DNA of 47,568 bases, taken from positions 1 to 47,568 of the forward strand of contig NZ_NRJF01000029.1 in assembly GCF_003585965.1 (NCBI RefSeq), written 5' to 3'. The notes under the pieces are model-generated. The model was given only the letters and a program-made list of their open reading frames with translations. It had not been told where the DNA came from and did no database searches. Every line of letters starts with the position of its first letter. Position 1 is the first letter of the stretch. Below are positions 1 through 47,568 of the stretch, piece by piece. The position numbers were made by a program, and so were the translations under genes. Source of the DNA: Psittacicella gerlachiana. GTDB lineage: Bacteria > Pseudomonadota > Gammaproteobacteria > Enterobacterales > Psittacicellaceae.

Positions 1-2
1 AA

Positions 3-155
3 TATATAGAGACAACCGAATTAAAAAAATATCTTTCATTTAAATAGAAGTTTAGAGATAAATCTATTTACAATGAATTAAAAGATTTCTTCTTTAATCT
101 CATTGAGATTAAGAAAAACCCTCTTCATATTGAAGACAAGCCAAATCAAACATAA
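3..155 (+). pseudogene. C-terminal remnant of an unidentified gene, split by an in-frame TAG
   Basis: One frame reads as protein from the window edge to TAA at 153-155 except for a TAG at 45-47. The part before TAG ends in KKYLSFK. The part after it reads KFRDKSIYNELKDFFFN and then ends HIEDKPNQT. The frame fits the window's codon style, and an intrinsic terminator follows 11 bp after the TAA, as expected for a gene end. Either the gene is broken by a nonsense mutation, or it ends at the TAG and the downstream similarity to coding sequence is chance. The family is not recognisable from this fragment. The upstream part lies outside the window. Confidence 0.35.
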
Positions 156-166
156 GTAACCACTGT

Positions 167-194
167 GGGATGAAAAAACTCATCCCCTTTTTTT
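167..194 (+). terminator. Intrinsic terminator of the left-edge gene
   Basis: GGGATGA (167-173) pairs with TCATCCC (180-186) around a short A-rich loop, and a run of seven T follows. It closes transcription of the broken gene at the left edge. Confidence 0.8.
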
Positions 195-592
195 GTGCTT
201 AGTTTTCCGTAACCTAGATCTCTCAAATTTAACAGCTAAACTTTTTTAATTGATTCTTTAGCTTTTCTCATTTATTTTTCCCCTTCTTATTTTCCCTTTT
301 CATTCTTCCTCATTTATTTCTCTTCCCATAGTTTTTATAGGGATATATGATCTTTTTTGTTCATTTTTCTCCTAAAAACTCTACCCTTGATAATTATTTG
401 CTTTCCACCCTCTAGATTTTCTCAAGAGCTAAGAAAAAACTTTCATTTGATAGTAAATATTTATACTTTACTTTATTTAATAAATCAAATGTTACTTTTT
501 CTAAAAAATTTTCCACTAATATCCTAATCTAACCGCACTTTATCTCAGTTTTTTAAGAAAAAACCTTCCCCATTTATTAGCAATAACTTGTC
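195..592. other. AT-rich intergenic stretch without a gene
   Basis: No open frame with coding character is visible on either strand. The plus strand is strongly pyrimidine-rich with many TTTTC/CTTTT runs. No repeat or stable hairpin stands out. It separates the left-edge gene from the pntA control region. Confidence 0.5.
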
Positions 593-627
593 AAATGTCA
601 CATTTTGACGCAAAAGTAGCGACATTT
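593..627. promoter_or_regulatory. Inverted repeat over the -35 of the pntA promoter
   Basis: AAATGTC (593-599) and GACATTT (621-627) are perfect 7-bp arms 21 bp apart. A second small repeat, GTCA...TGAC, lies inside at 597-609. The right arm covers the proposed -35 hexamer, as expected for a repressor or activator site. The binding protein cannot be named. Confidence 0.4.
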
Positions 628-654
628 TCTTCCTCTCGTTTTATAATATCTAAG
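619..654 (+). promoter_or_regulatory. Candidate pntAB promoter
   Basis: A -35 of GCGACA (619-624, four matches to consensus) lies 17 bp before a perfect TATAAT (642-647). The start point would be near 654, giving a leader of about 150 nt before pntA. No clear riboswitch fold was recognised in that leader. Confidence 0.5.
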
Positions 655-802
655 ACAGGTATCCCTAAAAATACTGTACTTTTTGTGCTTGTAACCTACA
701 ACTTACTCTCAGTTTAGCTTAACTTAAGTTTACAACTAAATGAGTTTACAAGTACTCTCTTTACTTACAATGATTTAGGTTTAGACATAGGATTAAATTT
801 AT

Positions 803-2383
803 ATGCAAATCGGCATTCGTAAAGAAGCCCATACTAATGAAAACAGAGTAGCTCTTACCCCTACTGGAACAGCTAAACTAATTAAGCTTGGCTATCAAGT
901 AGTGATAGAAACAGGAGCTGGACTGGCTTCGACTTATCCTGACCACATGTATACGCAAGCGGGAGCAACTGTAGTTTCTCGTGAACAAGTATACAATTCT
1001 GACATTATTCTAGCGGTAACTCCACCTGAATTAGAGGAAGTACCTCTACTTAAAGAAAACTCAACTCTAATTAGCTTTATCTATCCAGGACAAAATCCTG
1101 CATTAGTAGAAGCTCTACAAGCAAAAAATATTACTTCTCTTGCCATGGATATGGTGCCACGTATTTCTCGTGCCCAAGCTATGGATGCTCTATCTTCTCT
1201 TGCCAACATTGCTGGTTACCGTGCGGTAGTTGAGGCTTCGGCTCAATTTGGTCGCTTCTTAAATGGACAAATTACGGCTGCCGGAAAAATCGCTCCGGCT
1301 AAGGTACTAGTAATTGGGGCGGGAGTTGCAGGCTTAGCTGCTATAGGGACTGCAAAAAATCTTGGAGCAATTGTCCGTGCTTTTGATGCTCGCCCTGAAG
1401 TAAAAGAACAAGTAGAATCTATGGGAGCTCAATTCCTGACTATAGGTCATGTAGAGCAACAAAAAACCAATGATGGCTATACTCGCACTACTTCTGAAGA
1501 GTTTAATAAAAAATCAGCTGAACTCTATGCTAACCAAGCTAAAGAGGTTGATATTATCATTACTACGGCAGCTATTCCAGGACGTAAAGCTCCAGTTCTC
1601 TTAACCAAAGAGATGGTTGACTCTATGAAACCAGGTTCAGTGATTGTAGATATAGCCGCAGCTACAGGTGGTAACTGTGAATACACTCAAGCTGATCAAG
1701 TAGTAACTACTAGCAATGGGGTAAAAGTAGTTGGTTATACTAACTATCAATCAATGCTAGGTAACCAAGCTTCTGAACTCTATAGCAACAACCTTGTAAA
1801 TCTTTTAGCGTTAATTACTCCTGAAAAAAATGGAGAAATTAAACTCGACCAAGAAGATGTAATCGTACGTAATATGCTGGTTACGCTAAGTAATCCTGCA
1901 GAGGCAAATGCAAGTATTCTTTACCCGCCTCCAGCAATTAGTGTTTCAGCAAGCAGTAAACCTACGACTCCAAAAGTAACTGCAAAACCACAAGTTGATA
2001 CCAAAACTCTTGCAAGACGTCTAGTATGGCAAACTTTAGGTTTATCGGTAGGCTTTTTAGTTTATCTATACCTTACAGCAAATCTGCCAACCGCTTTTGT
2101 TGCCGACTTAAATATCTTTATGCTCGCAAGTGTTTTAGGTTATTTCCTCATTTGGAATGTACATAGTGCTCTGCATACTCCACTCATGTCATTAACTAAT
2201 GCTTTATCAGGAATTGTGATGATTGGAGCTATTTACCAAATTAATGATTTTGATTTAGGTATTTTTGCAAAAATCCTTGCTCTAATTGGCGTTTTCCTTG
2301 GAGGCTTAAATATCTTTGGTGGCTTTGCGGTAACTAATCGTATGTTAAGTATGTTTATTAAAAAAGATCAAGGTGGTAAATAA
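803..2383 (+). CDS. pntA: NAD(P) transhydrogenase subunit alpha
   Basis: This is the alpha subunit of the proton-translocating transhydrogenase of the inner membrane, which uses the proton gradient to reduce NADP+ with NADH. The 526-residue protein opens with MQIGIRKE, as in E. coli PntA (510 aa). The NAD-binding (dI) domain has the dinucleotide loop GAGVAG near residue 172 and the block [12 protein letters not shown]. From about residue 405 the C-terminus is hydrophobic, with about four membrane segments, including the conserved HALHTP-like stretch ([10 protein letters not shown]). A TAGGA at 788-792 is the only ribosome-binding site. The stop is followed one base later by the pntB ATG, so the two subunits are co-translated. 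The family call is certain. Confidence 0.98.
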
Positions 2384-2384
2384 C

Positions 2385-3839
2385 ATGAGTAACACATATC
2401 TTTTATATGCGATTGCCGCTCTTGCTCTTATTATCGGCTTTCTCATGCCTTTTAGTCCTATGGCAATGTATGTGATCGCAGCCTTTTTAATTATTTTAAG
2501 TATTGTGCGTTTATCACAACATAAAACTGCCTTTTTCGGAAATCGCCTTGGTGGGATAGGAATAGGGATAGTTGTACTTACCGCTCTTATTGAAGGAGGC
2601 TGGTCAGGTTGGTTACTGCCAGTACTTCTGTGCTTAGTAGCTTCATTTGTGGTAGGACAATGGCGAGCAAAAACCGTAGCTATGACCGAAATCCCGCAAT
2701 TAGTTGCTTTACTAAATTCGATTTCAGGTTTACTCGCAGCTATTATTGCGATTAACGAGTACAATAAAGTTTATCTTGAAGATGGTGAGTTTACTTTAGA
2801 ACAAGCTCTAGTAATGAGTAATATTCACTCGGTATTAGTTGCAATTAGTATTGTAATTGGTCTGTTCACTTTTGTCGGCTCATTAATTGCTTATGGCAAA
2901 CTTTCAGGATTTAAACTTTATCGTGCAAAATTTAGTCACCCTCATCTTGTGACTGCGGTATTAGGAATTCTGATTCTTGTAAGTGCAATTTGGTATTATC
3001 AACTAAATAGCTTTTTCTTTATTTTCTTACTCTTAGTGTTTACAGCTCTTCTTTCTTACCATGTGGTAAGTTCGATTGGAGCGGCAGATATGCCTGTAGT
3101 AATTGCTTTACTTAACTCTTACTCAGGCTGGTCAACTTCAGCTGCCGGTTTCCTCTTAAATAGTAAAATCTTAATTATTACGGGAGCATTAATTGGGGCT
3201 TCAGGTTCAATTCTTTCTTACATTATGTGTAAAGCTATGAACCGTAGTCTATTCAATATTCTTGCCGGAGACTTTACGCCAACTGTAGCTAGTGAAGAAC
3301 CTGAAGGTACTGTACAAGAATCATCTCCAGCTGAAGTAGCTATGATGTTAGAAAATGCTAATAACATTATTATTGCTCCAGGTTATGGTTTAGCAGTAGC
3401 TCAAGCTCAATACCCTGTTTCGGAGTTAGTTGATATCTTAACTGCGCAAGGAAAAAATGTTCGCTTTGCAATTCACCCTGTCGCAGGTCGTCTTCCAGGA
3501 CACATGAATGTACTCTTAGCTGAAGCTAATGTTGACTATGATATAGTTCTTGGCATGGATGAAATTAACGATGACTTTGCGTCCACAGATGTTGTCCTCG
3601 TAATTGGAGCTAATGATACGGTAAACCCTGCAGCCGCAACAGATCCTAACTCTCCAATTGCCGGCATGCCTGTATTAAAAGTATGGGAAGCTGGACATGT
3701 AGTAGTATTTAAACGTTCTATGGCTTCAGGTTACGCAGGAGTACCTAACCCATTATTCTATCGTGAAAATTCTTCTATGTGCTTTGGTGATGCTAAAGCA
3801 ACCCTTGTGGCAATTAATAGCGAATTGAAAAAATCTTAA
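2385..3839 (+). CDS. pntB: NAD(P) transhydrogenase subunit beta
   Basis: This beta subunit supplies most of the proton channel (dII) and the NADP(H)-binding domain (dIII). The first ~260 residues are a series of membrane helices. dIII begins near residue 325 with PGYGLA and carries the blocks [12 protein letters not shown] and [10 protein letters not shown] typical of NADP binding. The ATG at 2385 is preferred to an upstream GTG at 2373: AAGGTGG (2370-2376) sits 8 bp before the ATG as its ribosome-binding site, whereas the GTG lies inside that site. This gives 484 residues. It forms a two-gene operon with pntA and ends at a strong terminator. Confidence 0.97.
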
Positions 3840-3846
3840 TCTAAAT

Positions 3847-3875
3847 AAGGAGCTAGACCATCTAGCTCCTTTTCT
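3847..3875 (+). terminator. Intrinsic terminator of pntAB
   Basis: AAGGAGCTAGA (3847-3857) pairs fully with TCTAGCTCCTT (3861-3871) around a CCA loop, followed by TTTTCTT. Confidence 0.9.
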
Positions 3876-4087
3876 TATACATAAAAAAATAACCTAAGTA
3901 AAAACCCAGGTTATGTCCACTCTAATAAATTTTATCTTTCTATCAATTTTGGATATTTTAATTAATACCACAAAGATGATAAGTTTATTATAACTAAACA
4001 AGCTGAGAACTCAGCTCTTTACTAAGAGATTTTTTGTCTTTAGGTCTTAGTTTATCCTTTTTTTGCGAATAATTAACAATTAGAAAC
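3876..4087. other. Intergenic region with three small hairpins
   Basis: ATAACCT (3889-3895) pairs with AGGTTAT (3908-3914). AGCTGAG (4001-4007) pairs with CTCAGCT (4010-4016). CTCTT (4015-4019) pairs with AAGAG (4024-4028), and ATTTTTTG follows, which could be a weak second terminator. No coding frame is seen. A short RNA here is possible, but no promoter for it was found. Confidence 0.35.
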
Positions 4088-4103
4088 TGTTATAATATAC
4101 CCT
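4088..4103 (+). promoter_or_regulatory. Extended -10 promoter of the SprT-helicase-galE operon
   Basis: TGTTATAAT (4088-4096) is a perfect extended -10 (TGnTATAAT). No good -35 is found at the right distance, which is usual for this promoter class. The start would be near 4103, about 30 nt before the TTG start codon chosen for the SprT-like gene. Confidence 0.55.
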
Positions 4104-4132
4104 AGTCTTAACAAGCAATGAGGAGTAAGACT

Positions 4133-5008
4133 TTGCTATCAATTCCTGATAAACTATCTTTGACCCCTGAGGTGGAACAGAGACTAAAATTAGCTCAAAG
4201 CTTAGGTAATAAAAAGTTTTTGCAATTTGTCATTAATGCTTGCCTAAATTTGCAGTTAAAAGAACAAAAACTACTTAAAAGCAAAAAAAATCCTGAACTA
4301 AGTTTACGTAAATTATTATCAACTTACACGACTCAAAAAATTGCTAATGCAGGACAAGTTTCTCCAAGTCTCCTCTCTTTGTGGATGCAAAAAACTATTA
4401 AAGAATGTTTAAAAATCTACAATCTATGTCTCGAGATTTTTAATTTTGACTCCAAGTTTGCTTTTCCCCAAATTGAGTTTCACTATCATACTTCCCGAGG
4501 CTTAGCTTGGTATCACCATGGTAAACATGCCATTTCCTTTAATCTGTTTACCATTATTAGTGAAAAGGATACCTTTTTAACTGAGGTGGTGCCACATGAG
4601 TTTGCTCATGCCGTACTCTGCTTTTTATATCAAAAAAAGCTTATTAGCAACAAAATTGCCTCCGGACATGGTAATGCTTTTAAAGTGGTAGCCATGTTGT
4701 TAGGAAGTTCCGGAAAAACCACTTATTGTACTTTACAGCATCAAGAATTAGAACAAGTACTTAATGGAGTAAGTGAAGAAGAATATCAAGCTCTAGTTTC
4801 TCTTGCTCCAAAAAAACGTCCAGAATATCTCTATACTTGCAATTGTCCACAAAAAGTTCATCGCCTCAAAATTGTCCGTCATAAACGACAACAACAAAAT
4901 CCCCATTATTATCATTGTACTAAATGTAAAGGATGGCTAAACTTTACCGGACAAACTCAAGTTCCTCAATTACCTCCTAGAATCAATAAAGAGCAACATG
5001 AAGAATAA
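4133..5008 (+). CDS. SprT-like zinc metalloprotein, extended
   Basis: A SprT/Spartan-type putative metallopeptidase. The active-site helix reads PHEFAHAV (HExxH, His near residue 155). A downstream GHGNAFK supplies the usual third histidine. A C-terminal zinc ribbon has CNC and CTKC cysteine pairs. E. coli SprT is about 165 aa; this protein is 291 aa because of an N-terminal helical, Lys-rich extension. Start: an ATG at 4118 would leave only ~15 nt of leader, and AGGAG (4121-4125) inside it sits 7 bp before TTG 4133, so TTG is chosen. The substrate is unknown; the mammalian relative cuts proteins crosslinked to DNA. The 3' end overlaps the helicase gene by 11 bp, which suggests coupled translation and a link to DNA repair. 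Confidence 0.8.
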   Translation: MLSIPDKLSLTPEVEQRLKLAQSLGNKKFLQFVINACLNLQLKEQKLLKSKKNPELSLRKLLSTYTTQKIANAGQVSPSLLSLWMQKTIKECLKIYNLCLEIFNFDSKFAFPQIEFHYHTSRGLAWYHHGKHAISFNLFTIISEKDTFLTEVVPHEFAHAVLCFLYQKKLISNKIASGHGNAFKVVAMLLGSSGKTTYCTLQHQELEQVLNGVSEEEYQALVSLAPKKRPEYLYTCNCPQKVHRLKIVRHKRQQQNPHYYHCTKCKGWLNFTGQTQVPQLPPRINKEQHEE

Positions 5009-8000
5009 TTTAAATCCTCAACAAGCAGAATTTGTGCATTCGCCTTTAGAAAATTCTTTAGTTCTCGCTGGAGCAGGCACCGGAAAAACTTCATCTTTTA
5101 TTGCAAGAATTGCCCATTTAATCTTGCAAGGTGATATTACTATTTACAGTTTTTTCGCTACGACCTTTACTAATACGGCAGCTAAAGAAATGCGTGAACG
5201 TCTGCTTAAAGAGTTAAGTGCATATAATCCCGCATTTGATGAACGTCAACTTCGTCAATGTTATATAGGTACTTTCCACTCTTTATTTGGTCGTATCTTA
5301 CGTAACAATATCGAACGCTTAGTTGGTGATATCCGTCCTAACTTCACCAATCTCGAAGAAACCACGGCTCGTAGTCGCATTAAAGAATATTTAAAGCAAC
5401 AAAAACTGGAAGAAGAATTTAATCGTTATGAATTAAATCCTCGTAAACTGCTTGATTTAATTAATGCTATTCGCGAAACCTATATTATTGAAGACAACTT
5501 AGATTTTGATATTTTTGAAAAAGCTTTTTTACCTTTTGTTCGTCAAAGTAAAAGTGAAAATGACTATGACCAAGGAACACAAGATCTAAGCAATAACCTC
5601 AAATCTCTTTACCAAAATTTTAAAAAAGTTTATGATTACTATCGTCGCTATAAAATCGAAAATAATATGGTCGATTTTACTGATTACTTAGTAAAAACTT
5701 ATAAACTTTTAGATACCAATCAGGATATTCTTGAGTCCTATCAGAGACGCTTTAATTATCTCATTGTTGATGAGTGTCAAGATATTAATACCATTCAATA
5801 TAAGTTAATCAAACTCTTGCATAATCCTAAATTTAATCGTGTATCAATGATTGGGGATGATGATCAGTCTATTTACGGTTTTCGTGGCTCACGAGTAGAA
5901 CTTATTTCTCAATTTCAACGTGAGTTTGAGCAAGTAAAAACCTATAAACTCGAATACAATTATCGTTGTGCTCCGAGTATTATTAGCCTAGCTAATTTAA
6001 TTGTTAATAAATATAAAACTGATAATATAAAAGTCCTGCAAGCAGCTAAAAGCCACACTGCTAATGCTCCAGTAAAATATATCCATACTGCAGGAGCAAG
6101 TGATTTTCAAGGACAAGCTATAGCTTCGGATCTACTCCGCCATAAAGAGTTTCATGATAGTGCCATTCTTGCTCGGAGTAATGCGACTTTACAACAATTA
6201 GAGCAGTATTTAATTAATCATAATATTCCTTATGTATTTAAAACTGCTTTAGAGTTCTTTGCTCGTCTCGAAGTTAAAATTGTTCTCAGTATTCTTACTT
6301 TAGCTAATAACCCAACCGCTAATGAATCCTTTTATTATCTTGTTGATAATCTCGTAGCTAAAGTGGGGGCAAGTATTTTAAATAAAATTGCCGATATAGG
6401 AGCTTCCATTGGACAACCAGCTTTTCTTACGGCTCGTGACTATTTACACAGCCTATGGAAAAGCAATACACAAGCTAAGGCCAATTTACAAGAGTTTATT
6501 CAACGTCTTGAAAGTGTTACCGCTTATGCTAAAGATGCGAGTTTAGATGATACTCTAAAATACATTTACCAAACCTTTGATTTAGAAGCTTGGCTTAAAG
6601 CAAAAAAAGATAATTACGAAGCTCGTCAAGAAAACTTAACCAAACTCTTAAATCTTGCTCAAGAATTTGTACCTGAATTAATTGAAGATGAAGAAACCGA
6701 AAATACCGATCTCCGTCATCTTCAAGAATTACATGGGCATCAATTAAGTGAAGCCCAGCTTCGCAATTTCTATTTACAAAGATTATTTTTACAACAAAAT
6801 TATCTTGATCAATCGAGCTTAAATAATTCTGAAGCTAAAGAACAAGGAGTAGTACTTTCAACTGTCCACCGAGCAAAAGGACTAGAATGGAAGCATGTGT
6901 ATATTGCAGATTTTAGTGATCTAACTATGCCGAGTGCTTTTTCTCAAACTCCTGAAGAGAAAGCTGAAGAACGCAGAATTTTTTATGTAGCCATCACCCG
7001 AGCTAAAGAATACCTCTACCTATTTAAACCTGAGGCTATTTACCTACATGGTCGCCATGAAGCCGTAGATATCTCACCTTATGCTTATGAGTTTCTCATT
7101 CCCGAAATGAGTAATGACCTTAAGTTCTATCAGCAAAGTAACTTACAAAAAAGTTCTTTTGCTTTAATCGACTTTAGTCATGGAATTAAGGCTTGTCGTA
7201 AAATTCCTTTAAGTCCACAAGAAAACCCATTTAGCTTAAATAAAAGTAATAACCCAAGAGGAGGACTTGCAAGTAACTTTAGTTTTGCTCGTACCCCAAA
7301 ACCTAAACCTAAACCTAATGTAAGCTATTCGGCTGCTCCTGAAGTGTCTTTAGTGCAACAGGCTTCAAGCAATGCTCAAGATTATCTCCGTAAAACCTTA
7401 GCTCATCTTGCAAGTCCAGGAGCTTTAAATCTGAGCATTGTTAGTGCAAATCTTGAGAGCTTTACCGCTTTAGTTAAAGAGTATAAATTAACTTATCCGC
7501 ACCAACTCCTGTTATTTAGTGCCCAAGATCTAGCACTCGATCCTAAGCTTGCACCTTTAGCTTCGACTTTTGCCAGCCAAATCCAACAAACTCAAGAACT
7601 CAGTCTTGGGCATGCAATCTATGCGGCTAATTTCCCTGGCTTAGATAATGCACCTTTAATTTTACGTTTAGCTCGTTTCTTTAAATCAGCTTCACAATTA
7701 TTTAAGGTCGTAAATAAATTTACGACAAGCGTAGACTTTGCTCAAGCTTTAGCTAAGTATAAAGTTCCGGCGGAGTTATCAGTAGTTCTTCATCGAGTAT
7801 TTAAGCAAGAGCAAAATCAAGAAACCCTATTACAAATTCTTGATGCTGGAGTCGCAAGTAATAACTTAGATCCAGCCGATCAAGAGGTTAAAGCTAAACG
7901 TCAACAACTGGGCGTAGTTGCGGAAATTCTTACTACTTTACAAGAAAAAAGAAGTCAAGTCGAAGCACGTCAAGTTTTTCCTCGTGCAAGTTTAACTCCG

Positions 8001-8393
8001 CACGAGCAACAATTGGCTCAAGAATTTGATCAAGCGATAAGTAAAAGTACACAAAATAGTAACCTTTACACCACTGCTTATCACAAAAAAGACTTAGATG
8101 GAATCATGGATTCAATTTTTAGTCAAAGCCAAGCCCAAATTATTGACGCAAGTAATATTCATCATTTCCATGTCTCGACTTTAGGACAGCATCCAACTTT
8201 AACTCGTGAGGAAATTAAACAAGAGTTAAATATGCGAGGCATAAAGTTTGTTGACAATCCTTTAGTTGCAGAGATAGTTTTTGTGTTTACTTTAAGTAAT
8301 CAAAGTCAAACCTATACTTTAGAAGAGCTCGAACAAAAACCTCACACTAAAGTCTTTTATCAAGACTATTTTGATAAACTATTTCTCAAATAA
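4998..8393 (+). CDS. Rep/UvrD-type superfamily 1 DNA helicase with a long C-terminal extension
   Basis: An ATP-driven 3'-5' DNA helicase of the Rep/UvrD/PcrA group. The motifs appear in order: Q motif QQAEF (8-12), Walker A AGAGTGKT (24-31), TFTNTAAKEM (motif Ia), DECQD (near 258, motif II), GDDDQSIYGFRGS (near 286, motif III), YNYRCAPSI (motif IV), STVHRAKGLEW (near 621, motif V) and YVAITRAKEY (near 662, motif VI). Rep is 673 aa, but this protein has 1131, with about 430 residues after the helicase core. The last ~80 residues (from FHVSTLGQHPTLTREEI) resemble a BRCT domain. The central part of the extension is low-complexity Ala/Leu/Gln-rich sequence. It overlaps the SprT-like gene and is followed after 18 bp by galE. 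Helicase identity is certain; its specific role is not. Confidence 0.93.
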   Translation: MKNNLNPQQAEFVHSPLENSLVLAGAGTGKTSSFIARIAHLILQGDITIYSFFATTFTNTAAKEMRERLLKELSAYNPAFDERQLRQCYIGTFHSLFGRILRNNIERLVGDIRPNFTNLEETTARSRIKEYLKQQKLEEEFNRYELNPRKLLDLINAIRETYIIEDNLDFDIFEKAFLPFVRQSKSENDYDQGTQDLSNNLKSLYQNFKKVYDYYRRYKIENNMVDFTDYLVKTYKLLDTNQDILESYQRRFNYLIVDECQDINTIQYKLIKLLHNPKFNRVSMIGDDDQSIYGFRGSRVELISQFQREFEQVKTYKLEYNYRCAPSIISLANLIVNKYKTDNIKVLQAAKSHTANAPVKYIHTAGASDFQGQAIASDLLRHKEFHDSAILARSNATLQQLEQYLINHNIPYVFKTALEFFARLEVKIVLSILTLANNPTANESFYYLVDNLVAKVGASILNKIADIGASIGQPAFLTARDYLHSLWKSNTQAKANLQEFIQRLESVTAYAKDASLDDTLKYIYQTFDLEAWLKAKKDNYEARQENLTKLLNLAQEFVPELIEDEETENTDLRHLQELHGHQLSEAQLRNFYLQRLFLQQNYLDQSSLNNSEAKEQGVVLSTVHRAKGLEWKHVYIADFSDLTMPSAFSQTPEEKAEERRIFYVAITRAKEYLYLFKPEAIYLHGRHEAVDISPYAYEFLIPEMSNDLKFYQQSNLQKSSFALIDFSHGIKACRKIPLSPQENPFSLNKSNNPRGGLASNFSFARTPKPKPKPNVSYSAAPEVSLVQQASSNAQDYLRKTLAHLASPGALNLSIVSANLESFTALVKEYKLTYPHQLLLFSAQDLALDPKLAPLASTFASQIQQTQELSLGHAIYAANFPGLDNAPLILRLARFFKSASQLFKVVNKFTTSVDFAQALAKYKVPAELSVVLHRVFKQEQNQETLLQILDAGVASNNLDPADQEVKAKRQQLGVVAEILTTLQEKRSQVEARQVFPRASLTPHEQQLAQEFDQAISKSTQNSNLYTTAYHKKDLDGIMDSIFSQSQAQIIDASNIHHFHVSTLGQHPTLTREEIKQELNMRGIKFVDNPLVAEIVFVFTLSNQSQTYTLEELEQKPHTKVFYQDYFDKLFLK

Positions 8394-8411
8394 TCTTCCA
8401 AATATATATCT

Positions 8412-9440
8412 ATGGTACAAAAAACAATTCTTGTTACTGGGGGGCTAGGTTATATTGGCTCACATACTAGTGTAACTCTCGTACAACAAGGCTATAACGT
8501 AGTTATTTTTGATAACCTCTCAAATTCTAAGTTAAGCTTTAGTAATAATTTACGTAAAGTTCTCACTCCCGAAGAAAACCAGCGCTTACATATTATTGTG
8601 GGTGATGTAACTATTGCTTCAGATCTTGATCCGGTATTTAAGCAGTTTAAAATTGATCAAGTAATTCACTTTGCCGGCTCTAAAGCTGTAGGTGAAAGTG
8701 TAGCTAATCCTTTAAAATACTATCATAACAATGTCATGGGCTTAAAAGTTCTCTTAGAACAAATGCTCGCTCATCAAACTTATGATCTGATTTTTAGTTC
8801 TACAGCTACGGTATATGGAAATGCACCTCTGCCTTATGTAGAAACAGCAACTATAGGACGAGCAGCTAATCCTTACGGACAAAGTAAAATTACTTGTGAA
8901 TATCTAATCGAAGATCTTGTCCAAGCGAGTAACTTAAGAGCGGTACGCCTCCGCTATTTTAATCCAGTAGGAGCTCACCCTAGTGGTTTTCTTGGTGAAG
9001 AATACGCTAAACCTTTAAATATTTTCCCAGCTCTTTATGATGTTTACTTAGGCAAAATGCCTCAATTAACCATTTTTGGTACTGATTATCAAACCAAAGA
9101 TGGGACAGCTGAACGTGATTACTTACATATTATGGATTTAGTTCATGGGCATATAAAGGCTCTACAATTTCTTGAACAACATCCTGAAGTTAATCTAGAA
9201 ACCTTTAATCTTGGTTCTGGACATCCTTATTCAGTAAAAGAAATTGTTGAAGCTTTTACTAAAGAATCAGACCGCCCGATTCCAGTAGTTTATGGTGAGC
9301 GTCGTCCTGGGGACTTACCAACCTACTATGCTTCGACTACTAAAGCCAAAGAAATTCTTGGTTTTAGCACTAAATACACTTTAGAACAAATGTGTACTCA
9401 TGCCATTGCCTATTTAAAATATAAATTGCAACAAAATTAA
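8412..9440 (+). CDS. galE: UDP-glucose 4-epimerase
   Basis: It interconverts UDP-glucose and UDP-galactose for surface-sugar synthesis and galactose use. The extended short-chain dehydrogenase fold shows the NAD loop TGGLGYIGSH (about 8-17), STATVYG, the catalytic NPYGQSK (Tyr near 155), RYFNPVGAHPSG and DGTAERDYLHI. The length of 342 residues is close to the usual 338. It lies 18 bp after the helicase gene with no recognisable ribosome-binding site, so translation may be by re-initiation. It is last in the operon and is followed by a bidirectional terminator. Co-transcription with DNA-repair-like genes looks accidental. Confidence 0.95.
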   Translation: MVQKTILVTGGLGYIGSHTSVTLVQQGYNVVIFDNLSNSKLSFSNNLRKVLTPEENQRLHIIVGDVTIASDLDPVFKQFKIDQVIHFAGSKAVGESVANPLKYYHNNVMGLKVLLEQMLAHQTYDLIFSSTATVYGNAPLPYVETATIGRAANPYGQSKITCEYLIEDLVQASNLRAVRLRYFNPVGAHPSGFLGEEYAKPLNIFPALYDVYLGKMPQLTIFGTDYQTKDGTAERDYLHIMDLVHGHIKALQFLEQHPEVNLETFNLGSGHPYSVKEIVEAFTKESDRPIPVVYGERRPGDLPTYYASTTKAKEILGFSTKYTLEQMCTHAIAYLKYKLQQN

Positions 9441-9445
9441 AGAAG

Positions 9446-9476
9446 AAAAAAAGACCCTGCTTAGCAAGGTCTTTTT
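9446..9476. terminator. Bidirectional terminator between galE and metJ
   Basis: AAAGACC and GGTCTTT form the main stem, TGC/GCA continues it past one C-A mismatch, and TTA is the loop. An A run on one side and a T run on the other let it serve galE on the plus strand and metJ on the minus strand. Confidence 0.8.
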
Positions 9477-9478
9477 TA

Positions 9479-9514
9479 ATTGGTTTTTTGATTGGATTTT
9501 TGATTGGATTTTTT
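9479..9514. repeat. Three tandem 12-bp units
   Basis: ATTGGTTTTTTG (9479-9490), ATTGGATTTTTG (9491-9502) and ATTGGATTTTTT (9503-9514) follow each other without gaps, just past the galE terminator. No function is evident. Confidence 0.7.
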
Positions 9515-9578
9515 TATTTAGAGAATACCTTTATTTTAGCATAGCTTGATTTAAATATACTATCTATTTTGCATTGTT

Positions 9579-10208
9579 TTATTTATCTTTTCTATCCCCT
9601 AAATGTTTAAGGATTTTTTGTACTTCACGTGCTGAGTTCGCATAAAAGTTCGTACTTTGCACGTTATAATCAATAAAATCTAAAAAGTCTTTATACTTAT
9701 TCGTTTTTTCAATTGATTCCACATAACTTTGTGATTCTTTACGTAATAAATATGGAGACATGGTATCAGAGATTACGTAAGTTAAGAGCAGGTTTACTAA
9801 ACGATAAATGTGAATCATTTTTTCATTAGCAGACATCTCTTGATTAATAATACGATGCAAATGCTCACGGAACTCAGGTACACCTACGTAGCTTTCGGCA
9901 ACCATCATGGCACTGTTAATATTGTCATCACGATTTTTCTTACGTAATAACTCATATTTTTCCGCTTTAGCTTTTGAAACGTAACGGAATAATTCTTCAT
10001 CAGTTGGTAAAGGTTGTCCGGTAAAAGCATGAGCAAATGCTTCACATAATAATTCTGAAGCGGTAGCATGACGCATTTTATTATCAATTCTACGTTTACG
10101 TTCTTGTTGAATGGTTTCGTAAATCTCTACAGGTACAGAAACTGTCATTTTTTTAATGTGGAGATTTTTTTTCCCATGTTCGATATATGGATTGATATGT
10201 TTTGTCAT
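9579..10208 (-). CDS. metJ: MetJ methionine-regulon repressor with an extra C-terminal domain
   Basis: MetJ is a ribbon-helix-helix repressor of methionine genes that uses S-adenosylmethionine as corepressor. Residues 6-73 follow E. coli MetJ closely: NPYIEHGKK, the DNA-contacting strand KKMTVSVP (19-26), [13 protein letters not shown] (46-58) and [16 protein letters not shown]. coli MetJ has 105 residues, whereas this protein has 209. Residues from about 76 on are a charged, mainly helical domain with no recognised family. It contains the run [16 protein letters not shown] and two Tyr/Ser-rich stretches. It could alter oligomerisation or ligand response, but that is inference. The gene stands alone, divergent from rlmB. 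An operator-like palindrome upstream suggests autoregulation. No met gene lies nearby. Confidence 0.88.
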
Positions 10209-10344
10209 AATATTATTCTCTTTTTTACAATTATTTTATCTTCCTTAAAAGCTTAAACAAACTAAATTCTTCTCTTTTAGGTGTTATATCTTTTTAATCT
10301 TAAAATAAAAGTTAACTTTTTTGATTTTCCAAATCTACACTTAT

Positions 10345-10353
10345 ATTATAGCA
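10345..10353 (-). promoter_or_regulatory. Extended -10 promoter of metJ
   Basis: On the minus strand TGCTATAAT (10353 down to 10345) is a perfect TGnTATAAT extended -10. It directs transcription to metJ, with a leader of about 130 nt. The operator-like palindrome lies just upstream, over the -35 area. Confidence 0.55.
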
Positions 10354-10359
10354 AATTTT

Positions 10360-10378
10360 TATAGAAAATACGTCTATA
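10360..10378. promoter_or_regulatory. Possible MetJ operator (autoregulation)
   Basis: TATAGA (10360-10365) and TCTATA (10373-10378) are perfect arms 7 bp apart. The minus strand contains AGACGTAT, matching six of eight positions of the met box AGACGTCT. It covers the -35 area of the metJ promoter. A second good 8-bp met box next to it is not seen, so the call is tentative. Confidence 0.4.
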
Positions 10379-10475
10379 GGTTGAAATTTTTCTTAATTTC
10401 ATAAAAAGAGGCTTTTTTAACCCCTTAACCCTAATTTATTCTACAAGCTCATGAGATTTTTTCAATAAAAACTTC

Positions 10476-10504
10476 TTGGCTTTTTGAGCTTTTACGATAT
10501 ACTA
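10476..10504 (+). promoter_or_regulatory. Candidate rlmB promoter
   Basis: TTGGCT (10476-10481) and TATACT (10499-10504) are 17 bp apart, with a start near 10511. AAGGA at 10533-10537 is the rlmB ribosome-binding site. Confidence 0.5.
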
Positions 10505-10547
10505 ACCTAGCAAAAAATAATTATTTTTAATCAAGGAATGCTTTTTT

Positions 10548-11291
10548 ATGTCAGCTTCAGTTATTTTTGGTTTCCATGCTATTGAAGCTTTAGTTACCGC
10601 TCGTCCTAAAGCTATAGTTGAAGTAGTTTACGTGGCTCAACGTAACGATCAACGTTTACATAATTTATTAACTCAATTAGAAAATTTACGTATCAAAGCT
10701 ACTCCAAGTAGTAAAGAAAAAATCGAGCAATTTGTCCCTGAAGAAGCTGCTCACCAAGGAGTTATTGCTCTTGTTCGCAAACTCGAAGAGTTTGGTGAAA
10801 ATTATATTGAAGAAATAGTTACGGCTAAGGAAAAACCATTTTTCCTCATTCTTGATGGAATTACCGATCCACACAATCTCGGAGCTTGTTTACGTAGTGC
10901 CGAAGCAGCGGGCGTAGATGCGGTAATCATCCCTAAAGACAAAAGTGCAAGCTTAACTCCAGTTGCACGTAAAATTTCTTCAGGAGCTTCAGAGGTATTA
11001 CCGGTAATTAAAGTTACCAATCTTGCTCGTACCATGAAACGCTTACAAGATTATGGAGTGTGGATTGTGGGGACAGCTGGAGAAGCTGAACAAAATATCT
11101 ATGAGTACCAATTTCCACGTACAGGTTTAGCTTTAGTTATGGGGAATGAGGGCAAAGGTATGCGTCGTCTTACCCGTGAAAACTGTGATAGCCTCGTAAA
11201 AATCCCTATGGCAGGAATAGTTTCTTCATTAAATGTTTCAGTAGCTACTGGCGTTTGTTTATTTGAAATTGTTCGCCAATTAAAACTTTAA
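10548..11291 (+). CDS. rlmB: 23S rRNA (guanosine-2'-O)-methyltransferase RlmB
   Basis: A SPOUT-class enzyme that methylates G2251 of 23S rRNA (E. coli numbering) using S-adenosylmethionine. The N-terminal substrate-binding domain starts VIFGFHAIEALV. The catalytic knot domain has DGITDPHNLGACLRSAEAAG, MGNEGKGMRR and the closing SLNVSVATGVCLFE. The length of 247 residues matches the family (243 in E. coli). It is a single-gene unit with its own promoter and ribosome-binding site, closed by a terminator shared with the convergent gene. Confidence 0.96.
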   Translation: MSASVIFGFHAIEALVTARPKAIVEVVYVAQRNDQRLHNLLTQLENLRIKATPSSKEKIEQFVPEEAAHQGVIALVRKLEEFGENYIEEIVTAKEKPFFLILDGITDPHNLGACLRSAEAAGVDAVIIPKDKSASLTPVARKISSGASEVLPVIKVTNLARTMKRLQDYGVWIVGTAGEAEQNIYEYQFPRTGLALVMGNEGKGMRRLTRENCDSLVKIPMAGIVSSLNVSVATGVCLFEIVRQLKL

Positions 11292-11346
11292 ATCACCCTC
11301 CTACAGATTTATAGCAGTAGATCTAATTTTACTAGATTTAAAACCG

Positions 11347-11374
11347 AAAAAAGTCCTCAGCTGAGGACTTTTTT
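11347..11374. terminator. Bidirectional terminator shared by rlmB and the convergent gene
   Basis: A perfect 28-bp palindrome with arms AAAAAAGTCCTCAG and CTGAGGACTTTTTT. It directly touches the stop codon of the minus-strand gene (TAG at 11377-11375), so one hairpin ends both converging transcripts. Confidence 0.9.
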
Positions 11375-13720
11375 CTATTTAGATAAGGTTTTTAAGCAAG
11401 CTTGGAGATTCTTTTGGGCTTGTTGATAAGCTTTATTTCTTGCTTTGCTATAAGCACTTGCCTTTTTTGTTCCTTGCTTAGCTAAAGTACTTTTTCGTTC
11501 TGAGCTTCTTAAATAAGGATTTGCCTCTACCGAAGTACGATAAACTTGCAGCCTTTCTTTAAATTCAGAGCTTGCTAGTGCTTGCTGTTGAACAAAATTA
11601 TCAGCATAAGCAGGACTTAAATCTCCTAAAGCTTGAGCTATTTGCTCTTTAGCTTTTTGCGCCTGGCGATAAGCATGATATTGCTGAGCTAAATCCTGAT
11701 ATACTTCAAGATCATAACTCCCAAAATCTCGATAGAGTTTTTGCGTACTTGTCCCTGCGGTAACTGGTTCAAGATTTGATAAGACAAGATTATTTAATAC
11801 CAAATCATGTTTATGCGGGAAACAATAAGGTACTTCTTGCCAAGCATGAGCTAAACCAATAAACTCTGGACTAATCGGACTATCCACACTTAAAATACTT
11901 TCAGGGAAGACATTGACATGAATCTTAGTAAAATAAGCATGTAAGATATCATAATAGCCTCCACCCATGCCCATACGATTTAACTGATGATCAAAAGCAA
12001 CCACCGGAGTTGCAACAACTAACAAATCAGTATGATGGACAATTGGGGTATTACCACTAATTACCGGTTCAAGAATGCCATATTTATTACGTTGATAATA
12101 TTGCGGATCAGTAAAATCTAAAGATCTCACCGGAGCAAATACCATTAAACCTTGAGGACGCATTACCGGTAAAGCAACCTTATAACCTTGGCTAATTAGG
12201 AGCTTAATCAGGTTTTGGGTTTCAAATTCACCTTTTTCCGAGAAATATAAACCTATATAACCAGTTTTGTCATGGTAAGCACTACCATATAAGAACTGAG
12301 CATAACGTAAAGCTAAAGGAGAAAGATCAACAGCTTCTTGCTTAGTTTCAAGATTAGAACTTAACTGTAAAAGCTTGAGTTCTTGTTGTTTAACTTCTTC
12401 AGGACAGAGGTTTTGTAAAATCTGTAAGATAATTTTATATCTTTGCTGAAAACTTGGAGCATGAGCAATTGCTTTTTCCATAGTTGCTAGCACTTCATCA
12501 TCATTATCTAAACAAATTTTACTACGCACACTAGCTTTATTACTTGCCGAAGAAGTTAAAGCAAAGTAAGCATTTAACTGACCATAAATCGCTTGATATA
12601 AGGCACTAAATGGAAAGTTAATTTCCGGATAAAGATCAGAAAAAATCGCTCTTAACTCTACAAACTCTTGAGTATTTAATAACCCTAGGTAAGCACGAAT
12701 TAATTCCGCACAGCCTTGAGGCGTAGCTAACTCACTAATACTATTACCTGAAGTAAACATAGTTTCGTGATCTTGTTTACGCTGATTATAAACCTTATCA
12801 ATATTGTGAACGGTTAACTCAATAGTATTATCTTTACGATGCTCGGCAATACTTTTACTTGTATGCGTATAGTCGCTTACTTCTGCTGGATCTAAATAAG
12901 CCGAATTCGGATAAGCATAAAATAATGATGGTAAATCCGTATCAAGTAAATAGTAGTCTCTACCTCCTATTTGCGGATTAAAATCAATATTTAATTCTTT
13001 ATCCACCGCTACCTTACGTTGCAATTGGGATTTATAATGACGATCACTTTTAGCTAAAGCTTGTAACTCTAACATGCGTCCTAGATTAGGACCATGTTCA
13101 AGCATTAACGGAAGATGACTTGCCTGCTCTAAGATTAGATCCATTTGTTTGGCATTAATGCCAATACTTCCAGCTTTAGATTTAATATCTTTTAAAGCTT
13201 CAAAAAAGCTTTGTCCTTGGTGATCTTGTTTATACTCAACAAAGTTTTGAATATGTTTTCTAGTAACTAAAGGATGTAAACTTAAATAATCGACCACAAA
13301 AGTACGACGTAACTCAGCTAATATAGTGTCATGTTGAATAAGGTTTTCAAAAAACTTATTTACATAAAAATCTAAGTTACTCACTTTACTATAATGAGCT
13401 ACTTTTTGGCGACGATGTTTAATTAGTTTTCTTAATTCGGTTTTATAACCCAAAACCTTTTGCTCAAAGTCCTGAGGTTGAACTTTTGTTTCTTGAGCTA
13501 AAGCTTGGCGAATAAGAGCTAAATTATCTATAGCTTCTTGTGGATGCTCTTCTATATCCACACTCAATAAAGCTTCTAAATCTAGCTTGGCTAAGGCTTC
13601 TTGGTGGTCACGTAAAAATAAATTATCTTCAAGACCATATCTTTGAGCGAGCTTAAAACGCTCACGCTTAAAAACATTGATAGAAGCGACAAGCAAATTA
13701 TAATTTTCAATATTATGCAT
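11375..13720 (-). CDS. Very large protein containing a 5-formyltetrahydrofolate cyclo-ligase domain
   Basis: Residues about 485-655 match 5-formyltetrahydrofolate cyclo-ligase (YgfA/Fau), which turns 5-formyl-THF into methenyl-THF with ATP. Visible blocks are YIGLYFSEKGEFETQ, KVALPVMRPQG, DLLVVATPVVAFD, RMGMGGGYYD (near 582-591) and GLAHAWQEV. Normal enzymes have about 180-200 residues; this one has 781. A short block near 92-108 (YKTELRKLIKHRRQKVA) looks like the usual N-terminus of the family. The ~370 residues between it and the core would then be an insertion. Residues 660-781 are a Lys/Gln/Ala-rich tail. No other family was recognised in the extra sequence. The ligase activity is inferred from the conserved core only. 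Confidence 0.72.
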   Translation of the reverse strand: MHNIENYNLLVASINVFKRERFKLAQRYGLEDNLFLRDHQEALAKLDLEALLSVDIEEHPQEAIDNLALIRQALAQETKVQPQDFEQKVLGYKTELRKLIKHRRQKVAHYSKVSNLDFYVNKFFENLIQHDTILAELRRTFVVDYLSLHPLVTRKHIQNFVEYKQDHQGQSFFEALKDIKSKAGSIGINAKQMDLILEQASHLPLMLEHGPNLGRMLELQALAKSDRHYKSQLQRKVAVDKELNIDFNPQIGGRDYYLLDTDLPSLFYAYPNSAYLDPAEVSDYTHTSKSIAEHRKDNTIELTVHNIDKVYNQRKQDHETMFTSGNSISELATPQGCAELIRAYLGLLNTQEFVELRAIFSDLYPEINFPFSALYQAIYGQLNAYFALTSSASNKASVRSKICLDNDDEVLATMEKAIAHAPSFQQRYKIILQILQNLCPEEVKQQELKLLQLSSNLETKQEAVDLSPLALRYAQFLYGSAYHDKTGYIGLYFSEKGEFETQNLIKLLISQGYKVALPVMRPQGLMVFAPVRSLDFTDPQYYQRNKYGILEPVISGNTPIVHHTDLLVVATPVVAFDHQLNRMGMGGGYYDILHAYFTKIHVNVFPESILSVDSPISPEFIGLAHAWQEVPYCFPHKHDLVLNNLVLSNLEPVTAGTSTQKLYRDFGSYDLEVYQDLAQQYHAYRQAQKAKEQIAQALGDLSPAYADNFVQQQALASSEFKERLQVYRTSVEANPYLRSSERKSTLAKQGTKKASAYSKARNKAYQQAQKNLQACLKTLSK

Positions 13721-14138
13721 GAAAACACCTAGAAAAAATTCTCTACAAGAGATTGTTTTTTTATTAAATTTTGTTGCTAAAACTCTAAACTTTTTTAGGT
13801 TTATAGTTTACCACTAACCTAAAACTTTTGCCGTAAATTCTCAACTCTCTAGCTTTGCTCTTCAAATGTTTCTTTTCCCTCTTTCTTACACTATTTCTCT
13901 CTTATTTCTTTTCCTCTTAATCTATTCTTGCTTTTTCTATTTCTTGCTTTTATAAATATTACTAGGTAATTGCAACTTTTATTTCTCACCCTCTATTTTA
14001 TTGTTTCTCCCTACCTCTGATTAGACTTAGATTAACCAAGAGAAATATTTTTCCTTAAGTAAATTTGGGATATAATCATAAAGGTATATTTATATTGATC
14101 CACTTTACCTCTAAAAAATTGTATTACAGGAACTTTCC
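13721..14138. other. Intergenic region, pyrimidine-rich, no gene seen
   Basis: The plus strand is dominated by CTTT/TTTC runs. TTTTAGGTT (13793-13801) and AACCTAAAA (13816-13824) form a 9-bp inverted repeat with a 14-nt loop. 6S RNA lies next to ygfA in many gammaproteobacteria, so both strands were searched for its structure, but none was found. TATAAT at 14071-14076 may be the -10 of the nitroreductase gene; its -35 is weak. Confidence 0.4.
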
Positions 14139-14705
14139 ATGGATGTGTTAAATTTATTACAAAATCGTTTTTCGGAAAAGAAATTAGTTGCTCCAGCACC
14201 AAATAAAGAACAACTACAAGAAATCTTTCGTGCTGCTTTACGTGTTCCCGATCACGCCTCATTAAAACCTTATCAATTTTACGTTCTTGAAGGTCAAGAG
14301 CAAATGCAAAAACTTTCAGATTTAATGCTCGACTGTTGTCGTGAATTAGATCTTCCTGAAAAATTTGAAGAAAAAGCAAAGAAATTTGCAACTCGTGCTC
14401 CGCAAGTAATCGTTGTCGTAGCTAAAGTTGATCCTAACCACAAAAAAGTTCCAGCTTGGGAACAAGTAGTTACGGCAGGTTGTGCTACCTATGCTATCCA
14501 ATTAGCGGCTAATTCTCTAGGTTTTGATAACTTTTGGGTAACTGCAAAATGGGTACAAGGGACGGCAATGCGTGAATATTTTAACTGCCAAAAAGATGAT
14601 CAAATCGTTGCTCTCCTCCTTTCAGGTACTGCCAAAGAGCGTAAAGACAAAGAAGATAAAAAGGCAGTAAAACATCTTGATGACTATGTAACCTATATAG
14701 ACTAG
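14139..14705 (+). CDS. YdjA-like NAD(P)H nitroreductase
   Basis: A small FMN-dependent nitroreductase-fold oxidoreductase closest to E. coli YdjA (183 aa) by layout. It opens MDVLNLLQNRFS (E. coli MDALELLINRRS), followed by the FMN-contacting PAPNKEQLQEIFRAALRVPD, then KPYQFYVLEG, VVAKVDPNHKKVPAWEQ, and AGCATYAIQLAANSLGF with the VTAKWVQG segment. The 188 residues carry a charged tail. AGGA precedes the ATG. The physiological substrate is unknown in the family. It ends 60 bp before serA, and a TATAAT lies in that gap, so the two are probably separate units. Confidence 0.85.
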   Translation: MDVLNLLQNRFSEKKLVAPAPNKEQLQEIFRAALRVPDHASLKPYQFYVLEGQEQMQKLSDLMLDCCRELDLPEKFEEKAKKFATRAPQVIVVVAKVDPNHKKVPAWEQVVTAGCATYAIQLAANSLGFDNFWVTAKWVQGTAMREYFNCQKDDQIVALLLSGTAKERKDKEDKKAVKHLDDYVTYID

Positions 14706-14714
14706 TTTTTCTAG

Positions 14715-14720
14715 TATAAT
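14715..14720 (+). promoter_or_regulatory. Candidate -10 of serA
   Basis: AGTATAAT places a perfect TATAAT at 14715-14720, about 46 bp before the serA ATG. No convincing -35. ACTAG...CTAGT arms (14701-14715) overlap it. Confidence 0.4.
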
Positions 14721-14765
14721 AGAGAGCAAAGAAATATTATTATCCCCATGGATTAAGGAGTTGGC

Positions 14766-16004
14766 ATGACAACTAAAGTATCTTTAGCTAAAGATAAGAT
14801 TAAATTTCTGCTCTTAGAAGGCGTTGATCCTTTAGCCGTAGAAACTTTAACCAATGCTGGTTATACCAATATTGACTACCAGAAAAAAGCTCTCGAAGGT
14901 CAAGAGCTTTTAGAGGCAATTAAAGATGTGCATTTTATTGGTATACGTTCACGCACCAATTTAACTCGTGAAGTTTTAGAACATGCAGAAAAACTTATTG
15001 CTGTAGGTTGTTTTTGTATAGGTACCAACCAAGTTGATTTAGAAGCAGCCTCACAATTAGGCATTGTGGTATTTAATGCTCCTTTTAGTAATACCCGTTC
15101 GGTAGCAGAAATGGTATTAGGAGAAATGATTATCCTTTACCGCAATCTCGCTCAAGCTAATGCTGAAGTACACCGTGGAGTTTGGAATAAATCTGCTTCT
15201 AATGCTAATGAAGTGCGTGGTAAAACCTTAGGAATTGTTGGTTATGGGCATATTGGAAGCCAACTATCTGTACTGGCTGAATCTATTGGTTTAAAAGTTA
15301 TTTTCTACGATATTGAAAATAAACTACCTATGGGTAATGCCATTCAAGTAGGTTCACTGCACGAACTTGTAAGTCAAGCCGATATCGTAAGTTTACATGT
15401 TCCGGAAAATGAATCAACCAAAAATCTCATTAACCAAGAAGTTTTAAGCCACTTTAAGCAAGGCGCAGTACTTGTAAATGCTGCTCGTGGTACGGTAGTA
15501 GATATAGATGCTGTTGTAACCTCTTTAAGTTCAGGGCATCTACGTGGTGCTGCTTTTGATGTGTTCCCTGAAGAACCAAAAGGAGCTGGACAAGAGTTTA
15601 TCTCTCCATTACGTGAATTTGATAATGTAATCCTTACTCCGCATGTAGGCGGTTCAACTGCCGAAGCTCAAGCTAATATAGGTGCAGAAGTAGCCTTTAA
15701 ATTCGTAAAATATTCTGATAATGGCTCTACTGCAACTGCGGTTAACTTCCCTGAAGTTACCTTACCAGAACACTCAGAATCTATACGTTTACTCCATATT
15801 CACCAAAATAAACCTGGGGTACTTAATGCCATTAACCAAGTGTTTGTAAAAAACAATATTAACATTGCGGGGCAGTTCTTAAGTACTAATCCTCAAATTG
15901 GTTATGTAGTAATTGATATCAATGCTGAAGTAAATCTTGTCGCTGAAATAGTTGCGGAATTAAGAGAAATTCCTGGAACTTTAAAAGTAAGACAATTACT
16001 GTAA
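14766..16004 (+). CDS. serA: D-3-phosphoglycerate dehydrogenase
   Basis: First enzyme of serine synthesis: it oxidises 3-phosphoglycerate to 3-phosphohydroxypyruvate with NAD+. The 412 residues match E. coli SerA (410). Catalytic and NAD features are NTRSVAEMV, the NAD loop GIVGYGHIGSQ, NAARGTVVD (active-site Arg) and LTPHVGGSTAEAQ (active-site His). The C-terminal ACT domain from about 340 (LLHIHQNKPGVLNAINQVF...INIAGQFLSTNPQIGYVVID) is the site of serine feedback inhibition in the family. A strong AAGGAG stands 6 bp before the ATG. Followed by a terminator and then thiL. Confidence 0.97.
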   Translation: MTTKVSLAKDKIKFLLLEGVDPLAVETLTNAGYTNIDYQKKALEGQELLEAIKDVHFIGIRSRTNLTREVLEHAEKLIAVGCFCIGTNQVDLEAASQLGIVVFNAPFSNTRSVAEMVLGEMIILYRNLAQANAEVHRGVWNKSASNANEVRGKTLGIVGYGHIGSQLSVLAESIGLKVIFYDIENKLPMGNAIQVGSLHELVSQADIVSLHVPENESTKNLINQEVLSHFKQGAVLVNAARGTVVDIDAVVTSLSSGHLRGAAFDVFPEEPKGAGQEFISPLREFDNVILTPHVGGSTAEAQANIGAEVAFKFVKYSDNGSTATAVNFPEVTLPEHSESIRLLHIHQNKPGVLNAINQVFVKNNINIAGQFLSTNPQIGYVVIDINAEVNLVAEIVAELREIPGTLKVRQLL

Positions 16005-16016
16005 AGATTATTTTGG

Positions 16017-16043
16017 AGGGACGTGATCTACGTCCCTATTTTT
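16017..16043 (+). terminator. Intrinsic terminator between serA and thiL
   Basis: AGGGACGT (16017-16024) pairs with ACGTCCCT (16030-16037) around GATCT, followed by ATTTTT. The thiL ribosome-binding site starts only a few bases later, so read-through past this hairpin may supply thiL mRNA. Confidence 0.75.
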
Positions 16044-16056
16044 ACAAGGAAAATTT

Positions 16057-17358
16057 ATGGCACTTGGTGAATTTAATCTTATTGCAAAATACTTTGCTCA
16101 ACCTCAAGAACTCCTTGGACACCCTATGGTCAGTGAAACTAGCGACCTTGGGGATGACTGTGCAATTGTGCAAGTAAAATCGGGATATGATTTGCTCGTA
16201 ACTACCGATACCATGGTCGAAAACTCCCACTTCTATCCGGAAATTCATCCTTATGACCTTGGCTATAAGGCCGTAGTTACTAATCTTTCTGATATTGTCA
16301 GCAAGGGAGGAATTCCTACTTGGGTTAGCCTCGCTTTAACTTTGCCTCAAGCCCATCCAACTTGGCTCGAAGCTTTTTCTCAAGGTCTTTTTGATGCTTT
16401 ACAAGTATATAATGTACGTCTAATTGGTGGAGATACGGTACAAGGAAAAGAACTTTCGGTTACCATTACCGCTCAAGGTACTGTAGCTCATAATCAAGCC
16501 TTTACTCGTAAAGCCGCTCAAGTAGGAGATGCGATTTTTGTTACCGGAACTCTAGGAGCTGCCTATGCTGGCTTTAGACTCCTCGAAGCTCTACATCAAA
16601 AATACTTTGCTAATTACTCTAATCCTATCACGACTTTTGCTCCTGCATTTACAGTAGGTGTAAGTACGCATAGTGTTTATCAAAGCTCACGTTTCCCGCT
16701 TATTAGTAGTCAAGAAGTAGACTATAGTTGCTTTATTAAAGATCCAAGTCAAGCAGAGTTTTATCGTAATCTTTGTCAAACTCTAATTGTAAAAAATCTT
16801 CATCCACAAACTCTCACTAAGTTTGTACAAAGATTCCATGGGTATGTCAATGCCTCTATGGATATTTCTGATGGCTTATTTAGTGATTTACGTCATATTC
16901 TTGAGTTAAGTCAAGTTAATGCCCAAATCAATTTAGAAGCCTTACCTGCTCACCCTTACTTAAAACCTCTCGTAGAACTCACAGATCCGCAACAGTTACT
17001 TCTTTCGAGTCCCGAGATCTTAGCTCTTAAAGGAGGCGAAGATTATCAAATTCTTTTCACCGTGGGAGCTGATAAGGTTGAGAGCTTTAAAGCAGAAATT
17101 GCTAAAAGTGGCTTACTCGGCTTAATTACTCAAATTGGTACTATTACTCCTGCAACTCCAGAGCAATTACAAGCAGCAAGAGCAAGTTCAGAAACCTTAG
17201 CAATAGGTTCAAACTTTGTCCCTCAAGTAAGCTACTATAAAAATGGAGAGGAAGTAAACTTAAGTCAATTAATTGAACAAGATATTTTCACTAAAACTCA
17301 AGATCAAGAGTTAGCCCACAAAACAGTCAACTCCTTAATCTTTGAGCATTTTAATTAA
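16057..17358 (+). CDS. thiL: Thiamine-monophosphate kinase with an internal insertion
   Basis: It phosphorylates thiamine monophosphate to thiamine diphosphate, the active cofactor. Family signatures are GEFNLIAKYF at the start, LGDDCAIV, TTDTMVENSHF, NLSDIVSKGG, LIGGDTVQG, MDISDGLFSDL and the closing GGEDYQILF. E. coli ThiL has 325 residues, and this has 433. About 55 extra residues lie between GAAYAGFRLLEAL (near 165) and NLHPQTL (near 245); the C-terminus is also longer. All nucleotide and substrate motifs remain, so it should be active. AAGGAAAA precedes the ATG. It is closed by a bidirectional terminator. Confidence 0.93.
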   Translation: MALGEFNLIAKYFAQPQELLGHPMVSETSDLGDDCAIVQVKSGYDLLVTTDTMVENSHFYPEIHPYDLGYKAVVTNLSDIVSKGGIPTWVSLALTLPQAHPTWLEAFSQGLFDALQVYNVRLIGGDTVQGKELSVTITAQGTVAHNQAFTRKAAQVGDAIFVTGTLGAAYAGFRLLEALHQKYFANYSNPITTFAPAFTVGVSTHSVYQSSRFPLISSQEVDYSCFIKDPSQAEFYRNLCQTLIVKNLHPQTLTKFVQRFHGYVNASMDISDGLFSDLRHILELSQVNAQINLEALPAHPYLKPLVELTDPQQLLLSSPEILALKGGEDYQILFTVGADKVESFKAEIAKSGLLGLITQIGTITPATPEQLQAARASSETLAIGSNFVPQVSYYKNGEEVNLSQLIEQDIFTKTQDQELAHKTVNSLIFEHFN

Positions 17359-17363
17359 ACGAA

Positions 17364-17394
17364 AAAAGAACACCTCAGCTGTAGGTGTTCTTTT
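17364..17394. terminator. Bidirectional terminator after thiL
   Basis: AAAAGAACACCT (17364-17375) pairs with AGGTGTTCTTTT (17383-17394) around a 7-nt loop. It serves thiL and the convergent exported-protein gene. Confidence 0.9.
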
Positions 17395-17397
17395 CAA

Positions 17398-19278
17398 TTA
17401 TTCTTTACTTGGTTCAGCACTAATAGCACTTTTTAAACGCTGAAAAGAATCTTTGATGGCTGCTCCGGTTTTTTGCACAAAGTTAGGATGAGAAATCTTA
17501 TCTATCCACGCAAAAAGCTCAGGCAAATTATAATTTACTTGATTCGCTCGATTCCATACTAATTTAAAATCCAGCTCAACCTTTTGTTGTTGCAATTGTT
17601 GAGCAAAAATAATTGGTAAAGCAATTGGATAGTAATTATCAAAGGTTCCTTGACGCATCCACCAAAACTTAGTTACAGGAGCTTGAGTTTGTAAATAATA
17701 ACTCGGATTAAAAGCTTGTACTAGAGCTTGAGAAGCATGAGTTTGCTGTGGACTATGTAACTCTTGATACTTACTAAAGTGCTGTTTAGCAAAGAGACGA
17801 TTATAAGGTGAACTTAAATCCGTGGCATCTACAAAGAGAGGAAAATTCGCTCTCCCTACAGCAGCTTGATAAGCAAAAGTATGCATTGCTGTCACTTTAC
17901 CTTCATGTACAACTAACCATGGATAAAGCGTTAAATCTAACTCAGGGGTTTGTTCTAAAGCCTCTTGAGCAGCTTGAATAAAGTAATGTTCAATTAAAGT
18001 ACGAAAAGAGCCATTACCATCAGGATTTAAGCCATAAGTTTGTTTAGCTTCACCAAGATTTAAATTATTTACATAGTGAATAAATTCATGCTGTAACTCT
18101 TGGCTAATTTCTAGTTGTTTTGCGGTAAAAGGAATAGCTTTACTTGCCGTCTCAGAAGTTCCAGGTAAAGGACGCAGTTGTTGTTCATGAACGCTACTAA
18201 AGCCCCATTCATAAGCCATATCTGCATGCTCTAAATTAAAATAAGGTGCATATAAGGCTATGGCATATACTTGTCCTTGGCTAGGTGCGGCTTGAAGATC
18301 GGCAAGCTCTTCTTCGATTAGCGTCCCTAAAGGCATACCCAGTAAACTTATAATATTAGCTCCGCCATTTCCGGCAAGAGCAATAATACGTTTAGCATCA
18401 CCAGGCATAGAGGCTGCATTAAACGCTAAGTAGTTTACGGCTGCTTGAGCATCAACAAGAGAAGCGGGAGCATAACCTGTAGCTTGCCCTTGACTGTTTA
18501 CCGCCTCACTACCTCGCATTCCAACACTCACCACCACATATCCTTGAGCTAAAGCTTGAGCAATGAGATTTCCTTCAAGATTTGGCAAATCTAAACTTGC
18601 TTCTCCTGAAGACGGTGTAGGCGTAGGTTCTAGCTGCTCATTTGAGTTATTCTCATTAAGCGATTTAGTCACATAACCTATGCCCGAGGTAACTTTTTCG
18701 CCAATTGCCGAGACTCCATCTTTGGCAGTAGTCACAAGATTGCCTAATTGTTTAGCAATTGCTTGTGGGGTAGAAATTTGTTGATTAAGAGTAAGATTAT
18801 ACTTATTCCCTAATACTAAGAGTCCTCGGTTATCCACTTGATAACTAAACTTTACGGTTGCTGTTGCCTCAGCTTGTTCTTTTTTAGTCGTTGCCTCTGT
18901 TTGAGACTCAACATCAACTTGTGGTTCGACAACTAAGGCTGGTAGTACCTCAGGAGCTACTGAGGTAAACTTATCCATACGATTAATTAACAAAATAGGT
19001 GCAGTACTCTGACTATAACCATTGAGTTCTTTTCCTGCAAAATAATCAGCAGGAATATAAATATTCATTCTTTGATATTCAGGATTAGTTGGTGCTCCTA
19101 AATACAGCACATTTTCATATGCTCTTACTCTGATAACTTTATCTCCCAGCATAAAAGTTTTATCAACATAATTAGCTTCGGGGATAAAATTTAAAGATTT
19201 GATTTCTTCTGCTCTCGTATCTAAAGAAGGAAGAAAACCAAGCAAAGAAATAAAGACAAATAATTTATTTACTCGCAT
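17398..19278 (-). CDS. Exported tannase/feruloyl-esterase-like protein, probably catalytically inactive
   Basis: A signal peptide (MRVNKLFVFISLLGFL, likely cut after RA near 23) sends the protein across the inner membrane. The layout follows bacterial subtype B tannases, which are alpha/beta hydrolases: RVRAYENVLYLG, YQRMNIYIPADYF, AQGYVVVSVGMRG, HADMAYEWGF, DATDLSSPYNRLF, and NYNLPELFAWID at the end. The usual nucleophile loop GTSAGG is replaced by AGNGGA, with Asn304 at the serine position. The usual RHGT reads RQGT. The position of the catalytic His in the W-D-x-x-H-x-G-D-Y-D-L block reads Asn579. It therefore looks like a non-enzymatic binding protein. Residues ~120-220 are a Thr/Glu/Gln-rich linker. 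AGAGGAG precedes the ATG. It is divergent from aroB and ends at a shared terminator. Confidence 0.7.
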   Translation of the reverse strand: MRVNKLFVFISLLGFLPSLDTRAEEIKSLNFIPEANYVDKTFMLGDKVIRVRAYENVLYLGAPTNPEYQRMNIYIPADYFAGKELNGYSQSTAPILLINRMDKFTSVAPEVLPALVVEPQVDVESQTEATTKKEQAEATATVKFSYQVDNRGLLVLGNKYNLTLNQQISTPQAIAKQLGNLVTTAKDGVSAIGEKVTSGIGYVTKSLNENNSNEQLEPTPTPSSGEASLDLPNLEGNLIAQALAQGYVVVSVGMRGSEAVNSQGQATGYAPASLVDAQAAVNYLAFNAASMPGDAKRIIALAGNGGANIISLLGMPLGTLIEEELADLQAAPSQGQVYAIALYAPYFNLEHADMAYEWGFSSVHEQQLRPLPGTSETASKAIPFTAKQLEISQELQHEFIHYVNNLNLGEAKQTYGLNPDGNGSFRTLIEHYFIQAAQEALEQTPELDLTLYPWLVVHEGKVTAMHTFAYQAAVGRANFPLFVDATDLSSPYNRLFAKQHFSKYQELHSPQQTHASQALVQAFNPSYYLQTQAPVTKFWWMRQGTFDNYYPIALPIIFAQQLQQQKVELDFKLVWNRANQVNYNLPELFAWIDKISHPNFVQKTGAAIKDSFQRLKSAISAEPSKE

Positions 19279-19307
19279 ATTTCTCCTCTAGAATTTTGTA
19301 TGCGCCT

Positions 19308-19313
19308 ATTATA
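19308..19313 (-). promoter_or_regulatory. Candidate -10 of the tannase-like gene
   Basis: Minus-strand TATAAT in the context AGTATAAT, about 30 bp before the ATG. No good -35. Confidence 0.4.
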
Positions 19314-19392
19314 CTAAAATTTAGCATCTAAGATTTAGGCAATTACAATTTGCAAAAAAAGCTCGGGCATCAAAGCTATAAAAGTAGTAAAA

Positions 19393-19398
19393 TATAAT
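19393..19398 (+). promoter_or_regulatory. Candidate -10 of aroB
   Basis: TATAAT within AAATATAATTG, 30 bp before the aroB ATG. The -35 region is weak. Confidence 0.4.
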
Positions 19399-19428
19399 TG
19401 TAAAAAATAAATCTTAGAGAGATAAAAT

Positions 19429-20574
19429 ATGACCACATCTAGACTTTTAAGTCAGGTACATGTTACCTTACCTGATAATAAATCGTACGATATTTTAATT
19501 GGTAGTCATCTTTTAACCGATGTTAAATATTTAAGTCCTTATTGTAAAGGGCGTGAAGTACTAATTGTAACTAACCCTACGGTAGCTCAATATCACTTAA
19601 ATTCTTTACTCCAAGGCTTAGGTAATATCTGTAGTAAACTAAATGTTGTTGAAGTTATTGATAGTGAAGAAGCTAAAACTTCACCTTACCTTGAGCAAAT
19701 TTACACAAGTTTATTAGAGCACAATTATTCTCGTCGCTCTTTAATTATTGCTTTAGGAGGCGGAGTAATTGGGGATCTTGCAGGCTATGCGGCTGCTACC
19801 TATCAACGGGGGATAGATTTTTTACAAATTCCTACTACTTTATTAGCTCAGGTAGATTCTTCGATTGGAGGTAAAACTGCGATCAATCATAAGCTCGGAA
19901 AAAATATGATTGGTGCTTTCCACCAACCAGTAAATGTTCTTATTGACCTAGAAGTCTTAAAAACTCTTCCCGATCGTGAATTATCTGCAGGTCTAGCTGA
20001 GGTAATTAAATATGGATTTATTTTCTCGGCAGAATTTATCGAATATCTCGAACATAATCTTGACCGTTTAAGAGATAAAGACCTTGCCACTCTCGCTCAA
20101 ACTATTGCTCGTTGTTGCGAGTTTAAAGCGAAAGTAGTGGCTGAAGATGAAAAAGAAACGGGAGTGAGAGCCTTACTAAATCTAGGTCATACTTATGGAC
20201 ATGCAATTGAAGCTTGCCAAGGCTATGGTAACTGGTTACATGGAGAGGCAATAAGTACAGGAATGGTATTAGCTGGATTAACTACCTTAGAAATAATCCA
20301 ACAAAACCATGCTACCGATATCGCCTTAAACTTTACCCATGGAGACCTTGAACGCGTAAAACAACTGCTTACCCGTGCAGGATTACCGATTCATATTCCA
20401 GAAAATATGGATAGTGATAGCTTCTTAAAATACATGGCTCGAGACAAGAAAAATCTTGCTAATCAAATCGTACTTGTTCTCTTTGCCCATTTAGGACAAG
20501 CTTATGTTGAAAAATATGTAAGCCATGATACGATTAGAAAAATAATTAACACTTACAAAGGCTATGCGAGTTAG
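19429..20574 (+). CDS. aroB: 3-dehydroquinate synthase
   Basis: Second step of the shikimate pathway: converts DAHP to 3-dehydroquinate with NAD+ and a divalent metal. Clear blocks are ALGGGVIGDLAGYAA, TYQRGIDFLQIPTTLLAQVD with SSIGGKTAIN, KNMIGAFHQP, ELSAGLAEVIKYG, LNLGHTYGHAIE and LHGEAISTGM (metal ligands Glu and His). The 381 residues compare with 362 in E. coli. The usual partners aroK, damX and dam are not here; a GNAT acetyltransferase follows after 26 bp, presumably in the same operon. AGAGAG is the ribosome-binding site. Confidence 0.97.
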   Translation: MTTSRLLSQVHVTLPDNKSYDILIGSHLLTDVKYLSPYCKGREVLIVTNPTVAQYHLNSLLQGLGNICSKLNVVEVIDSEEAKTSPYLEQIYTSLLEHNYSRRSLIIALGGGVIGDLAGYAAATYQRGIDFLQIPTTLLAQVDSSIGGKTAINHKLGKNMIGAFHQPVNVLIDLEVLKTLPDRELSAGLAEVIKYGFIFSAEFIEYLEHNLDRLRDKDLATLAQTIARCCEFKAKVVAEDEKETGVRALLNLGHTYGHAIEACQGYGNWLHGEAISTGMVLAGLTTLEIIQQNHATDIALNFTHGDLERVKQLLTRAGLPIHIPENMDSDSFLKYMARDKKNLANQIVLVLFAHLGQAYVEKYVSHDTIRKIINTYKGYAS

Positions 20575-20600
20575 CCCTATAACTTTTTTAAGGTTACTTC

Positions 20601-21461
20601 ATGAGAGAATTCCTTACATCTATTTCTTATCCTTCATTGAACGAAGACGGTAGTATTCTAGTTAGCCCAGAGCTAAGTTTAGAGCCGATCAAAGTTGACC
20701 ATGTTAAAGAAATGTGGCCTCAAGTAAAAGAAAGCCAAGAGCATTTAGCACGCTTTTTACCTTGGGCTGAAAATGCTTCCAAAGAAAGTCTGACACAATA
20801 CTTTGCAAAATGTGAAGAAGATTTTGTTGCTAATACCAATCGAGTTTATGCCATTAGAGTTAACAACCATCTTTTTAAAAAACAAGTGGTAGGTTGTATT
20901 TCTTTAAAACTCAACTTTGTGGGAAAAAACTATCCCGGCAATGCAGAATTAGGCTATTACCTTTTCCAAGATGCTACAGGGCATAACTTTACTCATGAGG
21001 CGGTACAAGCTTTATGTACGGTTACCTATACTCATGACAATGTACAAAGATTTGAAATTAAAGTAAGAGTAGAAAATACTGCCTCTCGTAATGTCGCTCT
21101 CAAACTTAATGCTAAGTTTGAAGGGGAATTACGTAACTACTTTGGTCAAGATTATTGTCTTTATAGTTATGTGCTTCCGGATGACTTTATTCAACAAAAC
21201 CAACTAATTAACGATCGTCTTGTTGAAGGTGAGGGCTTAGCGATAGCTCCATTTTCGATTGAAAATCTAGAAGAGGTTAATGTTGAAGAATTAGCGGAAG
21301 CAACGCGTCAAGCTACCAATAATCTTAATCAAGCTGAAGCCCAAAATATGGTTTCACGTATCGTAGCTCAACAAAATGCTTCGGTTACGAATAATGAAGA
21401 ATTTGAAATTGAAGCGGAACAAAGTGCGGTAGATAATTCTGAAGCAAAAACTTCAAATTAA
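20601..21461 (+). CDS. RimL-like GNAT acetyltransferase with an acidic tail
   Basis: Residues about 20-195 follow the RimJ/RimL branch of the GNAT fold: LEPIKVDHVKEMWP, LARFLPWAEN, VVGCISLKLN, AELGYYLFQDATGHNFTHEA and FEIKVRVENTASRNVALKLN. The last part, with RxxxxNxxS/NxxxxxKL, is the acetyl-CoA and substrate region of that branch. RimL-type enzymes acetylate protein N-termini or small molecules; the target here is unknown. From about 215 on a tail rich in Glu, Asn, Gln and Ala is extra. It lies 26 bp after aroB with AAGGT before the ATG, and ends at a bidirectional terminator. Confidence 0.8.
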   Translation: MREFLTSISYPSLNEDGSILVSPELSLEPIKVDHVKEMWPQVKESQEHLARFLPWAENASKESLTQYFAKCEEDFVANTNRVYAIRVNNHLFKKQVVGCISLKLNFVGKNYPGNAELGYYLFQDATGHNFTHEAVQALCTVTYTHDNVQRFEIKVRVENTASRNVALKLNAKFEGELRNYFGQDYCLYSYVLPDDFIQQNQLINDRLVEGEGLAIAPFSIENLEEVNVEELAEATRQATNNLNQAEAQNMVSRIVAQQNASVTNNEEFEIEAEQSAVDNSEAKTSN

Positions 21462-21472
21462 TCCCAAAAGCA

Positions 21473-21511
21473 AAAGAGAGAAGTCGGTTACTTGAACAGA
21501 CTTCTCTCTTT
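21473..21511. terminator. Bidirectional terminator between the GNAT gene and glycerophosphotransferase gene 1
   Basis: AAAGAGAGAAGTC (21473-21485) pairs with GACTTCTCTCTTT (21499-21511) around 13 nt. The GAGAAGTC/GACTTCTC core is shared with the terminator at 24087. Confidence 0.85.
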
Positions 21512-21515
21512 GCCT

Positions 21516-22727
21516 TTAAGCTTTTTGTTGTAAAAGTTTAATAAAAGTATCCTTCTCGGTTTCGGTGCTTCCGATTAAATACTCTTTAGCTTGTTTTCTT
21601 TGTTCTTGCTTATAATCATCCCCACCTAAAACGCGTTCTAATTCACTATATAGCTCTTCTAAAGTTGACCAAGTATAAGCATAATAATCATAACTCATAT
21701 TACTCTTAGAAATTTGGATTTTCTTATCTTTAGGCACATACACAAATATAGGTCCATTAGCAGCTATACAATCTGAAACCACTCCTGAAATATCACAAAG
21801 AAAAATATTTGATTCCACTAATACTTCATTTAAAGGTTGCAATTTATTGACAACTTTATGCTCCACCCCTTTTTCATCAAGAGATTGAGAAATCTGCTCT
21901 TCAATATTTAATAAAAGCTTATCACGATTTCCAGTCATAGGATGAAACTTTGCATTTACCGGAAGCTTAAATTTTTCAGCAATAAAACTAAGAATCTTTG
22001 TTGCATGTTTTACTGAAGAGTAATTTGTTTCCTCAAAAACTCCTTCCCAAGTTGGGAGGTATAAAACACTAGGCTTTCTCTCTTGCCAATTAGTTTTAGT
22101 TTGCTCAATTACTGCTTTTAAGGAAGGACGCCCTACTTTAACAAAATCGGTGCTAATTGTAAAACCGGCATTGGCAAATCTATCGATATGAGCTTGACCG
22201 GCAACCCAAATTTGATCATAAACTCTAAAGAATTTATGTGCACTTGAGGTCTTATCACTATCTCCATGCCCAATAAAAATATGTTCAAATTGAGTATAAC
22301 GTAAAGTATGAATTAAATTTGCGGTATTTGACGGATAAAGAATATACTTTAAGCTACTAATCTTTTCCACCACTTGCTCTATATCATCAATTCTTTTACA
22401 AAAGACCACATGTAAGTATGGATAATTTTCTTTAAGCCAATTAAACATTTCTTTATTTCTTACAAGAATAAAGAAATTAATTTTTGCTTTACATAAATAA
22501 GGAATCCATAAAGCAACTTGATTTGGACCAGCTTTTATACTTTCTCCAGTATGCACGGCATGGGTATAAGAAATAAAAGGATTAAAGTTGTGCATTTCTA
22601 AAGTTGTAGCTTTCGTTTTAGATTTAGGTTTAGCAGTTTTAACTCCAATATTTTGATTAACCCTTTTAGTTACCATATCCTTAAAAAATAACTTCGGATT
22701 TTTTACTAATTTACTCAGCTTACTCAT
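21516..22727 (-). CDS. TagB/TagF-like (CDP-glycerol) glycerophosphotransferase, copy 1
   Basis: A GT-B-type transferase of the CDP-glycerol glycerophosphotransferase family, which builds or starts glycerol-phosphate polymers of cell-surface glycans. Blocks typical of the family are IFIGHGDSDK (HGxxxK-like site), RVYDQIWVAGQAHIDRF, VKVGRPSL, VLYLPTWEG, KFHPMTGNRD, FLCDISGVVSDCIAA and NGPIFVYVPKD. The 403-residue protein opens MSKLSKLVKNPKLFFKDMV, a basic amphipathic start that may touch the membrane. GAGGTC precedes the ATG. It is strongly similar along its length to the gene at 24121-25329. It lies 18 bp downstream of the propeller-like gene, so they form one operon behind leader RNA copy 1. 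The real donor is not proven. Confidence 0.78.
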   Translation of the reverse strand: MSKLSKLVKNPKLFFKDMVTKRVNQNIGVKTAKPKSKTKATTLEMHNFNPFISYTHAVHTGESIKAGPNQVALWIPYLCKAKINFFILVRNKEMFNWLKENYPYLHVVFCKRIDDIEQVVEKISSLKYILYPSNTANLIHTLRYTQFEHIFIGHGDSDKTSSAHKFFRVYDQIWVAGQAHIDRFANAGFTISTDFVKVGRPSLKAVIEQTKTNWQERKPSVLYLPTWEGVFEETNYSSVKHATKILSFIAEKFKLPVNAKFHPMTGNRDKLLLNIEEQISQSLDEKGVEHKVVNKLQPLNEVLVESNIFLCDISGVVSDCIAANGPIFVYVPKDKKIQISKSNMSYDYYAYTWSTLEELYSELERVLGGDDYKQEQRKQAKEYLIGSTETEKDTFIKLLQQKA

Positions 22728-22745
22728 GATGACCTCAATATCAAA

Positions 22746-23756
22746 TTAGTTTTTCTCTACTCTCTCTAATAATCCTTTTAACTGCTGATCTAAAGAACGT
22801 CTATATAAGAGGCTAACTCGTTTTCGATGATCTCCAACTACTATTTGGATATAAATATAATTATCGACTAAGGAGATCCCCTCAGCTTCCCAATGCTTCT
22901 CTTTCCCACTCTTTAAAGCTATATCCTTTCCCGCTTCAATAAATTCACGTCCCAGTAATTTTCCATCCAAAGTATAAGTCAACAAAAGCTTGGGAAAATT
23001 TATGTCATATAACCCAAGAAAAACATAGATCAATTTACCGTCACTAGCTATACCTTGCACGGGATACTGTTTAGAATTACTTAAAGGATCTAAAAGAAAT
23101 TGCGAAATAAACTTCTCACTCCAATCTAAGGTGGTTAGTTCTTGAGCTTTTAAATCCCATACCCTTAGATATTTTTGTTGAGCTTTTTCACCTACTGCAA
23201 TTAGATATTCTCCCGTAGTAGCAATCGCTGGGGTAGTATTTCCTCGCTCTTGAAAATCAGGAGAAAATAAACGAACCCGTAAAATATTGCTTGGAGCTTG
23301 ATTTTCAAGATATTGAAATCTTACTGCATAGTGTCCATAGTTAGTTATCCCAAATCCAGCTGATGTCCAAAAGTACACTTGCGAATCAATCAGTTGTACA
23401 CTAATTCCTTGGTGTCCTAAAAGCTGACTTCCTATACTTGAAGATTTTCCTTGAATGGTATACGTCTGAGGATCATAAACGTACTTGGTAATACAGGAAA
23501 ATCCTGTATTACAAACTCTTTGAGAATAGGCTTGCTCTAACTGAGGTAATAAAACAAAACCTTGCTCTACATTACCAACTCTACTTCCTACTGGTTGAAG
23601 TTGATGCACTAATTGCCAATTATGATTGCTTTTAGTTTGTTCTTGTAAAGTCAAAGGCGGTAATTGCATTACCTGTGATCTTAAAGATAGCCTAGGATTG
23701 AAATAAACCACAGCAAATAAACAAAGCAAAAGAATAAGGAATATAATTTTTTGCAT
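22746..23756 (-). CDS. Membrane-anchored propeller-like protein, possibly TagC-like
   Basis: This gene has no certain family. An N-terminal hydrophobic segment (IIFLILLLCLFAVVYF) is a signal anchor or uncleaved signal. The rest is beta-rich, with repeating motifs of the type GxLLxYTLDGKLL, SDGKLIYVFLG and EAEGISLVDNYIYIQI, suggesting a beta-propeller. The closing HWEAEGISLVDNYIYIQIVV resembles the last blade of TagC/P68-type propellers found with wall teichoic acid genes; this match is by eye and weak. Cys residues near 82 and 88 could form a disulfide outside the cytoplasm. It is first in the operon with transferase copy 1 and sits 77 bp after the terminator of leader RNA copy 1. A role in handling a glycerol-phosphate polymer outside the inner membrane is inferred from context. 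Confidence 0.55.
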   Translation of the reverse strand: MQKIIFLILLLCLFAVVYFNPRLSLRSQVMQLPPLTLQEQTKSNHNWQLVHQLQPVGSRVGNVEQGFVLLPQLEQAYSQRVCNTGFSCITKYVYDPQTYTIQGKSSSIGSQLLGHQGISVQLIDSQVYFWTSAGFGITNYGHYAVRFQYLENQAPSNILRVRLFSPDFQERGNTTPAIATTGEYLIAVGEKAQQKYLRVWDLKAQELTTLDWSEKFISQFLLDPLSNSKQYPVQGIASDGKLIYVFLGLYDINFPKLLLTYTLDGKLLGREFIEAGKDIALKSGKEKHWEAEGISLVDNYIYIQIVVGDHRKRVSLLYRRSLDQQLKGLLERVEKN

Positions 23757-23833
23757 TTAATTTCTACTCTGTTTAAATTTAAGAGTACTTAAGTTTTCAT
23801 AGATCTAACTTTAGTTTAAATTTTGTCCACGAC

Positions 23834-23860
23834 AAAAGGGAGTGGTAAAAAACCACTCCC
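23834..23860 (-). terminator. Terminator at the end of leader RNA copy 1
   Basis: Minus-strand GGGAGTGGT and ACCACTCCC (23852-23860 and 23838-23846 on the plus strand) with a T-rich loop, followed by TTTTGTC. It lies between the promoter and the genes it would serve. Confidence 0.8.
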
Positions 23861-23887
23861 CTGCTGAGAAATTAATAAATTAAGCTA

Positions 23888-23897
23888 CCCCCCCCCC
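23888..23897 (-). repeat. Ten-base homopolymer (G on the RNA strand), copy 1
   Basis: Ten C on the plus strand, G on the transcribed strand, inside the leader RNA between hairpin 2 and the terminator. Tracts of this kind slip during replication and vary in length in many host-associated bacteria. Confidence 0.85.
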
Positions 23898-24004
23898 AGC
23901 AAAAATCCCTTAATAAACACATATTTATTAAGATTTTACTGAGAGGCGATAATAAATAGCGATTATAATACCGATTACAACAGCTATTATTCTCAGTCGG
24001 GGTG

Positions 24005-24013
24005 ATTATAGCA
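24005..24013 (-). promoter_or_regulatory. Extended -10 promoter of leader RNA copy 1
   Basis: Minus-strand TGCTATAAT (24013 down to 24005). The predicted start, G at 23998, falls at the base of hairpin 1, so the RNA would begin with its stem. Confidence 0.6.
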
Positions 24014-24086
24014 ATTAAGCTTATTGAGAAAATATTTTTGTCGCCTATATTATAATCGATCTTAAGAAGAAGATGAAAATTATTAG

Positions 24087-24114
24087 AAAAGAGAAGTCGC
24101 ACGACTTCTCTTTT
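24087..24114 (-). terminator. Terminator of glycerophosphotransferase gene 2
   Basis: AAAAGAGAAGTCG and CGACTTCTCTTTT form a 12-13-bp stem with a tiny loop. It directly follows the stop codon (TAA at 24123-24121) and marks the upstream end of leader repeat copy 1. Confidence 0.85.
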
Positions 24115-24120
24115 TGGGAT

Positions 24121-25329
24121 TTAAGCTTCTTGTTGTAAAAGTTTAATAAAGGTATCACTTTCAGTTTCGGTACTACCAATTAAATACTCTTTAGCTTTTT
24201 TTCTTTGCTCCTGTTTATAATCGTCTCCTCCTAAAACTCGTGCTAATTCAGCATATAGTTCTTCAAGAGTTGACCAAGTATAAGCATAATCATCATAACT
24301 CATATTACTCTTAGATATTTGCAAATGCTTATCCTTAGGAACATAAACAAAAATTGGACCATTAGCGGCAATACATTCAGAAACTACGGCTGAAATATCA
24401 CAAATAAAAATATTTGCTTGCCCGATGCCTTCATTAATAGGTTCTAATTTACTCACGACTTTAGCTTCTATCCCCTTAGCTAAAAGAGATTTTATAACAT
24501 TAGCTTCAATATTGTCTAAGAAGGAATCACGAGTACCTGTTAAAGGATGAAATTTTACGCTAACCGGTAAATTTAATTTCTCTCGCACATGAGTTAGAAT
24601 ACTCCCCGCATGTTTTACAGAAGAGTAATTAGCTTCTTCCAAGACTCCCTCCCAAGTTGGTAAGTATAAAACATTATAGTTGCGCTCGTGCCATGCTTCT
24701 TTAGTTTGTACAATTACTTCTTTTAATGATGGTCTTCCTACTTTAACAAACTCCGATGCTATACTAAAACCCGCATTCGCAAATCTATCTATATGCGCTT
24801 GACCGGCAACCCAAATTTGATCATATACCCTAAAGAACTTATGTGCACTTGCTGATTTATCACTATCACCATGTCCAATAAAAATATGCTTATACTCAGA
24901 ATAACGTAAGGTATGAATTAAATTTGCAGTATTTGAGGGATATAAAATAGAATGCACCGAGTCAATATTGGTGAGTAATTGCTCTACATCTTGATCTCTT
25001 TTACAATAAGCAACAGATACAAAAGGATAGGTCTCTTTAAGCCAATTTAACATCTCTCTATTTCTTACAAGGATAAAGAAATTTATTTTGGCTTTACAAA
25101 AATAAGGAATCCATAACACCAAATGATTTGGTCCTGCTTTAATAGTTTCACCTGTATGCAAAACATGAGTATACTTATTTAACACATTAAAATTATGTAA
25201 CTCGAGAGTTTTTTTTGATTCTTTTTTCTGAGCTGTTGCTTGAGAGCTATCTCCCTTGTTAATACGCTTATTTACCATATCCTTAAAAAATAACTTTGGA
25301 CTTTTTATTAATTTACTCAACTTACTCAT
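24121..25329 (-). CDS. TagB/TagF-like (CDP-glycerol) glycerophosphotransferase, copy 2
   Basis: A paralogue of the gene at 21516-22727 with the same blocks: IFIGHGDSDKSASAHKF, VYDQIWVAGQAHIDRF, VGRPSL, LYLPTWEG, KFHPLTG, FICDISAVVSECIAANG. The N-terminus aligns exactly (MSKLSKLIKSPKLFFKDMV), and GAGGTC stands at the same place before the ATG in both. The ATG at 25329 is therefore chosen over an in-frame ATG 17 codons upstream, giving 402 residues. The central substrate region differs most between the two, so they may use different acceptors. It is a single-gene unit behind leader RNA copy 2, with about 200 nt between the leader terminator and the ATG. Confidence 0.8.
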   Translation of the reverse strand: MSKLSKLIKSPKLFFKDMVNKRINKGDSSQATAQKKESKKTLELHNFNVLNKYTHVLHTGETIKAGPNHLVLWIPYFCKAKINFFILVRNREMLNWLKETYPFVSVAYCKRDQDVEQLLTNIDSVHSILYPSNTANLIHTLRYSEYKHIFIGHGDSDKSASAHKFFRVYDQIWVAGQAHIDRFANAGFSIASEFVKVGRPSLKEVIVQTKEAWHERNYNVLYLPTWEGVLEEANYSSVKHAGSILTHVREKLNLPVSVKFHPLTGTRDSFLDNIEANVIKSLLAKGIEAKVVSKLEPINEGIGQANIFICDISAVVSECIAANGPIFVYVPKDKHLQISKSNMSYDDYAYTWSTLEELYAELARVLGGDDYKQEQRKKAKEYLIGSTETESDTFIKLLQQEA

Positions 25330-25527
25330 TAAGACCTCTATATTCGTTAGTTTCTTAACTGCTGATTTAAAGTACTTCAATCTCGAAGATAAATTGAGTT
25401 TTTTGACTCCCTACATCGGTGATTGCAACCACAAAAAACCTTTCCTTTACTTATACGATTATCCTTATTACAGCGTATAAGCTTTGAGCAATTTACTCCA
25501 AACTTTACTTTAAATTTTGTCCACGAC
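25330..25527. other. Spacer between leader RNA copy 2 and transferase gene 2
   Basis: No convincing gene is seen. It holds one perfect inverted repeat at 25450-25481 and an imperfect palindrome (GTGGTTGCAATCAC on the minus strand, 12 of 14 positions symmetrical) near 25422-25435. It has no equivalent in unit 1, where the gap is only 77 bp. Confidence 0.5.
25450..25481. repeat. Inverted repeat between leader and transferase gene 2
   Basis: CTTATACG (25450-25457) and CGTATAAG (25474-25481) are perfect 8-bp arms with a 16-nt loop. It could be a protein-binding site or an mRNA hairpin. Confidence 0.6.
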
Positions 25528-25554
25528 AAAAGGGAGTGGTAAAAAACCACTCCC
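25528..25554 (-). terminator. Terminator at the end of leader RNA copy 2
   Basis: Identical to the copy 1 terminator: GGGAGTGGT/ACCACTCCC stem, then TTTT on the minus strand. Confidence 0.8.
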
Positions 25555-25581
25555 CTGCTGAGAAATTAATAAATTAAGCTA

Positions 25582-25591
25582 CCCCCCCCCC
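25582..25591 (-). repeat. Ten-base homopolymer (G on the RNA strand), copy 2
   Basis: Same ten-base tract at the same place in leader copy 2. Confidence 0.85.
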
Positions 25592-25698
25592 AGCAAAAAC
25601 TCCTTAATAAACATCTATTTATCAAGATTTTACTGAGAGGCGATAATAAATAACTATCATAATCTCTACTACAATAGCTATTATTCTCAGTCGGGGTG

Positions 25699-25707
25699 AT
25701 TATAGCA
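25699..25707 (-). promoter_or_regulatory. Extended -10 promoter of leader RNA copy 2
   Basis: Minus-strand TGCTATAAT (25707 down to 25699), identical to copy 1, with predicted start at 25692. Confidence 0.6.
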
Positions 25708-25781
25708 ATTAATCTTATCGAGAAAATATATTTAGATGCCTATATTATAATCGATCTTAAGAAGAAGATGAAAATTATTAG

Positions 25782-25808
25782 AAAAGAGAAGCCTTACGAC
25801 TTCTCTTT
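25782..25808 (-). terminator. Terminator of the metal-binding protein gene
   Basis: GAGAAG (25786-25791) pairs with CTTCTC in a stem flanked by an A run and a T run. It is the weaker counterpart of the terminator at 24087 and part of leader repeat copy 2. Confidence 0.6.
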
Positions 25809-25812
25809 CTCA

Positions 25813-26709
25813 TTATTTAGTTAAAGTTTTGTTATAACCATCAACAATCGTATAAACTGTTTTTTGTAACATATCTAAGTATGTTGGTACAGGACCATCA
25901 ACATCAGTTAAGGTATCTACATAGAGATAACCACCAAATTGAGCTCCTGTTTCTTTCATAATTACTTGCATAGGTTTGATATCCATAGTTGAACCAGAGA
26001 ATACCACTTTAATGCCATTATCACGTACTAAATTAATAATACGAGTAATTTGTGCTGGAGTTCCTACATCTTCAGCATTTACTGGCCAAATAGAATCATA
26101 TCTTAAACCTATATCACGTGCAAGATAAGAGAAAGCTGATTCTGAAGTAATTAAGTACACTCCTGATAAGTTATTTTTGCTAATAAAAGTACGTACATCG
26201 TTTTCCATTTTATTTAATTTTTCGATGTAAGCTTTTGCATTAGCCTCATAACCAGCCTTGTTTGCAGGATCATATTTAACTAAAGCTGCGGTAATATTTT
26301 GTACGTAAATATAAGCATTAGTTAAAGACATCCAACCATGAGGGTTAGGTTTACCCGCATAAGGTCCTTCATTAATTAAAGATGGCTCTACCCCTTCAGA
26401 AGCTACCACTACAGGAATTTTTTTTGCACGTTGATAAAAACGTTCAAACCATTTTTCTACCCCTAAACCATTAGTAATGATTAAGTCTGAGCGATTTAAA
26501 GCAACTAAATCACGAGAAGTTGGCTCATATTCGTGAATTTCAGCCCCAATTGGAGTTAAAGACTCAACTTGGGCATAACTACCAGCAATATTTTTCGTAA
26601 TATCAGCTAATACCGTAAAGGTAGTAACTACACGTAAAGCCAAAGCATTAGAAGTAAAAGTCAATGCTGACAAAACAGCAACAAAAATAAAAGCAATTTT
26701 AGTTTTCAT
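25813..26709 (-). CDS. SitA/YfeA-type periplasmic metal-binding protein
   Basis: Substrate-binding protein of a manganese/iron/zinc ABC importer (cluster A-I). The signal peptide MKTKIAFIFVAVLSALTF is probably cut after ALA near residue 24. The metal ligands are visible as His59 (AEIHEYEPT), His124 (NPHGWMS), Glu190 (TSESAF) and Asp265 (YVDTLTD). This His-His-Glu-Asp set, with no His-rich loop, is typical of Mn/Fe-binding SitA/PsaA/YfeA rather than ZnuA. GTPAQI matches the family block EGTPEQI. The 298 residues are normal. No ATPase or permease gene is adjacent; the partners must be elsewhere. A Fur-box-like site overlies its promoter. Confidence 0.9.
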   Translation of the reverse strand: MKTKIAFIFVAVLSALTFTSNALALRVVTTFTVLADITKNIAGSYAQVESLTPIGAEIHEYEPTSRDLVALNRSDLIITNGLGVEKWFERFYQRAKKIPVVVASEGVEPSLINEGPYAGKPNPHGWMSLTNAYIYVQNITAALVKYDPANKAGYEANAKAYIEKLNKMENDVRTFISKNNLSGVYLITSESAFSYLARDIGLRYDSIWPVNAEDVGTPAQITRIINLVRDNGIKVVFSGSTMDIKPMQVIMKETGAQFGGYLYVDTLTDVDGPVPTYLDMLQKTVYTIVDGYNKTLTK

Positions 26710-26804
26710 AGTGTTTCTAAAAAAGGAGATTGAGATTTCTGTTCTTCATTAACTATTTTGCACCTAGTTAAAAAATCACAGCCCTCTATGTAACCGATAC
26801 CTAT

Positions 26805-26810
26805 ATTATA
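26805..26810 (-). promoter_or_regulatory. Candidate -10 of the metal-binding protein gene
   Basis: Minus-strand TATAAT within GGTATAATATAGG, about 95 bp before the ATG. The -35 area is weak and overlaps the Fur-box-like site. Confidence 0.5.
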
Positions 26811-26831
26811 CCTAAAAACCTCTTCACAAAT

Positions 26832-26850
26832 GCAAATAATTATCATTTAA
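26832..26850. promoter_or_regulatory. Fur-box-like operator
   Basis: The minus strand reads AAATGATAATTATTTGC within this 19-bp site; 13 of 19 positions match GATAATGATAATCATTATC. It sits over the -35 area of the metal-binding protein promoter, as expected for iron-dependent repression. Confidence 0.6.
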
Positions 26851-26872
26851 TTCTAATCTTATTGATTTATAA

Positions 26873-26899
26873 AGAAAAAAGGTCTAGAATCTCTAGACC
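26873..26899 (-). terminator. Terminator of tamB
   Basis: GGTCTAGA (26881-26888) pairs with TCTAGACC (26892-26899) around ATC. On the minus strand TTTTTTCTTT follows. Confidence 0.9.
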
Positions 26900-26910
26900 C
26901 TTAAATTTAT

Positions 26911-29900
26911 TTACCAAGCGGTAGAGTAAACCACATCTGCAGCTGCACTCACCCCACGAGATACTCGTAAGAATACTTTTGGTAGTACACGATATGAAGC
27001 ACTAATCGTATTTAAACCGTCAAATAAACCATAAGCATAGTTTAATCTTACTTTATTAAATACTGTACCTGAAATATTTACTTTTGAGTTTTCTCCTGAT
27101 CCTGAAGTAGTTACTTGAGTATTTTTAATGCCAAAGGCATTACCAATTTGCTCAAATAAACTAATAGATGAAGTTAACGAAGAAGTAAATAACTGTAGAC
27201 CTACTCCATCGTCATCACTATCACTTGCAGTACCGGTTAAAAGATAATTAATCTTTTGATTTTGGGATAAAGAAGCTGGAGTCGAGAATAAACTAATATT
27301 TGGTTTAGTTGCTAGCCCTTGTACTTGTACCCCCACAGTTACATTATCCATCACATAATTAGGATCACGAATTGCACGAATATAAATATTTGGAATAACT
27401 GATAACCCATTAAAAGTTATTTCTCCACGTTGGATAATTAGATTTTGTCCATACTGACGGAAGGTTCCATTTTCAATGGAAATATTTCCAATAATTGATG
27501 GAGACTCAGCATAAGTTACATCTAAATTTCCTACTAAACTTGCATTAACCCCATAGGCATCAAAAATTAAGTTATCACCTAGAGTAACTTTAATATTTGC
27601 TAAGAGATTACTTGGCGTATCTTTACCATCAATAATGGTAGTATCTACAAGATTATCATTGGTAACAAAAACCACGTCTCCGCTAGGAGCAAGATAAGTT
27701 GCATCATCAGAAGAAGCTACAGTTAGAGTTCCGTCATGAACTCGAGCTTGCCCGTTTACGGTTAAGAAATTATTAGCATATTCAGCGGTAATATCTGTAT
27801 CAACTAAGGCTACACCATAATCCATTAACTTAGTACGCAGATCTTTGGCTTGTACTCGTACATTTGAGGTTAATTGTTCAATAGTATTCCAATCTGCACT
27901 ACCACTAATTTCAATTGCCGTAGAATCTGTAGGTAAATCCCCTAGAATATCTGCTTTACGTCCATCAAAACTTAAAACTAAAGCCCCTTTACTAATGGTA
28001 AATGGTAAATCCACCATCGCTACATTTAAGTCTGAAGCTCCGGTTTGCCCATAAAGTAAAGGTTGACGTAAAGTCCCTCCAAACTCTAAGTTCGCATACA
28101 TATTCCCTGTAATTTGTTGAGTATTATCTAGCAGAGGTTTAATTAGATTCAGACTTAAACTATCAAGAATTAGCGATCCCGCTAGAGTTTGTTGCTTAAA
28201 GAGATCTCCTACGGTAACATTTAAGCTTACATTACCTTGGCGATTAATTTGTAAGCTTCCCTTAGTTTGTAAGTCATTACCTTTAAGACTCGAAGTTAAA
28301 TCTAAATCATAAATACTCACTTTAAATGGACGTACATCTATCAGCTGATGATAATCTACTTGGCTACTTGCTAAGTTTACGCTTAATTGCGATTTCTCAC
28401 TATTTAAATCTTGGAGATCGAGAGCAAAATCTGCGGTAGCTTTAACTTTCCCCTGCATAAAGATTTTATTTTCTTTTAATAAAGAATTAAGCAGGTCTAA
28501 GTCTAAGTTAGTAGAGATTTTTCCCGTTAAAGATTTAGAATCATAAACTAAATCAGTTTCATTAGTTAAATTAAACTGATTATTGCTTACCGTAAATGGA
28601 GATACAGTAAAGTTAAAGTTATTGGTATTAAGATTAACTTTAATATCCCCATCGGTAGTTTTAAAGTTTTTTAGGTTAAGAGCAACTAGATCTAAGCGAT
28701 TTAAAGATATATCAGCAGTTAAATCTCCCGCTTTTGATAAAGTAAAATTATCTATTTCCGTTAAAAGCACGGCTTGATTTGAACTAAAATCAATATTTAC
28801 AATATTTTGCGGATCACCATTATAGGTTACTTTAGCATGATTAATGACTAAATCATTAATGGTTGATTTCGCTAAAGATAAATTCGCCTCCCCCGTTAAA
28901 CTCTCATCCATGGTTAAGTCTAACTTGGTATGGAATTGATTAATATTTAAATTAACTCCTGAAGCTTGATAGTGCACATAAGGAGTATTAATTGTCCCTT
29001 GTAAACTTGGTACAAGAATACTTCCTGCAAGTTTTAAGTTCGCTTGCGAATTAATTTTTAACCCAGGCACCAGTTTACTTAAATCAACTAATTTAAGATC
29101 TAAATTAAAATCTGATTGACGATTTAAACTTCCCTCTACACGCACATGGTTTTCAAGATACTCAGCATTAACCTTTTGGGCTAATAAACCAAATACCGAG
29201 TCCACCCCGAGAAGCAGATTCCCCTCGAAAGGACGTTGATCTAAAGTACCTACAAAACTAGCTTCTTTGAAAAAAGCACTCCAGTCTTGTTGGGAATTAT
29301 AAATCGCCCCTAAATTAAACGAGCCTGAAATGGTTAAATCTTTAATTTTTCCGAGATCAGCAAAATCTTGTACACGAATATCTTTAGCTTTTAACAGCCC
29401 TTGCAGTACCAGTTGCTTGTTGTAATCAAACTGGAAATAAGCATGTAGAGCTGGTTGTACTTTTGCTTTATGTTGATTTACAAAAGTAATCTCTGTCGCA
29501 AATTTTTGTGGGACATTCACAAGACTAGCATTAAAAGCATAGTTTTGTTGCTTAAAGAGTAAATTGGTACTTAATTTAGCATTAAGATTATTTACTCTCC
29601 CTTTTGCCGTAAGATTTAAATCACTAATTTTTGTTCCTGCATCTAAAGCTAGGGTAGCTAATTGGAGATTAAGATCCATTGGCCAATAAGGACGTCCCGT
29701 ATCTAAATCTAGCATTAAAGAAAGCTGAGCGTTCTGAGCCTTATTAGTGGCAAGAATTTGCACATTGCTATAAGCTTTACCCGTTGCCGAAATATTAGCA
29801 TCTATAGCTACAGGTAAAGACACTAAAGGTAACTTGTGTACTTTTAAGGCAATTTGAGCATTTAAATCACTAGTACGAGCTAAAAAATCTACTTGAGCTT

Positions 29901-31428
29901 CTAACTCTACATCTCCAGAGACCTTAGCTTTTAAGTTTGCTTGCTCGGGGGTTAAGTTACCATCAAGACTAATATTATTTACTTGAAAAGTATCAGATGT
30001 AGCTACTTCAGGTTCTAATCCTTTTACCTTATAAGTATAAAAACTCAGATTTACTTCATTTACCGTAACATTTTGGCTCGTTAAGGCAAGAGGTAAATTT
30101 AACTGGGTATTAGTCAAGAAAAAGTCACGTAATGGCGTACGGAAAAACTTAAAGCTATCGGCAATTTGAGAGCTTACCTTAGAGGCAGGAAGTTCTTTGC
30201 CTTGCCCTTCAGGTTTAACAAATTTAAACTCACCCTGATAGCCAGTTAAACTTTGCCATAATTCTTGGTCATTCTCAGGAGTAGTTTCTTCTACTACCGC
30301 AGAATTAAGTTCATTAGTTTGTTGCTCAAACTGCTCTTCACTTAAAAGCTGTGGCAGGCTAATCTCAAAGTCATTAGCGTCATTAGCATTTTGTTTATAT
30401 TCTAAAGAAAATGCTTGCTTAATTTGCGAAAAAGCTTGACTGAAAGAACCTGCTTGTAAATTTAGATATTTACTTAATAATTTTTGTAATTCTGGAGGTA
30501 AAGCCTTACCTTCAAATTTTGGTTGTTCCTGCTCCGTTGCTTGTATAACTTCAGGAGGAGTTTGCGAGGCTAGATCGTTATTAACTGCAGAAGCTACTTC
30601 CTGTCCGTATTGAGCATAGCTTAATTTACCAAGACTTACATCTCCAAGATCATATGCCGTAGGACGATAACGTACCGCTCCTACTTGCAATTGATCTAAG
30701 CTAATTACCATAGGATCAGTGAGATACTGATTAAATACCGATTGCGGATAACTACCTAGCTTAAACTCAGTTAAAACCGGTTTGTAATTTGTCGAAGCTT
30801 GACCATCCTGACGTAACTCTTGATTTAAGTGTTGTTGGTATAAACCTATGTTTTTTCCAACCACTACTTGTAAATCGGTAATCTTTGCCTGTTCTAAAAC
30901 TATATCTAACCATTCAGGCACTCCTGATGATGGTTGCTCTTGATAGTTAGGATTAGCTAAATTATTTGGATTATAAGCTTTGCCCGTACCGTAAAGTAAA
31001 GCTTGCGGATCAAGCTGAGTCTCATCACCCGTAGCTAGGGTTACTTGGGTTTGCTCAAGATTGAGATTATCAAGACAAACTTGCTTACGTACCAAACAGC
31101 CTATATCAAGATGTAAAGTTGCATAAGCTACTTTTACATCAACTAAAGTAGGAATAGGCTCATCTTGTTCAGTTTCAGGTTTAAGGGTAACCTGAGGATT
31201 ATATTTATAATTTTGTGAAATATAATGTAGATTGGTAATCTTAATTCCGGAAGAAAAACTACCTTCTACTTTTTCCCAAGTTAAACCTGGAACTTTTGTC
31301 GCCACAAAATTTAAGACCTTAGTACTTAAGGTAGAAGAAAACCATACGGATGCTCCTGCGACAACACTTACCCCGACAAGAGCTCCAAGGGTTATTCCTG
31401 TATATTTAAAAATTTTCTTAAGTCGCAT
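26911..31428 (-). CDS. tamB: Translocation and assembly module protein TamB
   Basis: A long inner-membrane-anchored protein that spans the periplasm and works with the outer-membrane barrel TamA in outer-membrane protein assembly and phospholipid transport. The N-terminus has one membrane segment (TGITLGALVGVSVVAGASVW). The middle is long beta-rich AsmA/TamB-type repeat sequence, and the last ~350 residues are the conserved TamB (DUF490) domain, with blocks LNVAMVDLPFTISKGAL, GNISIENGTFRQYGQ, GVGLQLFTSSL, VNISGTVFNKVRLNYAYGLF and the end SYRVLPKVFLRVSRG. Length 1505 versus 1259 in E. coli; much of the extra is a Gln/Glu/Pro-rich region near 230-420. It starts 3 bp after tamA, so they are co-translated. 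Confidence 0.93.
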   Translation of the reverse strand: MRLKKIFKYTGITLGALVGVSVVAGASVWFSSTLSTKVLNFVATKVPGLTWEKVEGSFSSGIKITNLHYISQNYKYNPQVTLKPETEQDEPIPTLVDVKVAYATLHLDIGCLVRKQVCLDNLNLEQTQVTLATGDETQLDPQALLYGTGKAYNPNNLANPNYQEQPSSGVPEWLDIVLEQAKITDLQVVVGKNIGLYQQHLNQELRQDGQASTNYKPVLTEFKLGSYPQSVFNQYLTDPMVISLDQLQVGAVRYRPTAYDLGDVSLGKLSYAQYGQEVASAVNNDLASQTPPEVIQATEQEQPKFEGKALPPELQKLLSKYLNLQAGSFSQAFSQIKQAFSLEYKQNANDANDFEISLPQLLSEEQFEQQTNELNSAVVEETTPENDQELWQSLTGYQGEFKFVKPEGQGKELPASKVSSQIADSFKFFRTPLRDFFLTNTQLNLPLALTSQNVTVNEVNLSFYTYKVKGLEPEVATSDTFQVNNISLDGNLTPEQANLKAKVSGDVELEAQVDFLARTSDLNAQIALKVHKLPLVSLPVAIDANISATGKAYSNVQILATNKAQNAQLSLMLDLDTGRPYWPMDLNLQLATLALDAGTKISDLNLTAKGRVNNLNAKLSTNLLFKQQNYAFNASLVNVPQKFATEITFVNQHKAKVQPALHAYFQFDYNKQLVLQGLLKAKDIRVQDFADLGKIKDLTISGSFNLGAIYNSQQDWSAFFKEASFVGTLDQRPFEGNLLLGVDSVFGLLAQKVNAEYLENHVRVEGSLNRQSDFNLDLKLVDLSKLVPGLKINSQANLKLAGSILVPSLQGTINTPYVHYQASGVNLNINQFHTKLDLTMDESLTGEANLSLAKSTINDLVINHAKVTYNGDPQNIVNIDFSSNQAVLLTEIDNFTLSKAGDLTADISLNRLDLVALNLKNFKTTDGDIKVNLNTNNFNFTVSPFTVSNNQFNLTNETDLVYDSKSLTGKISTNLDLDLLNSLLKENKIFMQGKVKATADFALDLQDLNSEKSQLSVNLASSQVDYHQLIDVRPFKVSIYDLDLTSSLKGNDLQTKGSLQINRQGNVSLNVTVGDLFKQQTLAGSLILDSLSLNLIKPLLDNTQQITGNMYANLEFGGTLRQPLLYGQTGASDLNVAMVDLPFTISKGALVLSFDGRKADILGDLPTDSTAIEISGSADWNTIEQLTSNVRVQAKDLRTKLMDYGVALVDTDITAEYANNFLTVNGQARVHDGTLTVASSDDATYLAPSGDVVFVTNDNLVDTTIIDGKDTPSNLLANIKVTLGDNLIFDAYGVNASLVGNLDVTYAESPSIIGNISIENGTFRQYGQNLIIQRGEITFNGLSVIPNIYIRAIRDPNYVMDNVTVGVQVQGLATKPNISLFSTPASLSQNQKINYLLTGTASDSDDDGVGLQLFTSSLTSSISLFEQIGNAFGIKNTQVTTSGSGENSKVNISGTVFNKVRLNYAYGLFDGLNTISASYRVLPKVFLRVSRGVSAAADVVYSTAW

Positions 31429-31431
31429 ATT

Positions 31432-33912
31432 TTAGAAAGAAGCATTAATATTTATATAAAAGGCGATTTTACTCCATTGAAATCCTGGTTGCAATGGATA
31501 AGCAATATCAAAACTAGCATAACCTACAGGTAAGTAATATCTTACCCCTATACCTGCACCATAATACCAATCTTTGAGATTTTTAACACTTACGGTATCA
31601 GATGAATCCCCTCCATCTACAAACACCGCTCCTTTTAAATTATCTACAATCGTACGGAGATATTCAGCCGTAAATTCTATTTGCTTATTCGCCCCTATAT
31701 CTTCATTTCCTTTATAAGAAGAAATCGACTGATAACCATAACCACGAATCGAGTTCATCCCTCCCGAATAAAAACGTAAACTCGGAGCTACTTTATTAAA
31801 GTTATTAGAGTTAATTACTCCATATCTAAATCCTAAAAGCAGACCATTTTTCTCGGTTAACTGGAAAGTATGTTTTAAACGCATAATAAAAGCATTGTAA
31901 CTTACATTTCCTGATAAGAGTTTCTCTAAGCCAAAGGTAGTACGGAAAGTAAAGGAAACATCTGTAGTTAACCCTGAACGAGCAAAGATAAACTCGCCAT
32001 AAGTTAAACCTTGATTACTACTTTCACCTAGCTCTTGCCATAAATCCTTACGTAAATATAGGGTCGAAGTAAATTGCCAGTTATTGGTTGGCATTCTTAC
32101 ATAACTAAAATAACCTACAGCTGAACGACTATAGTAGAGTAATGAAGATTGGTAAGCTCGCTCTAAATAAAAACCTACGGTAAAGTACTTGGTTAACGGA
32201 CTATAAAGATATGGATGACGGTAGTAAGTCTCTACCCTTTGGGTTAATTTCGATAAATAAGCATTAGCTGCAATACTTCCACCCCAACGGTTTACATAAT
32301 AACGATCGTAGTAAGCTGAAGTACGTACTCCCTCGGTAGTATCATAACCAGCAGATAACTCAAGATTATTTGGTTTACCTTTGGTGAGGTTATAAGTTAA
32401 GTCTACGGTACGATTTTCCTTATTTACTTCACTACTTAAGTCCACGGTATCAAAGTTACGTGAAGCTTGGAGATAAGCAATCGAACGACTTACATCGGTT
32501 TCACTATAATCATTACCTACCTGTAAACCGGTCATATAGTAGGTTAAACGAGGATCAAGCGGTCCACCTACGACCTTAATCGAATTAATCTTATACCTAC
32601 TTCCAGTATCTAAGTCGAGATTCCAACGAGCAAGAGCTTTTTCTTTATTTACTAATACTTGAGAAACCTTATACTGAGCATCAAGATATCCCGCTTCTTG
32701 AGCTTTACTTAGGAGTTCGTCTTTAACCTCTGTATAATCTTGAGCTTTAAAAATCGTCCCCGCAGGCGTAATTTTACTCGCTATTTCATAAAGGCTTTGT
32801 AATCCCGAACCAGAACCACGAATAATAATTTGCGAAGTATCAGTTAAACGTACTGGCTTGCCAAGAACTACACTTACTTTAAACTCTTGTTCACTAATAC
32901 GATCAACCTTAACATCAGCATCATAGAAACCATAAGCTTGCACCGCACTATTTACCAGTTTCATAATTGTAAATAAGTGACGTAAAGAGCCATCAGCATT
33001 TATTTCACTAATGGTGCTTATAGCATTAAAAACATTGCTTGCTACTTGAGCATAGAGATTATCTCCCGCCGCTTCTTGTTGTTCTTTTGAGCCTAAACCA
33101 AAAACTTGAGTTTTAAATTTACCGGTAGTTACGGTAAAACTTTGCGAAGATTTTAATAAATCAGCATTGGTATACTGAGTATAGTTTGCATTGTCAGTTA
33201 AAACGTTTGACCCTTGATTACTAAAAAGTAATGGAGGCGTTTGTTGCTTTTGTGCTAAAGGAGTGTAATAGTTAACAAAGAGCGAACGATAATAAGCATG
33301 GATCACCTGTAAAACATTAGGTGACTTTTCTTGTTCAGCCTTAAAAGCTTTATAGTCTATAGGCTGAGCTTTACTTAGTTGCTCGACCACACAAGGTTGC
33401 GAAATATATCCCTCTAAACCTGGAACATTGAGTTTTTTACTTAACTCTGCAAGAGCTAAATATAGCTCTTGAGCATTTCCTTGTTGCATCGCCTCTTGAA
33501 CTTGGTTAAGCTTATCAAGACTTAAATTACTTAAAGTTTTAGTATCTACTGCTTGAAAGTTAGAGGCTACTTGTAACTGCTGTTGGCAGCTAGCTAAAGC
33601 CTGATACACCGAGTTAATAAATTGATAAGTAACTGGATAACTGGTTAAGCCGAGATGACGTATATCATTTTTGCTAATATACAACTTAAGTGCAGTTAAA
33701 GCATTGTAGCCATTAGTAATCTCTGGAGTCGTTTGCTGATTATTCGCTACTTTAAAAGTTGTTTGATCATTTTGGTAAGTTATGATTAAGCCATCACGGG
33801 TAACAGTATTACCCTCTTGCTTGACAACTTCACCTTCTTGAGCAAAGCTTGTAGCACTCAAAAAAGCACCCAAGATTGGCAAATATAACTTATGAAATTT
33901 ATAATATTGCAT
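31432..33912 (-). CDS. tamA: Outer-membrane Omp85-family protein TamA
   Basis: An Omp85-superfamily barrel partner of TamB. A signal peptide (YLPILGAFLSATSFA, cut before QEGE) leads to POTRA domains, of which the last before the barrel includes YKINSIKVVGGPLDPRLTYYM and DYSETDVSRSIAYLQASRNF. The barrel carries the hallmark RFYSGGMNSIRGYGYQSIS (lid-loop IRGY motif near residue 725) and ends in a C-terminal Phe (NINASF), the outer-membrane insertion signal. E. coli TamA has 577 residues, and this has 826, the extra lying in the N-terminal periplasmic part (residues ~25-300, Gln-rich). It lies 3 bp before tamB and 92 bp after the ApaH-like pair with no terminator between, so all four may share a transcript. 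Confidence 0.92.
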   Translation of the reverse strand: MQYYKFHKLYLPILGAFLSATSFAQEGEVVKQEGNTVTRDGLIITYQNDQTTFKVANNQQTTPEITNGYNALTALKLYISKNDIRHLGLTSYPVTYQFINSVYQALASCQQQLQVASNFQAVDTKTLSNLSLDKLNQVQEAMQQGNAQELYLALAELSKKLNVPGLEGYISQPCVVEQLSKAQPIDYKAFKAEQEKSPNVLQVIHAYYRSLFVNYYTPLAQKQQTPPLLFSNQGSNVLTDNANYTQYTNADLLKSSQSFTVTTGKFKTQVFGLGSKEQQEAAGDNLYAQVASNVFNAISTISEINADGSLRHLFTIMKLVNSAVQAYGFYDADVKVDRISEQEFKVSVVLGKPVRLTDTSQIIIRGSGSGLQSLYEIASKITPAGTIFKAQDYTEVKDELLSKAQEAGYLDAQYKVSQVLVNKEKALARWNLDLDTGSRYKINSIKVVGGPLDPRLTYYMTGLQVGNDYSETDVSRSIAYLQASRNFDTVDLSSEVNKENRTVDLTYNLTKGKPNNLELSAGYDTTEGVRTSAYYDRYYVNRWGGSIAANAYLSKLTQRVETYYRHPYLYSPLTKYFTVGFYLERAYQSSLLYYSRSAVGYFSYVRMPTNNWQFTSTLYLRKDLWQELGESSNQGLTYGEFIFARSGLTTDVSFTFRTTFGLEKLLSGNVSYNAFIMRLKHTFQLTEKNGLLLGFRYGVINSNNFNKVAPSLRFYSGGMNSIRGYGYQSISSYKGNEDIGANKQIEFTAEYLRTIVDNLKGAVFVDGGDSSDTVSVKNLKDWYYGAGIGVRYYLPVGYASFDIAYPLQPGFQWSKIAFYININASF

Positions 33913-34004
33913 ATCTCAAATCTTAAATATTGATAAATACCACTTCCCTTAAAATCATTGATTTAGAGGAAAAATGCGTTATTCTCTTAGACAAAATAAT
34001 CTTC

Positions 34005-35051
34005 TTAAAAGTTTTGGAATTTAGGAATTTGGTGTAAAGGTTGAGCTAGTTGCTGCCAATTTTGCTCGGCTAATAATTGCTCTGGGAGAGCAAAAATACT
34101 TAAACTCTTACCCTCAACACAACCTGTATCTGTAGCTATAATTCCTTCTGGAGTTCCTGCATAATAGGCTTGTTGCCAATGTCCAAAGAAAACCGGGCGA
34201 TCAAATCCTTGTAAAGTTAAATTATGATTTTCTTGCCCTAAAGCTTGATAGTGATACCAAGGAAAAATTCCTGCAGCTAAATCCAAACAAGGTTCTTTAA
34301 CTAATTCAAGATTAAAATCACTATAACTTTGACTAAGATCATTAATTACTAAAGACTGTAAGCCTACTCCCTGCTGAGCATAAGCTTGTTCTAACTGCAT
34401 AAGATTTGGCTGAGCTAATATCCCTTGCTCTTGAGGTTGTCGTAATTGTCGGTGACGAGCTACAGTGGTGGTAAGCATAAACTCAGAAAAAGCTCTTAAC
34501 TCTAGATCTCTTTGCCAAGTTCCCGTTAAAGCTTGTCCTTGTAAGGCTGCTTGATTTAAATCGGCTAAAGTATGAGCAAAATATTTATAACCTAAATAAT
34601 AACCTCGCTGATAATGAGTTAAACCTTGTAAGTAATCACTTGCCATTTGATTATAGGCTTGGATTTGCTCACTTGACCATAAAGGATCAAGAGCTGCATG
34701 GACAAGGTGAAACCCCGGTTCACTAATTACCAAAGGTTGTCTTATCAGCCAATCAGTGTAAAAATGTTGTTTAGCTCTCGGCAAAGCTAGTAAATCTTCG
34801 AGATGATCACTAGCTAGAGGTTTTAAGCCCTCATGTACTAAACAAATTACCCTTAAGTCGTTATTGCCTAGTACTACTCCCGTAGCATACTTTTCGGCAT
34901 ATTTTAAAACTTCAAGAGTTTGGGGTCCACGACAGCCTAAATCGCCAATAAAATAAAGTTCATCTTTGCTAGGATTAAAATCAACGTGCGCTAGGAGAGC
35001 ATACATCTCCTGCGCACAGCCGTGTACATCGCCAATTAAATATTTTGCCAT
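34005..35051 (-). CDS. ApaH-like phosphoesterase, copy b, missing the GNHD histidine
   Basis: It resembles ApaH (symmetrical diadenosine tetraphosphatase) of the PPP phosphatase fold. It has GDVHG (metal ligands Asp8, His10), GDLGCRGP (Asp37), HAALDPLW, FFGHWQ and ATDTGC. The motif that is GNHD in active enzymes reads GNND (Asn64), so the acid/base histidine is absent. The first block GDLVxRGP also has GC in place of VA. The length of 348 exceeds the 280 of E. coli ApaH, with a helical insert near 130-240. It starts 2 bp after the stop of copy a. It is either inactive or has a changed reaction; alternatively it senses dinucleotides. No normal ApaH was seen in this window. Confidence 0.78.
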   Translation of the reverse strand: MAKYLIGDVHGCAQEMYALLAHVDFNPSKDELYFIGDLGCRGPQTLEVLKYAEKYATGVVLGNNDLRVICLVHEGLKPLASDHLEDLLALPRAKQHFYTDWLIRQPLVISEPGFHLVHAALDPLWSSEQIQAYNQMASDYLQGLTHYQRGYYLGYKYFAHTLADLNQAALQGQALTGTWQRDLELRAFSEFMLTTTVARHRQLRQPQEQGILAQPNLMQLEQAYAQQGVGLQSLVINDLSQSYSDFNLELVKEPCLDLAAGIFPWYHYQALGQENHNLTLQGFDRPVFFGHWQQAYYAGTPEGIIATDTGCVEGKSLSIFALPEQLLAEQNWQQLAQPLHQIPKFQNF

Positions 35052-35053
35052 GC

Positions 35054-36121
35054 TTAATTAAATTTTATTGTACTTTTAACTTCGGCAATAGGTTGAGCAA
35101 GAGTTAATAAAAACGCTTGATCTTGCATATTTACACTAAATTCCGGAAGTTTATACGCAGTTAAACGATCACCAAACACACAAGAAGTGTCTGTTCCTAT
35201 AAATCCTGGAGGCAGAGGAAAACCATTACATAAGGACCAATGCCCAAAATATACTGGTTTTTTAAAACCTAAAAAATTAAAGTTAGGATTTTTATATACC
35301 TGACGCACATTATCTTTAGTACGCTCAGCTTTAGCACGAGCAAATTCAAACCAAGGATAAAGCCCCTGCTCACGCACCGCTTCAGGTTTACCTTTTAAGC
35401 CAATATTAAGATCAAAATAAGCTTTACTATAGTCTTCGATTAATAATGAAGGTGCTAATTTTTGCAGTTTATCCTTACCAATAGTATCCAATACTTGTTG
35501 AGCACTTGGATAGAGTAAAATAGACTCTTCCTCTAAAGTTTTAAACTGGCGGAAACGGCAAATGGTAAACACTAGTAGGCTTTCAAAAAAGCGACGTAAA
35601 AAGATCTCTTCATGAGAAGCAAAACCTAGTTCACGTAAATTAATATAGAATTGCTTGCCACCAAAAAATCGTTTAAACTCCTCAGCTCCCCAGCTTTTAA
35701 AAAACTCTTTAGCTTGCTGAGCTATATCCGTAATTTGTTCAGGTAACCAAGTTGGATCTAAAGAAGCATGGACTAAATAAAAGCCTTCGTCTTCTCGCAC
35801 AAATCCTTGCTCTTGTAACCAACTTGCATAATATTGCTTTTCTTCAGGATTAAGATTTAATAATGAGTCAAAATTATCAGACTCTTTAGCTTCTCTAGCT
35901 CCATATAAACAAGCTAAAAAATGTAGATCATAATTACCTAATACCGCTTTAGCATTGTGCTTAATTGCTAAATCTAAAACCTCTTTAGGTTTTGGACCAC
36001 GTCCCACTAAATCTCCAGCTAAATATAGCTCATCTTCAGCAGGATTAAAGTTAATCTTTTCTAATAATTGTGCAAACTCATCAGCACAACCATGAATATC
36101 TCCAATTAGATATTTAGCCAT
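35054..36121 (-). CDS. ApaH-like phosphoesterase, copy a, missing the GNHD histidine
   Basis: The upstream member of the tandem pair. It shares with ApaH MAKYLIGDIHG (Asp8, His10), GDLVGRGPKP (Asp37), VHASLDPTWLPEQI, YFGHWS and GTDTSC. The GNHD motif reads GNYD (Tyr64). Other metal ligands are kept, so metal binding may remain. A strong GGAGGAG stands before the ATG at 36121. 355 residues; it is related to copy b over the whole length, indicating tandem duplication, and the two replaced the histidine differently. First gene of a likely transcript continuing to copy b, tamA and tamB. Confidence 0.78.
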   Translation of the reverse strand: MAKYLIGDIHGCADEFAQLLEKINFNPAEDELYLAGDLVGRGPKPKEVLDLAIKHNAKAVLGNYDLHFLACLYGAREAKESDNFDSLLNLNPEEKQYYASWLQEQGFVREDEGFYLVHASLDPTWLPEQITDIAQQAKEFFKSWGAEEFKRFFGGKQFYINLRELGFASHEEIFLRRFFESLLVFTICRFRQFKTLEEESILLYPSAQQVLDTIGKDKLQKLAPSLLIEDYSKAYFDLNIGLKGKPEAVREQGLYPWFEFARAKAERTKDNVRQVYKNPNFNFLGFKKPVYFGHWSLCNGFPLPPGFIGTDTSCVFGDRLTAYKLPEFSVNMQDQAFLLTLAQPIAEVKSTIKFN

Positions 36122-36183
36122 TTTTTTCTCTCCTCCAACTAAAAAACGTCTTCTTTATTATATCATCTTCACATAAGCAAAGA

Positions 36184-36203
36184 CCTAGACTTTGAGGTCT
36201 AGG
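36184..36203 (-). terminator. Terminator-like hairpin after the possible glycosyltransferase gene
   Basis: CCTAGAC (36184-36190) pairs with GTCTAGG (36197-36203). On the minus strand TCTTTG follows; the T run is short. Confidence 0.6.
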
Positions 36204-36209
36204 CCTTGA

Positions 36210-37535
36210 CTAAAGTACTTGGGGATTAATGTTGTAACTATTAAAAAAGGATTGTAAAATTTGCGCTTGTGCTCGCAAATTTAAGCGATCTATCTCGGTT
36301 AAATTATTTTGCCCTAAACGGAGATTAAAACCATTTAACCATTCTTCCATACGGTACTTACTTTGTCCGAGCAATGTCTCTAAAGACAAGTCATAAGTAT
36401 TAAAAACTTTTTGGGGTCTACGTAATAAACGATGTACACGTGGATATGCTAATTGAGCTAAATTTGCCTCTTGTCCTTCTTGACTCCAAAATTGAGCATC
36501 TAGCTCTTGCTCTTGTGTCTCAACCTCAAAATGTAGCTCTTGCTTAAAGAACTGAGCTAAGTGTTCGGCAGTATCTCCCTGATAAGCAAGACGAGCTTCA
36601 AAAGGAAAACTTCTTCCTAGTAAGAACTCTTGCGGATAAATTTGAGCTTGGCTCACAAACTCAGGACTAAAATTACTAATTGCTTCCTGAGGCACTAAAG
36701 CTCCTTGAGCTTCGAGTAATGCAGAATCATCAGCTAAAGCTTTATGATACTTATAGCTAAAGTGCTTTAAGTTACGGAGACGGATGAGATAGTTAAGATC
36801 TAGTTCTCGTGGTGCTTGCACCGGAATTAATCTCGCTTTACTTACAACCTCAGGATAAAGCACTTCTTCACTTCCGTCTAAACCTAAAGTTTTTAAGAAT
36901 CTACGGAAGAAACCTCCGGTTTTAAAGAGTTCTAAATGGTTCAAGGTATAATTTAAAGTTTGATACTTAAACACATCATACTGGAGATTTTGTGCTTCGA
37001 CTTTAGTTTTTAAAACTTGTAGATTCCCTTGGGCATAGATAGTTTCAGGACTAGCTACAAACAACCAAGCTTTATCTTGATCTTGGTTAGCTTCCACTAA
37101 AAATTTTAAATTCACTAAACCAAAGTTAAGAAGCTCATGATACAACCAATATACCGAAACTCCACCAGCAAATAATTTTGACGCCAACCAAGAACTGGTT
37201 GGAGGAATTACCGGCACTGGGTATTTTACTAATTTAAATCCAGGATTTTCTTGCACAAAAGCCGTAGCTATTGCGAGGCTCTGATCATCTTGAATTCCTT
37301 CTCCTAATTCAGGGTAAACTAAAACTCCTTTACTAATTGTAGGAGTTAAGGAATTTAAGGAACTTTTTAAGGTAATCGCATTATTAGCAAAAGGAACTAA
37401 AGCATATACCTCAACTTCACGTTCCCGTTGACGATAATCTTCTGGGTAAACTTGTTGATCTCCCTCACGCTCTAAAGCAAAATCAACCGGAAAAATCCCA
37501 GTATCTATGGCACTAAAATCTTTTGTTTGCGTCAT
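36210..37535 (-). CDS. Unidentified protein, possible GT-A-type glycosyltransferase
   Basis: Not confidently recognised. Near residue 45 the stretch YALVPFANNAITLKSSLNS followed by KGVLVYPELGEGIQDDQS and FVQENPGFKLVKYP resembles the start of GT-A glycosyltransferases that act on capsule or lipooligosaccharide. There a VPF/VxN strand is followed by a small-loop EGxxDDxS acidic motif. The rest is rich in Leu, Gln and Glu, with no membrane segment and no signal peptide, so it is cytoplasmic. 441 residues; AAAGAGAAA before the ATG. It stands alone between mrcA and the ApaH-like pair. A role in surface sugar synthesis is a guess supported only by the N-terminal pattern. Confidence 0.5.
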   Translation of the reverse strand: MTQTKDFSAIDTGIFPVDFALEREGDQQVYPEDYRQREREVEVYALVPFANNAITLKSSLNSLTPTISKGVLVYPELGEGIQDDQSLAIATAFVQENPGFKLVKYPVPVIPPTSSWLASKLFAGGVSVYWLYHELLNFGLVNLKFLVEANQDQDKAWLFVASPETIYAQGNLQVLKTKVEAQNLQYDVFKYQTLNYTLNHLELFKTGGFFRRFLKTLGLDGSEEVLYPEVVSKARLIPVQAPRELDLNYLIRLRNLKHFSYKYHKALADDSALLEAQGALVPQEAISNFSPEFVSQAQIYPQEFLLGRSFPFEARLAYQGDTAEHLAQFFKQELHFEVETQEQELDAQFWSQEGQEANLAQLAYPRVHRLLRRPQKVFNTYDLSLETLLGQSKYRMEEWLNGFNLRLGQNNLTEIDRLNLRAQAQILQSFFNSYNINPQVL

Positions 37536-37586
37536 TGTTTTTCTCTTTGCCTAAAATTTTTGCTTCTATTATACCTTAAATCAAAG

Positions 37587-37612
37587 AGATCCGAGATAAA
37601 CATCTCGGATCT
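37587..37612 (-). terminator. Terminator of mrcA
   Basis: AGATCCGAGAT (37587-37597) pairs with ATCTCGGATCT (37602-37612) around AAAC. On the minus strand CTTTGATTT follows. Confidence 0.75.
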
Positions 37613-37625
37613 AACAAATCTAATT

Positions 37626-40313
37626 TTAGAAAATACCTAGATCTTCTGAATTGAGATCTACATTATTATTGCTTGGAGCAGTAGGAGGAACTTGTGGAAT
37701 ACGATAGTATTCATTATAGCCTCCAGTTGGCACCTGATAGCCTTGCGCATTAATCATAAAGGTTTGAATGGTATTTGGCATAGGACGAACCCACTTGGTT
37801 GTCACTTTTGCTAACTGCAGTTTTTCAAAAGCTATCCAGTTATTTAACGCTAAACCACCCCCAAACTCACGACGACCTAAGGTTGTAGCATTATCAAAAG
37901 CTACAAAGGTTGCGGTTACATATTTATTTGCATAACCTACAAACCATGCTGATTTAGAATCATTGGTTGTTCCGGTTTTACCACCGACATCCGATGTTCC
38001 AAGTTGAGCTGCACGAGCTGCCGTTCCCGTATAAAAACCTTGACGTCCATATACATTAGAATTTAAGCCCGACCACATTAACCAAGCTACATCAGCACTT
38101 AGAACTCTTGGAGCATACTTAGCTTGTGAACTTGCCTGCTGACCATCGGTTAAACCTACATCTGTAGCCTCAGCAGCTTGACTTTGGTCTAAGTTACGCT
38201 CTTGAGTATTAGCTTTAACTAAAGCATCAAGATCTTCTTGCCCTTCTAATGCTTGTCCATTAGAATTATCAAGCGAGATTAAATCCTGATTAGTTGCAGT
38301 TTGCATTGCAGTTTCATCGGTAATTGGATCTAAAGGCATAATACTGTTACATTCATCAGTATCTGCAGTACATGCAACTAAAGGATTAGCTTGATAAATC
38401 ACATTATTTTCCGCATCTACTACCTTAGTAATGAGATATGGATTAATTAAAAAGCCTCCATTATCAAAAGTAGCATAAGCACGAGCCATTTCTAATGGGG
38501 TAAAGTTTGCCGTACCTAAAGCTAAAGATAAGGTTGGTAAAAATGAATTCGAACTAAAGCCTAGACGTTGTAAGAAACGTGACATATAGTTAGGACCAAC
38601 TTGTTGCATGAGTTTTACTGCAATAATATTGCGCGACTCGGCAAAAGCTTGACGTAAGGTAATATCACCCTTATAAGTATCACCATAGTTTTTTGGTGTC
38701 CAAATCTTATCATTATCTTTAATCGCAATACGATCATCACGCATAATGCTTCCCCAGCCTAAAGCTCGATCACTTAAGGAAGAGAATTTTTCAAAAGCAG
38801 CTGCATATAAGAAAGGTTTAAATGAAGAACCTACTTGGACAGTAGCTTGCGTTGCACGGTTAAACTTAGATAAGTCATAAGAGAAACCACCAACCATAGC
38901 TTCAATTGCCCCATCAGTTGAGTTAAGACTAATTAAACCTGAGTTTACCGCAGGAATTTGTCCTAAACTCGCCACCATGCCATTAGCAGCTAACTCTTTT
39001 TCGACATAGATTATTTGTCCTGGAGTTAAGAGCTCGTTTACCGCTTTCGGAGCAGCACCTTTACGATCTGGATTTATATAAGCTCCCGCCCAAGCCATAT
39101 TTTTTAGTGGTAGAGGCATAATATTACCATTAATATCTACTACCTGAGCTTGTTCTTTATTAGCGGTTAACACTACTACCGGATATAACGGATCATAACT
39201 TCTAGTGTAATTTGATAACTTAAAGCGATTTAATAAATCATTTAAAGTAATAGTTTTCTCCGTAAAACCTTGATTTTGTCTTACTTTTACTACTATGTGC
39301 GAAGCATCTTGATAGTTTACTAAAGCTTCACCATTGTTAAAGAGAAAACGCTCATTGTCTTTTGCACGCCAGCCTTTACGTTGATCATAACCAATTAAGG
39401 TACGACGTAGAGCCACGGTTGCTTCATTTTGGAGAGTATTGTCTACAGTAGTGTAAACTTTAAAGCCTTCGGTATAAGCTTTTTCTCCGTATTTATTATA
39501 TAGAGCTTGACGTACCATCTCAGAGACATAACCTACCCCTTGGTTATCCATACGTCCTGGATTAACCATGATCTGCTCAGCAATTGCTTGATCATACTCT
39601 TGGCGACTAATCATCTTAGTATCGAGCATAGCCGCTAACACTTGGTTACGACGAGCTACCGAACTTTCAAGATTAGCAATAGGATTAAGTTTAGATGGAG
39701 CCTGCTGAATCCCAGCTAAAAGAGCAGCTTCCGATAAAGTTAACTCATTTACACTTTTATTAAAGTAAGTACGTGCTGCTTCGGCAAAACCATAAGATCT
39801 ATGCCCAAGATAAATTTTATTCATATAAGCAGCTAAAATTTGATCTTTAGTCATACTTTTTTCCATGCGTACGGCTAAGATCATTTCTCTAAACTTACGA
39901 ATAAATTCTTTTTTAGAATTTAAGAAAAAGTTACGAGCTAATTGTTGGGTAATAGTTGAAGCCCCTTGTGATTTATTCCCTGTAGTTAAGAGCACCATAG
40001 AGGCACGAGCAATACTTCTTAAGTCTATCCCTCCATGCTCGTAAAAGCGACGGTCTTCAATCGCCACTACCGCATCACGTAATACTTTAGGAAACTCGTC
40101 ATAAGTTAAAGTAATACGACGCTCTGATCCATAAGAAGCAATTAAATCTCCATTACGGTCATAAACCCTTAGAGGTTCAGAAAAAGTTGGGGTAAAAGAT
40201 TTTACATCAGGTAAATCTGTAGATAAATAAGAGTAGAAGCCTATTAGACCAGCTACCCCAATCGTACCTAGAGTTAAACCTGTACAGAATAATTTCTTAA
40301 ATAGAGATTTCAT
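37626..40313 (-). CDS. mrcA: Penicillin-binding protein 1A
   Basis: A bifunctional peptidoglycan synthase anchored in the inner membrane (segment LTLGTIGVAGLIGFYSYL). The glycosyltransferase domain has AIEDRRFYEHGG (catalytic Glu86), QGASTITQQLARN, KFREMILAVRMEK and YLGHRSYGFAEAA. An OB-like domain precedes the transpeptidase, which has SSFK (nucleophile Ser near 495, as VGSSFKPF), SRN (ESRNIIAVKL) and KTGTT (near 778). The 895 residues compare with 850 in E. coli; an acidic Gln/Asp-rich insert lies near 645-715. Single-gene unit with a terminator; no clear ribosome-binding site before the ATG. Confidence 0.96.
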   Translation of the reverse strand: MKSLFKKLFCTGLTLGTIGVAGLIGFYSYLSTDLPDVKSFTPTFSEPLRVYDRNGDLIASYGSERRITLTYDEFPKVLRDAVVAIEDRRFYEHGGIDLRSIARASMVLLTTGNKSQGASTITQQLARNFFLNSKKEFIRKFREMILAVRMEKSMTKDQILAAYMNKIYLGHRSYGFAEAARTYFNKSVNELTLSEAALLAGIQQAPSKLNPIANLESSVARRNQVLAAMLDTKMISRQEYDQAIAEQIMVNPGRMDNQGVGYVSEMVRQALYNKYGEKAYTEGFKVYTTVDNTLQNEATVALRRTLIGYDQRKGWRAKDNERFLFNNGEALVNYQDASHIVVKVRQNQGFTEKTITLNDLLNRFKLSNYTRSYDPLYPVVVLTANKEQAQVVDINGNIMPLPLKNMAWAGAYINPDRKGAAPKAVNELLTPGQIIYVEKELAANGMVASLGQIPAVNSGLISLNSTDGAIEAMVGGFSYDLSKFNRATQATVQVGSSFKPFLYAAAFEKFSSLSDRALGWGSIMRDDRIAIKDNDKIWTPKNYGDTYKGDITLRQAFAESRNIIAVKLMQQVGPNYMSRFLQRLGFSSNSFLPTLSLALGTANFTPLEMARAYATFDNGGFLINPYLITKVVDAENNVIYQANPLVACTADTDECNSIMPLDPITDETAMQTATNQDLISLDNSNGQALEGQEDLDALVKANTQERNLDQSQAAEATDVGLTDGQQASSQAKYAPRVLSADVAWLMWSGLNSNVYGRQGFYTGTAARAAQLGTSDVGGKTGTTNDSKSAWFVGYANKYVTATFVAFDNATTLGRREFGGGLALNNWIAFEKLQLAKVTTKWVRPMPNTIQTFMINAQGYQVPTGGYNEYYRIPQVPPTAPSNNNVDLNSEDLGIF

Positions 40314-40408
40314 AATAAAACAGTTAATGTTTTGCGATTAACCTAGCAATGATAATTTTTTCAAACTCCTATTATAGCAAAAAATATCATTGTCGAATCT
40401 TGAAAGAT

Positions 40409-40434
40409 AAGACCAGCCCCGGGGCTGGTCTTAT
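40409..40434 (-). terminator. GC-rich perfect palindrome after the ZipA-like gene
   Basis: Arms TAAGACCAGCCCC and GGGGCTGGTCTTA form a 26-bp perfect palindrome, unusually GC-rich for this window. On the minus strand TTATCTTTC follows, so it probably ends the ZipA-like transcript, though the T run is poor. Confidence 0.65.
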
Positions 40435-40462
40435 TAGAGTTATAGCTTGCAAAAGTCAAAAA

Positions 40463-42187
40463 TCAAGAATAGCGTGAGCTATGACGCACAGCATCACCTT
40501 GTTTTAAGACTTGATTAATTTGATTACGAATAGTTGAAGGATAAGAACAAAGTTCTCTCGTACTAAATACCGTTCCTCGTAAATCTAAATAAGCTGAAAG
40601 CTTGTTACAGAGTTTAGTTAATTGGGTAATGAGAATCGATAAGGCTTCATCATTTTGTAAAATTCTGCGTGAAACATATAAATAAAGATACTTATACTCT
40701 TCACGTTCATTTTCTCCAATCCATTGCCCAAACTCATTAAAGAGATGGTAGATTACCACTTCTTTAGCTGAAGAAGTTGCAGGACGCCATACATTGTTGT
40801 AACTCAAACGCATACGATCGCCTACAAAAGTAGTGTAATTCACACTATTTTCATTAAAGTCCGTATCTAAGTTACGTAAAATATTATTAATGCGTACAGC
40901 CGAGATCTCTGCACTACGCTGATTTTTTACTTTAAAAACAATATACTGCTCGGGATTTTCAAATAAGGTATTTAACTTTAAAATCACCGGATCTGTTTCA
41001 ACATAAGGATCAACTTTAACTTCTTCAGGTTCTTTAGTTGATGGTTGACTACGCTTACGAGCGATTTCGGCAAGATTTTGATAACCGGTTACCGCTTTGG
41101 CTACATCTTCAGGACTTTCAACTCTAATCCCATTAGTGGCAAAGTGTGAAGCATTAGTTACCGCACTTAAATCAGGTGCAGCCCCCTGAGTTACCGGAGG
41201 GGGAGTAGCTCCTGCTGGAGAAGCAACCTTTTGCTCTTTATCTCTTGCCTCTGCTTGTTGAGCCTTAGTTACGGTTGAAACTAGAGAACTAGTTTCCTGA
41301 GTTCCCGTATTTTTACTCTTTAAAAAAGCAAGAACTTTTTCATAAACTTCAGGATTACTCCGAATTAACTGTTCCAAAGCTTGTAAGCTTGCTTGGTCTT
41401 GGGACTCATTTGCTTCTGTAGTTGCAGTTTTAGCTACAGGTTTGCTTACTGGTTTACTTACCGGTTTTGCGGTAATTTCACGTTTAGCTACTACTTGTGG
41501 AGTTAACTCTTTATTGGCAATTTTACGTTCTTCGGCAAGACTTAATTCACGTTCAGGATTTAATTCTTGCTGTAAACGCTTTTGCTCTCGAGTTTTATAA
41601 ACATCATTAATATTATCGGTCGCAATAGTACGCTCTTGATTAATATTAAATTCTTTTTTGGCTAAGGTTTTATTAGTTTGTTCAATTGCACTTTCTTTAG
41701 CCTTACCGGTAACCGTATAAGATTTACCAAAGTAACTTTCTGCCGCACTAGCTTTAGAGTCACTATCCTTGCTGTTATTCTCAGCCGCAATTTTTTGCTG
41801 AGTAATAGTATCACCGGTAACATTAGCGGTGTTATTTGCAGTTACCTTAACTCCCAAAGTAGTATCTACTTTAGGAGGAGTAACTGTTTGCTTTACCGGC
41901 TCAAGTGGTTTTTCCGCTTTTGCCTCAGCTGTTTGAGACTGTTGTTTTTCTTCTTGAGCATACATAGCCGCAAGATTACTTTGTAAAGTTTCAGCAATAT
42001 TCTGGGTACGTAAATCTTGACTTACAGATGGATTTACATGATTAATTAGACTATAGCTACTTTTTTTCGGAACATCAGTGCGAATCGCATCCTGATGAGG
42101 CTTACGTTTTATAAAACGATAAAAAACAGCACCTAAGACAATTAATGCTAAAACAATACAGATTACAAAAACGTAATTGTTTTCCAT
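40463..42187 (-). CDS. ZipA-like membrane protein (putative cell-division protein)
   Basis: The architecture is that of ZipA, which tethers FtsZ to the inner membrane: a short periplasmic start, one membrane helix (VFVICIVLALIVLGAVFY, 6-23), a basic stretch RFIKRK, and a long unstructured Gln/Lys/Thr/Pro-rich linker (about 30-390). A ~160-residue folded C-terminal domain follows. In that domain EEYKYLYLYVSRRIL, then LTKLCNKLSAYLDLRGTVF and STRELCSYPSTIRNQINQV parallel the closing strand and helices of the ZipA FtsZ-binding domain. Sequence identity is low. 574 residues against 328 in E. coli; the linker accounts for the difference. ligA, the usual neighbour of zipA, is absent. Another membrane-anchored linker protein is possible. 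Confidence 0.5.
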   Translation of the reverse strand: MENNYVFVICIVLALIVLGAVFYRFIKRKPHQDAIRTDVPKKSSYSLINHVNPSVSQDLRTQNIAETLQSNLAAMYAQEEKQQSQTAEAKAEKPLEPVKQTVTPPKVDTTLGVKVTANNTANVTGDTITQQKIAAENNSKDSDSKASAAESYFGKSYTVTGKAKESAIEQTNKTLAKKEFNINQERTIATDNINDVYKTREQKRLQQELNPERELSLAEERKIANKELTPQVVAKREITAKPVSKPVSKPVAKTATTEANESQDQASLQALEQLIRSNPEVYEKVLAFLKSKNTGTQETSSLVSTVTKAQQAEARDKEQKVASPAGATPPPVTQGAAPDLSAVTNASHFATNGIRVESPEDVAKAVTGYQNLAEIARKRSQPSTKEPEEVKVDPYVETDPVILKLNTLFENPEQYIVFKVKNQRSAEISAVRINNILRNLDTDFNENSVNYTTFVGDRMRLSYNNVWRPATSSAKEVVIYHLFNEFGQWIGENEREEYKYLYLYVSRRILQNDEALSILITQLTKLCNKLSAYLDLRGTVFSTRELCSYPSTIRNQINQVLKQGDAVRHSSRYS

Positions 42188-42610
42188 ATCTTTTAAATTA
42201 TTAAAAAATAAGACGCTCGTCTTAATTCTCTCTGTAGGAATTCGGGTGATAATTATAACTAGAGTAGATAAGAAAATTGACTTTATGACTAAATTTATCT
42301 ACTTTTACTTTATATTATAAACTAATTATTTGAAATAAAGGCGTAAATATAACAAAAAACTGCTATTTCTCTGAAAAAATTCTCAAATTTTATTAATGGC
42401 TTTACTTATCACTGAGAAAATTTATTTAAGAACTTAAATCCTTTGGAGCTAAATCCTCTAACCTAAATATCTCAAGCCCTTAATAAACAAGAACTTTTTC
42501 TAAACTTGCACTTCTAAAAAGTCTACTTTTTAAAAACCAAGTTCGTGCCTAGGCATTTTTTTACTCATCCAGTGTACCACCAAATACCCTAAAAGATCAA
42601 TATTTATCAC
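42188..42610. other. Intergenic region upstream of the ZipA-like gene
   Basis: No coding frame. A perfect small palindrome, AAGACG CT CGTCTT, lies at 42210-42223, just before the ZipA-like start. A minus-strand TATAAT at 42257-42252 is a possible -10 for that gene. The remainder is AT-rich without clear structure. Confidence 0.45.
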
Positions 42611-42648
42611 AAAAAAGCCCTTTTACCAAGAGGTAAAAGGACTTTTTT
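42611..42648 (-). terminator. Terminator of speAB
   Basis: CCTTTTACC and GGTAAAAGG form the upper stem, AAAAAAG/CTTTTTT continues it past one C-A mismatch, and AAGA is the loop. On the minus strand TTTTTTGTG follows. Confidence 0.85.
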
Positions 42649-42654
42649 GGGCTA

Positions 42655-43584
42655 CTAATCTTGTTTTGCAGCTTGCATATATAGCATTTCAAGAGCAATG
42701 GTTGCTCCAGCTAAAGCGGTAATATCAGATTGATCAAAAGCAGGAGAAACTTCTACTAAATCCATGCCCACTATATTTAAAGGCGAAAGAAGACGAATAA
42801 CTTTAAGAATTTTATCCGTAGTCATCCCACCAATTACTGGAGTTCCAGTCCCTGGAGCATGAGCAGGATCTAAACAGTCAATATCAAAAGTTAGATATAC
42901 AGGCATCTCGCCTACTACTTCTTTAATACGACTTACAATTTGCTCTGCAGTTAAATCATTAGCTGTTGGGGCATCAAGCACAGTATAATCAAGATTGCGA
43001 TCATACTCAGTACGAATTCCCACTTGAATTGAGTGTTTTGGATCAATTAGACCCTCTTTTGGAGCATGATAGAACATGGTTCCATGGTCATAAGCTGAAC
43101 CATTATCATAGGTATCAGTATGAGCATCAAAATGCACTAAAGCTAATTTACCAAAGTGTTTTGCATGAGCTCTTAACAACGGAAGAGTAATAAAATGATC
43201 TCCCCCTAGAGTTAAACAACGTTTACCTGCTTGTAACATATTGCTTGCATGCTGTTCTAAACGCTGAGTAAAGTCTCCATTGTCGCCCATAGCATAAACT
43301 AAATCGCCACAGTCAACAATATTTAGACGTTCACGAACATCAAACGTCCATGGAAAACGACAGTGTTCCCACGCAAGATTTACTGAAGCACGACGAATCG
43401 CTTCAGCTCCAAAACGAGTTCCTGAGCGTCCTGAAACCGCACTATCAAAAGGAACACCGGTAATTACCCAATCAGCATCAGAAGTAGCTGGTTCAAAGTT
43501 AATTGGTAAACGTAAAAAACCAAAGTTATTAGATACTAAAGAAATATCTTCACGATGATTTAAAGTATTGGTATTAGTTTTCAT
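42655..43584 (-). CDS. speB: Agmatinase
   Basis: A ureohydrolase with two manganese ions that splits agmatine into putrescine and urea. The metal ligands are visible as His130 (LTLGGDHF), Asp153, His155 and Asp157 ([10 protein letters not shown]), and the pair in [17 protein letters not shown] (near 231-235). The block [17 protein letters not shown] is typical of the agmatinase branch. The 309 residues compare with 306 in E. coli. GGAAAG precedes the ATG. It follows speA by 20 bp in one operon, giving a complete arginine-to-putrescine route. Confidence 0.96.
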
Positions 43585-43604
43585 AAAGATTAACTTTCCA
43601 CAAA

Positions 43605-45566
43605 TTAATAATCGATTTCGGTATCTTCTTCAAGATAAGTGTAACCTGACATTCCCGCTTCTAATTCTTTTAAGAATTTAACTTTATCGACTTGCGATAA
43701 ATTTGAAGCATAGATTTGTTCACGATATCTTTCAAGAATTTTCTTCGGATCTATATACACATACTCGAGCATGTCAGATACTGTATTCCCGTGATAGAGA
43801 TCAATGATCTCAAACTTATCCGGTCCAGTAATACGTATATCTACGGTCGTGGTATCACCAAAAAGATTGTGCATATTTCCTAGAGTTTCTTGATAAGCTC
43901 CTAACATGAAAAAGCCCATTAACGGAGGATTATCTACCTCAAAATCCGGCATTGGTAGGGTAGTAGCAATCCCATCGCCATCTATATAGCTTTCAACTAA
44001 ACCATCAGAGTCACAAGTAATATCAAGAAGAATTGCTCGACGTTCAATTGGAGCATTTAACTGACTAATCGGCACTACAGGGAACTGTTGGTCAATCCCC
44101 CAAGCATCAGGTAAAGATTGGAATAAACTAAAGTTCACCCAAATTTTATCAGCAAAACGCTCTTGTAATTCATCGATTACTTGACGGTGTGAACGGTTTT
44201 GTGAAGTAAAGAGTTTAGCTACTTCCGAACAAATATTTAAATATAATTGTTCTGCATAGGCTCTTTGCTCTAAAGAAATAGTTCCTACATTGTACTGTTG
44301 GTGTACATCTTCAAGATCAAATTGACCTTCATGAATCCAAGTACGTAGAGAACGTTTATCACGATTATTATTAATATTTTCCCAAGTTTCCCATAAACTA
44401 TGTAAAACTGTCGGGTCCTGCTCTTTTGGTGGAGCTAATTTTTGTGATTCATAACGCTCAACCCCAATTACATTTGAGATTAATAACGCATGATGAGCAG
44501 TAGTAGCACGTCCTGACTCAGTAAAAATATCTGGGTGAGGTAAATTATTATCATCACAAATTTGCCCAATTCCCCAAATAATAGTTTCCGCATATTCACG
44601 TAAACCATAGTCTACAGAGCGATCAGAACCTACACGGCTACCATCATAATCCACACCTAAACCACCACCTACGTCAAAGCATTTAATTTCTACACCTAAT
44701 TTCGCTAATTCAACATAGAAACGAGCTGATTCACGTACGCCTGTAGCTATATCACGAATACTACCTAATTGTGAACCTAAGTGGAAATGTAATAATTGTA
44801 AACTATCTAATTTGTTTTCTTCACGTAAAATATCAACAAGCTTTAATACTTGCGTTGAAGAAAGTCCAAATTTAGATTTTTCCCCTCCCGAAGATTGCCA
44901 TTTCCCAGCTCCTTGTGAAGCTAAACGAGCTCTTACCCCTAAACGAGGTAATACCCCTAGGCGTTCTGATTCTTCAAGAACTAAATAAATTTCAGAGAGT
45001 TTTTCAATTACTAAATATACTTTATGTCCTAGCTTTTCAGCCATGAGAGCATAACGTACATATTCTAAATCTTTATACCCATTACATACAATTGTATGTT
45101 TCTTTAAACCAGCGTGGGCAATTACTGCCATTAATTCAGCTTTAGAACCAGCTTCAAGACCATATTTTTGTCCCGAGTGCTTTAAAGCTTCAACAACACG
45201 ACTGTGTTGGTTTACTTTAATTGGATAAACTAAAGTATACTCACCCTTATATTCATAATCTGCGATTACTGTCGAGAAGGCTTTATTAATAGAACGTAAA
45301 CGATGCTTAATAATTTGCGGAAAGCAAAATAATGCAGGTAAACGAGCTCCGTATGATTCTTCCATACGTTGTGCAAGTTTATTTAATGAAATACGGTTTT
45401 CTGGTTTATCAGGATTTGGACAAACATAAACTTCACCGTTTTCATCTACGTTATAGTACCCCATTCCCCAATATTGAATATTACTTACTTCACGGAGGCT
45501 TTGTTGATTGCCATCAACCGCAATGTGAGATAATGGAGTAATTGAAGGAGCAATAGAATCAGCCAC
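43605..45566 (-). CDS. speA: Biosynthetic arginine decarboxylase
   Basis: A PLP enzyme of the alanine-racemase-like fold (group IV) that turns arginine into agmatine, the first step of this putrescine route. It has the PLP lysine Lys117 in [52 protein letters not shown], the active-site block ITCDSDG, and [14 protein letters not shown]. The 653 residues compare with 658 in E. coli. The start is GTG at 45566, supported by AGGGGA 7 bp upstream and by the match [15 protein letters not shown] to the E. coli N-terminus. It is the first gene of the speA-speB operon. Confidence 0.97.
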
Positions 45567-45683
45567 TGCTTATTCCCCTAAAAATAGATAATTAATAATA
45601 TCCTTAACTCTGACAACAGAAGCAAGGTACAAAATAAAATTGCAAAGAGTTACGAAAAATAAGGTGTCATTTTGCGAGTTATA

Positions 45684-45689
45684 TTATAA
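45684..45689 (-). promoter_or_regulatory. Candidate -10 of speAB
   Basis: Minus-strand TATAAT inside the palindrome GTTATAATATAAC, about 118 bp before the GTG start. No good -35. Confidence 0.35.
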
Positions 45690-45713
45690 CTTAAAAAACG
45701 AACTTATGAGGGT

Positions 45714-45748
45714 AAAGAGAAAAAATTTTTATCTTTAATGATCTCTTT
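45714..45748 (-). terminator. Weak terminator after rlmE
   Basis: AAAGAGA (45714-45720) pairs with TCTCTTT (45742-45748). On the minus strand an inner TTTTTT precedes the closing arm. It directly touches the rlmE stop codon. Confidence 0.45.
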
Positions 45749-46378
45749 TTATCCTTTATAGTCTAAAGCGACAATGTATACTTCACGAGAACGATCACGA
45801 GAAGCATCTGGCTTACGAATACGCACTGTTTTAAACATTTGACGTACTTCTTTTAAATACTCCTCAAAGCCTTCACCATGGAAAATTTTTATGACAAAGC
45901 TTCCACCTTTGGCTAAGCAGTCTTTAACCATTTCTAAAGCTAGCTCACAAAGATACATAGCTCGAGGAATATCTACATTAGGATTTCCTGAAAAGTTAGG
46001 AGCCATATCAGAAAGAATCACATTTACTTCACGTCCATCAATCATGGTCATGAGCTTTTCTAAAACACTTTCTTCCCTAAAGTCGCCTTGTAAAAAATCT
46101 ACATTAAATAATGGATCCATTGGCAAAATATCACAAGCGATTACCTTACCATTTTCTCCAATTACCGTAGAAGCATATTGTGACCAGCCTCCAGGAGCAG
46201 CTCCTAAATCCACCACAATCATATCTTTACGAAAAATACGATCTACTTTTTGGATTTCTTCAAGCTTAAAATAAGCACGTGATCTTAGTTTATTTGCATG
46301 TGCTTTTTGTACATAATGATCTTTAAAATGTTCATTGAGCCAACGTCGTGAACTTACAGAAATATTCTTTTTTGCCAT
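45749..46378 (-). CDS. rlmE: 23S rRNA (uridine-2'-O)-methyltransferase RlmE
   Basis: It methylates U2552 of 23S rRNA (E. coli numbering) late in 50S assembly. With the ATG at 46378 the protein has exactly 209 residues, as in E. coli. The catalytic tetrad falls on the same numbers: Lys38 (AYFKLEE), Asp124 (SDMAPN), Lys164 (VIKIFHG) and Glu199 (SREVY). The SAM loop is [14 protein letters not shown]. That agreement decides the start; a TTG 13 codons upstream lies inside a hairpin and adds unrelated residues. The start has no evident ribosome-binding site. It is downstream of the SemiSWEET gene and may be read from the same promoter; the usual partner ftsH is not in the window. Confidence 0.96.
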
Positions 46379-46407
46379 AATAATAAAAAAATTACATGAG
46401 AACAAAG

Positions 46408-46460
46408 CAAAGCTCAAGATTTAGTTTCTTACTTTGTAAGAAGCTAATCCTTGAGCTTTG
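46408..46460 (-). repeat. Long imperfect hairpin between the SemiSWEET gene and rlmE
   Basis: CAAAGCTCAAG (46408-46418) pairs with CTTGAGCTTTG (46450-46460). Inside, TTTCTTAC pairs with GTAAGAAG around TTT, with a small bulge region between. It could be a terminator (the minus-strand tail CTTTGTTCT is only moderately T-rich) or an RNA-processing site that sets the ratio of the two genes. Confidence 0.7.
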
Positions 46461-46465
46461 GTTAT

Positions 46466-46732
46466 TTATAAAAGATTAATAATTGCCAAAATTGCAGCCG
46501 TGTAACCAAAGAAAACTCCTGGAATATTAGCTACCGCTAGAGGTAAATCTCTATCCGGTTTAAATAATCCATATACTACCCATAAGCTACAGTTAATCCC
46601 TGCAGCCAACGGCTGAATAAAATCCCCTGAGACACCATGCAAACTATTCCATATTTGTGGTATATAAGCTATATACATTAACATAGAAGTAAAAGTTGCA
46701 ATCCAGCCTACAATATTAAACGTTTTTTCCAA
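46466..46732 (-). CDS. SemiSWEET (MtN3/PQ-loop) sugar transporter
   Basis: A small three-helix half transporter that dimerises in the inner membrane and passes sugars by facilitated diffusion in known members. Features are IVGWIATFTSMLMYIAYIPQIW (helix 1 with the PQ motif), HGVSGDFIQPLAAGINCSLWVVYGLF (helix 2 with the conserved Asn) and IPGVFFGYTAAILAIINLL (helix 3). Start: AGGGAG lies 6 bp before a TTG at 46732, giving 88 residues, the usual SemiSWEET size and N-terminus. An ATG nine codons upstream has no ribosome-binding site and would place that site inside the gene, so the TTG is preferred. The substrate is unknown. Confidence 0.8.
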   Translation of the reverse strand: MEKTFNIVGWIATFTSMLMYIAYIPQIWNSLHGVSGDFIQPLAAGINCSLWVVYGLFKPDRDLPLAVANIPGVFFGYTAAILAIINLL

Positions 46733-46759
46733 AATCGACTCCCTGATGTCTTTTTGCAT

Positions 46760-47455
46760 GTACGTATAACTGATAAAAAAATCAGTGCAAGGAAAAACGT
46801 ATTTATATACCTCCTCCCTTTCTTTAATTACTTAAGTAAGGACAATTGCCCTAAGTTATTATTTGTGCTAAAAATAGAGCAAACTGTTTACGCTGTAAAC
46901 AGTTTTACTAATTTATAAACATTTATATTCTTTATAACAATGATGAGATTATGGAAATAATCTATCGATAATTATTTAAGATAATCGCTTAAGTAACCTT
47001 TTTGCTTTTACTTAAAAACAAAAAATACGCCATTACATAGTCAACATTATGGATCTAAGGTCTCCAAATGCTCCTTTGCGGGTCTAAATTAAGGATTAGT
47101 TTTTTCGAAAAAATTTATTGAGTTTTAGTTTTAAATTTTGGAGGTTTAGAACTTTGCATTAAAGCTTTGGGTTAAGTTTGTTTAAGCTTTTGTTTAAATT
47201 TTTACTAAACCTTTGTTAATACTTTTTTACTTTCTCAATAAAGCTTTTCGAACTAACTAAGACTACATAAAATCACACAAAGTTTATGTTAATAATAGTA
47301 ATGTATTTAGATAAGTATCAATAAATATTGTAATAAATACCGACACCTAATCTTATCTAAATTTTATCTATGCCGTATATTATACCCTATTTTTTGTATT
47401 ACTAAATAAAAAATAAGCATATTTTACAACTTCTAATAACTTTTAAGAGCATTTA
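46760..47455. other. About 700 bp without a recognised gene
   Basis: AT-rich, no coding frame of note. It contains the hairpin at 46881-46905 and a small CTGAT/ATCAG repeat near 46772-46787 just upstream of the SemiSWEET gene. The stretch 47080-47260 is rich in TTTAG/TTTAA/GGTTTAG-like words without a clear period. Confidence 0.4.
46881..46905. repeat. Perfect hairpin in the right intergenic region
   Basis: AAACTGTTTAC (46881-46891) pairs fully with GTAAACAGTTT (46895-46905) around GCT. The T run that would make a good terminator is missing on both sides (TACTAATTT on plus, GCTCTATTTTT on minus), though the minus side is closer. An operator or small-RNA end are alternatives. Confidence 0.6.
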
Positions 47456-47464
47456 TGTTATAAT
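47456..47464 (+). promoter_or_regulatory. Extended -10 promoter of the right-edge gene
   Basis: TGTTATAAT is a perfect TGnTATAAT, 48 bp before the ATG of the partial gene. Confidence 0.55.
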
Positions 47465-47512
47465 AGTTTGCTTGTAGTTACAAAATATTGTCAATTTAAA
47501 TTTGAGGTTTTC

Positions 47513-47568
47513 ATGGCTTTAAAATTAACAACTGCGGTTAAAAAAGAATTATTTGGCCTATCTCATGA
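47513..47568 (+). CDS. N-terminal fragment of an unknown protein
   Basis: An ATG with TGAGG about 8 bp upstream and an extended -10 promoter starts a frame reading MALKLTTAVKKELFGLSH that runs off the window. There is no signal peptide; the start is amphipathic and basic. Eighteen codons are too few to name a family. Confidence 0.6.
   Translation, partial: MALKLTTAVKKELFGLSH

Follow-up and report, generated by a model that had tools for sequence, protein, structure and literature searches.

The window analysed here is a 47,568-nt contig of 35% GC from Psittacicella gerlachiana, whose assembly (2.23 Mb in 301 contigs) is 89% complete. On its minus strand the order is znuA (26709-25813), element copy 2, gtf2, element copy 1, a beta-propeller gene and gtf1 (Table 1). 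The two gtf genes are 72% identical and encode glycerophosphotransferase-like proteins, the match of gtf2 to Pfam PF04464 being weak and under the cut-off. The propeller gene falls just short of the PF21311 cut-off, and its paralogue in the capsule locus described below exceeds it (5.4e-8). A 5-bladed propeller protein of this kind, with a phage receptor-binding platform-like domain (PF21311), lies beside polymerase genes both here (22746-23756) and in the capsule locus (L071, 4976-6103).

These three genes and both copies of the element occupy ~4.3 kb (21462-25812) between znuA and a GNAT gene, and are absent from this position in three named Psittacicella genomes. The znuA genes of these relatives are 80-87% identical to that of the window, and the DNA beyond matches the acetyltransferase-aroB side of the window while the inserted genes have no counterpart there; znuA of P. 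melopsittaci has the acetyltransferase as its direct neighbour downstream. Because the named relatives lack the inserted genes beyond znuA, the ~4.3 kb stretch is, among the genomes compared, an insertion specific to this genome. Moreover, a GAGAAGTC-type terminator follows each of znuA, gtf2 and gtf1, and what is left of a propeller gene, a piece of its 3′ end, lies upstream of gtf2. These features indicate that a unit of leader, propeller gene, gtf gene and terminator was duplicated in tandem, with subsequent loss of one propeller gene.

Table 1. Positions of the element copies, their parts and the neighbouring genes (window coordinates unless a contig is named).
Feature	Position	Strand	Basis or remark
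Copy 1, predicted ~165-nt structured RNA	23834..23998	-	fold z = -7.35; covariance model match 205 bits; 5′ end predicted from the extended -10
Copy 2, predicted ~165-nt structured RNA	25528..25692	-	fold z = -6.57; covariance model match 203.6 bits
Copy 3, strongly diverged, head of capsule operon	G000:C146:10184-10420	same orientation as genes	G-tract and terminator module, fold
Extended -10 promoter-like TGCTATAAT, copy 1	24005..24013	-	sequence
Extended -10 promoter-like TGCTATAAT, copy 2	25699..25707	-	sequence
48-nt block without differences between copies 1 and 2, containing a further TATAAT (24054-24049)	24043..24090	-	alignments
Hairpin 1, copy 1	23955..23988	-	8/13 RNA differences between copies, pairing kept
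Hairpin 2 (P3), copy 1	23889..23949	-	C/U-rich arm CGCCUCUCAG (23948-23939) pairs with G-tract, probability 0.97-1.0
G10 tract, copy 1	23888..23897	-	sequence and genome-wide tract list
G10 tract, copy 2	25582..25591	-	sequence
Closing stem P1, 3′ strand UUCUCAG, copy 1	23864..23870	-	pairs with CUGAGAA 23996-23990; abuts terminator
Intrinsic terminator, copy 1 (GGGAGTGGTTTTTTACCACTCCCTTTT)	23834..23862	-	d-score +15.5
Intrinsic terminator, copy 2, sequence identical to copy 1	25528..25556	-	d-score +15.5
gtf2, glycerophosphotransferase-like, directly downstream of copy 2	24121..25329	-	ATG at 25329; ORF listing reaches TTG 25380
Beta-propeller protein gene, immediately after copy 1	22746..23756	-	PF21311 6e-5, just under cut-off
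gtf1, glycerophosphotransferase-like, after propeller gene	21516..22727	-	PF04464 1.7e-6
Propeller-gene 3′-end remnant, upstream of gtf2	25355..25381	-	85% identity over 27 nt; counterpart 22778-22804
Terminator of preceding gene gtf2, bidirectional-looking hairpin	24087..24114	-	similar hairpins after znuA (25782-25808) and gtf1 (21472-21511)

Structure and substitution pattern of copies 1 and 2

The original prediction, made from the sequence of the window alone, described twin repeats at 23817-24114 and 25511-25808. Alignment confirmed their positions, with 93% identity over 233 nt and 92% over 78 nt. Each repeat opens with ~27 bp (24087-24114 and 25782-25808) that lie outside the RNA and are the terminators of gtf2 and znuA. 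The proposed run from an extended -10 through hairpins to a terminator was also recovered on the minus strand, as TGCTATAAT, hairpin 1, hairpin 2 and a terminator, GGGAGTGG..CCACTCCCTTTT. What that prediction had not mentioned is a tract of ten Gs inside hairpin 2. In order, the predicted RNA comprises a closing stem (CUGAGAA/UUCUCAG), hairpin 1 and hairpin 2, in which a C/U-rich arm pairs with the ten Gs; a linker of ~17 nt then leads to the terminator.

Segments of 171 nt folded at -63.2 (copy 1) and -64.8 kcal/mol (copy 2), and 0/200 shuffles were as stable; the opposite strand reached just -41 and -35 kcal/mol. The d'Aubenton-Carafa score of both terminators is likewise high on the minus strand (Table 1) against -37.7 on the plus strand. 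Before the G-tract is synthesised, the predicted 5′ CUGAGAA pairs instead with CUCUCAG of the C/U-rich arm, so the G-tract is the strand that rearranges the predicted fold. A second TATAAT block 44 nt farther upstream leaves the 5′ end at 23998 uncertain. A transcript starting from it is predicted to fold differently near its 5′ end, and P1 forms only with a start near 23998. The 48-nt invariant block upstream of the RNA may be the true or an alternative promoter, or a regulator site.

The stem changes listed in the original prediction are exact. From copy 1 to copy 2, one G-C and two A-U pairs of hairpin 1 become G-U and one G-U pair becomes A-U, and its distal stem gains a U-A pair (9 pairs with loop AGAG in copy 2, 8 pairs with loop CGGT in copy 1); hairpin 2 shows one A-U to G-U change. 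All 58 pairs of copy 1 are preserved in copy 2. The two RNAs differ by 13 substitutions, 5 of them in stems, and these are all one-sided with G-U; 0 are compensatory. Under random placement the probability of keeping all 58 pairs is P = 0.0014, almost wholly because substitutions avoid stems (5 observed versus 9.1 expected, P = 0.012). Once the number and type of stem substitutions are fixed, keeping every pair has P = 0.37. The earlier argument that a passive duplication would not keep pairing is therefore weak: with 0 compensatory changes and this conditional probability, a homogenised block would look similar.

This bears on whether the copies are simply intergenic DNA that was recently duplicated or gene-converted, with hairpins that are incidental and serve no RNA function. 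Copies 1 and 2 do belong to a gene unit that was duplicated in tandem and left a propeller remnant, pairing retention is unexceptional by the conditional measure, and differences are about equally frequent in the promoter part (6/93 positions) and in the whole RNA-to-end part (14/190). The element differs by ~7% between copies versus 48% at four-fold degenerate sites of gtf1 and gtf2, a contrast that speaks for constraint but that block gene conversion could also yield. Conversion alone, however, does not explain the uneven placement of the differences, of which 1/20 falls from the G-tract onward (P = 0.004). This unevenness, the avoidance of stems, the extreme folding z-scores and the retention of the module by a strongly diverged third copy in the same kind of position make a functionless block improbable.

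A third copy at the head of a capsule operon

Contig C146 carries a capsule locus whose first gene is the one most like gtf2 (55% identity) among those elsewhere in the genome. This locus encodes a polymerase, a fused ribitol-5-phosphate cytidylyltransferase/reductase, a second transferase, a propeller protein, a polysaccharide export protein, a BexC/CtrB/KpsE protein and an ABC transporter. The region upstream of the operon contains TGTGGGGGGGGGGGG, a similar linker and AGGGGGAGTGATTTGAAATAAATCACTCCCTTTT. Copy 3 thus placed has three parts in common with copies 1 and 2: the G-tract (G12, versus G10 in those copies), a C/U-rich arm that pairs with the tract, and a GGGAGTG...CACTCCCTTTT terminator.

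The pattern GGGGGGGG-N10-40-AGGGG-N0-4-AGTG has 3 matches in this genome, exactly the three copies, and 0 in the reversed control or in the three other Psittacicella genomes. A stricter pattern of G-tract and terminator had matches in 0/368 other gammaproteobacterial genomes (369 of the class were searched); both patterns were built from the copies themselves and so show rarity, not independent discovery. A covariance model of copies 1 and 2 ranks the copy 3 site third, at 21.5 bits (E = 0.0064 in 202 kb, 0.07 genome-wide). Across 296 genomes of the order its matches lie only in this genome, with none in the three other species, and no such element was seen by eye in the capsule-locus intergenic regions of two other species.

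Copy 3 folds with z = -3.96 in the same layout as copies 1 and 2. A 5′ strand pairs just before the terminator, with a probability of about 0.8-0.95 for most end choices, and is followed by the first hairpin; CCCCCUCC pairs with the G-tract at probability 0.98. Its terminator is borderline (d = -0.6). In the covariance model alignment with copies 1 and 2, six pairs are changed on both sides against a shuffle mean of 2.0, although these count for less, since this alignment was itself fitted to the structure and its placement of the 5′ strand departs from the free fold. We mainly trust the terminator stem, where a change from G-C to A-U is anchored by identical flanks. In a plain alignment of copies 1 and 3 without the G-tract the score was not above shuffles, so the homology of copy 3 rests on the module of G-tract and terminator and on position. 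The idea that copy 3 has the promoter block of copies 1/2 was rejected: 53/1332 real windows score as well.

Evidence for a proposed leader and its alternatives

All three copies (3/3) lie directly upstream of capsule-type genes and in the same orientation. The link that the original prediction drew to glycerophosphotransferase-type genes holds and is much strengthened by copy 3. A promoter-like TGCTATAAT and a gene-strand terminator, the parts expected of an attenuator, are recognisable in copies 1 and 2, and the terminator of copy 3 is borderline. Pattern scans, which are weak evidence, showed no minus-strand promoter-like site in the stretch that separates the terminator from the gene at copies 1 and 2; in copy 3 they found same-strand promoter-like sites inside the RNA and after the terminator (10047-10019). 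The position of the element appears to favour a leader over a free small RNA, and so does the result that at copies 1 and 2 no promoter-like site follows the terminator.

The possibility that these are three paralogous stand-alone sRNAs, each with its own promoter and terminator and acting in trans, for example via the single-stranded linker or the G-tract, has to be set against this. Tandem sibling small RNAs are common, and the predicted promoter, compact fold and terminator are self-contained. Moreover, the terminator forms at a probability of ~1 in all copies and no antiterminator competing with it occurs in the folding ensemble (pairing of G-tract with terminator 0.0 in all copies). The model thus offers no mutually exclusive antiterminator such as an RNA-only, riboswitch-like switch would use. 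Against sRNAs acting in trans, the G-tract is buried in a predicted helix, 3/3 copies immediately precede one gene class in the same orientation, and the genes downstream of copies 1 and 2 have no promoter-like site of their own. We regard stand-alone sRNAs as the main rival reading, though a rather unlikely one.

A leader peptide could also be envisaged. In the pil1 locus of Streptococcus gallolyticus, variable GCAGA repeats in the leader change the length of a leader peptide, and a premature stem-loop terminator controls a surface-structure operon (PMC3894217). By the same logic, slippage of the G-tract would shift the frame of a short ORF, and ribosomes would reach the terminator at some tract lengths only. 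Short ORFs do cross the G-tract in all copies, and some present-frame ORFs stop short of the terminator stem by 11 nt (copies 1 and 2) or 1 nt (copy 3). However, start codons, frames and peptides differ among the copies, so that there is no conserved ORF; the candidate start lies inside the stem, and a Shine-Dalgarno-like AAGG is found in copies 1 and 2 only, before a TTG. We therefore think a pil1-like peptide attenuator very improbable. The likeness to pil1 lies in a slippable leader tract upstream of a terminator and surface-structure genes, and the difference in a homopolymeric G-tract that forms one strand of an RNA stem, with no conserved peptide, in place of GCAGA repeats and a peptide.

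JUMPstart/ops leaders, which recruit RfaH, are similarly non-coding and stand at the head of capsule operons, as this element does, and known ones are linked to control of transcription elongation. Copies 1 and 2 carry GGGGGTAGCTT, one mismatch from the ops core. However, the base that differs is the C of the GGCGGTAG core, the motif is absent from copy 3, one-mismatch matches in the window are near chance (7 versus 4.1), and the element has a strong terminator. Moreover, each genome with a match has a single NusG-family gene and no second one, bearing in mind that this genome lacks ~10%. Neither an intact GGCGGTAG core nor an RfaH gene is apparent, and an ops leader, already disfavoured, is barely credible.

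The structure, strand, terminator, position and three copies of the element are given by sequence and computation. On these grounds the best reading of the predicted RNA is a new cis-acting leader without a described family. We lean towards each copy being the 5′ leader of a capsule-type unit and a predicted transcription attenuator with a probably slippable G-tract. Transcription would start at the promoter adjoining the element, and the nascent RNA would fold into a compact junction of hairpin 1 and hairpin 2, the latter formed by the C/U-rich arm and the G-tract. Most transcripts would end at the intrinsic terminator just before the gene, which would be expressed through controlled read-through, that is, transcription attenuation. 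Transcription of the element, regulation of read-through, an effect of tract length and the order of the copying events are inferred. The element would originally have headed the capsule operon, or a unit like it, then been copied with a polymerase gene into the znuA-GNAT interval, and been duplicated there again as part of the unit.

The G-tract would tune this attenuation, probably by slipping. Core pairing between the tract and its upstream arm has a probability of at least 0.97 in all three copies, although such pairing is not unique: the copies rank 1, 5 and 6 among the 28 G-tract sites of the genus. An uninterrupted G strand faces a mixed C/U partner (CGCCUCUC in copies 1/2, CCCCCUCC in copy 3), which suggests slippage of the tract or selection acting on it. 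The homopolymeric tracts are long enough to slip (G10, G10 and G12), these lengths coming from three copies in one genome of the species and from one assembly in which they were possibly misread. In a bolder form of the attenuator reading, tract length would alter the leader fold, as opposed to a reading frame or promoter spacing, and would set capsule-type expression at three loci as a phase-variable switch; we consider this unlikely.

Two further types of known system invite comparison. In Helicobacter pylori tlpB-hp0102, the length of a poly-G repeat in the mRNA leader sets expression gradually, and the trans-acting sRNA RepG binds the tract (PMC8295292). Both that system and the Psittacicella element place a poly-G tract in the leader of surface-polysaccharide genes; however, RepG binds in trans, whereas the Psittacicella tract pairs in cis with the C/U-rich arm and a terminator follows. 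Neither pil1 nor tlpB-hp0102, as described, has its tract within a regulatory stem together with a terminator. Classical attenuators and terminator riboswitches resemble the element in having a structured leader and then an intrinsic terminator before the gene, but in the Psittacicella element no leader peptide, antiterminator, ligand or Rfam match was found. If this is confirmed, the capsule-type genes of this bird-associated genus would be under the control of an RNA element not described before. A G-tract within a regulatory stem, if true, would join phase variation to RNA attenuation in a manner unmatched by the precedents found.

Database searches and G-tracts elsewhere in the genus

The original prediction knew of no RNA family with this layout, and we found none: there was no Rfam match at the gathering score and none credible at E up to 10, the best sub-threshold matches being chance-like. 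A DNA search with the whole element gave no match in plasmid and phage collections, and no paper on gene regulation in the genus was evident by title in the literature searched. A looser pattern applied to viral contigs gave many hits among the matches listed and was too unspecific for use. One DNA match in a related species (G002, L031) was attributed to chance: it is an AT-rich hairpin close to pheS and has neither a G-tract nor a terminator. In the same genome (G002:C75, L134 7516 region) a G9 tract lies ~170 nt upstream of a kpsE-like capsule gene, with no evident terminator or C-rich arm, and was not counted as a member. This capsule locus looks decayed, with long ORF-free stretches.

G-tracts of at least 9 nt also occur elsewhere in the genus, some of them upstream of autotransporter-like and capsule genes, a distribution that looks as expected of slipped-strand contingency loci. 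Lastly, sister species G001 and G003 carry non-coding G9-G12 tracts (L102, L115, L117-L121), several in contexts like AAATCAACAA..GTC-Gn-TAAATT. At least one of them (L115) has an autotransporter-like gene ~350 nt downstream, and these tracts possibly represent a family of phase-variable control regions.
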